Source: Candidatus Uhrbacteria bacterium (GTDB taxonomy: Bacteria > Patescibacteriota > Patescibacteriia > JACRJV01). Taken from it: a DNA stretch of 41,390 nt. Positions 1-41,390 of the stretch are shown one piece after another. The DNA lies in NCBI GenBank assembly GCA_016215325.1, contig JACRJV010000011.1:1-41390 (forward strand), given 5' to 3'. Each line of letters opens with the position of its first letter. Within the stretch, counting starts at the first letter, position 1. The notes below the pieces were generated by a model that worked only from the letters and a program-made list of their open reading frames with translations, did no database searches and was not told the DNA's origin. Position numbers and translations under genes: made by a program.

Positions 1-79
1 ATTCTTTTTGGTCTTCTGAGACCTGCAGTTTGGGCAATATCGATACTTTTTTTAGAGCCATATCATAGATGATTAATAG

Positions 80-322
80 TTTAGTGGCTCTAGTATTGCA
101 CAAACTCCAGATTTCAGCCTTACGGATTTTCCATTAACTCACACCACGGGGCAAAGCCTCGGCGATGTCCTTCGGTCCAACGCCCGTGACGTCCATGCGG
201 CCCTCGGGCGCGCCGGGTTCGAGACCGACGAACCGAAGTGCACCCCGGTGCGCAAGTCGCTTGTCCCGCTTTCGGGAAGGGCGTTCCGCTACGCCCACTG
301 CACGTTCACGGCCTGGTCCTGA
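80..322 (+). pseudogene. GC-rich gene remnant, no clear start
   Basis: This frame is open from just after a TAG at 77-79 to a TGA at 320-322. From about position 143 the third codon positions are almost all G or C, as in a high-GC gene, while the first part is A/T-rich. No ATG, GTG or TTG lies in frame upstream of the GC-rich part, so it reads as the 3' end of a gene whose beginning is lost. The product would end in a basic, Cys-containing tail (EPKCTPVRKSLVPLSGRAF). I do not recognise the family. Its base composition matches the GC-rich blocks near the other end of the window. Confidence is low because it rests on codon composition alone. Confidence 0.3.
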
Positions 323-357
323 CCCGCCACTGACAGGGCCTATTCGGCTCCCTACTC

Positions 358-392
358 ATCGCCTCGTTCCCCTCATCGGTGAGCGAGGCGAT
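358..392 (+). terminator. Strong hairpin upstream of rarA
   Basis: ATCGCCTCG at 358-366 pairs with CGAGGCGAT at 384-392, and inside it CTCA/TGAG closes a TCGG loop. The stem is strong but no clear T-run follows, so it may be a terminator for the GC-rich remnant or a leader structure ahead of rarA. Confidence 0.4.
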
Positions 393-445
393 TGCATTGT
401 TGGGCGGTACCATCTCTTTGCCGCGATGTGCTACCATGTACATAT

Positions 446-1660
446 ATGAATACTATCGGGCCACTCGCTGATCGCATGCGCCCACGGACGATCGAGGAGT
501 TTGTCGGGCAATTCCATTTGCTTAAACAAGGTGGCGTGCTTTCCACCATGATCAGTCAGAAAACGATATTCTCACTTATCTTGTGGGGTCCGCCCGGCAC
601 AGGCAAGACAACCCTTGCAAAAATTCTCGCTGCCAATGCCGCCGCTGAATTTGTACAACTCTCTGCGGTGACCAGCGGCGTCAAAGATGTGCGCGCCGTG
701 ATCACCGCTGCCAAGCAGAACCAATTGTTGGATAAACGCACTATTCTTTTTGTTGATGAACTCCATCGATTCAACAAAGCGCAGCAGGACGCATTCCTGC
801 CGCACGTGGAATCTGGTACAATTACATTCATCGGAGCAACAACAGAGAACCCATCGTTTGAAGTGATTGCACCGCTGTTGTCGCGCTCTCGGGTCTTGCA
901 TTTACGACCGTTGTCCGTGGAAGATTTGGAGATTCTCTTAGAGCGATCCTTGAGTGATCCAGACCGCGGGATTGCGGGAGTCACGATGGCATCAGAGGCG
1001 CGGCTTGCGTTGATTCGCGCCAGTGGAGGGGATGCGCGCACATTGCTGAATGCTCTTGAGCTGTCTGCAACGCTTGCACGCGGTGCTGATGGCCTGATCA
1101 CCACTGAACACATCAAAGAAGCTCTCCAGAGTAAAACAGTGCTGTATGATCGCGCGGGAGAGGGGCATCACAATACGATTTCAGCGTTTATTAAATCGAT
1201 GCGCGGCAGCGACGCCAATGCCACGCTTTATTATTTGTGTCGGATGATAGAAGGCGGGGAAGACCCGCTGTTTATTGCCCGGCGGATGGTGGTGTTTGCC
1301 AGCGAAGATGTGGGGCTTGCAGATTTCAGAGGATTGTTGGTTGCGGTCGCGGCATTCCAGGCATGTGAACGAGTGGGATACCCGGAATGCCAGTTGACCT
1401 TAGCGCATGCGGCAACCTATTTGGCGCAAGCCAAGAAATCACGGGCGGTTGTGAATGCGATCCCCAAAGCCATGGAGGCGGTGGCCAAGACCCGCGATGT
1501 TCCCATTCCCTTGCATTTGCGAAACGCCTTCACACGGCTTATGAAAGAGGAGGGGTATGCCCAAGGCTATACGTGGAGCGGGGGGCTGCCGCATATCGAA
1601 GATGAAACTAAAGGATTTTTACCGGATGAATTAACGGGGGAGGATTTTTTTACCGTATGA
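446..1660 (+). CDS. rarA: Replication-associated recombination protein A (RarA/MgsA AAA+ ATPase)
   Basis: A 404-aa AAA+ ATPase of the RarA/MgsA/WRNIP1 family, which acts at stalled replication forks and is related to clamp-loader subunits. Visible motifs are an N-terminal PLADRMRPRTIEEFVGQ block, Walker A GPPGTGKTT, Walker B ILFVDELHRF, and the sensor-1 stretch GATTENPSFEV. The C-terminal half carries the MgsA-type helical region (SAFIKSMRGSDANA, ARRMVVFASEDVGLAD). Length is close to the usual 400-450 aa. The frame is open further upstream to an ATG at 392, but family homology begins at the ATG at 446, which I chose. No clear Shine-Dalgarno site precedes it. The stop overlaps the next gene's ATG by four bases (ATGA), indicating translational coupling. 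Confidence 0.93.
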   Translation: MNTIGPLADRMRPRTIEEFVGQFHLLKQGGVLSTMISQKTIFSLILWGPPGTGKTTLAKILAANAAAEFVQLSAVTSGVKDVRAVITAAKQNQLLDKRTILFVDELHRFNKAQQDAFLPHVESGTITFIGATTENPSFEVIAPLLSRSRVLHLRPLSVEDLEILLERSLSDPDRGIAGVTMASEARLALIRASGGDARTLLNALELSATLARGADGLITTEHIKEALQSKTVLYDRAGEGHHNTISAFIKSMRGSDANATLYYLCRMIEGGEDPLFIARRMVVFASEDVGLADFRGLLVAVAAFQACERVGYPECQLTLAHAATYLAQAKKSRAVVNAIPKAMEAVAKTRDVPIPLHLRNAFTRLMKEEGYAQGYTWSGGLPHIEDETKGFLPDELTGEDFFTV

Positions 1661-4215
1661 ATGCCATTGCCACGTCAGCGGTATCAGTCGACGCCATTGC
1701 CAAACAATTTCGATCATCGACGGCAGGACTGTCGTCGTCGGTTGCCACGCAGCGCCTAGCAGAAGTCGGCCCCAATGCATTGCCAGCAGCGCGTCTTGGC
1801 CCTTGGCGTATTTTATTGCGACAGCTCGGGAGCCCTTTTATTGCCCTCTTGGCCGTGGTGGCGGCGTTGTCGATTGTGTTGGGGACCATGATCAATGGGG
1901 CAATGGTGATTCTGTTTATCGCAATCAACACTGTCTTGGGGTTCTATCAAGAATACCGTTCTGAACGCTCCCTCGAAACATTAGGGCAATATATTCAACA
2001 TCGCGTCCGTGTCCGGCGCGGGGGGAAGACTCTTGAGGTTGGCAGTCGCACGATTGTTCCCGGCGATCTCATGATTGTCGAGCCCGGTGACCGCCTTGCC
2101 GCCGATCTACGGATCACCGCCGGCCACGATGTGTTGGTGGATGAATCCATTTTGAGCGGGGAGTCGGCGCCTGTCCACAAGAATGCGCGCACGCTCGCAA
2201 AAGCGCCCGACACGCAGCTCAAGGCTGCCAATATATTGTTTGCTGGGACAACGGTCGTCGAAGGTCGGGCAGAGGGAATAGTGGTCGCCACGGGGCGAGA
2301 TATGGCCATGGGGGAAATTGCCCAACGTTGCAGCCAGACAAAGCGAGAAAGCGGTTTTGAAAAAGGAGTGCGATCATTCAGTTATTTTATTTTGAAATTA
2401 GTCCTTGCAACCCTGGTGTTGGTATTCATCGCGAACATTCTTCTTAAGGGGCAGCAGTCTAACCCTGTTGAGCTCATCATTTTCTCGATTGCTCTGGCCG
2501 TGAGCGTCATCCCCGAGGCATTGCCGGTGGTAATGACCTTTTCGCTTTCCCGCGGAGCGCTCAAGCTGGCCAAGCAGCATGTGGTGGTCAAGCGTCTCTC
2601 CGCAGTGGAGGATCTGGGGAGCATGGAGGTGCTTTGCACGGATAAAACCGGGACGATCACTCAAAATAAGCTTCGGGTCGCGGACATCCTGAGTTCCAAT
2701 CCCGACCAATTACTGTTGATGGCGGCAGTGGCAGGGGAGCCCAAGCATGGATCCAAGGCGTTCATAAACTCCTTCGATCGCGCGATTGATCACCGCTTGT
2801 CCGCGCCACTGCGCCGTACGATGAGCAAATACCGTCGTATTGACGAATTGCCGTTTGATCCGATCCGTCGCCGCAACAGCGTGGTTGTCGAATACGCCGG
2901 AGGGCGAACGATGATCATGCGCGGGGCCATGGAGGAATTACTCGAATCCAGCGCCCTCACTGAGCGTGAGCGCATACCGCTCCAAGAATGGTCGGCGCAG
3001 GAGGGCAGTAAGGGCCGGCGCGTGATCGCCGTTGCGATCAAATCTGTGGGCGTCCAGCCGCGGTATACCCTGAAGGACGAAGCAAGCGATCATGCTCACC
3101 CCGTGACAATGGTGGGACTCATCTCGTTTGTCGATCCTATCAAGCCGACTACACGCAATGCCATCGTGACGGCCAAGCGATTAGGACTCAAGGTGAAGAT
3201 TTTAAGCGGCGATAGCCCCGAGGTGGCAAGCGCTGTTGGTAAACAGATTGGGCTTATTGAGCACATGTCACAGGTGATGACTGGCAGCGAGTTTGAACGC
3301 CTGTCGGCCGCAGAGCAGCTCAAGACGATCGAAACCACCACGGTGTTCGCGCGGGTGAGTCCCCAGCAGAAATACCACATTATCGAACTGTTAAAACACC
3401 GGTACGAGGTTGGGTATTTGGGCGACGGCATCAATGATGCGCCGGCCCTTAAAATCGCGACCGTTGGGTTAGTGGTTGACGGAGCGTCGGATGTTGCGCG
3501 CGAGTCGGCGGATATCGTCCTTCTGGATAAAAGTTTGTATGTTATTGTCAATGGCATCCAAGAAGGTCGGATGATTTTTGCCAACACGGTGAAATATATT
3601 AAATCAACGCTTGCTTCCAATTTCGGGAATTTCTATACCGTCGCGATCGCATCGTTGCTCATCGATTTTTTACCCATGCTTCCGTTGCAAATATTGTTGG
3701 TCAACCTCCTTTCGGACTTCCCGATGATCGCCGTTGCCACCGATTCTGTCGACCATCAAGAACTCACAAAACCTCGCCGGTACGATATTCGGGAAGTGGC
3801 CAGCATTGCGACGATCTTGGGGTTGGTGAGCAGCGTGTTCGACTTTATGGTGTTTGCCGCTTTCTATCGGATTGGGCCCCAAGTGCTGCAGACCAATTGG
3901 TTTATCGCGAGCATTCTCACGGAACTCCTCTTTATCTTTGCGGTGCGCACACACCGCTGGATGTTCGCTGCCCGTCGGCCGTCTATGCCACTGATGCTAC
4001 TCACCGGCGTTGCCGCCATTGCCACGATCGTAATTCCCTACAGCAGCATCGGGCACTCAGTCTTCCAGTTTGTGACTCCTCGACCAGGGGACATGGCAAT
4101 CATCATCGGTATCGCGATTTCTTACATGATTTGTACGGAAGCCGTTAAGCTCGCTTACTATCGACATCTCAACAATCATCACGCCAGCCCGCCGCGTTTA
4201 AGAGTTGCTTCGTAA
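1657..4215 (+). CDS. Cation-transporting P-type ATPase, MgtA-like
   Basis: An 852-aa P-type ATPase. In order it has an N-terminal cation-ATPase domain, two early membrane segments, an actuator loop with SGES near residue 167 (usually TGES), the TM4 motif PEALP, the phosphorylation site DKTGTIT with Asp at residue 329, a nucleotide-binding domain, the hinge GDGINDAPAL near residue 588, and a C-terminal block of about four to six membrane helices. The stretch from TM4 to the phosphorylation site (SRGALKLAKQHVVVKRL) resembles bacterial Mg2+ ATPases of the MgtA/MgtB type more than Ca2+ pumps, which have PEGLP. The substrate is therefore inferred as Mg2+ or another divalent cation and is not certain. 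It is coupled to rarA by an ATGA overlap, with GGGGGAGGA upstream as a plausible ribosome site. Its 3' end overlaps maf on the other strand by 47 bases. Confidence 0.85.
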   Translation: MNAIATSAVSVDAIAKQFRSSTAGLSSSVATQRLAEVGPNALPAARLGPWRILLRQLGSPFIALLAVVAALSIVLGTMINGAMVILFIAINTVLGFYQEYRSERSLETLGQYIQHRVRVRRGGKTLEVGSRTIVPGDLMIVEPGDRLAADLRITAGHDVLVDESILSGESAPVHKNARTLAKAPDTQLKAANILFAGTTVVEGRAEGIVVATGRDMAMGEIAQRCSQTKRESGFEKGVRSFSYFILKLVLATLVLVFIANILLKGQQSNPVELIIFSIALAVSVIPEALPVVMTFSLSRGALKLAKQHVVVKRLSAVEDLGSMEVLCTDKTGTITQNKLRVADILSSNPDQLLLMAAVAGEPKHGSKAFINSFDRAIDHRLSAPLRRTMSKYRRIDELPFDPIRRRNSVVVEYAGGRTMIMRGAMEELLESSALTERERIPLQEWSAQEGSKGRRVIAVAIKSVGVQPRYTLKDEASDHAHPVTMVGLISFVDPIKPTTRNAIVTAKRLGLKVKILSGDSPEVASAVGKQIGLIEHMSQVMTGSEFERLSAAEQLKTIETTTVFARVSPQQKYHIIELLKHRYEVGYLGDGINDAPALKIATVGLVVDGASDVARESADIVLLDKSLYVIVNGIQEGRMIFANTVKYIKSTLASNFGNFYTVAIASLLIDFLPMLPLQILLVNLLSDFPMIAVATDSVDHQELTKPRRYDIREVASIATILGLVSSVFDFMVFAAFYRIGPQVLQTNWFIASILTELLFIFAVRTHRWMFAARRPSMPLMLLTGVAAIATIVIPYSSIGHSVFQFVTPRPGDMAIIIGIAISYMICTEAVKLAYYRHLNNHHASPPRLRVAS

Positions 4216-4750
4216 TACGGATCGACAGCCCGAGGGCGCTGTCGTTGTCTCCTTCAATGTGGTCCACAAACGGTTTAAGAAGGGGATGTTCGATGTTTAA
4301 CCCGCCGGCATGGGTGAATGGATCGCCCGTAGCAATGACCTGTTCTACGACTTCACCCGGGATGGACTTGAACCAGACCGTCGCCGTATGGGTCGCATAA
4401 GCGCGTTGTCCTGTTGCGGTGTTTGTCACCACGATGGTGTTGACTGTCTTGGCCGGGGATACCGCATAGCTTCTAAAAAATTCCCGTACGTGCTGCGCGG
4501 TTTCGGGTTTTTCGTACGTTTTGCCGTTGCACACAACCACGAGATCAGCCGTGATCAGCAGTGAAGGCTTGGATATTTTTGGAACCAAGGCATCGGCCTT
4601 GGCATTGGCGAGTTGGAGTGTTAACTGTTTTGGGTCATCCGATCGAATCGTCTTTTCGTCGATGTTCGCTCTCATCACCTCAAACACAAACCCAGCACGT
4701 TGGAATACCATGCGCCGAGCGGTTGACTGGGAGCCCAGGATGAGGTTCAT
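4169..4750 (-). CDS. maf: Maf-like nucleotide pyrophosphatase
   Basis: A 193-aa protein of the Maf/HAM1-like family, nucleoside triphosphate pyrophosphatases that hydrolyse non-canonical or modified nucleotides. The N-terminus LGSQSTARRMVFQRAGFVFE matches the family signature (usually S-x-S-P-R-R), here with S-T-A-R-R. A central ADLVVVCNGKTYEKP corresponds to the catalytic Asp region (family consensus ADTvV...GkilgKP). Length is normal (about 190-200 aa). It runs convergently into the P-type ATPase, with 47 bases of 3' overlap, and diverges from pta over a 78-bp gap. The substituted Pro in the first motif and the V-V-C-N in place of the usual V-x-x-D leave room for altered substrate preference. 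Confidence 0.82.
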   Translation of the reverse strand: MNLILGSQSTARRMVFQRAGFVFEVMRANIDEKTIRSDDPKQLTLQLANAKADALVPKISKPSLLITADLVVVCNGKTYEKPETAQHVREFFRSYAVSPAKTVNTIVVTNTATGQRAYATHTATVWFKSIPGEVVEQVIATGDPFTHAGGLNIEHPLLKPFVDHIEGDNDSALGLSIRITKQLLNAAGWRDDC

Positions 4751-4790
4751 ATGCCTAATAGAGCGATATACTGAATACTATAGGGCAATA

Positions 4791-4819
4791 TTTACCGATC
4801 CGGCAAACCGTGATACGAT
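4791..4819 (+). promoter_or_regulatory. Promoter of pta-xfp
   Basis: TTTACC (4791-4796) and TACGAT (4814-4819) are spaced by 17 bp, each four of six to the sigma-70 consensus. The ATG of pta lies at 4829, nine bases after the -10 box, so the message would be leaderless or nearly so. This fits the absence of any Shine-Dalgarno sequence before pta. Confidence 0.55.
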
Positions 4820-4828
4820 GCGTCCACT

Positions 4829-5845
4829 ATGCCTCGTTTTATTACACAACTGCGTGATCGAATTACGCACGGACCCCCCCGGACGGTTCTCTTTCCGGAA
4901 GCAGGAGACGAGCGGGTGTTAGAGGCGGCAAACATCCTTGCACGGGAAGGGATTGTCCGGCCCCTTTTGATCTGCGAGAGTCGCGCTGCTGCAACATTGG
5001 AAACAGGAGGGCTAGACTCTATAGTGATTGATGAAACTCTTGCGTATGCTCTGCAAGAGACATTACGTACGGTCCGCTCTTCAAAAGTTGGAACAGCGGA
5101 TGAGTTACACCCTGACGCGGCCTTTGCGCTTGCCCATGACCCCTTGTTCTATGGGATGTATTTGTTACGGATGGGGAAGGCCGATGGGTTAGTCGCGGGC
5201 GCAGTCCGGACCACCGCGGATGTAGGGCGCGCCGGTTTATGGCTTATTGGCAAAGCCCCCGGGATTCAAACAGTTTCGAGTGCGATGTATATGGTCGTTC
5301 CGCCGTTTCGTGCGACTGCGGAGGCGGAGGTTCTGACGTTTGCCGATTGCGCAGTAGTGCCCGATCCTTCGAGCGAGCAGCTTGCCGATATCGCCATTGC
5401 ATCTGCAGATGCCCGGTCGTCGATTGTCGGTGATGCGCCGCGCGTGGCGATGCTCTCCTACAGTACGAAAGGTTCTGGTGGTGATCGCTCGTCGACGTTG
5501 GCGTTGCGCAAGGCCATGGCATTAGTGCGGGAGAAAAGGCCTGATATCATGGTGGACGGGGAGCTCCAGGCTGATGCCGCATTGGTGAAATCCATTGCTG
5601 ATCGAAAGGCGCCGGGGAGCTCGTTGAGCGGGGCGGCAAATGTACTCATTTTCCCTTCATTGGATGCGGCCAACATAGCGTACAAACTGGTTGCCACGTT
5701 GGTGCCCGGCGCGCAAGCGATCGGACCGATTCTTCAAGGTTTTGCCAAGCCCATGAGTGACCTCTCCCGCGGGGCAACAGTAGAGGATATTGTCAGTGTT
5801 GCAACGATTGTAGCGGCGCAGGTTCCGTCGGCTTCGTCATCCTGA
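4829..5845 (+). CDS. pta: Phosphate acetyltransferase
   Basis: A 338-aa single-domain phosphotransacetylase (PTA_PTB family) that interconverts acetyl phosphate plus CoA with acetyl-CoA plus phosphate. It shows the family's N-terminal [19 protein letters not shown], the central [20 protein letters not shown], and the C-terminal segment [10 protein letters not shown] followed by [20 protein letters not shown] and [19 protein letters not shown]. Length equals the short bacterial Pta form, without the N-terminal DRTGG domain. It lies four bases upstream of the phosphoketolase gene, so the acetyl phosphate made by Xfp can be turned into acetyl-CoA. Acetate kinase is not in the window. The start ATG is set by homology and by the near-leaderless promoter. 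Confidence 0.95.
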
Positions 5846-5849
5846 ATTT

Positions 5850-8240
5850 ATGATGAAAGATCTTTTTGATGAATCAGTAAACTATCTTCCCCAAGATCTT
5901 GTCCAAAAAATGGATGCGTATTGGCGCGCGGCCAACTATCTTGCGATCGGGCAAATCTATCTTTTTAACAATTCATTACTTCGGCGGCCGCTTACGCAAG
6001 ACGATATCAAGCCGTTGCTCATGGGCCATTGGGGAACTTCGCCGGGCCAGAATTTTATTTACATCCATCTCAATAGAATCATCAAAGAATACGATCTCAA
6101 CATGATCTATATTTCTGGGCCGGGCCATGGCGGGCCGGCGCTCATTGCCAACATATATTTGGAAGGCACATACAGTGAAGTCTACCCGCATATCGGTCAG
6201 AATGAAGAAGGGCTGAAAAAATTATTTACTCAATTTTCTTTTCCCGGCGGGGTGCCGAGCCATGTTTCGCCCGAGTGCCCTGGATCCATCCATGAAGGCG
6301 GAGAGTTAGGGTACTCGTTAAGCCACGCCTTCGGGGCGGTCTTTGATAATCCCGACTTGATTACCGCATGCGTGGTCGGTGACGGAGAAGCCGAGACCGG
6401 GCCGTTAGCGGGCTCCTGGCACTCGAATAAATTCTTGAACCCCCAAACCGATGGAGCCGTATTGCCGATCCTTCATTTGAATGGATATAAAATTTCCAAT
6501 CCAACAATTTTTGCCCGCATCTCAAAGGAAGAATTAGACCAGCTGTTTCGCGGGTATGGATGGGCCCCCTATTTCGTTGAGGGAGATGATCCGACCGCAA
6601 TGCATCAAATGATGGCCAAGACGTTGGATGCTGCCGTTGCCCAGATCCAGAAGATCCAAGAGGATGCAAGGCAGCGGGGCATTACCGCGCGTCCGCGCTG
6701 GCCCATGATCATTTTGCGTACGCCAAAAGGCTGGACTGGGCCAAAGGAAATTGACGGCAAACCCAACGAAGGCACATTCCGTTCCCATCAAGTGCCATTT
6801 GCCGACCTGAAAACAAACAAGCAACATTTTGATCAATTTGTAGATTGGTTCAAAAGTTACCGACCCGAGGAATTGTTTGATGCTGTCGGTCGCCTCAAGC
6901 CAGAGTTAGCAGCGCTCGCGCCAGCAGGCCCACGGCGCATGGGAGCTAACCCCCATGCCAATGGGGGCCTCTATTTGCGCAGCCTTGTTCTGCCCGAGAT
7001 CACCCCGTACGCCGTCCAATGGCAGCAGCGCGGGCAAGAGGCGGAGGGAGCCATGCGCGTGCTTGCGCGTTGGTTGCGCGATGTTATTACTGCAAATGCA
7101 AAAGAGCAGAATTTCCGTATATTTGGACCAGATGAAACAGTATCCAATGGCCTGGGAGCCGTGTTCGAAGCCACCAACCGCCAGTGGATGGCAGATCAAA
7201 CGAATGAGGATGAATTCCATGGCCAATCCGGGCGGGTGATGGAAATATTAAGCGAGCACCTGTGCCAAGGATGGTTAGAAGGGTACCTGCTCACTGGTCG
7301 GCACGGACTCTTTAACAGTTATGAAGCGTTTATTCATATCGTGAGCTCCATGTTTAACCAGCATGCCAAATGGTTGGACATCACTTCTGGCATCCCATGG
7401 CGCAAACCGATTGCATCGCTGAATTATCTCATTACTTCCCACGTATGGCGGCAGGGGCACAATGGATTTACGCATCAAGACCCTGGGTTCCTCGACCATG
7501 TCTATGTGAAAAAGGCGGATATCGTCCGGGCGTACTTGCCGCCCGATGCAAATTGCCTGCTGACAGTGATGAATGCGTGTTTGAGGTCGGAGCACAAGAT
7601 CAACATCGTAGTTGCTGGCAAACACCCGATGCCGCAATGGTTTACCATGGAAGAAGCAATGCGGCATTGCGCGCAAGGGATCGGTATCTTAGATTGGGCG
7701 AGTTCTGATGCCGGGGGAGAGCCGGATGCCGTGCTTGCCTGCGCCGGTGATGTGCCCACCATGGAAACGCTCGCGGCCGTTTCGATCCTGCGAGAGCATG
7801 TACCGAATCTCAAACTTCGCGTGATCAATGTGGTAGACCTCATGACATTGCGGCCGCGCAAGAATCACCCGCATGGGTTGGAAGATGCCCAGTACGAGGC
7901 ATTATTCACGAAGGATAAGCCTACTACGTTTATCTTCCATGGGTACTCATCGCTTATTCACCGTTTGGCCTATCGCCGACCGAATCATGCTAATATGCAC
8001 GTTTATGGCTATCAGGAGGAAGGGACGACCACCACCCCCTTTGATATGACGGTCTTGAATGGCATCGATCGATATCATATTGTCCAGTATGTGATCAGTG
8101 CACTGGCGCACCTCGGGGAAGATGAGCGGCGCCTTGCAAAGACCATGGAAGAAAAATTGGAACAGCATCGGAAATATGTTGTCGTGCATGGCCAAGACCT
8201 ACCCGAGATTAGAGACTGGAAGTGGCCGACAAGATCCTGA
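5850..8240 (+). CDS. xfp: Xylulose-5-phosphate/fructose-6-phosphate phosphoketolase
   Basis: A 796-aa thiamine-diphosphate enzyme of the phosphoketolase family, usual length about 790-830 aa. It cleaves xylulose-5-P, and often fructose-6-P, with phosphate to acetyl phosphate and glyceraldehyde-3-P or erythrose-4-P. Visible motifs are SGPGHGGPA near residue 90, the ThDP/Mg2+ motif [19 protein letters not shown] from residue 177, the pyrimidine-binding middle domain ([10 protein letters not shown] region, here [20 protein letters not shown]), [18 protein letters not shown], and the C-terminal [18 protein letters not shown]. It begins ATGATG four bases after pta without a ribosome site and ends at a bidirectional terminator. 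The pair gives an ATP-sparing heterofermentative branch, common in small-genome fermenters that lack a complete glycolysis. I see no missing key motif. Confidence 0.97.
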
Positions 8241-8258
8241 TCTTATAATCCAAGATTC

Positions 8259-8294
8259 AAAAAAACACCCCGATATCCATCGGGGTGTTTTTTT
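8259..8294. terminator. Bidirectional rho-independent terminator
   Basis: An A-run (8259-8265), the nine-bp stem CACCCCGAT/ATCGGGGTG with loop ATCC, and a T-run (8288-8294). It can end xfp transcripts on the + strand and tRNA-Ala transcripts on the - strand. Confidence 0.9.
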
Positions 8295-8369
8295 GGTGGA
8301 CCCTACCGGGCTCGAACCGGTCACCTCTGCCTTGCAAAGGCAGCGCTCTACCAAATGAGCTAAGGGCCC
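8294..8369 (-). tRNA. tRNA-Ala (anticodon TGC), CCA encoded
   Basis: Read on the - strand it folds as a cloverleaf: acceptor GGGCCCT/AGGGTCC, D arm with GGTAGAGC, anticodon stem CTGCC/GGCAG around loop TTTGCAA, T arm with GGTTCGAACCC, discriminator A and an encoded CCA at 8294-8296. The UGC anticodon reads alanine codons. The T-run of the terminator for xfp touches its 3' end. Confidence 0.96.
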
Positions 8370-8390
8370 ATGACAAATCCTGTTTGGAAA

Positions 8391-8648
8391 TTAGGCATTG
8401 GGACTAAACCCCCGGAACAGCGGGGCGAAGATCCAAAGAATAATATTGCCAAGCAGGTTGGTTACCATTAAGAAGCCGATGAAGGTAATGCAGATTCCCG
8501 TGAGCTTGTAGAAGAGCCGGCTGCCTCCGCTGGAACCCAGCCACCGTTCTGCAACTTCAATGCCGCCCATGTTTTGGTACAACCATTCCGACTTAAGGGT
8601 CAGAAGGATTCCAATGGCCGCGATGATAACTCCAACAATGATGCGCAT
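8391..8648 (-). CDS. Small two-helix membrane protein, unknown function
   Basis: An 85-aa hypothetical protein between two tRNA genes on the same strand. It has an N-terminal hydrophobic helix (residues 2-17, IIVGVIIAAIGILLTL) and a second one near residues 52-75 (CITFIGFLMVTNLLGNIILW), with a short glycine/serine-rich loop between them. There is no signal cleavage site, and the C-terminus is short and likely exposed. I do not recognise the family. The ATG lies 12 bases downstream of the tRNA-Val 3' end, suggesting co-transcription with the tRNA genes. Coding status rests on the clean two-TM pattern and the fit between the tRNAs. Confidence 0.65.
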   Translation of the reverse strand: MRIIVGVIIAAIGILLTLKSEWLYQNMGGIEVAERWLGSSGGSRLFYKLTGICITFIGFLMVTNLLGNIILWIFAPLFRGFSPNA

Positions 8649-8660
8649 AGTATGTTTCTT

Positions 8661-8734
8661 TGGGCGCTTAGGGACTCGAACCCCAGACCTTCTCGGTGTA
8701 AACGAGACGCTCTAACCAGCTGAGCTAAGCGCCC
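8661..8734 (-). tRNA. tRNA-Val (anticodon TAC), no encoded CCA
   Basis: On the - strand: acceptor GGGCGCT/AGCGCCC, anticodon stem TCTCG/CGAGA around loop TTTACAC, T loop TTCGAGT, discriminator A at 8661. The next bases on this strand are AAG, so CCA must be added by the CCA-adding enzyme, whose gene lies at 13388-15016. Confidence 0.95.
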
Positions 8735-8802
8735 GCAAAGTAAGCGTATCCTATCATGAACTTATCCGCTCGCCAAGACCAACGGTTAAGGACGCAAGAG
8801 AG

Positions 8803-9387
8803 GTCGACCGGATACCTTGTGAGGGGTATCTATTGTTCACACATCCATCCGGGATGTTTGGCCGAGCGCTTGAAAGCGTTCGTCAAACAATGGGAATGGG
8901 GAAGTGAACAATGGGTCGACGTCATTGCGTCCTTGGGGAAAGAAGGTGGCGTGGTGCACAGTCCAAAACGAGAGATCAACGAAACAAGCAAGCAAGTAAG
9001 TGAGAGGTGGTGAAACAGGAGCGGAAGAGGAATGGGGTGCTTGTTGTTGGGTTGAATTCGTTTTGGGCTTTGCGTTGTGCTCGCGGGCACTGATTGATTC
9101 GAAGTTGAGATGAGTGACGGGCTCCCCTAAAAAAATTCGTGAGAGGGTGCGCTCAATAGCTCAAGATCAAATCAACAAACCACAGCCCCTTCTGGGGCCG
9201 TCCGCGTTGGGGCGGCGAGGATGAGATCGGATCGCGGGGAAATGTTTAAACTTTTGGGCTGCGGAACTCACGTCCTCCTGCGGGAGGAACACGATTGAAG
9301 CTCAACCATAATCGGCCTCAGCTTCAACCGTTCGCTCAAACAGTCCTCGCTATAAAAGTTTAAACATTTCCCCGCGACCTCGTTTTT
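8803..9387 (+). ncRNA. Candidate structured non-coding RNA, family unknown
   Basis: The 8735-9485 interval has no credible reading frame but many perfect complementary segments. A three-way junction with no more than one or two unpaired bases is formed by GTCGACC/GGTCGAC (8803-8809 with 8914-8920), GATACC/GGTATC (8811-8816 with 8825-8830) and ATTGTTCAC/GTGAACAAT (8832-8840 with 8904-8912). Within the last arm are CATCC/GGATG (8842-8856) and GAGCGCT-TGAA-AGCGTTC (8864-8881). Further along, CAAC plus AACAAGCA (8977-8990) pair with TGCTTGTTGTTG (9038-9049), GCCCC/GGGGC closes a four-base loop (9185-9198), and a 24-bp stem (9232-9255 with 9354-9377) encloses two more hairpins. A T-run follows at 9383-9387. 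The G-T pair inside the 8864-8881 stem would be a C-A mismatch on the other strand, which favours + strand transcription. I see no tmRNA, RNase P or SRP signature. Ends are approximate. Confidence 0.55.
9232..9377 (+). repeat. 24-bp perfect inverted repeat enclosing two hairpins
   Basis: The arms 9232-9255 (starting TCGCGGGGAAATG) and 9354-9377 (ending CATTTCCCCGCGA) are exact reverse complements over 24 bases. CGAGG at 9216-9220 can extend the stem with CCTCG at 9378-9382 across an 11-base bulge. The 98-base interior holds TCCTCC-TGCG-GGAGGA (9273-9288) and TTGAAGCT/AGCTTCAA (9295-9302 with 9320-9327). It is either the 3' domain of the candidate RNA or a small palindromic element of its own. 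Confidence 0.85.
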
Positions 9388-9485
9388 AGAGAGAGAAGAA
9401 AAATGAATGGTTTGATCACATCCTGATCGCCCCAACGGGGAGTCGGCAATTCAAGGTGCTCTGGAGAAGTGCCCAAGAACGGTAC

Positions 9486-9516
9486 AAAAAAAAGCCCGAC
9501 CTGTCAATGGCGGGCT
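9486..9516 (-). terminator. Rho-independent terminator of the beta-helix operon
   Basis: On the - strand AGCCCG/CGGGCT forms the stem (9511-9516 with 9493-9498) followed by eight T residues. It lies about 20 bases past the stop of the beta-helix gene. A partial copy of the stem arm, GCGGGCTCTTGGC, is repeated at 9524-9536. Confidence 0.85.
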
Positions 9517-9536
9517 CTTGGCTTGCGGGCTCTTGG

Positions 9537-10424
9537 CTAATATTCAAAATAGAAATCTTTTGTGTTGTTCAAAAAAGTATTTTCTTTACGAAGCCTCTCT
9601 TCCAATGTTGGATCGCTCGGTGGCACGAGGAGAGATATACCACTTCCACATTTCTCAATAGTATTACCGGTAATTTGTGGTGCCCCTCCGTTAATGGTGA
9701 GGCACGAGCGATTCGGGTTGGGTCCAAAATGATTATTTCGAATAATCGGTGAGCTGTTATGCATATCGATTGACTCATGGCCAGCATTGGAAATTGTATC
9801 GGAAAATATCTCTGCTCTATTGTTGTTGAGACAAATTCCACACTCCCCGATATTGCTCAATATACTATGGCTTATTTCAGTACTGTCACCCATGGGCGCC
9901 AAAATACGATAGTCGCTTATATCGGCATACGATACAATGCCGTTTTTGATTTCCAATCGGTTCCAATCATACCGTGTCGGGTTTTGGGAATCTGATCGAA
10001 GCGTAATTCTTTTGTCTTTGGTGCCCACAGCCCGCAATACCCCTCTAATTATTATCGAAATATGATTGGCTTCATCGCGGTACGGCTCATCGGGTTGCGC
10101 GCCACAGCGATCATTTTCCTTGGATATCATTCCCGTGAGTAAGTCGTAATTTTCAATTCCATCACAGGATTCTCGTCCAAATAGATTGTTGACATCTTTA
10201 TTGGCTGAAACAGTTACTATCGTTCCCGGAAGAATCGTTACAGTTACCCATGGCATTACCAAAATATCTCCCGTTACTCTTATGCGCCCGCTCCAAATTT
10301 GATTTCGTTTAAGGGTTCCAAACACGTCTCTATTTGATACTCGTTGAGGAATTGAGCTGTAGAAAAAAAATCCGCTGCCGCTAAGGCCAATCAACATGAT
10401 TAACATTAAAACTTTGTTCTTCAT
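9537..10424 (-). CDS. Secreted or membrane-anchored parallel beta-helix protein
   Basis: A 295-aa protein with an N-terminal hydrophobic segment (residues 4-24, KVLMLIMLIGLSGSGFFFY) that is either an uncleaved anchor or a signal peptide. The rest has the character of right-handed parallel beta-helix proteins: repeated short turns such as GIVSYADISDY, STEISHSILSNIGECGICLNNN, AEIFSDTISNAGHESIDMHNSSPIIRN and GGAPQITGNTIEKCGSGI, with regular Asn/Gly positions. Cysteine pairs (CGICLNN, CLTINGG, KCGSG) could form disulfides outside the cell. Such folds occur in polysaccharide-active and adhesin proteins, but no catalytic residues can be assigned. It sits downstream of cysH and the DUF2061 gene on the same strand and is followed by a strong terminator. 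Confidence 0.75.
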   Translation of the reverse strand: MKNKVLMLIMLIGLSGSGFFFYSSIPQRVSNRDVFGTLKRNQIWSGRIRVTGDILVMPWVTVTILPGTIVTVSANKDVNNLFGRESCDGIENYDLLTGMISKENDRCGAQPDEPYRDEANHISIIIRGVLRAVGTKDKRITLRSDSQNPTRYDWNRLEIKNGIVSYADISDYRILAPMGDSTEISHSILSNIGECGICLNNNRAEIFSDTISNAGHESIDMHNSSPIIRNNHFGPNPNRSCLTINGGAPQITGNTIEKCGSGISLLVPPSDPTLEERLRKENTFLNNTKDFYFEY

Positions 10425-10448
10425 AATTATTGATGCGTTTTATTTTGT

Positions 10449-10643
10449 TTACTCCGTATCTTTTTTTGCGGCGCGATACTTTACCCAAAAGGCGTGGACA
10501 ATGGTACGGATCGCATTGGATGCCCCCGTAACGCCCAAAGAAAATATCACTTTTCCGGTTGCAAAATACACCACGACAAAATCAATCGTCGAGGCAATAA
10601 GTCGCCATTCTAATGCGTGGAGGAATGCTCTTTTGAGAGTCAT
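10449..10643 (-). CDS. DUF2061 family small membrane protein
   Basis: A 64-aa protein when started at the ATG at 10643, which overlaps the cysH stop in an ATGA arrangement; a longer ORF from 10670 is possible but less economical. The sequence MTLKRAFLHALEWRLIASTI followed by a hydrophobic core with FATGKV and SLGVTGASNAIRT matches the DUF2061 pattern of an amphipathic KR-A-L-A-W-R start and two short membrane segments. DUF2061 proteins have often been noted beside sulfate assimilation genes, and here the gene is translationally coupled to an APS reductase, so a role in sulfur metabolism or transport is inferred. No biochemical function is established. Confidence 0.75.
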   Translation of the reverse strand: MTLKRAFLHALEWRLIASTIDFVVVYFATGKVIFSLGVTGASNAIRTIVHAFWVKYRAAKKDTE

Positions 10644-11275
10644 CGCAGTGGTTGGGTGTGGATGCCGCATTCACCGCACACCTTAGTTGTTCCTTTCCAT
10701 CGCCCTGCCCGCTCCGATTCGTTCTCGTCTTCTTCGGGGAACGAACAACGAGCGCACCCTAGGCTACGAAAGCCCTCGCTATACTTTGGATTCACGGGGA
10801 CATTGTTGACCGCGAGGTATCTCCAGACGTCGAGTTCTGTAAAATCAAGAATGGGGTTTACTTTTACCAGTCCATTTTTTTCTTCGATATATTGGAAATC
10901 CACTCGCGTGATCCCTTCTGTTTTGCGTACACCAGATATCCATGCGTCAAGTCCTTCTACTGCCTTCTTTGCAATTTCTATCTTCGGGGCACCACAACAT
11001 GACGCGACATCAGTCGATTCTTGGGTGAAGATATAGCGTTGGTAATTTTTGATGTTCCACTGCGCCACCATTCTCTTTTCAAAATCATAAGTTTCCTGGA
11101 ATTCCGTATCGGCTAACAGGGAAAATACCGGCACATCCACCGAAACGGATCGCACCAGATGGAGTAAGGTCATGGAATCTTTCCCGAACGAACACCCCAC
11201 AGTAATCTTGGGGTATTTTTCTAGTGACTCTTTGACTAACGCTTTTGCGTCAGCCACTTTTTCAACAAATGTCAT
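10640..11275 (-). CDS. cysH: Adenylylsulfate (APS) reductase, [4Fe-4S] type
   Basis: A 211-aa PP-loop protein of the PAPS/APS reductase family, which reduces APS or PAPS to sulfite using thioredoxin. The phosphate-binding loop SFGKDS is at residues 29-34. Cysteines C93-C94 and C174-x-x-C177, separated by 79 residues, are the [4Fe-4S] ligand pattern of APS-type reductases, and the C-terminal catalytic motif ECGIH (202-206, usually ECGLH) is present. I chose the ATG at 11275; an upstream in-frame ATG (11344) would add a tail that lacks homology. The partner genes for making APS (cysD, cysN or sat) and for sulfite reduction are not in the window. DUF2061 follows with a four-base overlap. Confidence 0.88.
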   Translation of the reverse strand: MTFVEKVADAKALVKESLEKYPKITVGCSFGKDSMTLLHLVRSVSVDVPVFSLLADTEFQETYDFEKRMVAQWNIKNYQRYIFTQESTDVASCCGAPKIEIAKKAVEGLDAWISGVRKTEGITRVDFQYIEEKNGLVKVNPILDFTELDVWRYLAVNNVPVNPKYSEGFRSLGCARCSFPEEDENESERAGRWKGTTKVCGECGIHTQPLR

Positions 11276-11375
11276 AGAGTAGAATGATAAGAGATTTCTT
11301 TTGTTCAAAACCTCGATACTACCACTCCGTTCTATTGGATGCAATGTTGGGGAGACAGTTGGACGAGGTAATAAA

Positions 11376-11403
11376 AATCACCCTAATGATCATCAGAGTG
11401 ATT
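11376..11403 (-). terminator. Terminator after tRNA-Leu
   Basis: A 28-base imperfect palindrome (AATCAC...GTGATT, two mismatches in 14 pairs) followed on the - strand by TTTTTATT. It lies between tRNA-Leu and cysH and would end tRNA transcripts; because it is only about 100 bases before cysH it could also act as an operator or leader element. Confidence 0.6.
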
Positions 11404-11425
11404 CTCAAACTTGCAATTTCCTACG

Positions 11426-11512
11426 TGGTGCGCGGGAGAGGACTTGAACCTCCAAGCCGTTTAAGGCACCAGCACCTCAAGCTGGCGAGTTTACCAATTT
11501 CTCCACCCGCGC
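11426..11512 (-). tRNA. tRNA-Leu (anticodon GAG), CCA encoded
   Basis: On the - strand: acceptor GCGCGGG/CCCGCGC, anticodon stem CCAGC/GCTGG around loop TTGAGGT, a long class II variable arm (TGCCTTAAACGGCT), T arm GGTTCAAGTCC, discriminator A, and CCA at 11426-11428. Confidence 0.95.
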
Positions 11513-11604
11513 ATGGTATTGGATTTTTCTAAAGCCGTTGGCCTATTATAGCTAATATTTTTTTTATTTTCAACAGATTAAGCGAATACCAAATAGATAA
11601 CACA

Positions 11605-11625
11605 GATGCCACAGTATGTGGCATC
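11605..11625 (-). terminator. Hairpin downstream of rplS
   Basis: A perfect nine-bp stem GATGCCACA/TGTGGCATC with a three-base loop. On the - strand it is followed by TGTGTTATCTATTT, a weak T tract, about ten bases after the rplS stop. On the + strand it is followed by TTGTTTTCTTC. Confidence 0.65.
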
Positions 11626-11635
11626 TTGTTTTCTT

Positions 11636-12034
11636 CTACTTTTTCACCTCTTTCAGGCGTCTGCCGCGAGGATTGCGGACGAAGCTCAATTTCGCTCGGC
11701 GCGTGCGATACGTTTTGACCACTTCGATATTGCTGATTTCGGGCAGATGAACAGGGAGGATTTTTTCCACCCACACGCCAAACGATTGCTTGCGTACGGT
11801 CATGGTTGCACCGGCGGTTGTGCCGCCACGGCGGCCAATCACCAACCCTTCAAAGATTTGTGTCCGTTCTTTTTCTTCGCCCTTGGCGTTGACTTCTTTG
11901 ATCCGTTGATGAACGCGAACCTGCATACCAGCTTTGATATTGGGCCAGCCCAAATCTGCGCCGGTCGCCGCTGCTGGCGTTGATACGGTCAGCGCTTCAG
12001 TATTGGTCGGTTCCATTTGTTGCTGGTCTGCCAT
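11636..12034 (-). CDS. rplS: 50S ribosomal protein L19
   Basis: A 132-aa L19, a large-subunit protein at the interface with the 30S subunit. The core from about residue 28 shows PNIKAGMQVRVHQRIKE, TQIFEGLVIGRRGG, TMTVRKQSFGVWVEKILPVH and the basic C-terminal RRAKLSFVRNPRGRRLKE. Standard L19 is about 115 aa; the extra length is a low-complexity N-terminal extension rich in Ala, Thr and Gln (QQQMEPTNTEALTVSTPAAA) ahead of the core, a feature seen in many CPR ribosomal proteins. The start ATG is at 12034. Its neighbour upstream on the same strand is gmk. Confidence 0.95.
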   Translation of the reverse strand: MADQQQMEPTNTEALTVSTPAAATGADLGWPNIKAGMQVRVHQRIKEVNAKGEEKERTQIFEGLVIGRRGGTTAGATMTVRKQSFGVWVEKILPVHLPEISNIEVVKTYRTRRAKLSFVRNPRGRRLKEVKK

Positions 12035-12088
12035 ACATGAGGGGTTTAAATTAACGTAGGAGTAGTATAGAGGAATTTGCCGCTATGG

Positions 12089-12685
12089 TCAAGCCGCGTC
12101 CGCCGGGTCCAAAGAGGATTCCGAAAGGATCTTGGCAACGATTGCGCGGACTTCTGCAATGAGTTGACGGAGTTTATTCGGTACATTCGTCACCACGTAA
12201 TCGTACGCCACCGATTCTCGTATCTCTCGGCGTGCTTCTGCCAGCCGAATACGCTGTTGCTCGGGGCTAAACTCCGGCACTCGCAGCCGGCGCCGAATAT
12301 CTTCGATTGATTGCGGTTTAATAAAGATAGTCCTCACGTGATGTGGGAATTGTTGTTTGACTATTTTCATGCCCTGGACTTCGATTTTGAGCAAGATGTT
12401 TTCCCCGGCATCAAGCGCTCGTTCCACTGGTTCGATAGGGGTCCCAAAATATGCCCCTCGGACGCGTGCCCACTCGAGTAACTTGCCCTCTTGGATCATG
12501 GACTGGAACACGGGTTCGCTTACAAAGTGGTGGTGAACGCCGGCAACTTCTTCTCGTCGTTTTGGACGCGTCGTATAGGTAGTAATATGGCGGAATGACA
12601 AAGCGGGGTCGGCATTGAGCGCATTGACCACGGTGTCTTTCCCGCACCGAGAAGGGGCCGATAAGATGATGATGTGACCGCTCAT
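12089..12685 (-). CDS. gmk: Guanylate kinase
   Basis: A 198-aa nucleotide kinase that phosphorylates GMP to GDP. It has an N-terminal P-loop region (ILSAPSRCGKDTVVNAL, residues 7-23), the GMP-binding stretch HITTYTTRPKRREEVAGVHH, LLEWARVRGAYFGTP, and KIEVQGMKIVKQQFP, all at family spacing; length is normal. The P-loop reads APSRCGKDT where most Gmk have GPSGVGKGT, so the first and second glycines are Ala and Arg; the catalytic Lys and Thr remain. It overlaps the upstream pseudouridine synthase gene by ATGA (12682-12685), so the two are translationally coupled. Confidence 0.9.
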   Translation of the reverse strand: MSGHIIILSAPSRCGKDTVVNALNADPALSFRHITTYTTRPKRREEVAGVHHHFVSEPVFQSMIQEGKLLEWARVRGAYFGTPIEPVERALDAGENILLKIEVQGMKIVKQQFPHHVRTIFIKPQSIEDIRRRLRVPEFSPEQQRIRLAEARREIRESVAYDYVVTNVPNKLRQLIAEVRAIVAKILSESSLDPADAA

Positions 12686-13443
12686 AAACGAGGTTCCCCG
12701 TGCTCGGTTCTAGGTTCTAGAGTGAGCGCCGTTATTTTATTATATTCAAGGTATTGTTGTAACTCTTCCGGCAGCTCGCTATGGAACTCCATATATTCTT
12801 TTTTCACCGGATGCTGGAATCCGAGCGTTATGGCATGCAGGAACAATCGCGGGGCGTCATCATTCCATCGTTTCGATCGGTAGAGGGGATCGCCCGCAAC
12901 CGGATGTCCGAGGGCAAAAAAATGGAGACGGACTTGATGGGTGCGACCCGTGAGGGTCCGAACCTTGACCAGAGTATAGCGTGTGCTGCGGCCCATCACA
13001 AGATAATCGGAGCGGGCTTCACGCCCAGATCCTGCGGGAACAGCGGCCATACGTGCCTTGTGCATGGATCGTTGGATGGACAGCGTGATGGATCCTTCAT
13101 CGCGCGGCAGCACACCATGAACTAAGACGACGTATTCCTTAGTGATGGAATGCTGCTGGAACTGATGTTTGAGGTCCTGGGCGACGTGGGGGTGTAGTGC
13201 GACCACAAGCAACCCCGAGGCGCTTGCGTCTAGACGATGAATAATTCCTACAAAAGATCGTCCGCTTTGAGTAAGGAAGTCGATCAACGTATCGGTTTCG
13301 CGTTTATGCGTGGGGTGCACTAACATCCCGCAGGGCTTTTCCAACACCAACAGCGAAGCGTCTTCAAAGACAATTCTTGGCATTTGTTTAGGCCAGCGGG
13401 ATGGTAGAGTGGCGGGTGTGGGTTGTGCGTTGTTTGGGCTCAT
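12682..13443 (-). CDS. RluA-family pseudouridine synthase
   Basis: A 253-aa RNA pseudouridine synthase of the RluA/RluC/RluD family. The catalytic motif is IIHRLDASASGLLVVAL, with the Asp of HRLD as nucleophile. KPCGMLVHPT, EYVVLVHGVL, TLVKVRTLTGRTHQVRLHF and LGHPVAGDPLY are further family blocks. There is no N-terminal S4 domain, so the length is shorter than RluD. The target uridine cannot be told. The last residues (LEPRTEHGEPRL) are encoded by a CTAGAACC word repeat at about 12700-12722 and look like a late extension. Its 5' end overlaps the CCA-adding enzyme gene by 56 bases, and its 3' end overlaps gmk by four. Confidence 0.88.
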   Translation of the reverse strand: MSPNNAQPTPATLPSRWPKQMPRIVFEDASLLVLEKPCGMLVHPTHKRETDTLIDFLTQSGRSFVGIIHRLDASASGLLVVALHPHVAQDLKHQFQQHSITKEYVVLVHGVLPRDEGSITLSIQRSMHKARMAAVPAGSGREARSDYLVMGRSTRYTLVKVRTLTGRTHQVRLHFFALGHPVAGDPLYRSKRWNDDAPRLFLHAITLGFQHPVKKEYMEFHSELPEELQQYLEYNKITALTLEPRTEHGEPRL

Positions 13444-15016
13444 GAGTTAGTACGTCACGAATAAATATGATAGCATCATTGCGGTTTGTGATGGCACCTT
13501 GGAGTTGTTGTTCGCGGGTCATCCGCAAGAGTCTACCGATTTTGGGCCCTGCCGTCAGATGGAATTCGTTCATGACATCGTCGCCACCGACCAGCGGTGC
13601 GGGCAGCCCGCGACGGCGCCAAGAACCGTTATCGGTAGAAAGTTTCAGTAACTCTTGTATGCGGCGTTTCATGCTGTGGAAATGGATCATCACCGGCTCC
13701 CCGCCGTCGGGGATTGTTGCCAGCGAATCCGCCAAAATAACTTGCAAGAGTGTGACGCCGGGAACGTGGGGGTTAAAAAAATATTTTTCAATCGTCGAGG
13801 ATCGCATCTGCTCGATGGCGCTGTTGAGCAGCAGTAAGTGTTTTGAAACGATCCAGGCAATAGAGTCGCCGGAGACGCGCTGTTCGCTCTCTTTGGGCAT
13901 GGAAGAGAGTTTTAATCGAGTACAGATTGTTGATGCCATCTGCGCTCCGACTTTATCATGCCCGTGGTATCGGTATCGATCGGTTCCATGCAGTTCGGGC
14001 GTGGTGAGCGTCGCTGGTTTGCCGATGTCATGGAATAGCGTTCCGAGAATCGTCTCCATCGTAACAGGGTCATCGGGGAATTCACGTTGAAATACATCAC
14101 TACTCAACTGTTGTAGTGCCAGTCGGGTGTGCGCCCAAACATCTCCCTCGCTGTGGTACTGTTGGGGGTGCGGGCATCCCTTCATGGCGAGTAGCTCCGG
14201 CATCAATGCGGTGATTGCGCCACTTTGATCAAATATGTCCAGCGCCAAAACCGGGTCCCACCAAAAGCTTTTGAGTAATTCTTTTGTAACGATTTCATAG
14301 GGAACTTTCCGGTCGGGCTCATCAGAGGGTGGCGTCGCCGATTCGTTCACATCATTAATATGAGTCATGCCCTGCTTGAGTGCCGCCCATGTCGTGGGTT
14401 CGACCGTGAGATGCAGCTGGCAAGTAAATCGCAGTGCCCTTAGTAGACGGGAGTAATCTTCTTGGAACCGTGTCGAAGGATCGCCCACGGTGCGCAAGAG
14501 TCGGTCGCGCAGATCAATAAATCCGCCGAATGGGTCAACGAGGCGCCCCTCGGAGAGTGGCCGCTGGGGGTGGATTTCGACCGCCATCGCATTAATCGTA
14601 AAGTCCCGGCGTTTGAGGTCTTCCTCAATGGGGAGGGCCGGGTCAGATTGCACATCGACTTCGCGATATCCGCCCGTCCCATACGCGTGATCCCGTCGTG
14701 GCAGTGCAATATCAATCGCTTCGACAGATCGAATGCCCGTCGGTAAGAATTTGAACACTCCGAATGTCTTGCCCACCAAGTCAACGCGGCCGATCATTGC
14801 GAGCGTGGACTCCAAGGATTTTCCATTAACGCCTTGGACGACAATATCAAAATCCTTTTTTTTGACGATCCCGAGGAGCGCATCGCGCACGGCACCGCCG
14901 ACTAAATACACGCGGGCATTGGGGAGACGCTCAAACAATATCGGCAGAAATTTAAGCATCCGATCTTTTTCCCAATATTTGAGGGCGGTACTCAAATTGT
15001 CGAGCATGGAGGACAT
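13388..15016 (-). CDS. cca: CCA tRNA nucleotidyltransferase / poly(A) polymerase family, with HD domain
   Basis: A 542-aa class II nucleotidyltransferase. The catalytic head shows VYLVGGAVRDALLG and DFDIVVQG (the metal-binding Asp-x-Asp), then EEDLKRRDFTINAMAVEI, the RNA-binding FQEDYSRLLRALRF, and a C-terminal HD phosphohydrolase domain with LFHDIGKPATLT. This is the usual layout of bacterial CCA-adding enzymes with an HD tail. It is needed here because tRNA-Val(TAC) and tRNA-Arg lack an encoded CCA. Poly(A) polymerase activity cannot be excluded from sequence. Two bases separate it from the upstream ddl stop. An alternative start three codons in (15007) is possible. Confidence 0.9.
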   Translation of the reverse strand: MSSMLDNLSTALKYWEKDRMLKFLPILFERLPNARVYLVGGAVRDALLGIVKKKDFDIVVQGVNGKSLESTLAMIGRVDLVGKTFGVFKFLPTGIRSVEAIDIALPRRDHAYGTGGYREVDVQSDPALPIEEDLKRRDFTINAMAVEIHPQRPLSEGRLVDPFGGFIDLRDRLLRTVGDPSTRFQEDYSRLLRALRFTCQLHLTVEPTTWAALKQGMTHINDVNESATPPSDEPDRKVPYEIVTKELLKSFWWDPVLALDIFDQSGAITALMPELLAMKGCPHPQQYHSEGDVWAHTRLALQQLSSDVFQREFPDDPVTMETILGTLFHDIGKPATLTTPELHGTDRYRYHGHDKVGAQMASTICTRLKLSSMPKESEQRVSGDSIAWIVSKHLLLLNSAIEQMRSSTIEKYFFNPHVPGVTLLQVILADSLATIPDGGEPVMIHFHSMKRRIQELLKLSTDNGSWRRRGLPAPLVGGDDVMNEFHLTAGPKIGRLLRMTREQQLQGAITNRNDAIIFIRDVLTHEPKQRTTHTRHSTIPLA

Positions 15017-15018
15017 AG

Positions 15019-16071
15019 TCAGACGAGCGGGCCGATTTTGTGGGCGTGGGCTTCGAGGCCCAAATCGATGATCTTGCTCACGAGATCCATCGGCGTCATT
15101 CCCACATGAGCCGCTTGCTGGATGATGCAGGTTGAAGGCGTTGCACCGGGGAGCGTATTGACCTCGTTAAAGATGAATTCGCCACCGCGAATAAAACCGT
15201 CAATACGAGCATAACCGCGAATCATCAGGGCGGTATATGCCTGCACCATTTGTTCTTGGAATGCTCGCGTTTGCCCGGGCGCGATGCGCGCCGGGGTGAT
15301 CATCTTGGCTCCTCCGGGCAAAAATTTATCCTCCAGGCTCAACACGGCATCGTGGAGTGATGGGGGGGTTTCGGTGAGTGGCATGCTCGTTGGATGGCTA
15401 TTGCCCATGATCGTTGTGGTGATTTCCGTGCCATCAATAAATTCGTCTACCATGCAGACAGGATCCCACTGGAGTGCATCTTCGATTGCCGAGGCGATTT
15501 GATCAGACTCATGGATTTTAGTCACTGCGGTTGAGCATCCTTCTGCGATCGGTTTGACGACCAGCGGGAACCCCATTGCAGCAATGCTCATGAGTGCCGC
15601 TTCACGGCTGGTTTCCCATTGATTACGCCGTACAAGAATGTATCGAGGCGTTTTAATGCCAGCTTCAGCGACAATGCGTCGAGTTATGTCCTTGTTCATC
15701 CCAATCGCCGACGTCATCACACCCGATCCGCTATAGGGGATGCCCAAGAGTTCTAACAGCCCCTGCATGCAGCCATCCTCACCATATTTTCCGTGCAGGC
15801 CATTGAGGATAAAATCAAATTGCCCCCGCAGATCTTCATAGGGGATCCGTTGTGCGGTCGCCTCGAGTTGCTGTTCGATATCCGTTGTTGTATTCATGAC
15901 AACGAGTTTTATTGGGATCTTCCAAATCTCGCGTGCCCCGGATAGGAACAGAGGCGTGGCAGTAAATCGGGATGGATCGACATTTTGGTAAAGATGGCGG
16001 CCAGACTCCAATGAAACCTCACGTTCGCTGGAGGCACCGCCAAAAATTATTCCAACCTTTAATTTTTCCAT
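15019..16071 (-). CDS. ddl: D-Ala-D-X ligase, Phe-type (candidate D-Ala-D-lactate ligase)
   Basis: A 350-aa ATP-grasp ligase of the D-alanine-D-alanine ligase family. Motifs include VGIIFGGASSEREVSLESG, GKYGEDGCMQGLLELLGIPY, PLVVKPIAEGCSTAV, ARIDGFIRGGEFIFNEVNTL and the Mg2+-binding E-V-N. In the omega loop the family motif E-x-K-Y is here EDKF: Phe at residue 250 (codon 15322-15324) occupies the place of E. coli DdlB Tyr216. Phe at this place is found in the D-Ala-D-Lac ligases of Leuconostoc and related lactic bacteria, and the Y216F change in DdlB gives depsipeptide activity. I therefore infer D-lactate as a likely second substrate; this is not shown. A second paralogue lies directly upstream. 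Start ATG at 16071. Confidence 0.88.
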   Translation of the reverse strand: MEKLKVGIIFGGASSEREVSLESGRHLYQNVDPSRFTATPLFLSGAREIWKIPIKLVVMNTTTDIEQQLEATAQRIPYEDLRGQFDFILNGLHGKYGEDGCMQGLLELLGIPYSGSGVMTSAIGMNKDITRRIVAEAGIKTPRYILVRRNQWETSREAALMSIAAMGFPLVVKPIAEGCSTAVTKIHESDQIASAIEDALQWDPVCMVDEFIDGTEITTTIMGNSHPTSMPLTETPPSLHDAVLSLEDKFLPGGAKMITPARIAPGQTRAFQEQMVQAYTALMIRGYARIDGFIRGGEFIFNEVNTLPGATPSTCIIQQAAHVGMTPMDLVSKIIDLGLEAHAHKIGPLV

Positions 16072-16084
16072 AGGGTACTAAATC

Positions 16085-16200
16085 TGAATCTCGAATATCG
16101 AAATTCGAAACAAATTCAAAATTCGAATAGCTAGAATCATTGGTTTTGGATTTTTTATTTCGAGATTGTTTCGGGTTTCGGGTTTCGGGTTTCGGGTTTA
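16085..16200. repeat. Word-repeat array between the two ddl genes
   Basis: Bases 16090-16137 hold overlapping TCGAATATCGAAATTCGAAA-type words, and 16163-16200 hold four copies of TTTCGGG. More than 20 bases of the first part recur in reverse complement at about 28850-28873 (sharing TTTCGAATTTCGATATTCGA). The TTTCGGG copies are translated as the C-terminus of the second ddl. Confidence 0.85.
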
Positions 16201-17291
16201 AAATTAGTTGTTTCGATCAATTTCGTCATAAACTCGGTGGGCCCCCATTCTTCGTGTGCCGCTTGATGGAATGCCCAACTGGATGGCGCCATGCCAGAGT
16301 ATACATTCGGGTCAGTGATGAGGATGGTTTCGGCAGGGTACGGAGCGGGGACATAGAATTTTAAATCTTGAATCTTGGATGTGGACGGTTGAATGGACAG
16401 TTCTTTTGTGAGGACAAACCCGTCGATGCGAGCATAACCTTTAAACCCAAGAGTGGTAAATACGTCAACGCACATATGCTGGACCTCTTGGAGCCTCGCT
16501 GCGCTCACGCGCGCAGGAGTAATTTTATTCGCTGCCCCCGGCATGTATTTTTCGTGATAACTGAACAGGCGATCTTGGTGAACAGTTTCTGTTGGCTGCA
16601 ACGCTTGCGGGCCATTCGCCGTTTCCATCACGACGCAAGAGAATTCTAACCCCGTGATCCACGGTTCGATAACAATGCGATTGTCATGTTGGAGAGCCGA
16701 AGAGACCGCTGCCCCCCATTGTCCCGTTGAGTCAACAATCTCCACGCCGATGGTGGACCCGCCGCGAGCGGGCTTAACGACCAGTGGGAGCCCAAAGAGT
16801 GCGATTATTTGTTCGGCCAAATTCGGGCTAGACTGAATCTGCGTGCTCGTGATGACTATATAAGGAGGAATATTGATCGTCGATTGATGCGCCATGAGAA
16901 CCCTTTGCATTGATTTGTCTTGCCCGAGAGCCGCCGCTAATACGTCTGAGCCAATATAGGGAATGCCCAGGAGTGTGAGTAGCCCCTGCAGGCAACCATC
17001 CTCGCCGTACGAACCAAAGGTAATCGGAAAGGCGAGGTCGATTATTGTTTTTAAATCCTCAAATCGCACGCGTTGCGCTTCGGCTAAACGTGCTGCGATG
17101 TCTTCGGTGGTGTTTTGGACAACCAGTTGGATGGGTAGCTTCCAAAACTGGGCTTGGGCGTCCATGAATAACGGAATAGGTTCAAAGCGGCCCCGATCCA
17201 TCACGTTATAGATGTTGCGTCCAGAATTAAGGGACACCTCCTTTTCGGAAGATTTCCCTCCAAAAATGATTCCAATTCGGATTTTTTTCAT
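16155..17291 (-). CDS. ddl: D-Ala-D-Ala ligase paralogue, Tyr-type, with insertion
   Basis: A 378-aa ATP-grasp ligase, a tandem paralogue of the gene at 15019-16071 (shared IGIIFGGKSSEKEVSLNSGR, GSYGEDGCLQGLLTLLGIPY, LVVKPARGGSTIGVE, KITPARVSAARL, ARIDGFVL). Its omega loop reads HEKYMPG, keeping Tyr (residue 249, codon 16545-16547) where the neighbour has Phe, as in ordinary D-Ala-D-Ala ligases. Between ARIDGFVL and the metal-binding strand it carries about 26 extra residues (PSTSKIQDLKFYVP), partly encoded by an AATCTTGAATCTTGGA word repeat, and the metal ligand region reads TDPN rather than NEVN. The C-terminus (FKPETRNPKPETISK) is encoded by TTTCGGG repeats. It may be an active ligase with altered metal site or a decaying one. 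It lies 83 bases upstream of the other ddl. Confidence 0.82.
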   Translation of the reverse strand: MKKIRIGIIFGGKSSEKEVSLNSGRNIYNVMDRGRFEPIPLFMDAQAQFWKLPIQLVVQNTTEDIAARLAEAQRVRFEDLKTIIDLAFPITFGSYGEDGCLQGLLTLLGIPYIGSDVLAAALGQDKSMQRVLMAHQSTINIPPYIVITSTQIQSSPNLAEQIIALFGLPLVVKPARGGSTIGVEIVDSTGQWGAAVSSALQHDNRIVIEPWITGLEFSCVVMETANGPQALQPTETVHQDRLFSYHEKYMPGAANKITPARVSAARLQEVQHMCVDVFTTLGFKGYARIDGFVLTKELSIQPSTSKIQDLKFYVPAPYPAETILITDPNVYSGMAPSSWAFHQAAHEEWGPTEFMTKLIETTNFKPETRNPKPETISK

Positions 17292-17364
17292 AACAATACG
17301 TGCGATTGAGTTGCCCTACTATACCATCAATGAGGCGGAAATTCAAGGCTTTGCTCTCTTGTTT

Positions 17365-17392
17365 TTGAGCCATATGGGGTCTATAGTACAAT
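17365..17392 (+). promoter_or_regulatory. Promoter of the 274-aa gene
   Basis: TTGAGC (17365-17370) and TACAAT (17387-17392) with a 16-bp spacer lie 29 bases before the ATG at 17422. The -10 box matches five of six consensus bases. Confidence 0.45.
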
Positions 17393-17421
17393 GGATCAAT
17401 CGTAATGAGCTGGATTAATTT

Positions 17422-18246
17422 ATGTTTGAACAATCACCGCTGGATAGCTTTATTACCGGACAACCCACTCCGGAGGAGGTATTGGAACATGGGCGCATTG
17501 CTGTGGAGCCATTGGTTCAGAAGTTAGACGCCATTAGGCGTATGGAAGAAGTATACAAAGGAGGGCAATATTATTTTGTTCTCGTGAAGGATATTGAAGG
17601 GTACGGGCGTTGGCAGGAGAAATTTAAGACTTCCGGGGAAGAATACCAGCGCATTTGGCACGAGATTCAAGAAAAATTTATGCGCGTGACAGGGCATCCG
17701 TACGGAGATGCTCAGCGAGCGCCCGAAGAAAAGACTCCTGCATCAGATTATTCTCTATTCGATGATCAGGGGAAGCCATCGAGCGATCGGATCGATGCAG
17801 AAATCGATCGTATGCGATTTGAACTCCATTCGGCAATTCTTTTGGATTGGGGGCTGGTCACCAAGCGCGGAGCAGCCACTGGGAAACTGCGTGCTGGAGT
17901 GAAAACACCAGAAGCATTCCTTAGTGAAATGCGAACATTTCGATCAGAAATCATGAACGCGGACTCAAGCAATCGCCCCGAACGATACAAGGGAGCGCAA
18001 GCGGATCGAGCTGGAGCAATGGATGAAGTGTATGGGTTCCAGCGCACTGCCCGAGGCTTTGGGTTGGCCGCCTTGGAGGCAGGAGATTATCGTATCGCAG
18101 GCCAAGCGATCGAGTTTTCAAGGCGTATTGGAGGGTTCCCGAAAGCCGAAGAAGAAAGGATTGCTCGTCTATTGAAAAAAGCAACGCCGATGGCGCGAGC
18201 ACAGTTTGCAGAAGGCATGAAGACGGCGGGATCCGTTGCCCAATAA
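17422..18246 (+). CDS. Unrecognised soluble protein
   Basis: A 274-aa protein that I do not recognise. It has no signal peptide or membrane segment. It is rich in charged residues and predicted mainly helical, with clusters such as VQKLDAIRRMEEVYKGGQY, YGRWQEKFKTSGEEYQRIWH, DRIDAEIDRMRFELHSAIL and EFSRRIGGFPKAEEERIARL. The middle part (residues 95-125) is Pro/Ser/Asp-rich and probably a linker. It is the only + strand gene in a long - strand run, with its own promoter and a palindromic terminator, so it is a stand-alone transcription unit. No catalytic motif is visible. The coding signal is good throughout. Confidence 0.75.
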   Translation: MFEQSPLDSFITGQPTPEEVLEHGRIAVEPLVQKLDAIRRMEEVYKGGQYYFVLVKDIEGYGRWQEKFKTSGEEYQRIWHEIQEKFMRVTGHPYGDAQRAPEEKTPASDYSLFDDQGKPSSDRIDAEIDRMRFELHSAILLDWGLVTKRGAATGKLRAGVKTPEAFLSEMRTFRSEIMNADSSNRPERYKGAQADRAGAMDEVYGFQRTARGFGLAALEAGDYRIAGQAIEFSRRIGGFPKAEEERIARLLKKATPMARAQFAEGMKTAGSVAQ

Positions 18247-18249
18247 ATT

Positions 18250-18279
18250 AATCGCCTCCGACATATGTCGGAGGCGATT
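18250..18279. terminator. Bidirectional terminator, 30-base perfect palindrome
   Basis: AATCGCCTCCGACAT and its exact reverse complement abut to give a 15-bp stem. It follows the stop of the 274-aa gene by three bases; on the - strand it is followed by AATTTATT and lies just past tRNA-Val. Confidence 0.8.
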
Positions 18280-18289
18280 ATTGGTCGTC

Positions 18290-18366
18290 TGGTGGGCGGC
18301 ACAGGAATCGAACCTGTTACCTCCACAATGTCAATGTGGCGCTCTAACCAAGTGAGCTAGCCGCCC
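18290..18366 (-). tRNA. tRNA-Val (anticodon GAC), CCA encoded
   Basis: On the - strand: acceptor GGGCGGC/GCCGCCC, D arm GCTCACTTGGTTAGAGC, anticodon stem CCACA/TGTGG around loop TTGACAT, T arm CAGGTTCGATTCCTG, discriminator A, and CCA at 18290-18292. With tRNA-Val(TAC) at 8661 it covers the valine codon box. Confidence 0.96.
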
Positions 18367-18424
18367 AGAAGTATGCGCAGTATAGCACTGCGATTGTGGT
18401 AATTCAACTATTATAAATCTATAA

Positions 18425-18443
18425 ATCCGCCTCTGTGGCGGAT
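18425..18443 (-). terminator. Hairpin after tRNA-Arg
   Basis: ATCCGCC/GGCGGAT with a five-base loop, followed on the - strand by TTATAGATTTATAA. It separates tRNA-Arg from tRNA-Val(GAC). Confidence 0.6.
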
Positions 18444-18449
18444 CGTTAT

Positions 18450-18521
18450 TGCTCCCACCAGGAATCGAACCTGGATCTCAGCCTCCGGAGGGCTGCGCTC
18501 AATCCATTAAGCTATGGGAGC
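18450..18521 (-). tRNA. tRNA-Arg (anticodon CCG), no encoded CCA
   Basis: On the - strand: acceptor GCTCCCA/TGGGAGC, anticodon stem CAGCC/GGCTG around loop CTCCGGA, T arm CCAGGTTCGATTCCTGG, discriminator A at 18450. The following bases are not CCA. Confidence 0.93.
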
Positions 18522-18571
18522 ATGGCGAATTTCGAACTCATCGGCCGTTTGTTGTGTATTGGGCATTGAAA

Positions 18572-19129
18572 TTATTTCTGAGACCCCAGCTTCTTCAACG
18601 CTTCTTTAATAATTTGTTCTGTTTCGGCAGCCGATATTGATCGCAGGGATTCACGGATATCATGCGCATTATATCCGAGCCCCAGCAGCGCTTCAAACGC
18701 ATCTCCTTGCGTTGCGGACAGCGCCTCGCCAGAACCGATCTTTTCCTTGAGCTCCACGATGATCCGTTGAGCTGTTTTTTTCCCCACGCCCGAAACGCGC
18801 GTGAGCATCGTGGGCTCTCCGCTGCGAATTGCTGCTTGAAGATCCGCCAATGGCGCAAGCCCCATGATATTGATCGCTGTCTTGCCCCCCACGCCACTGA
18901 CTGTGAGGAGTTGTTCAAAAAAGTCCCGTTCCTCAAGCGTCCCAAATCCGTAGAGCGCCTGGCTGGAGTCTGTGATTAGGTGTGATGTCCAGAGGGCCGC
19001 CGGTTGCTTGAGGTGAAGTTCGGAGAGCGCACTCGATGTGACAAACACCTGATACCCAACGCCGCCTGTGGTGATGGCCACATAATTCGGACCGATGTGT
19101 TCGACAGTGCCGGAGAGGGAAAAGATCAT
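18572..19129 (-). CDS. ruvA: Holliday junction branch migration protein RuvA
   Basis: A 185-aa RuvA, the DNA-binding subunit that forms tetramers on Holliday junctions and loads RuvB. The OB-fold domain opens with MIFSLSGTVEHIGPNYVAIT, the two helix-hairpin-helix motifs are LTVSGVGGKTAINIMGL and TRVSGVGKKTAQRIIVELK, and the C-terminal RuvB-binding domain is FEALLGLGYNAHDIRESLRS. It is slightly shorter than the usual 190-205 aa, with a reduced linker before domain III. ruvB and ruvC are not in the window. The ATG at 19129 lies three bases after the stop of the four-helix-bundle gene, which was apparently placed between pepA and ruvA. Confidence 0.94.
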   Translation of the reverse strand: MIFSLSGTVEHIGPNYVAITTGGVGYQVFVTSSALSELHLKQPAALWTSHLITDSSQALYGFGTLEERDFFEQLLTVSGVGGKTAINIMGLAPLADLQAAIRSGEPTMLTRVSGVGKKTAQRIIVELKEKIGSGEALSATQGDAFEALLGLGYNAHDIRESLRSISAAETEQIIKEALKKLGSQK

Positions 19130-19132
19130 AGG

Positions 19133-19510
19133 TCAGTAAGCAGTGAGCAAGAAACAGTCGACAACTACGCGCTTCGCAACGATTCCATTGACGACCAGAG
19201 CCATGCGACTTACTTCTTCTGATAGCGTGAAGCACTCATCGAAGTCTTTTTGAGTGATGTAATTCTCCTCTAAAGCAAACCCCAAAATATACTTTGCTTC
19301 TTTGAGGGATCCATAGGAGATTCTAAGGAAATGGCGAAACTCTTTTCTGTTTTGTCGAGCATATCCTTCAATGATATTAAGCGGCACCGAAAGAATCGCG
19401 CGTCTGAGCTGAGATGTTATACCGAACAGTTCGTCTTTGGGAAAGTTTTTTGTCTTACTGTAAACAAGATGGGCAAGTGCGTCGGCTTTTTGGACGAGCG
19501 GACTGTCCAT
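19133..19510 (-). CDS. Four-helix-bundle protein (23S rRNA intervening-sequence protein family)
   Basis: A 125-aa protein of the four-helix-bundle (IVP/S23) family, known from open reading frames inside intervening sequences of 23S rRNA in Leptospira, Coxiella and others and also common as stand-alone genes. Typical segments are KADALAHLVYSKTKNFPKDE, GITSQLRRAILSVPLNIIEG, RQNRKEFRHFLRISYGSLKE and ILGFALEENYITQKDF. I chose the ATG at 19510; a GTG at 19519 would add three residues. The gene is bounded by 18-bp inverted repeats (19141-19158 and 19518-19535), the left arm encoding its last residues. It lies three bases before ruvA and abuts the pepA 3' end. The molecular function of the family is unknown. 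Confidence 0.9.
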   Translation of the reverse strand: MDSPLVQKADALAHLVYSKTKNFPKDELFGITSQLRRAILSVPLNIIEGYARQNRKEFRHFLRISYGSLKEAKYILGFALEENYITQKDFDECFTLSEEVSRMALVVNGIVAKRVVVDCFLLTAY

Positions 19511-19541
19511 GCTGTTCACTGTTTCTTGTTCACTGTTTCTT
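19141..19541. mobile_element. Inverted-repeat-bounded four-helix-bundle cassette
   Basis: CAGTGAGCAAGAAACAGT at 19141-19158 is the reverse complement, with one mismatch, of ACTGTTTCTTGTTCACTG at 19518-19535. On the right a 14-bp unit TGTTCACTGTTTCT is present twice in tandem (19514-19527, 19528-19541). A transcript would fold with the repeats closing a stem around the whole coding region, the same design as IVS elements in 23S rRNA. The right repeat also encodes the final residues of PepA (KKQETVNKKQ), suggesting insertion at the pepA 3' end. Mobility is inference. Confidence 0.55.
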
Positions 19542-21063
19542 GTTTTTTAACCGCTTTCCATTGCTTTGCCACTTCAACCAGCAGTTGGACCCCCATATCA
19601 GTAGCGCCGGTAATCATCCAGGGCTTTGGGCTGGTATACCATGCTGTTCCGGCAATATCGAGGTGTGCCCATGGCAATGGTCGGACAAAGTGTTCGAGGA
19701 ATGCTGCCCCTGTGATGGTCCCGCCGCCGAATCCATCCGTGCTGTTGCGTACGTCGGCGATCTCGCTCTTCACGGCCTCTTTGAATTCCTGCCACAGCGG
19801 CAGCCTCCAGAGTCGATCATTGGTTCTTTGACCCGCTTTCTCAACCATTGCCGCTACTGCGTCGTTGTTCGATACCATGGGCGTGCCTTCATGACCCAAG
19901 ACAACCAGCGCGGCCCCTGTTAGAGTAGCCAGATCCACAACCGCCGACGGTGCGTACGAGTGGGCAAAGCTTAATGCGTCCGAAAGGATGACGCGTCCTT
20001 CGGCGTCCGTATTAAGAATTTCCATGGTCGAACCGTTCATCGCCCGTAAAATATCGCCCGGTTTGTAGGCTTCGCCGCTGGGCACGTTCTCCGTGCAAGG
20101 AGTCAGTCCCACCACATTCACGGGCAGTTTGAGGCTTGCGATCGCACTCATGGCATTGATGACCGCCGCGGCGCCGAGCATATCAAATTTCATTTCATGC
20201 ATCTTCTCCGATGGTTTGATCGAGATGCCGCCGCTGTCGAATGTAATCCCTTTGCCCACGAATACGAATGGTTTATATTGCTTTGCACGCCCCCAGTATT
20301 CCAGGATAATGAATCGCGGGTGTTCGGTGGCCCCTCGCGAAACGCCGTAGAGTCCGCCCATGCCGTGCTTTTTGATTTGTTCTTTATCAAAGACGGTAAC
20401 GGAAAGATTTTTGATGGACTTCGCTCGATCCATCGCGCGTGATGCTAAAAATTCTGGAGTACATTCATTGGCGGGCATGTTCCCCCAATCGCGTTGGGCA
20501 GAAAGGAATGGAGCAAGAATTTCCACCGTCTCTAATTCTCGTTGGAATATTTTTTGTTTGCGCGCCTCGACGCCAACCAGAGTAATGGATGTGATCACGT
20601 GGTCGGGTTCTTTCTTCTGCTTTGATTGGGTAGCATCTTTTTTTTCTGTCTTGTACTTCTTAAAATGATACAGCGCTCGATGCGCGGCAATACCCAGCAT
20701 CGACGCCAGGGCGCCCGGGTTGGTGCGCACCGAGGGGACGACAACGGCGCAATCATTGATCGGTTTTGACCCGGCAGTCTTGAATGCTGCACCGAGAGCA
20801 TTCTGAAGATCGCGATCCGTCAGTGTCTTTAGAGCGCCAAGACCGACCAAGAGGAGGCGGTGGATATGCTCCAGTGATGTGGGCAATAGCATCATTTCTC
20901 CTTGTTTGCCGCTCAATTCTTTCCGGCGCCAGAGCATTTCGAGGACAGGCGCAACCGTTGCACATTCCTTTGGCAACTTCGGGGCGCGGTCGGATTGAAA
21001 GACCGGCACGATTAACAGCGAGGTGGTCAGGGGTTGTTTGGGGGCATGGAGAAACCATTGCAT
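19516..21063 (-). CDS. pepA: Leucyl aminopeptidase (M17 family)
   Basis: A 515-aa M17 cytosol aminopeptidase with the two-zinc catalytic domain in the C-terminal half. Visible are VGKGITFDSGGISIKPS (metal and catalytic Lys), MKFDMLGAAAVINAM, VVGLTPCTENVPSGEAYKPG and the signature NTDAEGRVILSDALSFA with the catalytic Arg. The ATG at 21063 (MQWFLHAPKQPLTT) was chosen; an in-frame ATG at 21135 would add a Cys-rich, non-homologous lead. The enzyme frees N-terminal residues from peptides in the cytoplasm, useful for an amino-acid scavenger. The last ten residues are encoded by the TGTTTCTTGT repeat that borders the four-helix-bundle cassette, so the native C-terminus has been altered. Confidence 0.93.
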   Translation of the reverse strand: MQWFLHAPKQPLTTSLLIVPVFQSDRAPKLPKECATVAPVLEMLWRRKELSGKQGEMMLLPTSLEHIHRLLLVGLGALKTLTDRDLQNALGAAFKTAGSKPINDCAVVVPSVRTNPGALASMLGIAAHRALYHFKKYKTEKKDATQSKQKKEPDHVITSITLVGVEARKQKIFQRELETVEILAPFLSAQRDWGNMPANECTPEFLASRAMDRAKSIKNLSVTVFDKEQIKKHGMGGLYGVSRGATEHPRFIILEYWGRAKQYKPFVFVGKGITFDSGGISIKPSEKMHEMKFDMLGAAAVINAMSAIASLKLPVNVVGLTPCTENVPSGEAYKPGDILRAMNGSTMEILNTDAEGRVILSDALSFAHSYAPSAVVDLATLTGAALVVLGHEGTPMVSNNDAVAAMVEKAGQRTNDRLWRLPLWQEFKEAVKSEIADVRNSTDGFGGGTITGAAFLEHFVRPLPWAHLDIAGTAWYTSPKPWMITGATDMGVQLLVEVAKQWKAVKKQETVNKKQ

Positions 21064-21159
21064 AAAAAACGCGAATACCACACGGCCACAACAACCGGCC
21101 GGGGATGCGAATACCGCGAATAATAACGGTCGCACTGATGTGAGATGATTCGTTCTATG

Positions 21160-24051
21160 TTATTGTTTTTTGAGCTCGATGTCAATCGGCGTCCCTTCGA
21201 GTAGTATCGAGGTCTGGGCCGCCTCGGCGGTGAGTTGAATATCGCTAGAAAGGGTCGCATGTTTGAGTTCATCGCCATAGTGGGCGATCAGAGGTGGCAG
21301 CAGCGAAAGAGTGGATCGCAGATGTACCCTAACACGGTCGTTGATGGTGAGCCCTGCGGATTTGCGTGCTGCGTTGATGAGCCGTACTAATTCGCGGACA
21401 AGGCCTTCTTGCTTGAGATTAGCGCTTACCTCGGTATTGAGAACGGCGTCTACAGAAAGATTCGGGTCAAGAATGACGTGCTTGACATTCACCTCATCGC
21501 AGAGAATTTGTTTGTAATCGTCGTCCAGGTTTCCGATTTTGATTGTGAGTGATGCTAATGGTTGCCGAACTTTGATGCCGGCTTCGGCGCGTTTCTGATG
21601 TGCGATCGATGCAAAGCGCCGCGTGGAATCCATAGCGCTCAATATTTCTCCATCTCCTAATCTCTTTAACTCTTCATCTCTTATCATCGGCCAATCCTCA
21701 AGATGGACAGACTCCTTCTTGTTGTCGAATAGGCTTTGGTATATTCCTTCGGCGAGCATCGGCATGCATGGCGCGAGCGAAATAGAGAGCAGTCGCAATA
21801 CCCACCCCAGTGTCAGGATCGCCTGCTGTCCGTCGTCGCCCCCGGCTTTACACCGATCACGACTGCGACGGACATACCAGGTAGAGAGATCTTGGATGAA
21901 TTCTACAATCGGTCGCGTCCCAGCGGGAATGTGATAGGAGCTCAAGCCATCATGGACGCTCTTAAGGAGTTGTTCGGTTTTTGCCACAATCCATTGGTCC
22001 AATACATTTGTACTCGCTGGCGCTTCATAGGGCGCTGGGTTGTTGATGGTGCTTGCGTAGAGTTCCCAGAATTTGAGCACATTGCCAGCAAGCAGTGACA
22101 CCTTTTTATACACCTCGTCTACGCCTTTTTCGGAAAAATTAAGATTCTCTGCTTCCATGGCGGGGGAAAGACACAGGTACATGCGCATAGCATCAGCTCC
22201 GTACCGTTCAATAATTTTTTGGGGTTCGGGATAATTTTTTAATCGCTTACTCATCTTCTTTCCATCTTCGGCAAGGACAATCCCGTTCACAATAACATGC
22301 TTGAATGCGACAGAATCGTTAAGGGCGGTTGAAAGCACGTGCAGTGTATAGAACCATCCGCGTGTTTGATCTTGCCCTTCGCCGATGAATTCTGCCGGGA
22401 AGTTCGCAGTAAAATCATTTGCGTGTTCAAAAGGATAATGGAGTTGCGCGTACGGCATGGATCCGGATTCAAACCAGCAATCCAGCACCTCATCAATGCG
22501 ACGGTATGTTTTTCCATCGCGTTGGATGACGATGTCATCGACGCGGTCCTTGTGAAGGTCATTGATCGTTTCACCGCTCAATTCTTCCAGCTCTTTGCGC
22601 GACCCCATGCAGAGGATGCTGCCGTCTTGAGCGCGCCAGATCGGTAGCGGCGTCCCCCAATATCGCGATCGGGAGATCGCCCAATCGCGCGCGCCCTCGA
22701 GCCATTTCCCAAACCGTCCATCGCGGAAATGCTCCGGAACCCAAGTAATGTCGTTCGCATTTAATTCCACCATCCGGTCTTTACGTTCAGTAACGCGCAC
22801 AAACCACGACGTTGCCGAGTAATTGAGCAGCGGCGTTTCGCACCGCCAGCAATGGGGGTAGCTGTGCGTGATGGCATTGCGTCCGAGTAATTTCCCACTC
22901 ATCTCAAGATATTGCGCGATCGTTTGGTCGGTGCTGCGGTGGTCATCTTTTGGTTTGGCCTGCGCCGCGGCAAGGTCAATCCCTTGGGTTGCAAACCACT
23001 CGACGACGGGTAGCACAAATTGGCCATTCATCTCGACATGCATGACCGGCTCTACCTGTTGCTGAGCGCCCAATCGCATATCGTCTTCACCAAATCCTGG
23101 AGCAATATGGACAACGCCGGTACCATCCGAGAGCGTAACAAAATCGGCGCTCACGACGCGAAACGCGTTCTCGTGATGTCCAAATATTGGAAATAACGGG
23201 GTATAGGTGCTCCCAATCAATTCATGCGCAGGAAATTCTTGCGTGACGGGCAGTGCGATGCCAAGATCGTGCTCAACATCCTTCAATCGGTCTTTCGCAA
23301 GGATAACCACGCGGGGCGATCCATTGATTGTTGCGGCTGCGCTCACATAGACGTGGTCGGGGTGAACCGCGAGCAAGACGTTGCCGGGCAAGGTCCAGGT
23401 TGTTGTTGTCCACGCCACGAGTGACGAGCCAGTATGTTTTCCGCTGGTGAGCGGAAAGAGGGGATACACGGCAACGTCCGAGATGTCTTTGTACCCTTGC
23501 GTAACTTCAAAATTTGAGAGAACCGTTTCGCATCGCGGGCAGATATGCATGGACTTCCGGCCTTCGTAGATAAGGCCATTATCCCACAAGGTCTTAAATA
23601 CCCACCAAACAGACTCCATGTAGGAGAGATCCATGGTGGTATAGGCGTGTTCCATGTCGACCCATCGGGCCATCCGTCGGATAATTTTCTTCCATTCCCC
23701 AGCGTACTCAAGCACTCGCGCTCGGCAAGAAGCATTAAATTTTGCAACCCCGTACTCTATAATTTCTTTGCGGCTTTTGAGCGCGAGCTCTAGCTCAATA
23801 ATGTTTTCAATCGGCAGCCCGTGGCAGTCCCATCCCCAAACGCGTTCGATCCGCTTGCCGTTCATGGTCCAGAATCGAGGGATGACGTCTTTGATGGTCG
23901 AGGCGAGCATGTGTCCATAATGCGGCAACCCCGTTGCAAACGGGGGGCCGTCATAAAACACAAAGCGTTCATTGTTACTTCGCGCGTCAATAGATTTCTG
24001 GAATATTTTTTGGTCATCCCAGAACTGGAGGACTTGATCTTCATTCATCAT
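21160..24051 (-). CDS. ileS: Isoleucyl-tRNA synthetase, type 2
   Basis: A 963-aa class I synthetase that charges tRNA-Ile. The HIGH signature appears as HYGHML after the block FVFYDGPPFATGLPHYGH, followed by WGWDCHGLPIE; the KMSKS loop is GKKMSKRLKNYP. The CP1 editing domain lies between residues of about 190 and 400. GLPHYGHML and the overall layout match the eukaryote-like IleRS2 type, which is associated with low mupirocin sensitivity and is common in CPR. A stretch near the anticodon domain (MIRDEELKRLGDGEILS) is encoded by CTCCATCTCCTAATCTC-like word repeats (21644-21690), in frame. The upstream 595-aa gene ends four bases before the start. Confidence 0.96.
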   Translation of the reverse strand: MMNEDQVLQFWDDQKIFQKSIDARSNNERFVFYDGPPFATGLPHYGHMLASTIKDVIPRFWTMNGKRIERVWGWDCHGLPIENIIELELALKSRKEIIEYGVAKFNASCRARVLEYAGEWKKIIRRMARWVDMEHAYTTMDLSYMESVWWVFKTLWDNGLIYEGRKSMHICPRCETVLSNFEVTQGYKDISDVAVYPLFPLTSGKHTGSSLVAWTTTTWTLPGNVLLAVHPDHVYVSAAATINGSPRVVILAKDRLKDVEHDLGIALPVTQEFPAHELIGSTYTPLFPIFGHHENAFRVVSADFVTLSDGTGVVHIAPGFGEDDMRLGAQQQVEPVMHVEMNGQFVLPVVEWFATQGIDLAAAQAKPKDDHRSTDQTIAQYLEMSGKLLGRNAITHSYPHCWRCETPLLNYSATSWFVRVTERKDRMVELNANDITWVPEHFRDGRFGKWLEGARDWAISRSRYWGTPLPIWRAQDGSILCMGSRKELEELSGETINDLHKDRVDDIVIQRDGKTYRRIDEVLDCWFESGSMPYAQLHYPFEHANDFTANFPAEFIGEGQDQTRGWFYTLHVLSTALNDSVAFKHVIVNGIVLAEDGKKMSKRLKNYPEPQKIIERYGADAMRMYLCLSPAMEAENLNFSEKGVDEVYKKVSLLAGNVLKFWELYASTINNPAPYEAPASTNVLDQWIVAKTEQLLKSVHDGLSSYHIPAGTRPIVEFIQDLSTWYVRRSRDRCKAGGDDGQQAILTLGWVLRLLSISLAPCMPMLAEGIYQSLFDNKKESVHLEDWPMIRDEELKRLGDGEILSAMDSTRRFASIAHQKRAEAGIKVRQPLASLTIKIGNLDDDYKQILCDEVNVKHVILDPNLSVDAVLNTEVSANLKQEGLVRELVRLINAARKSAGLTINDRVRVHLRSTLSLLPPLIAHYGDELKHATLSSDIQLTAEAAQTSILLEGTPIDIELKKQ

Positions 24052-24055
24052 AGAT

Positions 24056-25843
24056 TTACGGTTTCACTCTGCCATCAACGGTCGCGGTTTTTGCAGATCC
24101 ACTGGTGACCCCTGGCAAGGTGACCGTACGATTTACTTTTGTCAATCCGTCCGTACCCGTTGCCGAAAGAGCTGTCAGCAGGGGCGCTTCTTGCCCGGAT
24201 TGGTCGCTACTAGGCGTGATCGCGAGCTCAACGCTGGCTGTTGCGCCCCGAGGGGTAGCGCCGAGCATTGCATCGAAGCGATCGATTTTCCAGACGAGCG
24301 TATTGGTCGCAGCATCCCATTGGATCGGCGAGCCTGTGGTCACGCGGGATCGATTTGTCCATTGGACATGGGGCGCGAGCGTCATCGTCACCCGTCCCGC
24401 ATACAGATCATGGATCGTATTGGTTAAGGTGATCGTTGTCCATAGGGTGGTGCGTCGTCCCACCCGCAATGGGAATGCTCCACGACCCACTTGTTCTCCG
24501 TCGGCCGTATAGTACTGCGCTATAGCCTGCATGCCAAGGGTGGTGTTCACCGCCACGCCCGTTGTGGATCCGTACCATGTGACCGGAGTTTCGGGCAAAA
24601 TGGGGAGGCGTAATTGCGCTTGGGGTTGCAAAATGACCGAGAAGTCATCGAGCGGAGAATGGTCAACGAGGGCAACGGTTGGCGTTGTCGCCACTGTAAG
24701 GCGCAGTACTCCGCGCTGGGACGGAACAATTTGTTTAAGATCATTGAGTTGTTCTGGGCTCCAGGTAACCACCCCATTCGAAACGACGCCAGTGTCGCTG
24801 TCCAAGCGGTCAGGATCGACGTACACACCACGCGGGGTTATCGCGATGGTCACGTTTTCGAGTGAAAAATCTCCGCGGTTAATATAGGTGATGGTTACTG
24901 GGATATCTTGGCCTGGTTCAATGGGGCCCGCCGTGTCCGCCACTGCCCGAATATCCAATCCGGGGTCCGCTATGGTGGTATCAGAACGGACACTCAACAA
25001 TTCTTGATTATCAGGACGTTGAATCGAGAAGAAGAATGCGGGAGCTTCTGGGAGATTCTTATAGTGTCCATGGATCGTGAATATGCGCGATCCGTTGGCT
25101 TCGATCGTATCAATGGTCCAACGATTCTGTGTGAGTGTGGGAGTCGCGTTGGTCGTGCTCCACCCCTCTGGGGTCGTAACGGTAATATGGAATGGTTCGA
25201 GCGCCCGATCGGTCGGATTCTTGAGTTCCAGCTCGATAGCGGTATCCTGCCCCAAGACGATCGTCGAAGGGATTTTAGTTTTGGCTTGAACGAATGGCAT
25301 GCGTGTTTCTATCCAACCATTCACCGTTGTGGTGAGCGTGCCGGCGTCTTGTTTGCGCTGCCCCGTGACCGTCACCTGCAGAGGTTCTTGGCGACCGTTC
25401 ACGGACCATTGCCGGCCGAATAGGGTGACGGTCCCCCGAGCCCCTGGTTTGAGTATTGGGAGTGTCCATTGGGCGGTGGTCGCATCAAAACCAGTGGCCG
25501 GCTCGGCATGGTCAAACTCAAACGATCGGGGAGACTGGACCGCAATAGTGGTCTTTTCCAGTGGTGCGCTGCCGTGGTAGCTGTAGGAAATTTCGATTTG
25601 AGCGATCGCGCCAACCGCAACTTGCTCCGGGGATACGCGCACCGTGATGTCCAAGGGTGGGCGGATCAACAGCGGCTTGACCCCAAACAAATAGCCATTG
25701 AATAGTATTAACCCCACTACCGAAGTGGCCAGTAGGGTGTCAAGGAGAAAATGCCATCGACCAAAGCGGTGTCGCGGGTGGTAGAATCGCTCGTAGCGTT
25801 CAAGCCAGTGCTTGCGAATATGATGATGGAAGGAGAAAAACAT
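24056..25843 (-). CDS. Membrane-anchored beta-sandwich repeat protein
   Basis: A 595-aa protein with a short basic, His-rich cytoplasmic N-terminus (residues 1-32), one membrane helix (about 33-55, LLDTLLATSVVGLILFNGYL) and a long extracellular part. That part appears to be four or five beta-sandwich modules of the DUF11/CARDB or invasin-like type, with repeated signatures such as VSPEQVAVGAIAQIEISYSY, IPSTIVLGQDTAIELELKNP and AGPIEPGQDIPVTITYINRG, each followed by a W-[ST] turn (AQWTLP, NRWTID, VTWSPE, LVWKID). No enzyme motif is seen. Topology and composition suggest a cell-surface scaffold or adhesion protein. It is four bases upstream of ileS on the same strand but follows the glycan genes. 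Confidence 0.75.
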   Translation of the reverse strand: MFFSFHHHIRKHWLERYERFYHPRHRFGRWHFLLDTLLATSVVGLILFNGYLFGVKPLLIRPPLDITVRVSPEQVAVGAIAQIEISYSYHGSAPLEKTTIAVQSPRSFEFDHAEPATGFDATTAQWTLPILKPGARGTVTLFGRQWSVNGRQEPLQVTVTGQRKQDAGTLTTTVNGWIETRMPFVQAKTKIPSTIVLGQDTAIELELKNPTDRALEPFHITVTTPEGWSTTNATPTLTQNRWTIDTIEANGSRIFTIHGHYKNLPEAPAFFFSIQRPDNQELLSVRSDTTIADPGLDIRAVADTAGPIEPGQDIPVTITYINRGDFSLENVTIAITPRGVYVDPDRLDSDTGVVSNGVVTWSPEQLNDLKQIVPSQRGVLRLTVATTPTVALVDHSPLDDFSVILQPQAQLRLPILPETPVTWYGSTTGVAVNTTLGMQAIAQYYTADGEQVGRGAFPLRVGRRTTLWTTITLTNTIHDLYAGRVTMTLAPHVQWTNRSRVTTGSPIQWDAATNTLVWKIDRFDAMLGATPRGATASVELAITPSSDQSGQEAPLLTALSATGTDGLTKVNRTVTLPGVTSGSAKTATVDGRVKP

Positions 25844-25890
25844 AGATCAACTAACTAATTTCTAATGTCTAAAGTCTATTGTGTAGTGTA

Positions 25891-26772
25891 TCAGATTTGA
25901 GCAGTAAGCATGAAATCGAGGATTTCTATTTGAGCGGTTGGATCAGTATAGGGTGCGGCAAGAAAGGGCCGTACCGCCTCAACGGTTTGCGGGTCGAGAA
26001 CGATTCGAGCGTCCATTGAAATTGTTTTCCATCCATTGGAAGCAAGGGCGTGAGAAAATTGGGATGGCCGTACACGATTGGGGGAACCAATAAATTTCCA
26101 CAGGCGATACCACCGTGACCCATAGCGATAAATACTGAGCGGATCGCGATCTCGTAGAATGCGGGAATGGGTTTGGAGGTCGATATCCGCAACAAATACG
26201 CAGCCGGGGCTGGCTAACGGCGTGAGCCGTTTGATCACGTCCGCGGGGTCGTCAAAATGTTCAAACGCGGCATTGGATACAATCAGATCGATCGACCGGC
26301 CGTTTACCTCGGTAAATGAAAAATCATTGCGGACAATGTAGCGCACGTTGTTGGGAGTCAAGCGACTCTCGTCCGCTTCTGGGATTCTTGCCATGATTGA
26401 AGACTTGAGTTCATCGTAAAACTGTTGTGGGGTTGCCGCCGCCAGGGGGTGGCGGTCAATCGCCGCATAGGATGCCGCACCCAAGCCCAACAAGATGAGG
26501 CCGACGCCGAGATCAGGGCCCGGCCCTAGCTCAAGAATATGTTTACTGCGGATGTCAAAGCCGGGGAAGCGTTCGTTGAGCGTTGCCCGCCACCGCGCCA
26601 CTACTTCCCAATCATACTCTATTGCTTCTCTGATTTCGCGAGGGTCTATACCGCGGGGGCGCGTGTATCCCTGGAGCCCGTGTCGCAGGGCATTGAGAGG
26701 GAGTGCAAGAGCGCCCACCGCATACCAAACACGATTCCAAATTTTTTGAGGAAACAGGACGGCTGGCAGCAT
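25891..26772 (-). CDS. Class I SAM-dependent methyltransferase
   Basis: A 293-aa protein with a Rossmann-type methyltransferase core. Motif I is ILELGPGPDLGVGLILLGLG, followed by the acidic AIDRHPL, and a motif IV/post-I region DLIVSNAAFEHFDDPADVIKR typical of Methyltransf_11/25 members. The N-terminus (residues 1-35) includes a hydrophobic stretch VLFPQKIWNRVWYAVGALAL that may sit on the membrane. It begins one base after the stop of the GHL15-like gene, in the same operon as the GT4 glycosyltransferase, so a methylation step in surface glycan synthesis is inferred. The substrate is unknown. Confidence 0.8.
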   Translation of the reverse strand: MLPAVLFPQKIWNRVWYAVGALALPLNALRHGLQGYTRPRGIDPREIREAIEYDWEVVARWRATLNERFPGFDIRSKHILELGPGPDLGVGLILLGLGAASYAAIDRHPLAAATPQQFYDELKSSIMARIPEADESRLTPNNVRYIVRNDFSFTEVNGRSIDLIVSNAAFEHFDDPADVIKRLTPLASPGCVFVADIDLQTHSRILRDRDPLSIYRYGSRWYRLWKFIGSPNRVRPSQFSHALASNGWKTISMDARIVLDPQTVEAVRPFLAAPYTDPTAQIEILDFMLTAQI

Positions 26773-26773
26773 A

Positions 26774-28900
26774 TCACTTTGTTGTTAGCGCAAGAATCTC
26801 TTCCGTTCCATCGCCATCGAGGTCGGTGACGGCAGGCACAACTCCTGACAATGCAGTTGGTCGGAAGGCAAAAAATAAGCCTTTGAGTTTTCCGTTTTTA
26901 TCAAATAGGCGCACCTCTCCTTTGCCGGGAGCATTGCGGCCGACAATAATTGTGGGTTGAGCGCCTGGCAGGACCGCTACGCTCACGCCAGAGAGGAAGG
27001 ACCCTTCAAACGCACCCCATCGTGCGGCAAGGGCCCCATTCGGGCGGTAGAGGGATACGAGGGGCTTGCGGTTCACTCCGGCGCCGATCACGATGGAGCC
27101 TTGCTTGCCCGCATTGCCCGGGAGGATGGCGATTGAGTTTCGGTTGACGCGCTCTGTTGTGATATTGGCGTTGACAGTGCCAGGCGCTCCCTCCATTGTA
27201 AACGAACGGATATGCAGCGTGCCTCCGGTTTGGGGGATGGTGATGATTTGACGTCGGCCCACTCCTTCGATATCGCCCATGGCAAATGTGATCGTGCCGT
27301 TAAATTTTTCACCATACGGTTTGATGGTCCACATGCGATTTCCGGCGCCATCATACCAGACGAGTTGATTGCCGACAGCGGCAATGGCTCGAACTGTCGG
27401 CGATTCTTGGGGGGGCAATGTCACGACCGTGCTTCCACCGGAAGTGACCGGACTATAACTAAAAAATCCTGTCCGTTTTACCGTACCATCGGATGTAAAA
27501 ATGCGGGCGAAGGCGCCATTAATGAACGGGACGCCAATGAGACTTTCTAATGGCTTGAGCAGGAGTATCCCATCTTTGGAGTTCAACGATAGTTCGCTGC
27601 TGATTTGGCCATTGTTGACGGTTTTGTCTTGTATACCATGCAGGCGTTCAAAATCTTGTGTAAGTTCGAGGTCCACGGGTACCTCCGTTGCATTGACAAA
27701 CGCAGCCCCCTGGGCAAAGTCCCTTCGCCAAACCGATGGGGCGACACTCGTGTTGGTCGGATTCAACACATTCACGGGTTTGCCGATTGGCTCCCCCAGC
27801 GAAATCCCGTATTCGTCATAGAACCACAGTTGCGCGTGGCTCGTAACCCCTTGATTGTAACTCGAGTAGCCGTCGCCCAAGAGGGCCGAAGCAAGGCCAT
27901 AGCGCATGAGGGAGTAGGTGTTTTGCGTCCCGCGCCCTCCGGCCGTGGTATTGATAATCGTGGCGGTTGGCGAAAGATTCTGGGTTTCTAATTTGAGATA
28001 CGATCGCACCGAATCCACCCATTGCCCGCGGCCTTCCCACGGGGTCGGGAACGACTCAAACATCCGTCCGTTGATAAAGGGTTGATATTCCGGCACCGAA
28101 CTCCCATTGATAATGATGAGCTTGTCGGGTCCAAAGACTTGGCGCGAACGCTCCAACATTCGCGCCATGCCGGCTCGCCACAGACGATTGATTGTTGCGG
28201 GATCATCGCGCACGCCATCGCCGGTGATATCAATATCCCCGCCGCCGTAATGCGTGATGCTATCGTCCACCACGTCATAGAAGACGCCATCCCACAGGCC
28301 GCTGCCGAGCACCGATTCTTGCACAACGCTCGGCCATGTCTCGGCCCAGGGGGAGTTCGCGTTTACGGCGAACACAATGTTGTCCCACACGCTCACTCTG
28401 TTCCCTGTCGAGCTGAGCAAGAATTTGCCCTGCGCGGCATCGAGGAATTTTCGTTTGAGGTTGGAATGCGGGTCATCCAGTGTCTGGAGGTTGACGTGCG
28501 AGCTATAAATATACGGGAGGATCTTGATACGCGGATTTTTCGCTCGGGCATAGGCGAAAAAGTCCGGGTTGTAATACTGGATCTCCGGGATGATTACGAT
28601 GAGGTCATACGAACTCAAACGGTCGTAGTCGGATTTGTTGATTGAGCCCAAGTAGATATTGGCAGTGCGAGGGAATTTGAGGGTGGGGGTCGGAGTCTGC
28701 GCAAGTCCAAAAGAAGGCCACAAAAATAATAGCGTGCCAATAAGAAAACATCCGAAATCCGAAATCCGAAATCCGAAATAATTTCGAAATCCGCAAAACG
28801 AAAAAATCCAAAACGATTTTGGAATGTTCAATTTTAATATTGTTTCGAATTTCGATATTCGATATTCGAATTTACGATTTGAATTTGATTGCCATTTCAT
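26774..28900 (-). CDS. Secreted GHL15-like protein with C-terminal beta-propeller-like repeats
   Basis: About 708 aa from the ATG at 28900, which overlaps the GT4 gene by 29 bases; the frame is open to 29140 but that part is a shadow of GT4. After a hydrophobic export segment ending in SFGLAQ, a TIM-barrel domain resembles the hypothetical glycosyl hydrolase family GHL15: YDLIVIIPEIQYYNPDFF, PRIKILPYIYS, GLWDGVFYDVVDD (likely acidic active site), RMFESFPTPWEG. The C-terminal third resembles FG-GAP/VCBS propeller blades, ending VTDLDGDGTEEILAL. The first 50 residues are encoded by the TTTCGGAT word repeats, so the true start or the original signal peptide is uncertain. It probably acts on extracellular polysaccharide. 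Confidence 0.72.
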   Translation of the reverse strand: MKWQSNSNRKFEYRISKFETILKLNIPKSFWIFSFCGFRNYFGFRISDFGCFLIGTLLFLWPSFGLAQTPTPTLKFPRTANIYLGSINKSDYDRLSSYDLIVIIPEIQYYNPDFFAYARAKNPRIKILPYIYSSHVNLQTLDDPHSNLKRKFLDAAQGKFLLSSTGNRVSVWDNIVFAVNANSPWAETWPSVVQESVLGSGLWDGVFYDVVDDSITHYGGGDIDITGDGVRDDPATINRLWRAGMARMLERSRQVFGPDKLIIINGSSVPEYQPFINGRMFESFPTPWEGRGQWVDSVRSYLKLETQNLSPTATIINTTAGGRGTQNTYSLMRYGLASALLGDGYSSYNQGVTSHAQLWFYDEYGISLGEPIGKPVNVLNPTNTSVAPSVWRRDFAQGAAFVNATEVPVDLELTQDFERLHGIQDKTVNNGQISSELSLNSKDGILLLKPLESLIGVPFINGAFARIFTSDGTVKRTGFFSYSPVTSGGSTVVTLPPQESPTVRAIAAVGNQLVWYDGAGNRMWTIKPYGEKFNGTITFAMGDIEGVGRRQIITIPQTGGTLHIRSFTMEGAPGTVNANITTERVNRNSIAILPGNAGKQGSIVIGAGVNRKPLVSLYRPNGALAARWGAFEGSFLSGVSVAVLPGAQPTIIVGRNAPGKGEVRLFDKNGKLKGLFFAFRPTALSGVVPAVTDLDGDGTEEILALTTK
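28748..28885. repeat. TTCGGAT/TTCGAAT word-repeat array
   Basis: Bases 28749-28780 are tandem ATCCGAA words, and 28848-28880 are TTTCGAATTTCGATATTCGA and relatives. Part of it repeats the array between the ddl genes in opposite orientation. It covers the 3' end of the GT4 gene and the 5' end of the GHL15-like gene. Confidence 0.85.
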
Positions 28901-30167
28901 ACACTCGTTCAATTTCTTCAAGATGTTTTTCCATCGTATTGGATGCGTATCGCGCTTGGGCGTTCTGCCCCATGCGTGCCGCATCCGCCGGGTGTTCGGC
29001 GAGCCATTGGATGCGTTGCGCCCACAGGGCGATGTTAGCGGGCTCCACGAGCATACCAGTACTGCCATTGTCGATGAGTTCCGGCAGCCCCCCAATGGTG
29101 CTTGCCACCACGCATTTGCCGTGCGCCGCTGCTTCTCCAATCACCATGGGCGATACTTCATACCATTGGGTCGGCAATACCACGAACGCCGCGCGGTCAT
29201 ACCACGCGGCAACGTCTACCGGGACTAAGCGCCCATGGAACTCCACAGTTGTGAGGTGGAGATTCGTCGCCAATCGTTCCAATCGCGCACGTTCCGGGCC
29301 GTCGCCGACAATATGCAACCGTACCGATGGATTATCGATATGGCTCATGGCTTGGAGTAAGAGGTCGACCCCCTTTTCTTCCGAAATGCGACCGACATAC
29401 AGCACGTCGATCGTGGTCGTCACTCGAGGCTCTGAAACTCCCGCCACAGCGGGATCCCTCCCTGGCGGTGGCTGGTCACTGGAACCTGGCCCCTTGGCGG
29501 AAAACGCTGGATGCGCCACCACAACCGTTTTTTCCGGCGGCACGCCGTATTCGATAATTTTTTTCTGGAGGAACACTGTTGGGCAGATAACACTCTGCAC
29601 GGCCGCAGTATCCCACCCGAGTTTCTTGATAAGAGTAAATTCGATTGTCTCCAGTATGCTGGCCCATCGCGAACGATGGATGCACTTGGGGGCGATAATC
29701 TTCCAATACTTCCCCCCTTTGGTTTGTTCAAATACCTTGCCATTGCAATAGAATTTATAGGTCGGATCCACGATGTGGTAATCATGGAGGGTTTGGACCG
29801 CAGGGATCTTGCGTTTGATCAGGGGTTTGAGAATAGCAACCGAGAGGTGATGATAGTAATTATGGAGGTGGACCACGTCCGGCTGGAACGCGTCGAGGAT
29901 TTCCTCAAATTTCTGGCGTGCCTGTCGGTTATAGACAAACCGAAAGGCAGAGCTCCATAATTGGAAATTGGAAATTGGAAATTGGAAATTCGTTTTGACC
30001 GGCTCCGAAAAATACACGTTCCATGGTGTGGGCAGATTGCGCGGGTCTTCCATGGCAAAGATAGCGATCTCGTGCCCTTGGCGTTGCTGCTCTTCCATCA
30101 GGGCCATCATGTACGTCTCTGTCCCACCATGGGGGTAATAGAATTTGTTGACGTGGAGAATCTTCAT
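28872..30167 (-). CDS. GT4 family glycosyltransferase
   Basis: A 431-aa GT-B fold glycosyltransferase of family 4. The N-terminal domain begins MKILHVNKFYYPHGGTETYM with the acceptor-binding glycines; the C-terminal domain shows DVLYVGRISEEKGVDLLLQA, HGRLVPVDVAAWYDRAAFVV and the E-x7-E motif in WYEVSPMVIGEAAAHGKCVV that binds the sugar nucleotide. It transfers a sugar to a lipid- or polysaccharide-linked acceptor at the inner membrane face; donor and acceptor are unknown. Residues around 65-76 (NFQFPISNFQLW) are encoded by a seven-base tandem repeat (29959-29990), an in-frame insertion. It heads an operon with the GHL15-like and methyltransferase genes. Confidence 0.93.
   Translation of the reverse strand: MKILHVNKFYYPHGGTETYMMALMEEQQRQGHEIAIFAMEDPRNLPTPWNVYFSEPVKTNFQFPISNFQLWSSAFRFVYNRQARQKFEEILDAFQPDVVHLHNYYHHLSVAILKPLIKRKIPAVQTLHDYHIVDPTYKFYCNGKVFEQTKGGKYWKIIAPKCIHRSRWASILETIEFTLIKKLGWDTAAVQSVICPTVFLQKKIIEYGVPPEKTVVVAHPAFSAKGPGSSDQPPPGRDPAVAGVSEPRVTTTIDVLYVGRISEEKGVDLLLQAMSHIDNPSVRLHIVGDGPERARLERLATNLHLTTVEFHGRLVPVDVAAWYDRAAFVVLPTQWYEVSPMVIGEAAAHGKCVVASTIGGLPELIDNGSTGMLVEPANIALWAQRIQWLAEHPADAARMGQNAQARYASNTMEKHLEEIERVYEMAIKFKS
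29959..29990. repeat. Seven-base tandem repeat inside the GT4 gene
   Basis: AATTGGA is repeated four and a half times without a mismatch. Each unit shifts the frame by one, so three units cycle through N-F-Q, F-P-I, S-N-F. A change in copy number other than by three would frameshift the gene. Confidence 0.9.
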
Positions 30168-30305
30168 AGCGGCAGTACAAATTGATCCGAATAGTTTCCG
30201 AATCGATCCGAATCAACGCTGAAGGATATTCGGGCTTATTCGGAGCATATTCGGATGCATTCGTATGTTTATTGTAACACATCATTATGCCACAAAGGTC
30301 AAAAA

Positions 30306-30335
30306 TTGTCCACCATGCTGGAATCATGGTACTAT
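30306..30335 (+). promoter_or_regulatory. Promoter of the O-antigen ligase-like gene
   Basis: TTGTCC (30306-30311) and TACTAT (30330-30335), spacer 18 bp. The spacer holds the inverted repeat ACCATG/CATGGT (30311-30316, 30324-30329), a possible operator. Transcription would begin near 30342, after the ATG at 30339, so the in-frame ATG at 30357 may be the used start. Confidence 0.45.
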
Positions 30336-30338
30336 TGA

Positions 30339-31709
30339 ATGAGTAATTGGTTTGCTATGCGCCTGGCCACCCATCACTCATTGCTGCTGGTTATTGGTTT
30401 GACAGTATTCATCATCGGGGTGCTGATTTTTTTTAATCTCTTTACCATTTGGTGGGTGTTGGCTCTCGCCGGCGTCATCGTTGTTTCGTTATTGCTGGGG
30501 GATCATCTCTGGGCGCTCGCGCTGCTGATCCCATTGTCGGTGCCGATCGGCCGCATTGGTACCATCATTGTTGGGCAATCGTATCGATATGAAATCACGG
30601 CAACGGAGGCGGCGCTGTTGGTGTTGGGCGCCATCCTCTTATATGCCATTGCCTGGGGTACCATTGCTTGGCATCGCGTGCCCATGATGGAACGGCTATG
30701 GTATGCGCTGCTCGTTTTGGCCTATGGATCATTGCTCTGGATCGTGGACGGGGCTAAGTACCTTGTCGGCGTGCGGCTGCTCACGTATCAGTTCCTCTCC
30801 TTTTTGATCCCATTTACGGTGGTGCGTTCCATGCGGGGGCGGTGGGCCAGCCTCTGGGCCATTGTGATCTCCGGCATGGTTATGGCCGCACAACTGCTGT
30901 GGACATTATTCCAATATCCTTCGATTCAAAAATATTTTGCGCAGCGCAGCCTTGTGGAGACTTCCGTCGGTCCCATGGCATTCGTCGTGGCTATCATTGT
31001 CTTACTCTTGCCCTTCGCGGTCATCATTGGGTTCCATAACCACGGAGTATTGCGGTGGATCGCTTGGACATTCGCGTCCATCGGTGGCATCGCCATCATC
31101 GCCAGCGTGGGGCGCGCCGCATTGGTCGCAGGGTTTGCGAGCAGTACCTTTTTGTATTGGCAGATTGGGAAAGGGTGGACGTTTTTGAAACGCTCCGCGA
31201 TCATTGGCATTGTCCTGTTGGTATTGGCCAGCGGAGGAAGTTTCTTGCCCTCGCTCATTATCGAGCGCTTTACGAGCATTGTGAATTCTAGTGGCAGCGC
31301 GCAATTCCGTATCGAAGAGGCGCGCACGGGGCTCACAGTATTCCGTCGGCACGTGTTGCTGGGCGCTGGAGCGGGCAACCTTAAATATTATTACCAGCGA
31401 CTCTTTAACGGGTACTCTGGCGAGTCCAACAACATTATCGTCCAAATGGCAGGGGAGTATGGGTTGGTCGGACTCGCGTTGCTGCTGGGGTGGGTGGTGG
31501 CGATCCGCCGGGCGTTGCGTGCGGTCCGACGGTATTCGCATGGGAGAGAATCGCACCTCATGCTGGTGGGGTTCTCCAGCAGCCTTGCCGCCGCTGCTAT
31601 CCATGGGATGTTCGAGGTCACGTTCTTCGGGCTCATGTACGGCGTACTCTTTTGGTATTTGATGGGCATGATGGCGGCGTGGGGACAAGAAGCAGACTGC
31701 GTGAAATGA
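30339..31709 (+). CDS. O-antigen ligase / polymerase-like membrane protein
   Basis: A 456-aa protein (450 aa if started at 30357) with about ten to twelve membrane helices, for example LLLVIGLTVFIIGVLIFFNL, WWVLALAGVIVVSLLL, MAFVVAIIVLLLPFAVIIGF and a C-terminal pair ending VLFWYLMGMMAAWG. A large periplasmic loop precedes the last helices and contains RIEEARTGLTVFRRHVLLGA and GAGNLKYYYQRLFNG, as in the Wzy_C/RfaL (O-antigen ligase) family, where an Arg and a His or Glu in this loop act in glycan transfer. It is read opposite to the GT4 operon, from a divergent intergenic region. It likely polymerises or ligates a surface glycan. Confidence 0.85.
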   Translation: MSNWFAMRLATHHSLLLVIGLTVFIIGVLIFFNLFTIWWVLALAGVIVVSLLLGDHLWALALLIPLSVPIGRIGTIIVGQSYRYEITATEAALLVLGAILLYAIAWGTIAWHRVPMMERLWYALLVLAYGSLLWIVDGAKYLVGVRLLTYQFLSFLIPFTVVRSMRGRWASLWAIVISGMVMAAQLLWTLFQYPSIQKYFAQRSLVETSVGPMAFVVAIIVLLLPFAVIIGFHNHGVLRWIAWTFASIGGIAIIASVGRAALVAGFASSTFLYWQIGKGWTFLKRSAIIGIVLLVLASGGSFLPSLIIERFTSIVNSSGSAQFRIEEARTGLTVFRRHVLLGAGAGNLKYYYQRLFNGYSGESNNIIVQMAGEYGLVGLALLLGWVVAIRRALRAVRRYSHGRESHLMLVGFSSSLAAAAIHGMFEVTFFGLMYGVLFWYLMGMMAAWGQEADCVK

Positions 31710-31844
31710 GTTTATGGAAAGTAGAAATGAGTAATGGAAAATTGAAATCGGAAATTGGATTGAGCGACGTATAATCTATTTTCTACATTCCAATTTCTAT
31801 TACTATTTTCTGGTTTCTATCAACCCTTTTCTATTGTAATTGTT

Positions 31845-32822
31845 GTGTCAATTTGTCGTATTTGCAAAAACTCCAAGGGCAACAAACACTACGCTGCCCG
31901 AGAAATGATGTTCGGCACGGGCGAAGAATTTTTGTATTTCCAATGTCACCAATGCAAGTGTTTGCAGATTGCCCAGATCCCCAGTGATCTCTCGCCGTAT
32001 TACCCGAGCGAGTATTACGCTTTTGCGCATTCGCCGGTAGAAATGTTTGGCAATCCGGTACAACGGTGGCTCAAGAATGTCCGCAACCGCTATGCCGTGT
32101 TTGATCGCGGGGCACTGGGGTTTGGGGCTTGGCTGTATAGAAAATTCCCAAGGGAGAGTTTACGGTCGCTTTCGGGCCTGTCAGGACTCACACGCTCCTC
32201 CCGCATCCTCGACGTCGGCTGCGGCGCCGGCGCGCTCCTGTACAGCTTGCGCGAACTGGGGTTTAGCAATCTCCTGGGCGTTGACCCGTATATTAAAAAG
32301 ACTATTCGATATCAACATGGCCTTACAATCCGCAAGCAGGAACTTGAGAAAGTGCCGGTCAAAGAACCATGGGACGTGATCATGTTCCACCATTGCTTTG
32401 AGCACATTGCGGATCAGCACTCAACGTTCGCTGCCGCGGCCCGATTGCTTTCTAAAAACGGCACGATTATCATTCGCATCCCGACCGTCAGTTCAAAAGC
32501 GTGGGCCCAATTCCGCACGCACTGGGTGCAGCTGGATGCGCCCCGGCATCTGTATTTGCATTCCCACAAGAGCTTAGAGATATTGGCACGCCAGCATGGG
32601 CTCAACGTGCAAACCATCACTTGCGACTCCAGCGCCTTCCAGTTCTGGGGCAGCCAGCAATACAAAAAAGGGATTGCGCTGATGAGTGCGCAATCCCTTC
32701 TTAAGAATAAAAAATTGTTTTCGCGCGAGCAGATGCGGCAATGGGAAAGCCAGGCGCAAGAGCTCAATGCCAAGCTCCAGGGGGATCAGATTGTGGCGTA
32801 CTTACGAGGTCCTAGATTCTAG
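31845..32822 (+). CDS. SAM methyltransferase with N-terminal zinc-ribbon-like motif
   Basis: A 325-aa class I methyltransferase. The N-terminus has C4-x2-C7 and a later CHQC (CRICKNSKGN ... FQCHQCKCLQ), a probable zinc site. The core motif I is ILDVGCGAGALLYSLRELG, then GVDPY, and EPWDVIMFHHCFEHIADQ typical of Methyltransf_23 proteins, which are frequent in glycan clusters. The start is a GTG at 31845 with no good ribosome site; no ATG is available before the Cys motif. It ends in a CTAG-rich word repeat (32811-32893) shared with the convergent methyltransferase gene. Substrate unknown; sugar methylation is inferred from context. Confidence 0.83.
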   Translation: MSICRICKNSKGNKHYAAREMMFGTGEEFLYFQCHQCKCLQIAQIPSDLSPYYPSEYYAFAHSPVEMFGNPVQRWLKNVRNRYAVFDRGALGFGAWLYRKFPRESLRSLSGLSGLTRSSRILDVGCGAGALLYSLRELGFSNLLGVDPYIKKTIRYQHGLTIRKQELEKVPVKEPWDVIMFHHCFEHIADQHSTFAAAARLLSKNGTIIIRIPTVSSKAWAQFRTHWVQLDAPRHLYLHSHKSLEILARQHGLNVQTITCDSSAFQFWGSQQYKKGIALMSAQSLLKNKKLFSREQMRQWESQAQELNAKLQGDQIVAYLRGPRF

Positions 32823-32893
32823 ACGATAGACTCTAGACATCGTCGACGACAGTCTCGTCTCTAGCATCTAGCGTCTAGACCCTAGCGTCTAGA
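32811..32893. repeat. CTAG-rich word-repeat array
   Basis: Eight CTAG tetramers occur in about 80 bases as variants of TCTAGAC and TCTAGCG. The array fills the 59-bp gap between two convergent methyltransferase genes and supplies the last codons of both. The same words appear at the 3' end of the pseudouridine synthase gene (12703-12722). Confidence 0.85.
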
Positions 32894-34054
32894 ACCTTTG
32901 GGGTGGTTGAGGAAATACACCAACATCGGCTGGACGTGCAGCACATGCAGTATCGAAAAGAACACCATTGCCAAAGGCTTCATCGCCTTGAGCAAGCGCG
33001 CTAAGCGCCAATATTGGTACGACTGATCCAAGGTCATCCAAACAAATGGGAGGAACGAATCGCGGTACGTGATTTGTTTTGTTCGCAAATAATTCTCAAA
33101 CTGCCCGGGACTCACGTAATTCATGGTTTCGATTTCATTACGGCACTGCCCCAGGGTATCATTAAACCCCTTGGCATGGGCAATACCCCAAGCAATATAT
33201 TGTCCGATGCTCGCGGGCAGCCATGGTAACAGCGGGGCGTTGCGAAAATGCCCATAGTCCCAAGGGAAGTTTTTGTTCGGGCTCCAAATAAAAAAACTGT
33301 GCGTGCCCACGCGCTGGGCTTGGTCGATCACGGTTTTCCAATCGCGGATGTGCTCCAGTAAGTACGCTGCGGCCACCAGATCGATGCTGCCGGATTTAAT
33401 CGGCAGGTTTGTCGCATCGCCCACGATCACATCGATGCTCGGGTCGGTAAGTTTTGCCACGCGCGCCCAATCCGGATCATAATCAAGCCCAATCATCTTG
33501 GTGGGCTTGAACCCTTCTTTGAGGCTTGTTGCAAACCCGCCTTGCCCAATGCCCAACTCCAAAATCGTTTGTACCCTTATACCCCTATTCCCTAATATCC
33601 TAACATCCTTATCTCCTCGTCTCCTCGTATCTTCATCTCCTAATATCTTCATCTCCTGTCGTATCAACTCCACGTACTTATCCTTACGAGAATAATTGGT
33701 GCGGTAGTCAATGTCGCGCTCCAGAATTCCTTTGGCATAGCGGGTTCGAGCGCGCTCAACATGGATGAGTTTTTTGACCAGTGCCTTCACGCGCTTCTGC
33801 CGCTGTTTGAGTGGGAGGGTAGAGTAATTCTCATTGTCATTAATTTTCGTATCTTCGTATCCTCGTATCTCCATCTTCTGATTGGCCCGCAGCATTGGTA
33901 TCCCATTCTCAATAGCAAACCGATGATTTTTTTTACACACCAATGTGCCCGCGATAATCTCCTGCTCATTCGGATACCCTATACCCAATACCTTATACTT
34001 TATACTCGTGTGGCACACAGGGCATTCCAAAAATTCCAACAAAGAAGTATTCAT
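32882..34054 (-). CDS. SAM methyltransferase with Trm112-like N-terminus, interrupted by word repeats
   Basis: A 390-aa protein. The N-terminus LEFLECPVCHTSIKYK ... GTLVCKKNHRFAIENGIPML is a Trm112-like zinc ribbon; the catalytic core has motif I ILELGIGQGGFATSLKEG, then MIGLDYDPDW, VIVGDATNLPIKSGSIDLVA and AAYLLEHIRDWKTV. Three segments are encoded by period 7-12 word repeats that stay in frame: KVLGIGYPNE inside the zinc ribbon (33973-34006), IRGYEDTKIND (33848-33880), and ILGDEDTRRRGDKDVRILGN just before motif I (33571-33658). The fold may tolerate these as surface loops. It lies convergent to the other methyltransferase gene and is probably part of the glycan block. Confidence 0.82.
   Translation of the reverse strand: MNTSLLEFLECPVCHTSIKYKVLGIGYPNEQEIIAGTLVCKKNHRFAIENGIPMLRANQKMEIRGYEDTKINDNENYSTLPLKQRQKRVKALVKKLIHVERARTRYAKGILERDIDYRTNYSRKDKYVELIRQEMKILGDEDTRRRGDKDVRILGNRGIRVQTILELGIGQGGFATSLKEGFKPTKMIGLDYDPDWARVAKLTDPSIDVIVGDATNLPIKSGSIDLVAAAYLLEHIRDWKTVIDQAQRVGTHSFFIWSPNKNFPWDYGHFRNAPLLPWLPASIGQYIAWGIAHAKGFNDTLGQCRNEIETMNYVSPGQFENYLRTKQITYRDSFLPFVWMTLDQSYQYWRLARLLKAMKPLAMVFFSILHVLHVQPMLVYFLNHPKGSRR
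33571..33658. repeat. Word repeats inside a methyltransferase gene
   Basis: Variants of ATCTCCT, ATATCCT and CGTCTCCTCGTATCTTC follow each other for about 88 bases. Related words occur at 33848-33880 and 33973-34006 of the same gene, at 37960-37995 between genes, and at 21644-21690 in ileS. Confidence 0.8.
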
Positions 34055-34115
34055 ACAGAAATATCATAGCACAACAGTGAGTATTGCTCGACCCTGTGGA
34101 GGATTTTTTCGCAAG

Positions 34116-34140
34116 GAAAAACCCGCCAACATGGCAGGTT
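34116..34140 (-). terminator. Terminator of the coiled-coil gene
   Basis: On the - strand AACCTGCC/GGCGGGTT (one T-G pair) with loop ATGTT is followed by TTTTTCC. It lies 37 bases after the stop of the coiled-coil gene. Confidence 0.7.
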
Positions 34141-34177
34141 ATGGAGAGCTATCCGCTCTACGCCTATCCTCAGAAGT

Positions 34178-34660
34178 TTATGCCGGCGAAGAAGAAATAG
34201 TCGGTGGCGCTGGGAAGACGTGATGAGAACGAATCTTCTCAAGACGCTGGTGCGGCAGAATGTGTTCTTCGTCGAGAGCGTCGACGACCGCATTGACCTT
34301 TTCGTCTTCTTTACGGACAAGGGTAACAGTATCGCCTTTGAGCGTTCCAAATGTCTTGTCAATATAATCTTTCGTGGCCATGCTCGATTTTATTGACCCT
34401 ACTTCTGTTTTTAATTCTTCAAATTCCTTCTTAGTGACCGCTGTATCTTTAATAAAGTTGATAGTTTCAACGACATCATTCATTGATTCGGTGAGGTCGT
34501 TTACTGTTTCGGTCAGACCACCCACTGTTTCGGTCAGACCACCCACTGTTTCGGTCAGACCACCCACTGTTTCGGTCAGACCACCCACTGTTTCGGTCAG
34601 ACCACCCACTGTTTCGCTGAGCTCGTGTATCGAGTTGAGAATTTCTTGTTGGGTATCCAT
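34178..34660 (-). CDS. Coiled-coil protein with heptad tandem repeats
   Basis: A 160-aa protein from the ATG at 34660 (MDTQQEILNSIHEL). Its first half is a run of heptads, ETVGGLT repeated about five times, with the following ETVNDLTESMNDVVETINFI continuing the pattern, so a long parallel coiled coil is expected. The second half (KKEFEELKTEVGSIKSSMAT, KDYIDKTFGTLKGD, LVRKEDEKVNAVVDALD) resembles the charged coiled-coil proteins common in CPR genomes, whose function is unknown. No membrane segment remains when the upstream in-frame Met at 34735 is not used. The repeat unit is 21 bp, exactly one heptad. Terminator follows. Confidence 0.7.
   Translation of the reverse strand: MDTQQEILNSIHELSETVGGLTETVGGLTETVGGLTETVGGLTETVGGLTETVNDLTESMNDVVETINFIKDTAVTKKEFEELKTEVGSIKSSMATKDYIDKTFGTLKGDTVTLVRKEDEKVNAVVDALDEEHILPHQRLEKIRSHHVFPAPPTISSSPA
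34503..34621. repeat. 21-bp tandem repeat, five identical copies plus a partial
   Basis: ACTGTTTCGGTCAGACCACCC repeats exactly at 34503, 34524, 34545, 34566 and 34587, then a diverged copy begins at 34608. Perfect identity suggests recent expansion by slippage or recombination. It encodes seven-residue heptads, so copy number changes keep the frame and the coiled-coil register. Confidence 0.97.
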
Positions 34661-34983
34661 AAAACCGATGAATAGAATCGAATATAAAAACAGTGTAGCA
34701 TAAAATATTTCGGCCGCCAATCGGCATAGAATCAATCCAGTATATCGTCATTCTGGCTCGGCCAGAATCCGATCGAACGATAGCTCTGCAGCTCCTCTGC
34801 ATCTCTTAGTACCTTCATATCCAGTATCCTTCGTCACTCGTCATAAAAAGAACAGACCTCCGGCCAGACGCGAACGCATGATGCGAACGAGTCGAGCCGA
34901 AGGTCTTAAAGGTAGTCGTCATCCAGAGCGCGGGCGTGGGACCTTGCGATCCGTTGCCCGAAGTCTCAGGACGACGATGCCGG
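34661..34983. other. Intergenic region with REP-like palindrome, no gene
   Basis: I see no credible gene. The left part is A/T-rich; at 34747-34769 lies the palindrome GTCATTCTGGCTCGGCCAG continuing AATC, a REP-like element (ATTCTGGC-TCG-GCCAGAAT). From about 34900 the composition turns GC-rich, marking the edge of the acquired block. Confidence 0.6.
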
Positions 34984-37215
34984 TCACGGCGCGCTGGTTG
35001 CTGTCGCCGCGCCGGCGGATGACAGGTTGTACCAGTAGTCGCCTCCACCGCGGGTGGTGTAGGCGAAGACCGGGATGCGGGTGCCATTCACCCAGAAACT
35101 CACCGGGCGACCGAAGCCGCCCTGTGCCGCCGTCCGCTCCCGCGCATCCAGATACTGCGTCGGGAAAGAGGCGGACGTGTCCGCCCGGTCGTATCCGTTG
35201 TTGTGGTGCCGGCCAGCCAGCGCGGTCCCGTGGAGTTTGAACTCCAGGGTACCGGTCTTGGCCATCGTCGGCGCCGTTAGCGGGTTGGGCTGATCGATCG
35301 GGGCGTCACCGAACAGCGTGTAGTCGCTGTTGGTGGTGTCCGTGACGATCCGCCAGGTGACCGGGACCGGCTCGCTTCCGGGGTAGACGACCTCGGCAGT
35401 CGACCAGGCCGACTTCTGGCCGACGTTGTTCAGCGCCCGTACGCTGAAGAACGTCCCGACCTTGTTCGGCAGCCCGGTGACGATAGCCATCGTGCCGGTG
35501 ACCGGCCGGGTGCTTCCGAGCGTGGCGGCCGAACTTCCGGTGGTGATCTCGAAGGCACCTCCGGAGGTCCCCGTGTAGTTCACGGTGAACCCTCCGTTGG
35601 CGGCCATGACCGTCTGGATGACCGGAACCGCGGGCCCCGGGGGGACCGTGACGGTCAGCGTCGCCACTTGCTGGTTGTCGGTGCTTCGTGCGTCCGGAGT
35701 GTTCCCGATCACCAGCACCGCCGAGTAGGTGGTGTTGATCTGAGCCCCGAAGCTCAGATCAGTGAACTGTGACGCTCCGAACGGATCGAACAACGCCGTG
35801 GAACTGGCAACCACCGTGCCCGTGTTGCTCCGGATTTGGATCGGCAGTCTCCGGACAACTGCCGTCCCTGTCGTGCCGGAGATCGTTCTCACGCGAACGG
35901 TGTCGCCGACCGGCACGGGGTTGGGGGTGACTTCCACCACGCGCAGGCTGTAGTCCGGCAGCTGGTTGGGGACGACGACGCTCCGCCGGTTGTCTGTCTC
36001 GTCGCTTTCGGCGACGAGGTTCGGCAGGTCGACGACCGCGGTCACCGTGGTGGTGCCCGCCACCGCCGTGACCACGGCGGTGAACTCACCGGAGATCGAG
36101 CCGGCGCCCGGAATGAGCGTGCGGCCGCCCACCAGGATCCGAACCTCGCCTCCGGTCGCGATCCCCCGGATCAGTTGTTGCCGACCCTCGATGGTCGTCG
36201 GGGGGGTCACCGACAGGGACGTTACCGAGTAGTTCGGCAACGTCGCAGTCACGACCGCCGTCGTCTGGTTGTTCCCCTCTTTGCTTTCCAGAATTGCGTT
36301 GAGGGGATCGACGACGATGTTGAATCGGCTCGAGGTGGTTGACAGCGTCGCCGGGAAGCTCACCGGCTGCGCCTCGCTACCAGCTCCGAAGTTCAGCCGG
36401 ACGTCGCCGTCGAGCTGAACCAGTTGATTGTTCGCGCCGAGGACGAATCCGCGGACGAGAACGTTCTGCAGGGGCTGGACCGAGGTCGACCGCACCGTGG
36501 CGTTGATGCTGACGTTCTGACCCGCGAGGTACGGGCCAGCCGGCAGGATCGTCGTGTCCGTGACCGCCAAGTCGGGTCTCGGGGGGTTGACGACGATGGT
36601 CGAGGTGCCGCCGGAAGCGAACAAGTTCGTCACCTGACCGTTCATCCAGACCCGGAGCCAGTAGGTGGTCGTCGCGCTTTCCACCGAGGAGTTGAGCGCC
36701 ACGTTGGTTCTCCACCAGCCGTCGGGCCGGCCCAGCAGGACGTCGTGATGCACCATGCCATTGACGACGATGGTGCCACCGATGACATTCTGGACCGCCG
36801 ACGGGATGGTGATAAAACCGCCGTTGACAAACACCGAGCGCAGCTCGGTGGCGTTGGTTCCGCCGGCGCGAGGCGCGGCGAATCGGACGCGATTGTCGCC
36901 GACGGTGTTGGCGGCCAGCGCGGCGTTCATTCGTGGGTCGGTCAGGACCAGGCGCTGATAGTTGGCCAGCTCCAGCCCGGCCTTGGCCACGGCCGTGAAG
37001 TCGGCCGAGTTGACGACGCCGTCTCCGTTGACGTCGAGGTCCGGCCGATCGATGCGGCCCATCATGGCCGCGATCTCCCGACAGTCCCCGAGGTTGGTGA
37101 GGCGGTTGCCGTCGGCGTCGCCCAGCGGCTGGCCGCTAGCCCACCGGCAGAGGCCGACCAGGGCGATCATCAGGTAGATCGCCGCGACCAGTGTGATTTG
37201 TCCTAGCTTGTTCAC
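34984..37215 (-). CDS. Secreted protein with dockerin-like and CARDB-like modules (GC-rich)
   Basis: A 743-aa protein with an N-terminal export helix (residues 5-27, ITLVAAIYLMIALVGLCRWA), then two dockerin type I-like Ca2+ motifs: GDADGNRLTNLGDCREIAAM and DVNGDGVVNSADFTAVAK. The centre holds three CARDB-like beta-sandwich modules (PDLAVTDTTILPAGPYLAGQ, LPNYSVTSLSVTPPTTIEGR, LPDYSLRVVEVTPNPVPVGD), each followed by an N-ESKEGNN or ESDETDN turn, and a C-terminal part with a fibronectin-like region. It uses a GTG start behind a strong GAGGAGGAAAG site and has a much higher GC content than the CPR genes around it, so it looks acquired. N-terminal dockerin-like motifs are unusual; cohesin partners are not in the window. 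Likely extracellular, function unknown. Confidence 0.78.
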   Translation of the reverse strand: MNKLGQITLVAAIYLMIALVGLCRWASGQPLGDADGNRLTNLGDCREIAAMMGRIDRPDLDVNGDGVVNSADFTAVAKAGLELANYQRLVLTDPRMNAALAANTVGDNRVRFAAPRAGGTNATELRSVFVNGGFITIPSAVQNVIGGTIVVNGMVHHDVLLGRPDGWWRTNVALNSSVESATTTYWLRVWMNGQVTNLFASGGTSTIVVNPPRPDLAVTDTTILPAGPYLAGQNVSINATVRSTSVQPLQNVLVRGFVLGANNQLVQLDGDVRLNFGAGSEAQPVSFPATLSTTSSRFNIVVDPLNAILESKEGNNQTTAVVTATLPNYSVTSLSVTPPTTIEGRQQLIRGIATGGEVRILVGGRTLIPGAGSISGEFTAVVTAVAGTTTVTAVVDLPNLVAESDETDNRRSVVVPNQLPDYSLRVVEVTPNPVPVGDTVRVRTISGTTGTAVVRRLPIQIRSNTGTVVASSTALFDPFGASQFTDLSFGAQINTTYSAVLVIGNTPDARSTDNQQVATLTVTVPPGPAVPVIQTVMAANGGFTVNYTGTSGGAFEITTGSSAATLGSTRPVTGTMAIVTGLPNKVGTFFSVRALNNVGQKSAWSTAEVVYPGSEPVPVTWRIVTDTTNSDYTLFGDAPIDQPNPLTAPTMAKTGTLEFKLHGTALAGRHHNNGYDRADTSASFPTQYLDARERTAAQGGFGRPVSFWVNGTRIPVFAYTTRGGGDYWYNLSSAGAATATSAP

Positions 37216-37316
37216 TGTCTTTCCTCCTCTCGCGCTGACTCAGCGCGGAGTTTCCGTAGGGTTCCGGCGAGCCGTTCGGCCGCCGGGGGGTGTTCTGGTT
37301 CCAGAGGAATGGGGCC

Positions 37317-37742
37317 TTAGGCCGAGCGCATGCAGCGCACGACCTGTGGCCGCACCCGCGTGGGATGCGGGCGGGGCCGGGGGTTGCGCGCGCTCTTGCC
37401 GACGTGCGTCGGTTTGAGCGCCTTGCGGTACGCCCGGTGGTCGGCCATGGCGCTTTTTGCCAGTGCCTCGGCCGACGAAGGGTTCTCCACGGGGCTTCCG
37501 GCGACCGGCTCGCCCCGTTCGGGGATGTAGTGGACCAGGGTAAACGTGCTGCCCTGGCTGAGCAGCGCGCTCCACCGGTCCGCCTTGGTGGGGGTCGAGA
37601 GTTCCTCGGCCGCGAGGTCGCCCATGACCTCTGCGGCCTTCCTGGCAGCTTGGCGGGCCAGGCCCCATTGTGACCGCCCCATGGCGATCAACAGGGCCTT
37701 CTGGCCAGGCTGCTCCCACAGGATACTCACCAGTGGTTTCAT
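37317..37742 (-). CDS. Unrecognised GC-rich protein
   Basis: A 141-aa hypothetical protein. It has no membrane segment; the first half is mixed helix and strand (LVSILWEQPGQKALLIAMGR, RQAARKAAEVMGDLAAEELS), and the C-terminus is basic and Pro/Arg-rich (ARNPRPRPHPTRVRPQVVR), which could bind nucleic acid. Codon use is strongly GC-rich and the ATG follows an AAGGAG ribosome site, as in the dockerin/CARDB gene 101 bases downstream, with which it probably forms an operon. I do not recognise the family. Confidence 0.62.
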   Translation of the reverse strand: MKPLVSILWEQPGQKALLIAMGRSQWGLARQAARKAAEVMGDLAAEELSTPTKADRWSALLSQGSTFTLVHYIPERGEPVAGSPVENPSSAEALAKSAMADHRAYRKALKPTHVGKSARNPRPRPHPTRVRPQVVRCMRSA

Positions 37743-37818
37743 CCGTCTGTCTCCTTTCCCCGCTCCTGCGGGGTCTGTGTGCGTGTACGAATCAGTATCC
37801 GAATGAATTCAGATCCAC

Positions 37819-37909
37819 CGCGATTGTCATTCTGGCTCGACCAGAATCTGGCAATCGCGCAGCAGCTTATCGGTCTGCGCTTCGGGTCCTGGCTAAGACC
37901 AGGATGACG
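37819..37909. repeat. REP-like inverted pair (BIME-like)
   Basis: CGCGATTG/CAATCGCG (37819-37826, 37852-37859) closes an inner ATTCTGG/CCAGAAT stem; the 23 bases from 37826 differ by one base from the element at 34747-34769. About 40 bases on, TCCTGG/CCAGGA followed by TGAC (37887-37908) is a related element in the opposite orientation. The arrangement resembles bacterial interspersed mosaic elements. Confidence 0.7.
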
Positions 37910-38101
37910 CGCAAGACGCTGAAATCCGGACCCATTCGGATACTGATCCGCCTCTCTTCTTCGTTCGTATCTTTATCTCTTCATCTCTTTATCCCCAGCT
38001 TGTCAACGTACAAAAGCCCTATAAAAAGCCCTAAAAAGGCAATTTATAGAACCAAATATAATAGCATATTTTAGTCATTCTGTCAAGGTTTGCGCGTGAA
38101 C

Positions 38102-38138
38102 AACAAAAAAACCGCCCGGATTGGAGCGGTTTTTTGTT
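38102..38138 (-). terminator. Terminator of the 190-aa gene
   Basis: AACAAAAAAACCGC/GCGGTTTTTTGTT with a ten-base loop, eight bases past the stop of the 190-aa gene; on the - strand it ends in seven T residues. Confidence 0.9.
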
Positions 38139-38145
38139 ACGCACG

Positions 38146-38718
38146 TTACTTTGCTGCACTCGCACTTACACCGAATCGTTGCTGCAGATTTCCCCACTCC
38201 TGTTCCAGCTCTGCGAGTCGATTTTGTTCGCCGGAAGTCGCCATACCGAGTTCGGTGATCAGTCGCAAACTCTTGAGTTCTGTAAAGATGCGAGTTTCGT
38301 CATCTTGCTGGTCCTGTTCGCTTTCATCCAGCAAGGCCCGTATCTCATCTCTGGTGCGTTGGATCCGATCCGCGAGGTTGCGCGTGGCCTTGCGTTGTTC
38401 TTCTTCCGGCGTTGTCTGTTTAATAATATTCACCTCCCATTGGTACATCCCAAGATCTTTTCGGAGTTTTTCAAGCTGGTTCCATCGTGCAACCGCTTCT
38501 TCGGTAAAGAAGGCGCCCCCGTGTTTTGTTTCGGCTCTGTTGATGCTTGTCCAGGCACGGTCAATAGTCATGCCCGTATGGAAGCTCATGACGGATTTAA
38601 CCAGGGCATCGTAGCGTTCGGCAGTCTCGGGGCTCACCGAGCGTTTAAGGTGGTCGGCAATCGCTTCTTGCTGGGGAGTGCGCTGCGGCAGCTCGATAAT
38701 CTTTCCTTCCGGGCTCAT
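38146..38718 (-). CDS. Coiled-coil protein of unknown function
   Basis: A 190-aa soluble, strongly charged, helical protein: PQQEAIADHLKRSVSPETAE, AVARWNQLEKLRKDLGMYQW, EEEQRKATRNLADRIQRTRD and AELEQEWGNLQQRFGV form amphipathic helices with Leu heptads, so coiled-coil assembly is expected. No membrane segment or enzyme motif. The general look (helical, 'R-x-x-E-L-x-x' patterns, Gln/Glu-rich) resembles the 274-aa gene at 17422, but I cannot align them. Its base composition is like the CPR genes and unlike the GC-rich blocks on both sides. It is flanked by 30-base direct repeats and has its own terminator. Function unknown. Confidence 0.7.
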   Translation of the reverse strand: MSPEGKIIELPQRTPQQEAIADHLKRSVSPETAERYDALVKSVMSFHTGMTIDRAWTSINRAETKHGGAFFTEEAVARWNQLEKLRKDLGMYQWEVNIIKQTTPEEEQRKATRNLADRIQRTRDEIRALLDESEQDQQDDETRIFTELKSLRLITELGMATSGEQNRLAELEQEWGNLQQRFGVSASAAK

Positions 38719-39027
38719 AGGGTTGTACGAATCAATATCCGAATTAATTCAAATCGATCCGAATACCCATAGCCTACTGTGAATTTGTCTAAAACACAAG
38801 AGTATCTAACCGCATTCTTTTCACCTCTTATATCTTCATACTTGCCCCGCTGTGGCGGGGTCTTCACCTCTCGCATAAAAAACAACCCGTCCGCAGCACT
38901 TGTAGCTCCATCCATCTCCTTTCCACGTAGAGCGGATGGCAAGTGTTGTTGATCGGACGGGGAGCGGGCCGCAGTCGGTGGGCGGGCGGCCCGAACGGGG
39001 CGATGATGTAATGGCGGGGCTGCCGTG
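38719..39027. other. Intergenic region, candidate terminator of the MerR pair
   Basis: No credible gene. On the - strand CACTTG/CAAGTG and CCATCC/GGATGG (38897-38945) with AACAA/TTGTT form a hairpin that ends in six T residues (38877-38882), a likely terminator. Upstream of it, CGGGCCGC/GCGGCCCG (about 38966-38994) forms a second GC-rich stem. The boundary between GC-rich and A/T-rich DNA lies at about 38885. Confidence 0.5.
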
Positions 39028-39594
39028 CTAGGCCGTCTTAGCGAAGAGCTCGGGCGAGCGCTTTCGCATAAACTCCAGCGTTTGGCGCTCGATGTTCTTG
39101 AACGAGAGCCTCTGCCAGCGGTTCTTCTGGCTGGGGTGGAACCGCGTGTGGTCGGGTTCACCCAGCAGAGCCAGCACGGTCTTGCGCGGTCGCTCCGGCA
39201 GCACATAGAGCGTGTGCTCTGAGAGCCGCCGGTGGCGCTTGGCCATGACCGCTTCGAGGTAGGTGAGCAGAGCCTTCTCATCTTTCGGCCCCGCGCCGAA
39301 GATGACTTGGGTACTGAAGCCCATCCCCATCAGCCACTTCACGATCCGGAACTTGATCACCTCGCGGTACGTGAACCGTGAGTACCCCTTTGCCGTGGTT
39401 TTGCTGGGCTTGATGTACCCTATCCTCCGCCAGTACTGGATCTGGCGCAGGGTAAAGCCGGTGAGCCGGTGGATGTCCTCCGGCAGCAGTTCGATCGACT
39501 GCAGCAGCCGGAGTGTGCGCTCGGCTTGCATGATAGCTGGCGCGAGCGCAACGACCTTGGGCCGATGCCGCTGGCCGGAGCAGATGATGGTCAC
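39028..39594 (-). CDS. MerR-like helix-turn-helix regulator (second of pair)
   Basis: A 188-aa protein with a MerR-type winged helix: DIHRLTGFTLRQIQYWRRIG is the first helix-turn-helix with the R-x-x-x-Y/W-W-x-x-G pattern, followed by the wing (GYSRFTYREVIKFRIVKWLM). Unlike most MerR proteins the domain starts at about residue 38, after a basic N-terminus, and the C-terminal part (PKDEKALLTYLEAVMAKRHR, HTLYVLPERPRKTVLALLGE) has no known effector motif. GTG start behind AAGGAGGT at 39600-39607, GC-rich codons. It lies 44 bases after the related gene at 39639 and was probably produced by duplication. Target genes unknown. Confidence 0.75.
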   Translation of the reverse strand: MTIICSGQRHRPKVVALAPAIMQAERTLRLLQSIELLPEDIHRLTGFTLRQIQYWRRIGYIKPSKTTAKGYSRFTYREVIKFRIVKWLMGMGFSTQVIFGAGPKDEKALLTYLEAVMAKRHRRLSEHTLYVLPERPRKTVLALLGEPDHTRFHPSQKNRWQRLSFKNIERQTLEFMRKRSPELFAKTA

Positions 39595-39638
39595 GGAATA
39601 CCTCCTTTATGAGGGTGGTGGCCCGATGACGCGGGCCG

Positions 39639-40265
39639 TTACTTGTTGGCGGCGGGGGATTCGCGCGGCGGGTCGACGATGGCCGCGCCCGACTCGATCG
39701 TGCGGCCTTTGAGCTCGCTGATAGCCGCGAGCAGTTCGGGCACCACGCTGCGGAAGTCCAGCACGTGCGTGCCAGGCTGAGGCTTGCGGCCGATCGGCCA
39801 GTCCCGGGTGATCGAGACGTCGAACTCGCCGTTGTTGCGAATCACCAACGCCCAGTTGCCGAGATGGCCGTGCCGTTGCCGCAGCGTCAGATCGCAGCGA
39901 GTGTAGAGCCCTCGTGAACGGGGCCGGTCGTCGCACGCCTCGAAGATGATCCGCTCGCCCAACCCCAGGCCCAACAGAAAGCGGATGATCTTGGCCGTGA
40001 TCAAATCGGTGAACCTGATGATCTGGATGGCCTTGGCGGCGGTCTTGCGGTCGTTCGACACGCGGCGGGGGACAGCCGTGTCGATGTGGCCTTGGCGCTT
40101 CCAGGCCGCCAGTTGCCGCACGGTGATCCCGGTAAGGCGCTGGATGTCTGCGCCCGTGAGGCGGATCCTGATCTTGCCTACGCGCCGGTGCGCGCGCAAT
40201 GCCTTGCGCCGCAGGCGCGCAGTGGCCTTATTGGGGAGCCTGGCCGGATCGGTCGGTTCGATCAT
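39639..40265 (-). CDS. MerR-like helix-turn-helix regulator (first of pair)
   Basis: A 208-aa protein whose residues 34-58 (LTGADIQRLTGITVRQLAAW) form a MerR-type helix-turn-helix, followed by IRFTDLITAKIIRFLLGLGL, which aligns with the neighbour's REVIKFRIVKWLMGMGF; both then carry an I-I-F-x-A segment. The N-terminus is very basic (RLRRKALRAHRRVGKIRIRL), which could add DNA contacts. The C-terminal half (VIRNNGEFDVSITRDWPIGR, VLDFRSVVPELLAAISELKG) may bind an effector or partner. ATG start behind AAGGAGG. A promoter with a palindrome between -35 and -10, the classic MerR arrangement, lies 55 bases upstream, suggesting autoregulation. Confidence 0.75.
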   Translation of the reverse strand: MIEPTDPARLPNKATARLRRKALRAHRRVGKIRIRLTGADIQRLTGITVRQLAAWKRQGHIDTAVPRRVSNDRKTAAKAIQIIRFTDLITAKIIRFLLGLGLGERIIFEACDDRPRSRGLYTRCDLTLRQRHGHLGNWALVIRNNGEFDVSITRDWPIGRKPQPGTHVLDFRSVVPELLAAISELKGRTIESGAAIVDPPRESPAANK

Positions 40266-40319
40266 GATAGACTGCCCTCCTTTGCTGTTGCCGGGTTTGT
40301 GTAAAAATCTGTAGTGGGA

Positions 40320-40348
40320 ACAATATCAGAAACCGCGGTTTGGCTCAA
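40320..40348 (-). promoter_or_regulatory. Promoter with palindromic operator upstream of the MerR pair
   Basis: On the - strand TTGAGC (40343-40348) and TATTGT (40320-40325) are spaced by 17 bp, and the spacer contains the perfect 12-bp palindrome AAACCGCGGTTT (40330-40341). MerR regulators bind dyads in exactly this position. Confidence 0.5.
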
Positions 40349-40379
40349 CTGTTGGCAGTACGAAACAATATCAACATCT

Positions 40380-40750
40380 ATGACGGATGCATTCTCCAAA
40401 AAACATCGCAAAAATTTCCAGAAGAATGTAACGTTGGGGCTCTTGCTGGAGTACACCGATGATGTTTAATCCCTCGATTATCTGACGTGATGGATGAGAA
40501 GATTGCGTCGTCGGAAAAGAGGACGGCTTTGGAGATTGGAAAGCTTAATCACGATCTCGCCGCGTTGATTACACAAAAACAAGCAGATACTGTTTCTGAA
40601 ATTTTTGAGCGCCGATATCGAAAATATCAGAAAGAACAATAATAAGTAAGAAAAGTCCTGGAACTTATTAAGAAGCATGATATTGGCTCACCAGAAGATC
40701 TGGCGTATTTGGAGGGCTTGGTTGCGGGGGAACAATGCAATCGGCAATAA
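40380..40750 (+). pseudogene. Decayed small coiled-coil gene
   Basis: Three coding-like pieces follow each other. An ATG at 40380 gives MTDAFSKKHRKNFQKN and on to LLEYTDDV before a stop at 40466. A shift of frame then continues from about 40463: IPRLSDVMDEKIASSEKRTA and on to FERRYRKYQKEQ, ending in a double TAA at 40640-40645. In that same frame the sequence carries on as VRKVLELIKKHDIGSPEDLA and ends at a TAA near 40748. The C-terminal piece (ELIKKH-IG-PED---LEGLV) looks like the tail of CPR coiled-coil proteins. A terminator follows directly. So this appears to be one gene broken by a frameshift and a nonsense region. The middle piece alone (40490-40642) could still be made as a 50-aa peptide. 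Confidence 0.5.
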
Positions 40751-40753
40751 TAC

Positions 40754-40788
40754 AACCGACCCAATAGTCAAAAAAGCGGTCGGTTTTT
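40754..40788 (+). terminator. Rho-independent terminator of the decayed gene
   Basis: AACCGACC/GGTCGGTT with a 16-base loop, followed by TTT. It lies a few bases after the last stop of the decayed gene and supports transcription on the + strand. Confidence 0.75.
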
Positions 40789-40817
40789 AGTTTGAGAATT
40801 TCGGTTTGAGAAAAAAA

Positions 40818-40856
40818 TTGTCCCCCATTCATAGCATATGCTATGATTAAGGGACA
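40818..40856 (+). promoter_or_regulatory. Promoter overlapped by a 38-bp palindromic operator
   Basis: TTGTCC (40818-40823) and TATGAT (40842-40847) with an 18-bp spacer form a promoter. Bases 40819-40856 are an imperfect palindrome pairing at 16 of 19 positions, with the perfect 16-bp core CATAGCATATGCTATG (40830-40845) and outer arms TGTCCC/GGGACA. The core covers the -10 box, so a bound dimer would block transcription. It lies 62 bases before the ATG of the PaaX/Cas2-like gene. Confidence 0.75.
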
Positions 40857-40917
40857 TTCATTCGATCCTGCACGCTGTCTGATTTATGCAAGTTTTGATT
40901 TTTGGATGGAGAGAGGT

Positions 40918-41390
40918 ATGAAACCATCGCAGAAAAAAATGATTGTCCTCACCGCCGAGGAGGCCCTCCGTTTGCTTGCCGACATCATCGTTGCTCCCTA
41001 TACGGCCCGGCCATCATCACGGAAATACGCCTATGCCTATCTGCGGAAACATTCGATCGATCGAGCGCGGTTTCGAAAAACACTCCATTATCTTATTTCG
41101 CGCGGCTATGTTTACGACACCGTTGTTGGCAAGCAGCGATATCTCGAGGTCACATCACGGGGCCGTAAAGTGCTTGACCAGCCGCCGCTGTTGATTCCAA
41201 CGCCCAAACGCTGGGATCAGCGATGGAGAATTGTGCTGTTTGATATTCCGGCTACCTATACAAAAACCCGAAATTATTTTCGCGAGCATCTCAAAGATTG
41301 GGGGTTCCTCCCCATGCAACGCAGTGTCTATGTCTATCCATTCGACTGTCATCGCGAAGTGGGACAATTGATTGAATTTTTCAAGTTGGA
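40918..41390 (+). CDS. PaaX/Cas2-like winged-helix protein, 3' end beyond window
   Basis: The frame is open from the ATG at 40918, behind GGAGAGAGGT, to the end of the window (157 codons, no stop). Residues 10-90 form a winged-helix domain: AYAYLRKHSIDRARFRKTLH, YLISRGYVYD, then a wing KQRYLEVTSRGRKVL. From about residue 100 comes WRIVLFDIPATYTKTRNYFR and LKDWGFLPMQRSVYVYPFDC, which match the PaaX central/C-terminal domain, a ferredoxin-like fold related to Cas2. In Cas2 the D of LFDIP-like YDIx is catalytic. Such fusions are common in CPR and are often labelled Cas2 although no CRISPR locus is near; none is seen here. The palindrome upstream suggests an autoregulated repressor. Confidence 0.8.
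   Translation, partial: MKPSQKKMIVLTAEEALRLLADIIVAPYTARPSSRKYAYAYLRKHSIDRARFRKTLHYLISRGYVYDTVVGKQRYLEVTSRGRKVLDQPPLLIPTPKRWDQRWRIVLFDIPATYTKTRNYFREHLKDWGFLPMQRSVYVYPFDCHREVGQLIEFFKL

Follow-up and report, generated by a model that had tools for sequence, protein, structure and literature searches.

A dispersed hairpin element with a conserved tip and locus-specific arms in an intergenic interval of Candidatus Uhrbacteria

The window analysed here, a whole stretch of 41,390 nt from a contig of Candidatus Uhrbacteria bacterium (JACRJV010000011.1, assembly GCA_016215325.1), contains an interval between a tRNA-Val gene and a gene for a NosD/beta-helix protein that a sequence-only reading had taken for a single structured RNA of about 600 nt, transcribed from the plus strand. 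The features of the interval and its borders are as follows.

8661-8734, minus strand: tRNA-Val gene, with transcription directed away from the interval
8748-8776, minus strand: possible promoter of the tRNA gene (TTGGCG, 17 nt, TAGGAT), seen by eye and below the scan threshold
8788-8934, plus strand (only suggested, by fold energies and z-scores): module 1, a three-way junction separate from the hairpin element
8955-9075, strand unassigned: module 2, a long interrupted stem (z -5.1 plus, -5.6 minus)
9201-9228 with 9414-9441, either strand: weaker outer inverted repeat, 28 nt, 82% complementary
9232-9255, either strand: left stem arm of the hairpin element, locus-specific, 24 nt, 100% complementary to 9354-9377
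9260-9269, minus strand: tip box A, TGCGGAACTC on plus and GAGTTCCGCA on minus, near-invariant in 64 aligned copies that were selected by box A itself
9273-9288, either strand: first inner hairpin of the long form, predicted on both strands
9293-9331, either strand: second inner hairpin of the long form, predicted on both strands, with 12-nt arms (9291-9302/9320-9331) that are 92% complementary
9335-9350, minus strand: tip box B, CTCAAACAGTCCTCGC on plus and GCGAGGACTGTTTGAG on minus, an exact match in the box searches
9354-9377, either strand: right stem arm, locus-specific, the complement of the left arm
9484-9520, minus strand: possible terminator for the NosD/beta-helix gene, lying between it and the element, seen by eye and absent from the scan list
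9537-10424, minus strand: NosD/beta-helix gene

No ORF with a Pfam match lies between the tRNA-Val and the NosD/beta-helix genes, the ORFs at 8756-9013 (plus) and 8830-9090 (minus) giving none at E up to 0.1, in agreement with the earlier view that the interval holds no plausible gene. The stretch 8780-9400 folds far better than its shuffled versions (z -12.5 for plus and -10.2 for minus, 20 shuffles each), and the claim of strong structure was borne out on both strands. Per-module analysis with 200 shuffles on plus and minus strands showed that 8786-8934 (z -10.3 plus, -10.1 minus), 8955-9075 and 9232-9377 (-8.7 plus, -9.2 minus) stand out of the interval, and that 9076-9200 is weakly structured (-2.4 plus, -2.7 minus). 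Among the helices described earlier, the exact 24-bp stem (9232-9255/9354-9377) was recovered, as was the three-way junction, which is predicted on both strands and closed by 8788-8797/8925-8934; of a proposed 12-bp helix with a 47-base loop, the 47 enclosed nucleotides stand, but the exact helix is of 8 nt (8983-8990/9038-9045) and extends further only with interruptions. Searching the whole window against Rfam at the gathering score gave tRNAs only, as did 18 further carrier loci, and Rfam 15 returned only four unrelated sub-threshold matches for 8735-9540 at E up to 10, consistent with the suggestion that no described RNA family fits; the collection covers GOLLD, ROOL, OLE, tmRNA and RNase P. 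The kinship with GOLLD, ROOL or OLE that had been considered is limited to the size of the interval and its closeness to a tRNA, and it is not supported: there is no Rfam match, and the repeated part is of about 150 nt and stands alone. A scan of 8600-9600 on both strands identified no sigma-70-like promoter.

The two left modules (8788-8934 and 8955-9075) are real folds, distinct from the hairpin element, and may belong to a separate RNA. Module 1 is predicted to be more stable on the plus strand (-81.8 versus -67.7 kcal/mol for minus, over 8786-8934). A covariance model built from its single sequence matched only itself among 271 genomes, the other 270 yielding no relative in a search of low power whose strict filters lose weak matches, and produced no further convincing match in 387 kb of the genome it comes from. 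Covariation is therefore unmeasurable in 8788-8934. This module may represent a genuine RNA in this lineage, and a plus-strand RNA from 8788-9075 alone would be possible.

When 8735-9540 was compared at the DNA level with the rest of its genome, short matches to the 3' module appeared elsewhere, with TGCGGAACTC and CTCAAACAGTCCTCGC in common and embedded in long inverted repeats of locus-specific sequence. The supposed RNA of about 600 nt is therefore not supported as one unit, since its 3' third is a short dispersed element that occurs without the rest in its own and in other genomes. Box B, taken as a 17-mer with up to 2 mismatches, was located at eight places in the genome, the window and seven more (one for the reversed-pattern control), and the covariance model R1 gave nine matches in this genome at E up to 0.1, matching 9244-9366 of the window on the minus strand with E 1.6e-7. 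In a census of 386,787 own-genome bases, the window included, 13 long inverted repeats were found versus none after block shuffling; box B (up to 2 mismatches) occurs in three of them, in the window and on contigs C13 and C17, with a divergent form on C19, and two more have loops of about 100 nt with at most weak resemblance to the element. By eye, two of the 13 inverted repeats enclose apparent tRNA genes between arms of 22-24 nt (L198:16096-16195 and L200:12778-12895, on contigs C13 and C14 of the same genome, G000).

The element is not confined to this genome. R1 matches at E up to 0.001 were present in 24 of 271 class genomes, and the exact 16-mer of box B in 11 of 285, where the reversed-pattern control was zero in every genome listed. 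In GTDB genomes, at least 120 stretches carry the two boxes 10-40 nt apart, and the 80 matches listed place the exact boxes in about seven phyla, the hosts including Beta- and Gammaproteobacteria, Coriobacteriia/Eggerthellaceae, another member of Actinomycetota, Myxococcota, Nitrospirae, Desulfobulbaceae, Gastranaerophilales and several Patescibacteria. Alignment of 64 sequences gave the minus-strand consensus GCGAGGACUGUUUGAG - hairpin - GAGUUCCGCA, in which the boxes form a conserved tip, paired with each other around a variable inner hairpin. No description of the element was found in the literature, including searches with the box sequences as text, most subscription papers being outside reach.

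The stem below the tip is locus-specific. Arm alignment scores reached at least 13 in 142 of 207 near-unique copies and stayed below 13 in 65, and across 131 copies the median pairing was 13 with the own arm versus 6 with the arms of other copies. In the own genome the arms of seven copies are unrelated, none of the six others resembling those of the window, a comparison made by eye. The extent of the stem is uniform, with a median of 29 nt and quartiles of 27-32 among 98 copies scoring 18 or more; when arms of 90 nt are allowed, stems exceed 45 nt in 21 of these 98. Under a pairing scheme of N-N', GC/GC, GGACU with AGU-UCC and a bulged U, followed by a variable hairpin, 93.4% of cells are paired versus 80.3% after shuffling, and 85 cells are doubly changed versus 30.8, in both cases against a shuffled control that ignores the relatedness of the copies. 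Covariation beyond chance is thus present in the element, although single-stranded DNA would yield the same signal; the support for P2 is conservation and not covariation, because P2 hardly varies. No correlation was observed between the intactness of the core and the quality of the arms in the narrow range sampled. An intrinsic terminator has a T run directly after its stem; in the window copy, a TTTTT at 9383-9387 (plus) lies 5 nt past the arm, and by eye none is found behind the six other own-genome copies. The outer repeat 9201-9228/9414-9441 is perhaps an older nested hairpin, or unrelated.

Orthologous gene junctions were compared in a genus of four species, G139, G177, G285 and G286 (the G177 locus L017 is identical in sequence to L087). 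Between atpD and atpC the element is present in three of the four species, and G286 has an empty site made up of the atpD stop codon, 9 nt and the atpC start. One of the arms at this junction is native, because the tail of atpD aligns in all four species; the second arm is the complement of that tail and is worded differently in each species. At the iPGM|fpg junction the element is intact in two species, with arms extending into the KPLI-stop codons; in another the tip is altered and the arms barely match, and one species lacks the element. The arms again track the gene across species between gatC and gatA and behind a glycosyltransferase gene, and at these four sites, which were chosen because their flanks aligned, arms score 16-22 with their own partner versus 5-13 between species. 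A fifth orthologous group (L226, L253 and L241) showed no clean tracking, the arms of L253 being poor. At the orthologous junctions inspected, an intact element is built from the 3' end of the adjoining gene, with its stop codon, and from the inverted complement of that end, matched anew from species to species. The empty sites may have arisen by loss, and they are too diverged to define the ends of the element.

The arms of 142 copies were aligned with equal scores for every mismatch type. G.U pairs number 117 on the core minus strand versus 34 on the plus strand, and purine-purine mismatches 173 versus 53; counted by copy, the ratio is 85 to 18 in favour of minus, and p-values on these counts are overstated because the copies are related. 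The minus excess in G.U pairs appears in every orientation class: 33:10 for copies behind a plus-sense gene alone, 18:7 behind a minus-sense gene alone, 30:7 between convergent genes and 36:10 for copies behind neither; it is weak in the minus-stop-only subset of the class sample alone (10:6) and absent in the seven own-genome copies alone (3:3). Statistically, the better-folding strand is therefore the minus strand, 5'-GCGAGGACTGTTTGAG...GAGTTCCGC-3', irrespective of the direction of the neighbouring gene, and the proposal that the whole interval is transcribed from the plus strand runs against the stem mismatches of the 9232-9377 family. The skew may instead represent selection against a plus-strand hairpin. 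A mutational origin of the skew was considered and rejected: if leading- or coding-strand deamination were the cause, G.U would be expected on core-plus, the reverse of the observation, an argument that rests on the two genomes with clear skew.

Taken together, we give about an even chance to the reading that 9232-9377 is a copy of a dispersed bacterial hairpin which acts single-stranded, as DNA more probably than as RNA, with a tip read by a putative factor and arms whose complementarity is restored through compensatory or templated change. The minus strand would form the working hairpin, and single-stranded DNA is preferred over a transcript because the asymmetry ignores gene direction, because copies lie antisense within tight operons and because no promoter was seen here. 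The stem would stay paired through compensatory change under selection, through quasi-palindrome template switching aided by the tip, in which one arm is copied anew from the other, or through both, and the data do not separate selection from templated copying. Spread would be by rare insertion, with retention mostly just behind stop codons. A broader version is possible and more tentative: a pan-bacterial class of tip-read hairpins, in which the near-invariant tip of about 26 nt would drive snap-back copying of the 3' end of the neighbouring gene, the inverted arm would be rewritten as the gene evolves, and a widely shared putative protein would read the tip on one DNA strand.

The same helices with compensatory change are RNA-like, and G.U pairs confined largely to one strand would also be produced by a new family of structured minus-strand ncRNAs with a long P1, conserved internal loops and a P3 hairpin, present as several small regulatory or protein-binding RNAs per genome. 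We consider this somewhat unlikely, given that the skew is the same for either orientation of the neighbouring genes, that copies are antisense in tight gene pairs (gatC|gatA and atpD|atpC), and that 8600-9600 contains no promoter-like site.

The placement of the copies along chromosomes bears on a second alternative. All R1 matches lie on a single strand of the chromosome-sized contig in G139 (13, on C3) and G285 (8, on C1), most copies being in the half with strong GC skew, where the core plus strand is the G-rich strand. G073 has three copies on one strand without clear skew, and other contigs are mostly one-stranded, with C11 of G188 and C142 of G049 mixed. Both contigs, G139 C3 and G285 C1, combine one half of strong GC skew with another where the skew is close to zero, an odd pattern of replication or composition in this genus. 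One-strand placement in G139 and G285, together with long, perfect, locus-specific arms that track the gene, would be expected from a functionless by-product of replication, in which a hairpin-prone tip triggers quasi-palindrome template switching that rewrites one arm, and the G.U skew comes from stable hairpins being selected against on the opposite strand. The available part of PMC6649704 discusses template switching in connection with inverted repeats, which counts in favour of this explanation. It leaves the conservation of the tip across phyla and the uniform stem length unexplained, and we regard it as unlikely.

With respect to genes, 64 intergenic copies with a gene on both sides comprise 23 convergent, 7 divergent and 34 co-directional sites, and 56 further copies lie inside ORFs of at least 100 aa, many of which, from simple ORF calling, are probably not genes. 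In one 685-aa LepA/EF4 ORF (L039:191-2245) the element is in frame, the tip codons reading LAAEL ... SNSPR, and the Pfam domains are kept. The first copies had suggested that the element is nearly always sense to its upstream gene, an impression that weakened when 142 copies gave 41 with a plus stop only, 30 with a minus stop only, 34 with both and 37 with neither. What is left of it is a difference in distance: for genes in plus sense, the sense of the core, 32 of 50 copies have the tip no more than 40 nt from the stop codon, versus 11 of 41 for genes in minus sense (Fisher p 0.0007).

Dispersed, intergenic copies at more convergent than divergent sites (23 versus 7 of 64), with arms that are related within G188, resemble a conventional MITE or REP family that a known transposase mobilises and whose arms have simply diverged. 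A Y1 transposase was considered as the mover and rejected: PF01797 (Y1) was detected in 11 of 13 carrier genomes, but box B with up to 3 mismatches occurs in none of 25 Y1-transposase loci, and G139, with 13 elements, has no Y1 match. No match was found among phage records. The two-box scans of viral contigs gave zero for both the short and the long form, and these contigs contained one CTCAGACAG variant (L372, an element with inverted arms) and one bare 17-mer. Among plasmids, the short query gave partial matches in two records and the long query none, both weak tests because the stem varies. This near absence from viral contigs and plasmids, the lack of shared sequence among own-genome arms, the use of a native gene end as one arm and the Y1 result make a MITE or REP family quite doubtful. 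That 9232-9377 is the 3' domain of one plus-strand RNA of about 600 nt is very improbable, since this domain stands alone elsewhere in a family that favours minus, the link 9076-9200 is weakly structured and module 1 has no relative, even though the whole interval departs more strongly from its shuffles on plus (z -12.5) than it does on minus (z -10.2) and 8786-8934 is more stable on plus.

A single-stranded hairpin read at its tip, our preferred reading, has partial counterparts in known systems. Integron attC sites are single-strand, strand-asymmetric hairpins behind the stop codon of a gene, with a free stem sequence, conserved ends and a variable middle, organised in cassette arrays. The element is likewise a strand-asymmetric hairpin behind a stop codon with a free stem sequence, but its middle is conserved and its ends vary, and its copies are scattered and not arrayed as cassettes. 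Bacterial palindromic repeats are usually recognised by fixed arms. According to the part of PMC3733652 available, GTAG- or CGTC-tagged REPs of 20-40 bp with the tag at one end, and the REPINs moved by RAYTs, are small palindromic repeats of many phyla, intergenic, downstream of genes, more often at convergent than at divergent sites, and sometimes inside genes. The element is similarly found in many phyla, between and behind genes, more at convergent than divergent sites and sometimes within genes; it differs in conserving the tip and leaving the stem free and gene-following, and no repeat-flanked Y1 transposase gene was found for it. By eye, no shared unpaired GTAG/CGTC end tag was noticed in the printed own-genome and G188 copies. 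Like MITEs, the element is non-coding, about 100-170 bp long, has inverted arms and occurs in several copies, whereas the terminal repeats of MITEs are common to copies and the arms of the element differ at each locus in this genome; arms are related in G188, so this difference applies to some genomes only. Coding palindromes of Nematomorpha mitochondria are inverted repeats that overlap coding sequence and show concerted arm change, for which template switching is proposed (PMC6649704, in the part available). The arms of the element also overlap coding sequence and change together, but in different genomes, and no conserved tip element is described in that part of PMC6649704.

The element combines free arms with a fixed tip, from Patescibacteria to Proteobacteria, Actinomycetota and Myxococcota, and the invariance of the tip would imply a common reader. 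The tracking of coding 3' ends (atpD, iPGM and others) by one arm provides a natural record of compensatory selection or of ongoing template switching. The locus also carries a warning that orphan large RNAs predicted by folding alone can contain DNA repeats.

Several variants of the element were observed. G188 has 17 R1 matches, and the copies inspected have visibly related arms that are altered in matching ways, indicating recent spread in this genome. A second type of tip (TGCGGGGCTCG ... CTCGAACAGGTCCTCG) is found in the genus of G139, where the arms are again locus-specific. At L133 and L160, from a Myxococcota MAG, copies of the tip are tandem or partly duplicated, and copies from Betaproteobacteria (such as L055, L104 and L046) have a longer frame, in which an extra shared motif, TGCGYTRCTCG, flanks the variable stem on both sides.

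Follow-up and report, generated by a model that had tools for sequence, protein, structure and literature searches.

D-Ala ligase (Ddl), an essential enzyme and the target of the antibiotic D-cycloserine, is normally described as a homodimer. Phe at the site of E. coli DdlB Tyr216 is found in Leuconostoc mesenteroides Ddl2 (LmDdl2, PDB 1ehi) and also in the VanC D-Ala-D-Ser ligases. In lactic bacteria, this single Phe or Tyr residue predicts depsipeptide or dipeptide activity, respectively (PMC5996685), and substitutions at Tyr216 and Ser150 conferred weak D-Ala-D-Lac activity on DdlB (PMC7691350). VanA and the VanG-type ligases (PDB 1e4e and 4fu0) have the same Ddl fold as the two proteins described here, and the same overall mechanism is expected. 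VanA has a different omega loop with neither Lys nor Tyr/Phe at positions 215/216, unlike these two proteins, and the D-Ala-D-Ser ligase VanG shows E-K-Y at the 215/216 site in the alignment. Tyr alone therefore does not fix D-Ala-D-Ala specificity.

Two Ddl paralogues are encoded on the minus strand of the window, which is the whole 41,390-nt stretch of DNA that was analysed. The open reading frame of gene A, the F-type paralogue, spans 15019..16071 (350 aa), and that of gene B, the Y-type paralogue, spans 16155..17291 (378 aa). In the direction of transcription B precedes A, with a gap of 83 nt, and the two proteins are 38% identical over 364 columns. Both contain the Pfam domains Dala_Dala_lig_N (PF01820) and Dala_Dala_lig_C (PF07478), scoring 87.5 and 142.4 bits for A and 89.7 and 124.5 bits for B against cut-offs of 34.6 and 24. 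On TIGR01205, A scored 257.9 bits, above the cut-off of 245.65, and B scored 223.1 bits, below it, with a match that reached residue 296 only. The predicted structures of A and B (pLDDT 83 for each) were both modelled as Ddl folds, and the best PDB matches of both models were Ddl enzymes. Since the lid loop of the A model (residues 239-254) was of low confidence, the models leave the lid question unsettled. A cca-like gene starts 2 nt past the end of A, and for this reason the two are likely to be co-transcribed.

The active-site residues were compared with those of DdlB and LmDdl2, whose reference sequences match PDB 1iov and 1ehi, respectively, from end to end, and of VanA (set to the letters of 1e4e). 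The alignment bore out the earlier note on this DNA in placing Phe250 of A (motif EDKF; codon 15322..15324, minus strand) and Tyr249 of B (motif HEKY; codon 16545..16547, minus strand) at DdlB Tyr216. In the Lys215-Tyr216 columns, A and LmDdl2 have K-F and B has K-Y. This assignment was correct but incomplete, as further sites are altered in A (Ser150 and Ser281) and in B (Glu270 and His63). In A, Cys179 (motif EGCSTA; codon 15535..15537, minus strand) occupies the Ser150 site, Thr314 the Ser281 site and a Cys the Leu282 site. Phe at the Tyr216 site and Cys at the Ser150 site were found in all F-type rows, with Ser at the latter in 35/35 other Ddls. The residue tables show that A keeps Lys97, Lys144, Glu187, Lys215, Arg255, Asp257, Glu270, Asn272 and Gly276. 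In B, the Ser150/Tyr216 lid is retained, and the metal ligand Glu270 is replaced by Asp327 (motif TDPNVYSG; codon 16311..16313, minus strand), an Asp also present in the Syntrophales Y-type rows. Of the metal ligands Asp257/Glu270/Asn272, A thus has all three, and B has Asp, Asp and Asn. Phe92 of B (codon 17016..17018, minus strand) stands at the site of His63, which is His in 35/35 other Ddls, and a Trp stands at the Leu282 site. The Gly of B at the Glu148 site is uninformative, as this site is variable among ordinary Ddls. The F and Y residue combinations recurred in every homologous pair found and were present in 0/35 other Ddls, so they are not due to chance. The site counts used classes defined by these same residues and are circular to that extent; independent support comes from a tree built without the diagnostic columns and from the absence of the signatures from the 35 other Ddls.

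When named genomes were scanned with protein A, using patterns that reach close relatives only, most of the matches were Syntrophales proteins with 45-50% identity to A. At the Syntrophales loci there was often another homologue, with 37-44% identity to A, located upstream in the same orientation. The downstream homologues carried the signature of A (GCST, K-F, T281) and the upstream ones that of B (K-Y, DPN). Both members were present in 21/23 Syntrophales genomes searched (17/19 in a C-domain search plus four further genomes), and in the two exceptions among the 19 the F gene was about 1 kb or less from the end of its contig. In some Syntrophales the two members were on different contigs; adjacency of the F and Y genes is not obligatory, and contig breaks could account for some of the split cases. 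The pair was found, with two matches each, in 5/297 genomes of a sample of the Syntrophales phylum and in 4/380 sampled genomes of the window's phylum (E <= 1e-60), namely the window's own genome and the genomes G063, G085 and G124. In the 57 genomes of a relatives search, which are the window's own genome and others of its class, the closest other Ddl shared 36-37% identity with B, and the Ddls retrieved were of the ordinary Tyr type. A literature search for a described Ddl pair or heteromer, or for Syntrophus with Ddl, returned nothing relevant among the papers it covered. Judged from their sequences, A and B are one conserved paralogue pair that is not unique to the window, its known bearers being Syntrophales and four genomes of the window's phylum. 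The dN/dS ratios in close Syntrophales pairs were about 0.10 (F) and 0.14 (Y), so both are functional genes there. The possibility that B is a pseudogene was rejected for the family on the basis of this purifying selection on the Y-type, although among the Y rows B has diverged furthest.

Phylogenetic trees were built after removal of the columns for sites 150, 216, 270, 272, 276, 281 and 282. The pair proteins formed one clade, with support of 100 in a 90-row tree and 100/99 in a careful 45-row tree. In the latter, the pair clade split into F (85/71) and Y (92/83) branches with only moderate support, and B clustered with the Syntrophales Y-type proteins (98/92). LmDdl2 was placed among DdlA-like proteins (98/99), and both LmDdl2 and VanA, each on a long branch, fell outside the pair clade. 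LmDdl2 shares with A the Phe at the Tyr216 site, but its Ser150 and Ser281 are unchanged and it lies on the DdlA-like side of the tree, whereas A has Cys and Thr at these sites and clusters with B and with the pair of Syntrophales. Since A lies in a separate clade with its partner B, its Phe would have arisen independently, and the rule established in lactic bacteria may not transfer to it. On this tree, the duplication is older than the point at which the window's pair and that of Syntrophales diverged, and a move between phyla is probable. That a Syntrophales contig had contaminated the bin was considered and rejected, as IleS on the same contig showed 42-49% identity to genomes of the same class, compared with about 33% to Syntrophales; the contig thus fits its bin. 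That IleS is class-like, yet protein A is 45-50% identical to the Syntrophales F-type, fits a transfer of the pair. The GC content across the region was fairly even (0.46-0.53).

Targeted family searches of the window's genome (92.6% complete) found no full-length Ddl other than A and B. Two other Ddl_C matches were considered as a third and rejected, being other ATP-grasp proteins without the Ddl N-terminal motif. MurB, C, D, E and F were present. In Syntrophales, alr is often located before the pair, and in the window's phylum the gene order was alr, Y, def, F in G063 and PBP, murA, Mur-ligase fragment, Y, def, F in G124, with murA upstream of Y, F in G085. A role of the pair in the cell wall is therefore likely, given that the genome yielded no other full-length Ddl and that the pair has alr, murA or PBP genes as neighbours elsewhere. 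An extra Ddl-like protein in G063 and the proteins of a second Syntrophales ATP-grasp tandem, among those inspected, were without the Ddl N-terminal motif. This second tandem (L142:475-2561) encodes Ddl_C-like ATP-grasp proteins without the Ddl N domain, and a Pfam scan of one of the proteins gave the C-domain only; such proteins may nonetheless act as ligases. A search for the alanine racemase C-terminal domain gave no match in the window's genome (92.6% complete) or in G124, though both have D-Ala-requiring ligases.

The reading that we tentatively prefer, at slightly less than an even chance, is that A does the ligase work and provides MurF mostly with D-Ala-D-Ala, with B as its divergent partner. 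A, with a full ATP and metal site, would be the member that catalyses. The loss of both lid hydroxyls of A (Ser150 to Cys, Tyr216 to Phe) would make the lid looser and may make A less strict about its second substrate, and the main product would be D-Ala-D-Ala for MurF. B, with its lid kept and its metal loop altered, may be a subunit of A, may regulate it, or may be a ligase of low activity. We infer here which member is active, what the product is and whether A and B physically associate. That the pair makes the usual substrate of MurF is the simpler interpretation, since it is the only full-length Ddl found and alr, murA or PBP genes are nearby elsewhere. A stronger form of the partner reading, possible but doubtful, is that the paralogues form an obligate two-subunit D-Ala ligase in which F would catalyse and Y would be needed for assembly or control. 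We know of no other heteromeric Ddl, so that A and B together would be the first. In known Ddl structures each subunit has a complete active site, and for this reason there is, to our knowledge, no precedent for complementation between Ddl subunits. The sole metal-ligand change of the Syntrophales Y-type proteins, which keep nearly all catalytic residues, is a conservative Glu to Asp. Y may therefore be fully active there, which counts against B being only a partner. The split of the two genes between contigs in some Syntrophales and the missing match for an alanine racemase domain in the window's genome also weigh against the preferred reading.

A and B might instead be redundant isozymes that both make D-Ala-D-Ala and differ in kinetics or inhibitor tolerance, like E. 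coli DdlA and DdlB, an explanation that we consider unlikely though not far-fetched. A and B resemble DdlA and DdlB in having two Ddl domains, the ATP-grasp fold, most of the ATP and substrate residues and a wall-gene context. They differ from them in the Ser150/Tyr216 lid residues, which A lacks, in the altered metal loop of B, and in being maintained as a pair within a separate clade. The purifying selection on both genes in Syntrophales, the predicted Ddl folds of both proteins and the near-complete catalytic residues of the Syntrophales Y-type are consistent with isozymes. However, the near-strict co-occurrence of the two members, together with the opposite active-site changes fixed in each branch, exceeds the needs of redundancy. 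In addition, the Y-type proteins of G063, G085 and G124 are without several conserved residues (N272H, G276I, H63L).

These same three counterparts of B bear on the suggestion of the earlier note that D-Ala-D-Ala and D-Ala-D-Lac specificities are encoded side by side. B is no ordinary Tyr-type enzyme, as shown by its altered metal loop and by the missing equivalents of Asn272, Gly276 and His63 in its counterparts of the three genomes. In a wider form, which we regard as unlikely, A would make D-Ala-D-X, X being D-lactate, D-serine or another acceptor, and B would make D-Ala-D-Ala, giving two possible wall termini. The Phe/Tyr rule of the lactic bacteria and the activity gained by the altered DdlB favour this, as Ser150 and Tyr216 are both changed in every F-type row; an altered or relaxed choice of second substrate by A is a fair hypothesis on these grounds. 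Against it, A lies outside the LmDdl2/VanA lineage and scored 169.8 bits on the D-Ala-D-Lac model NF000206 (B, 145.9), well under the cut-off of 550. On the general, VanC and VanG D-Ala-D-Ser models (cut-offs 520/650/495), A scored 175.2/149/210.9 and B 142.4/106.4/177.7, all below. The note saw no vanH- or vanX-like gene in the window, and the searches gave the same picture for the genome. No VanX (Peptidase_M15) was found in the window's genome, G063, G085 or G124, and no VanH-like dehydrogenase above the curated cut-off in the window's genome (92.6% complete). The one full 2-hydroxyacid dehydrogenase in that genome was the only candidate for a D-lactate dehydrogenase and is probably not one, its best fit being glyoxylate reductase (313 bits, cut-off 455; VanH 137, cut-off 540), though D-lactate could come by another route. 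The counterparts of B in the three genomes also seem the least suited to be a normal D-Ala-D-Ala enzyme. Of the note's claim, the change of A at Tyr216, joined by that at Ser150, stands, and the ancestry of A and the metal loop of B speak against the remainder; a true D-Ala-D-Lac option seems quite improbable from the sequences. We prefer A as a supplier of D-Ala-D-Ala over a dedicated D-Lac route because A has a separate ancestry, because VanX- and VanH-like genes were not found, and because the Y partner looks weaker in three genomes. An action of the pair outside the wall, for example on a secondary metabolite or a D-amino-acid peptide, is very improbable: the altered residues could mean new substrates, but the pair is flanked elsewhere by alr, murA and PBP genes, and mur genes are present in the window's genome, where no further full-length Ddl was found.

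If a lineage relies, as it seems to here, on two paralogues with reciprocal alterations, it would illustrate ways in which an essential ligase may be split or duplicated. The pair would also test whether the Phe/Tyr rule of the lactic bacteria predicts wall termini elsewhere. Syntrophus aciditrophicus is a named bearer that belongs to a cultured species, which makes the question directly testable.

Several minor features were observed at these loci. The Y-type and F-type genes are separated by a gene for peptide deformylase in two genomes of the window's phylum (L145:4446-4982, L144:4628-5179). Two MurF-like genes are present in the window's genome, one of full length next to a PBP-like gene and a shorter one, of 267 aa, next to an FtsQ-like gene (L082:826-2136; L083:1153-1953). 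The alignment shows an insert of about 26 aa in B just ahead of the metal-ligand strand (16326..16403, minus strand), which is not in the Syntrophales Y-type proteins; the F-type protein of G085 (L068:1459-2634) has a ~47-aa insert at about the same site. A C-terminal GPL motif is common to A and the Syntrophales proteins and is missing from B. Towards its 3' end, B runs into tandem copies of the 7-bp unit CGAAACC (window positions 16165-16195), which encode KPETRNPKPET.
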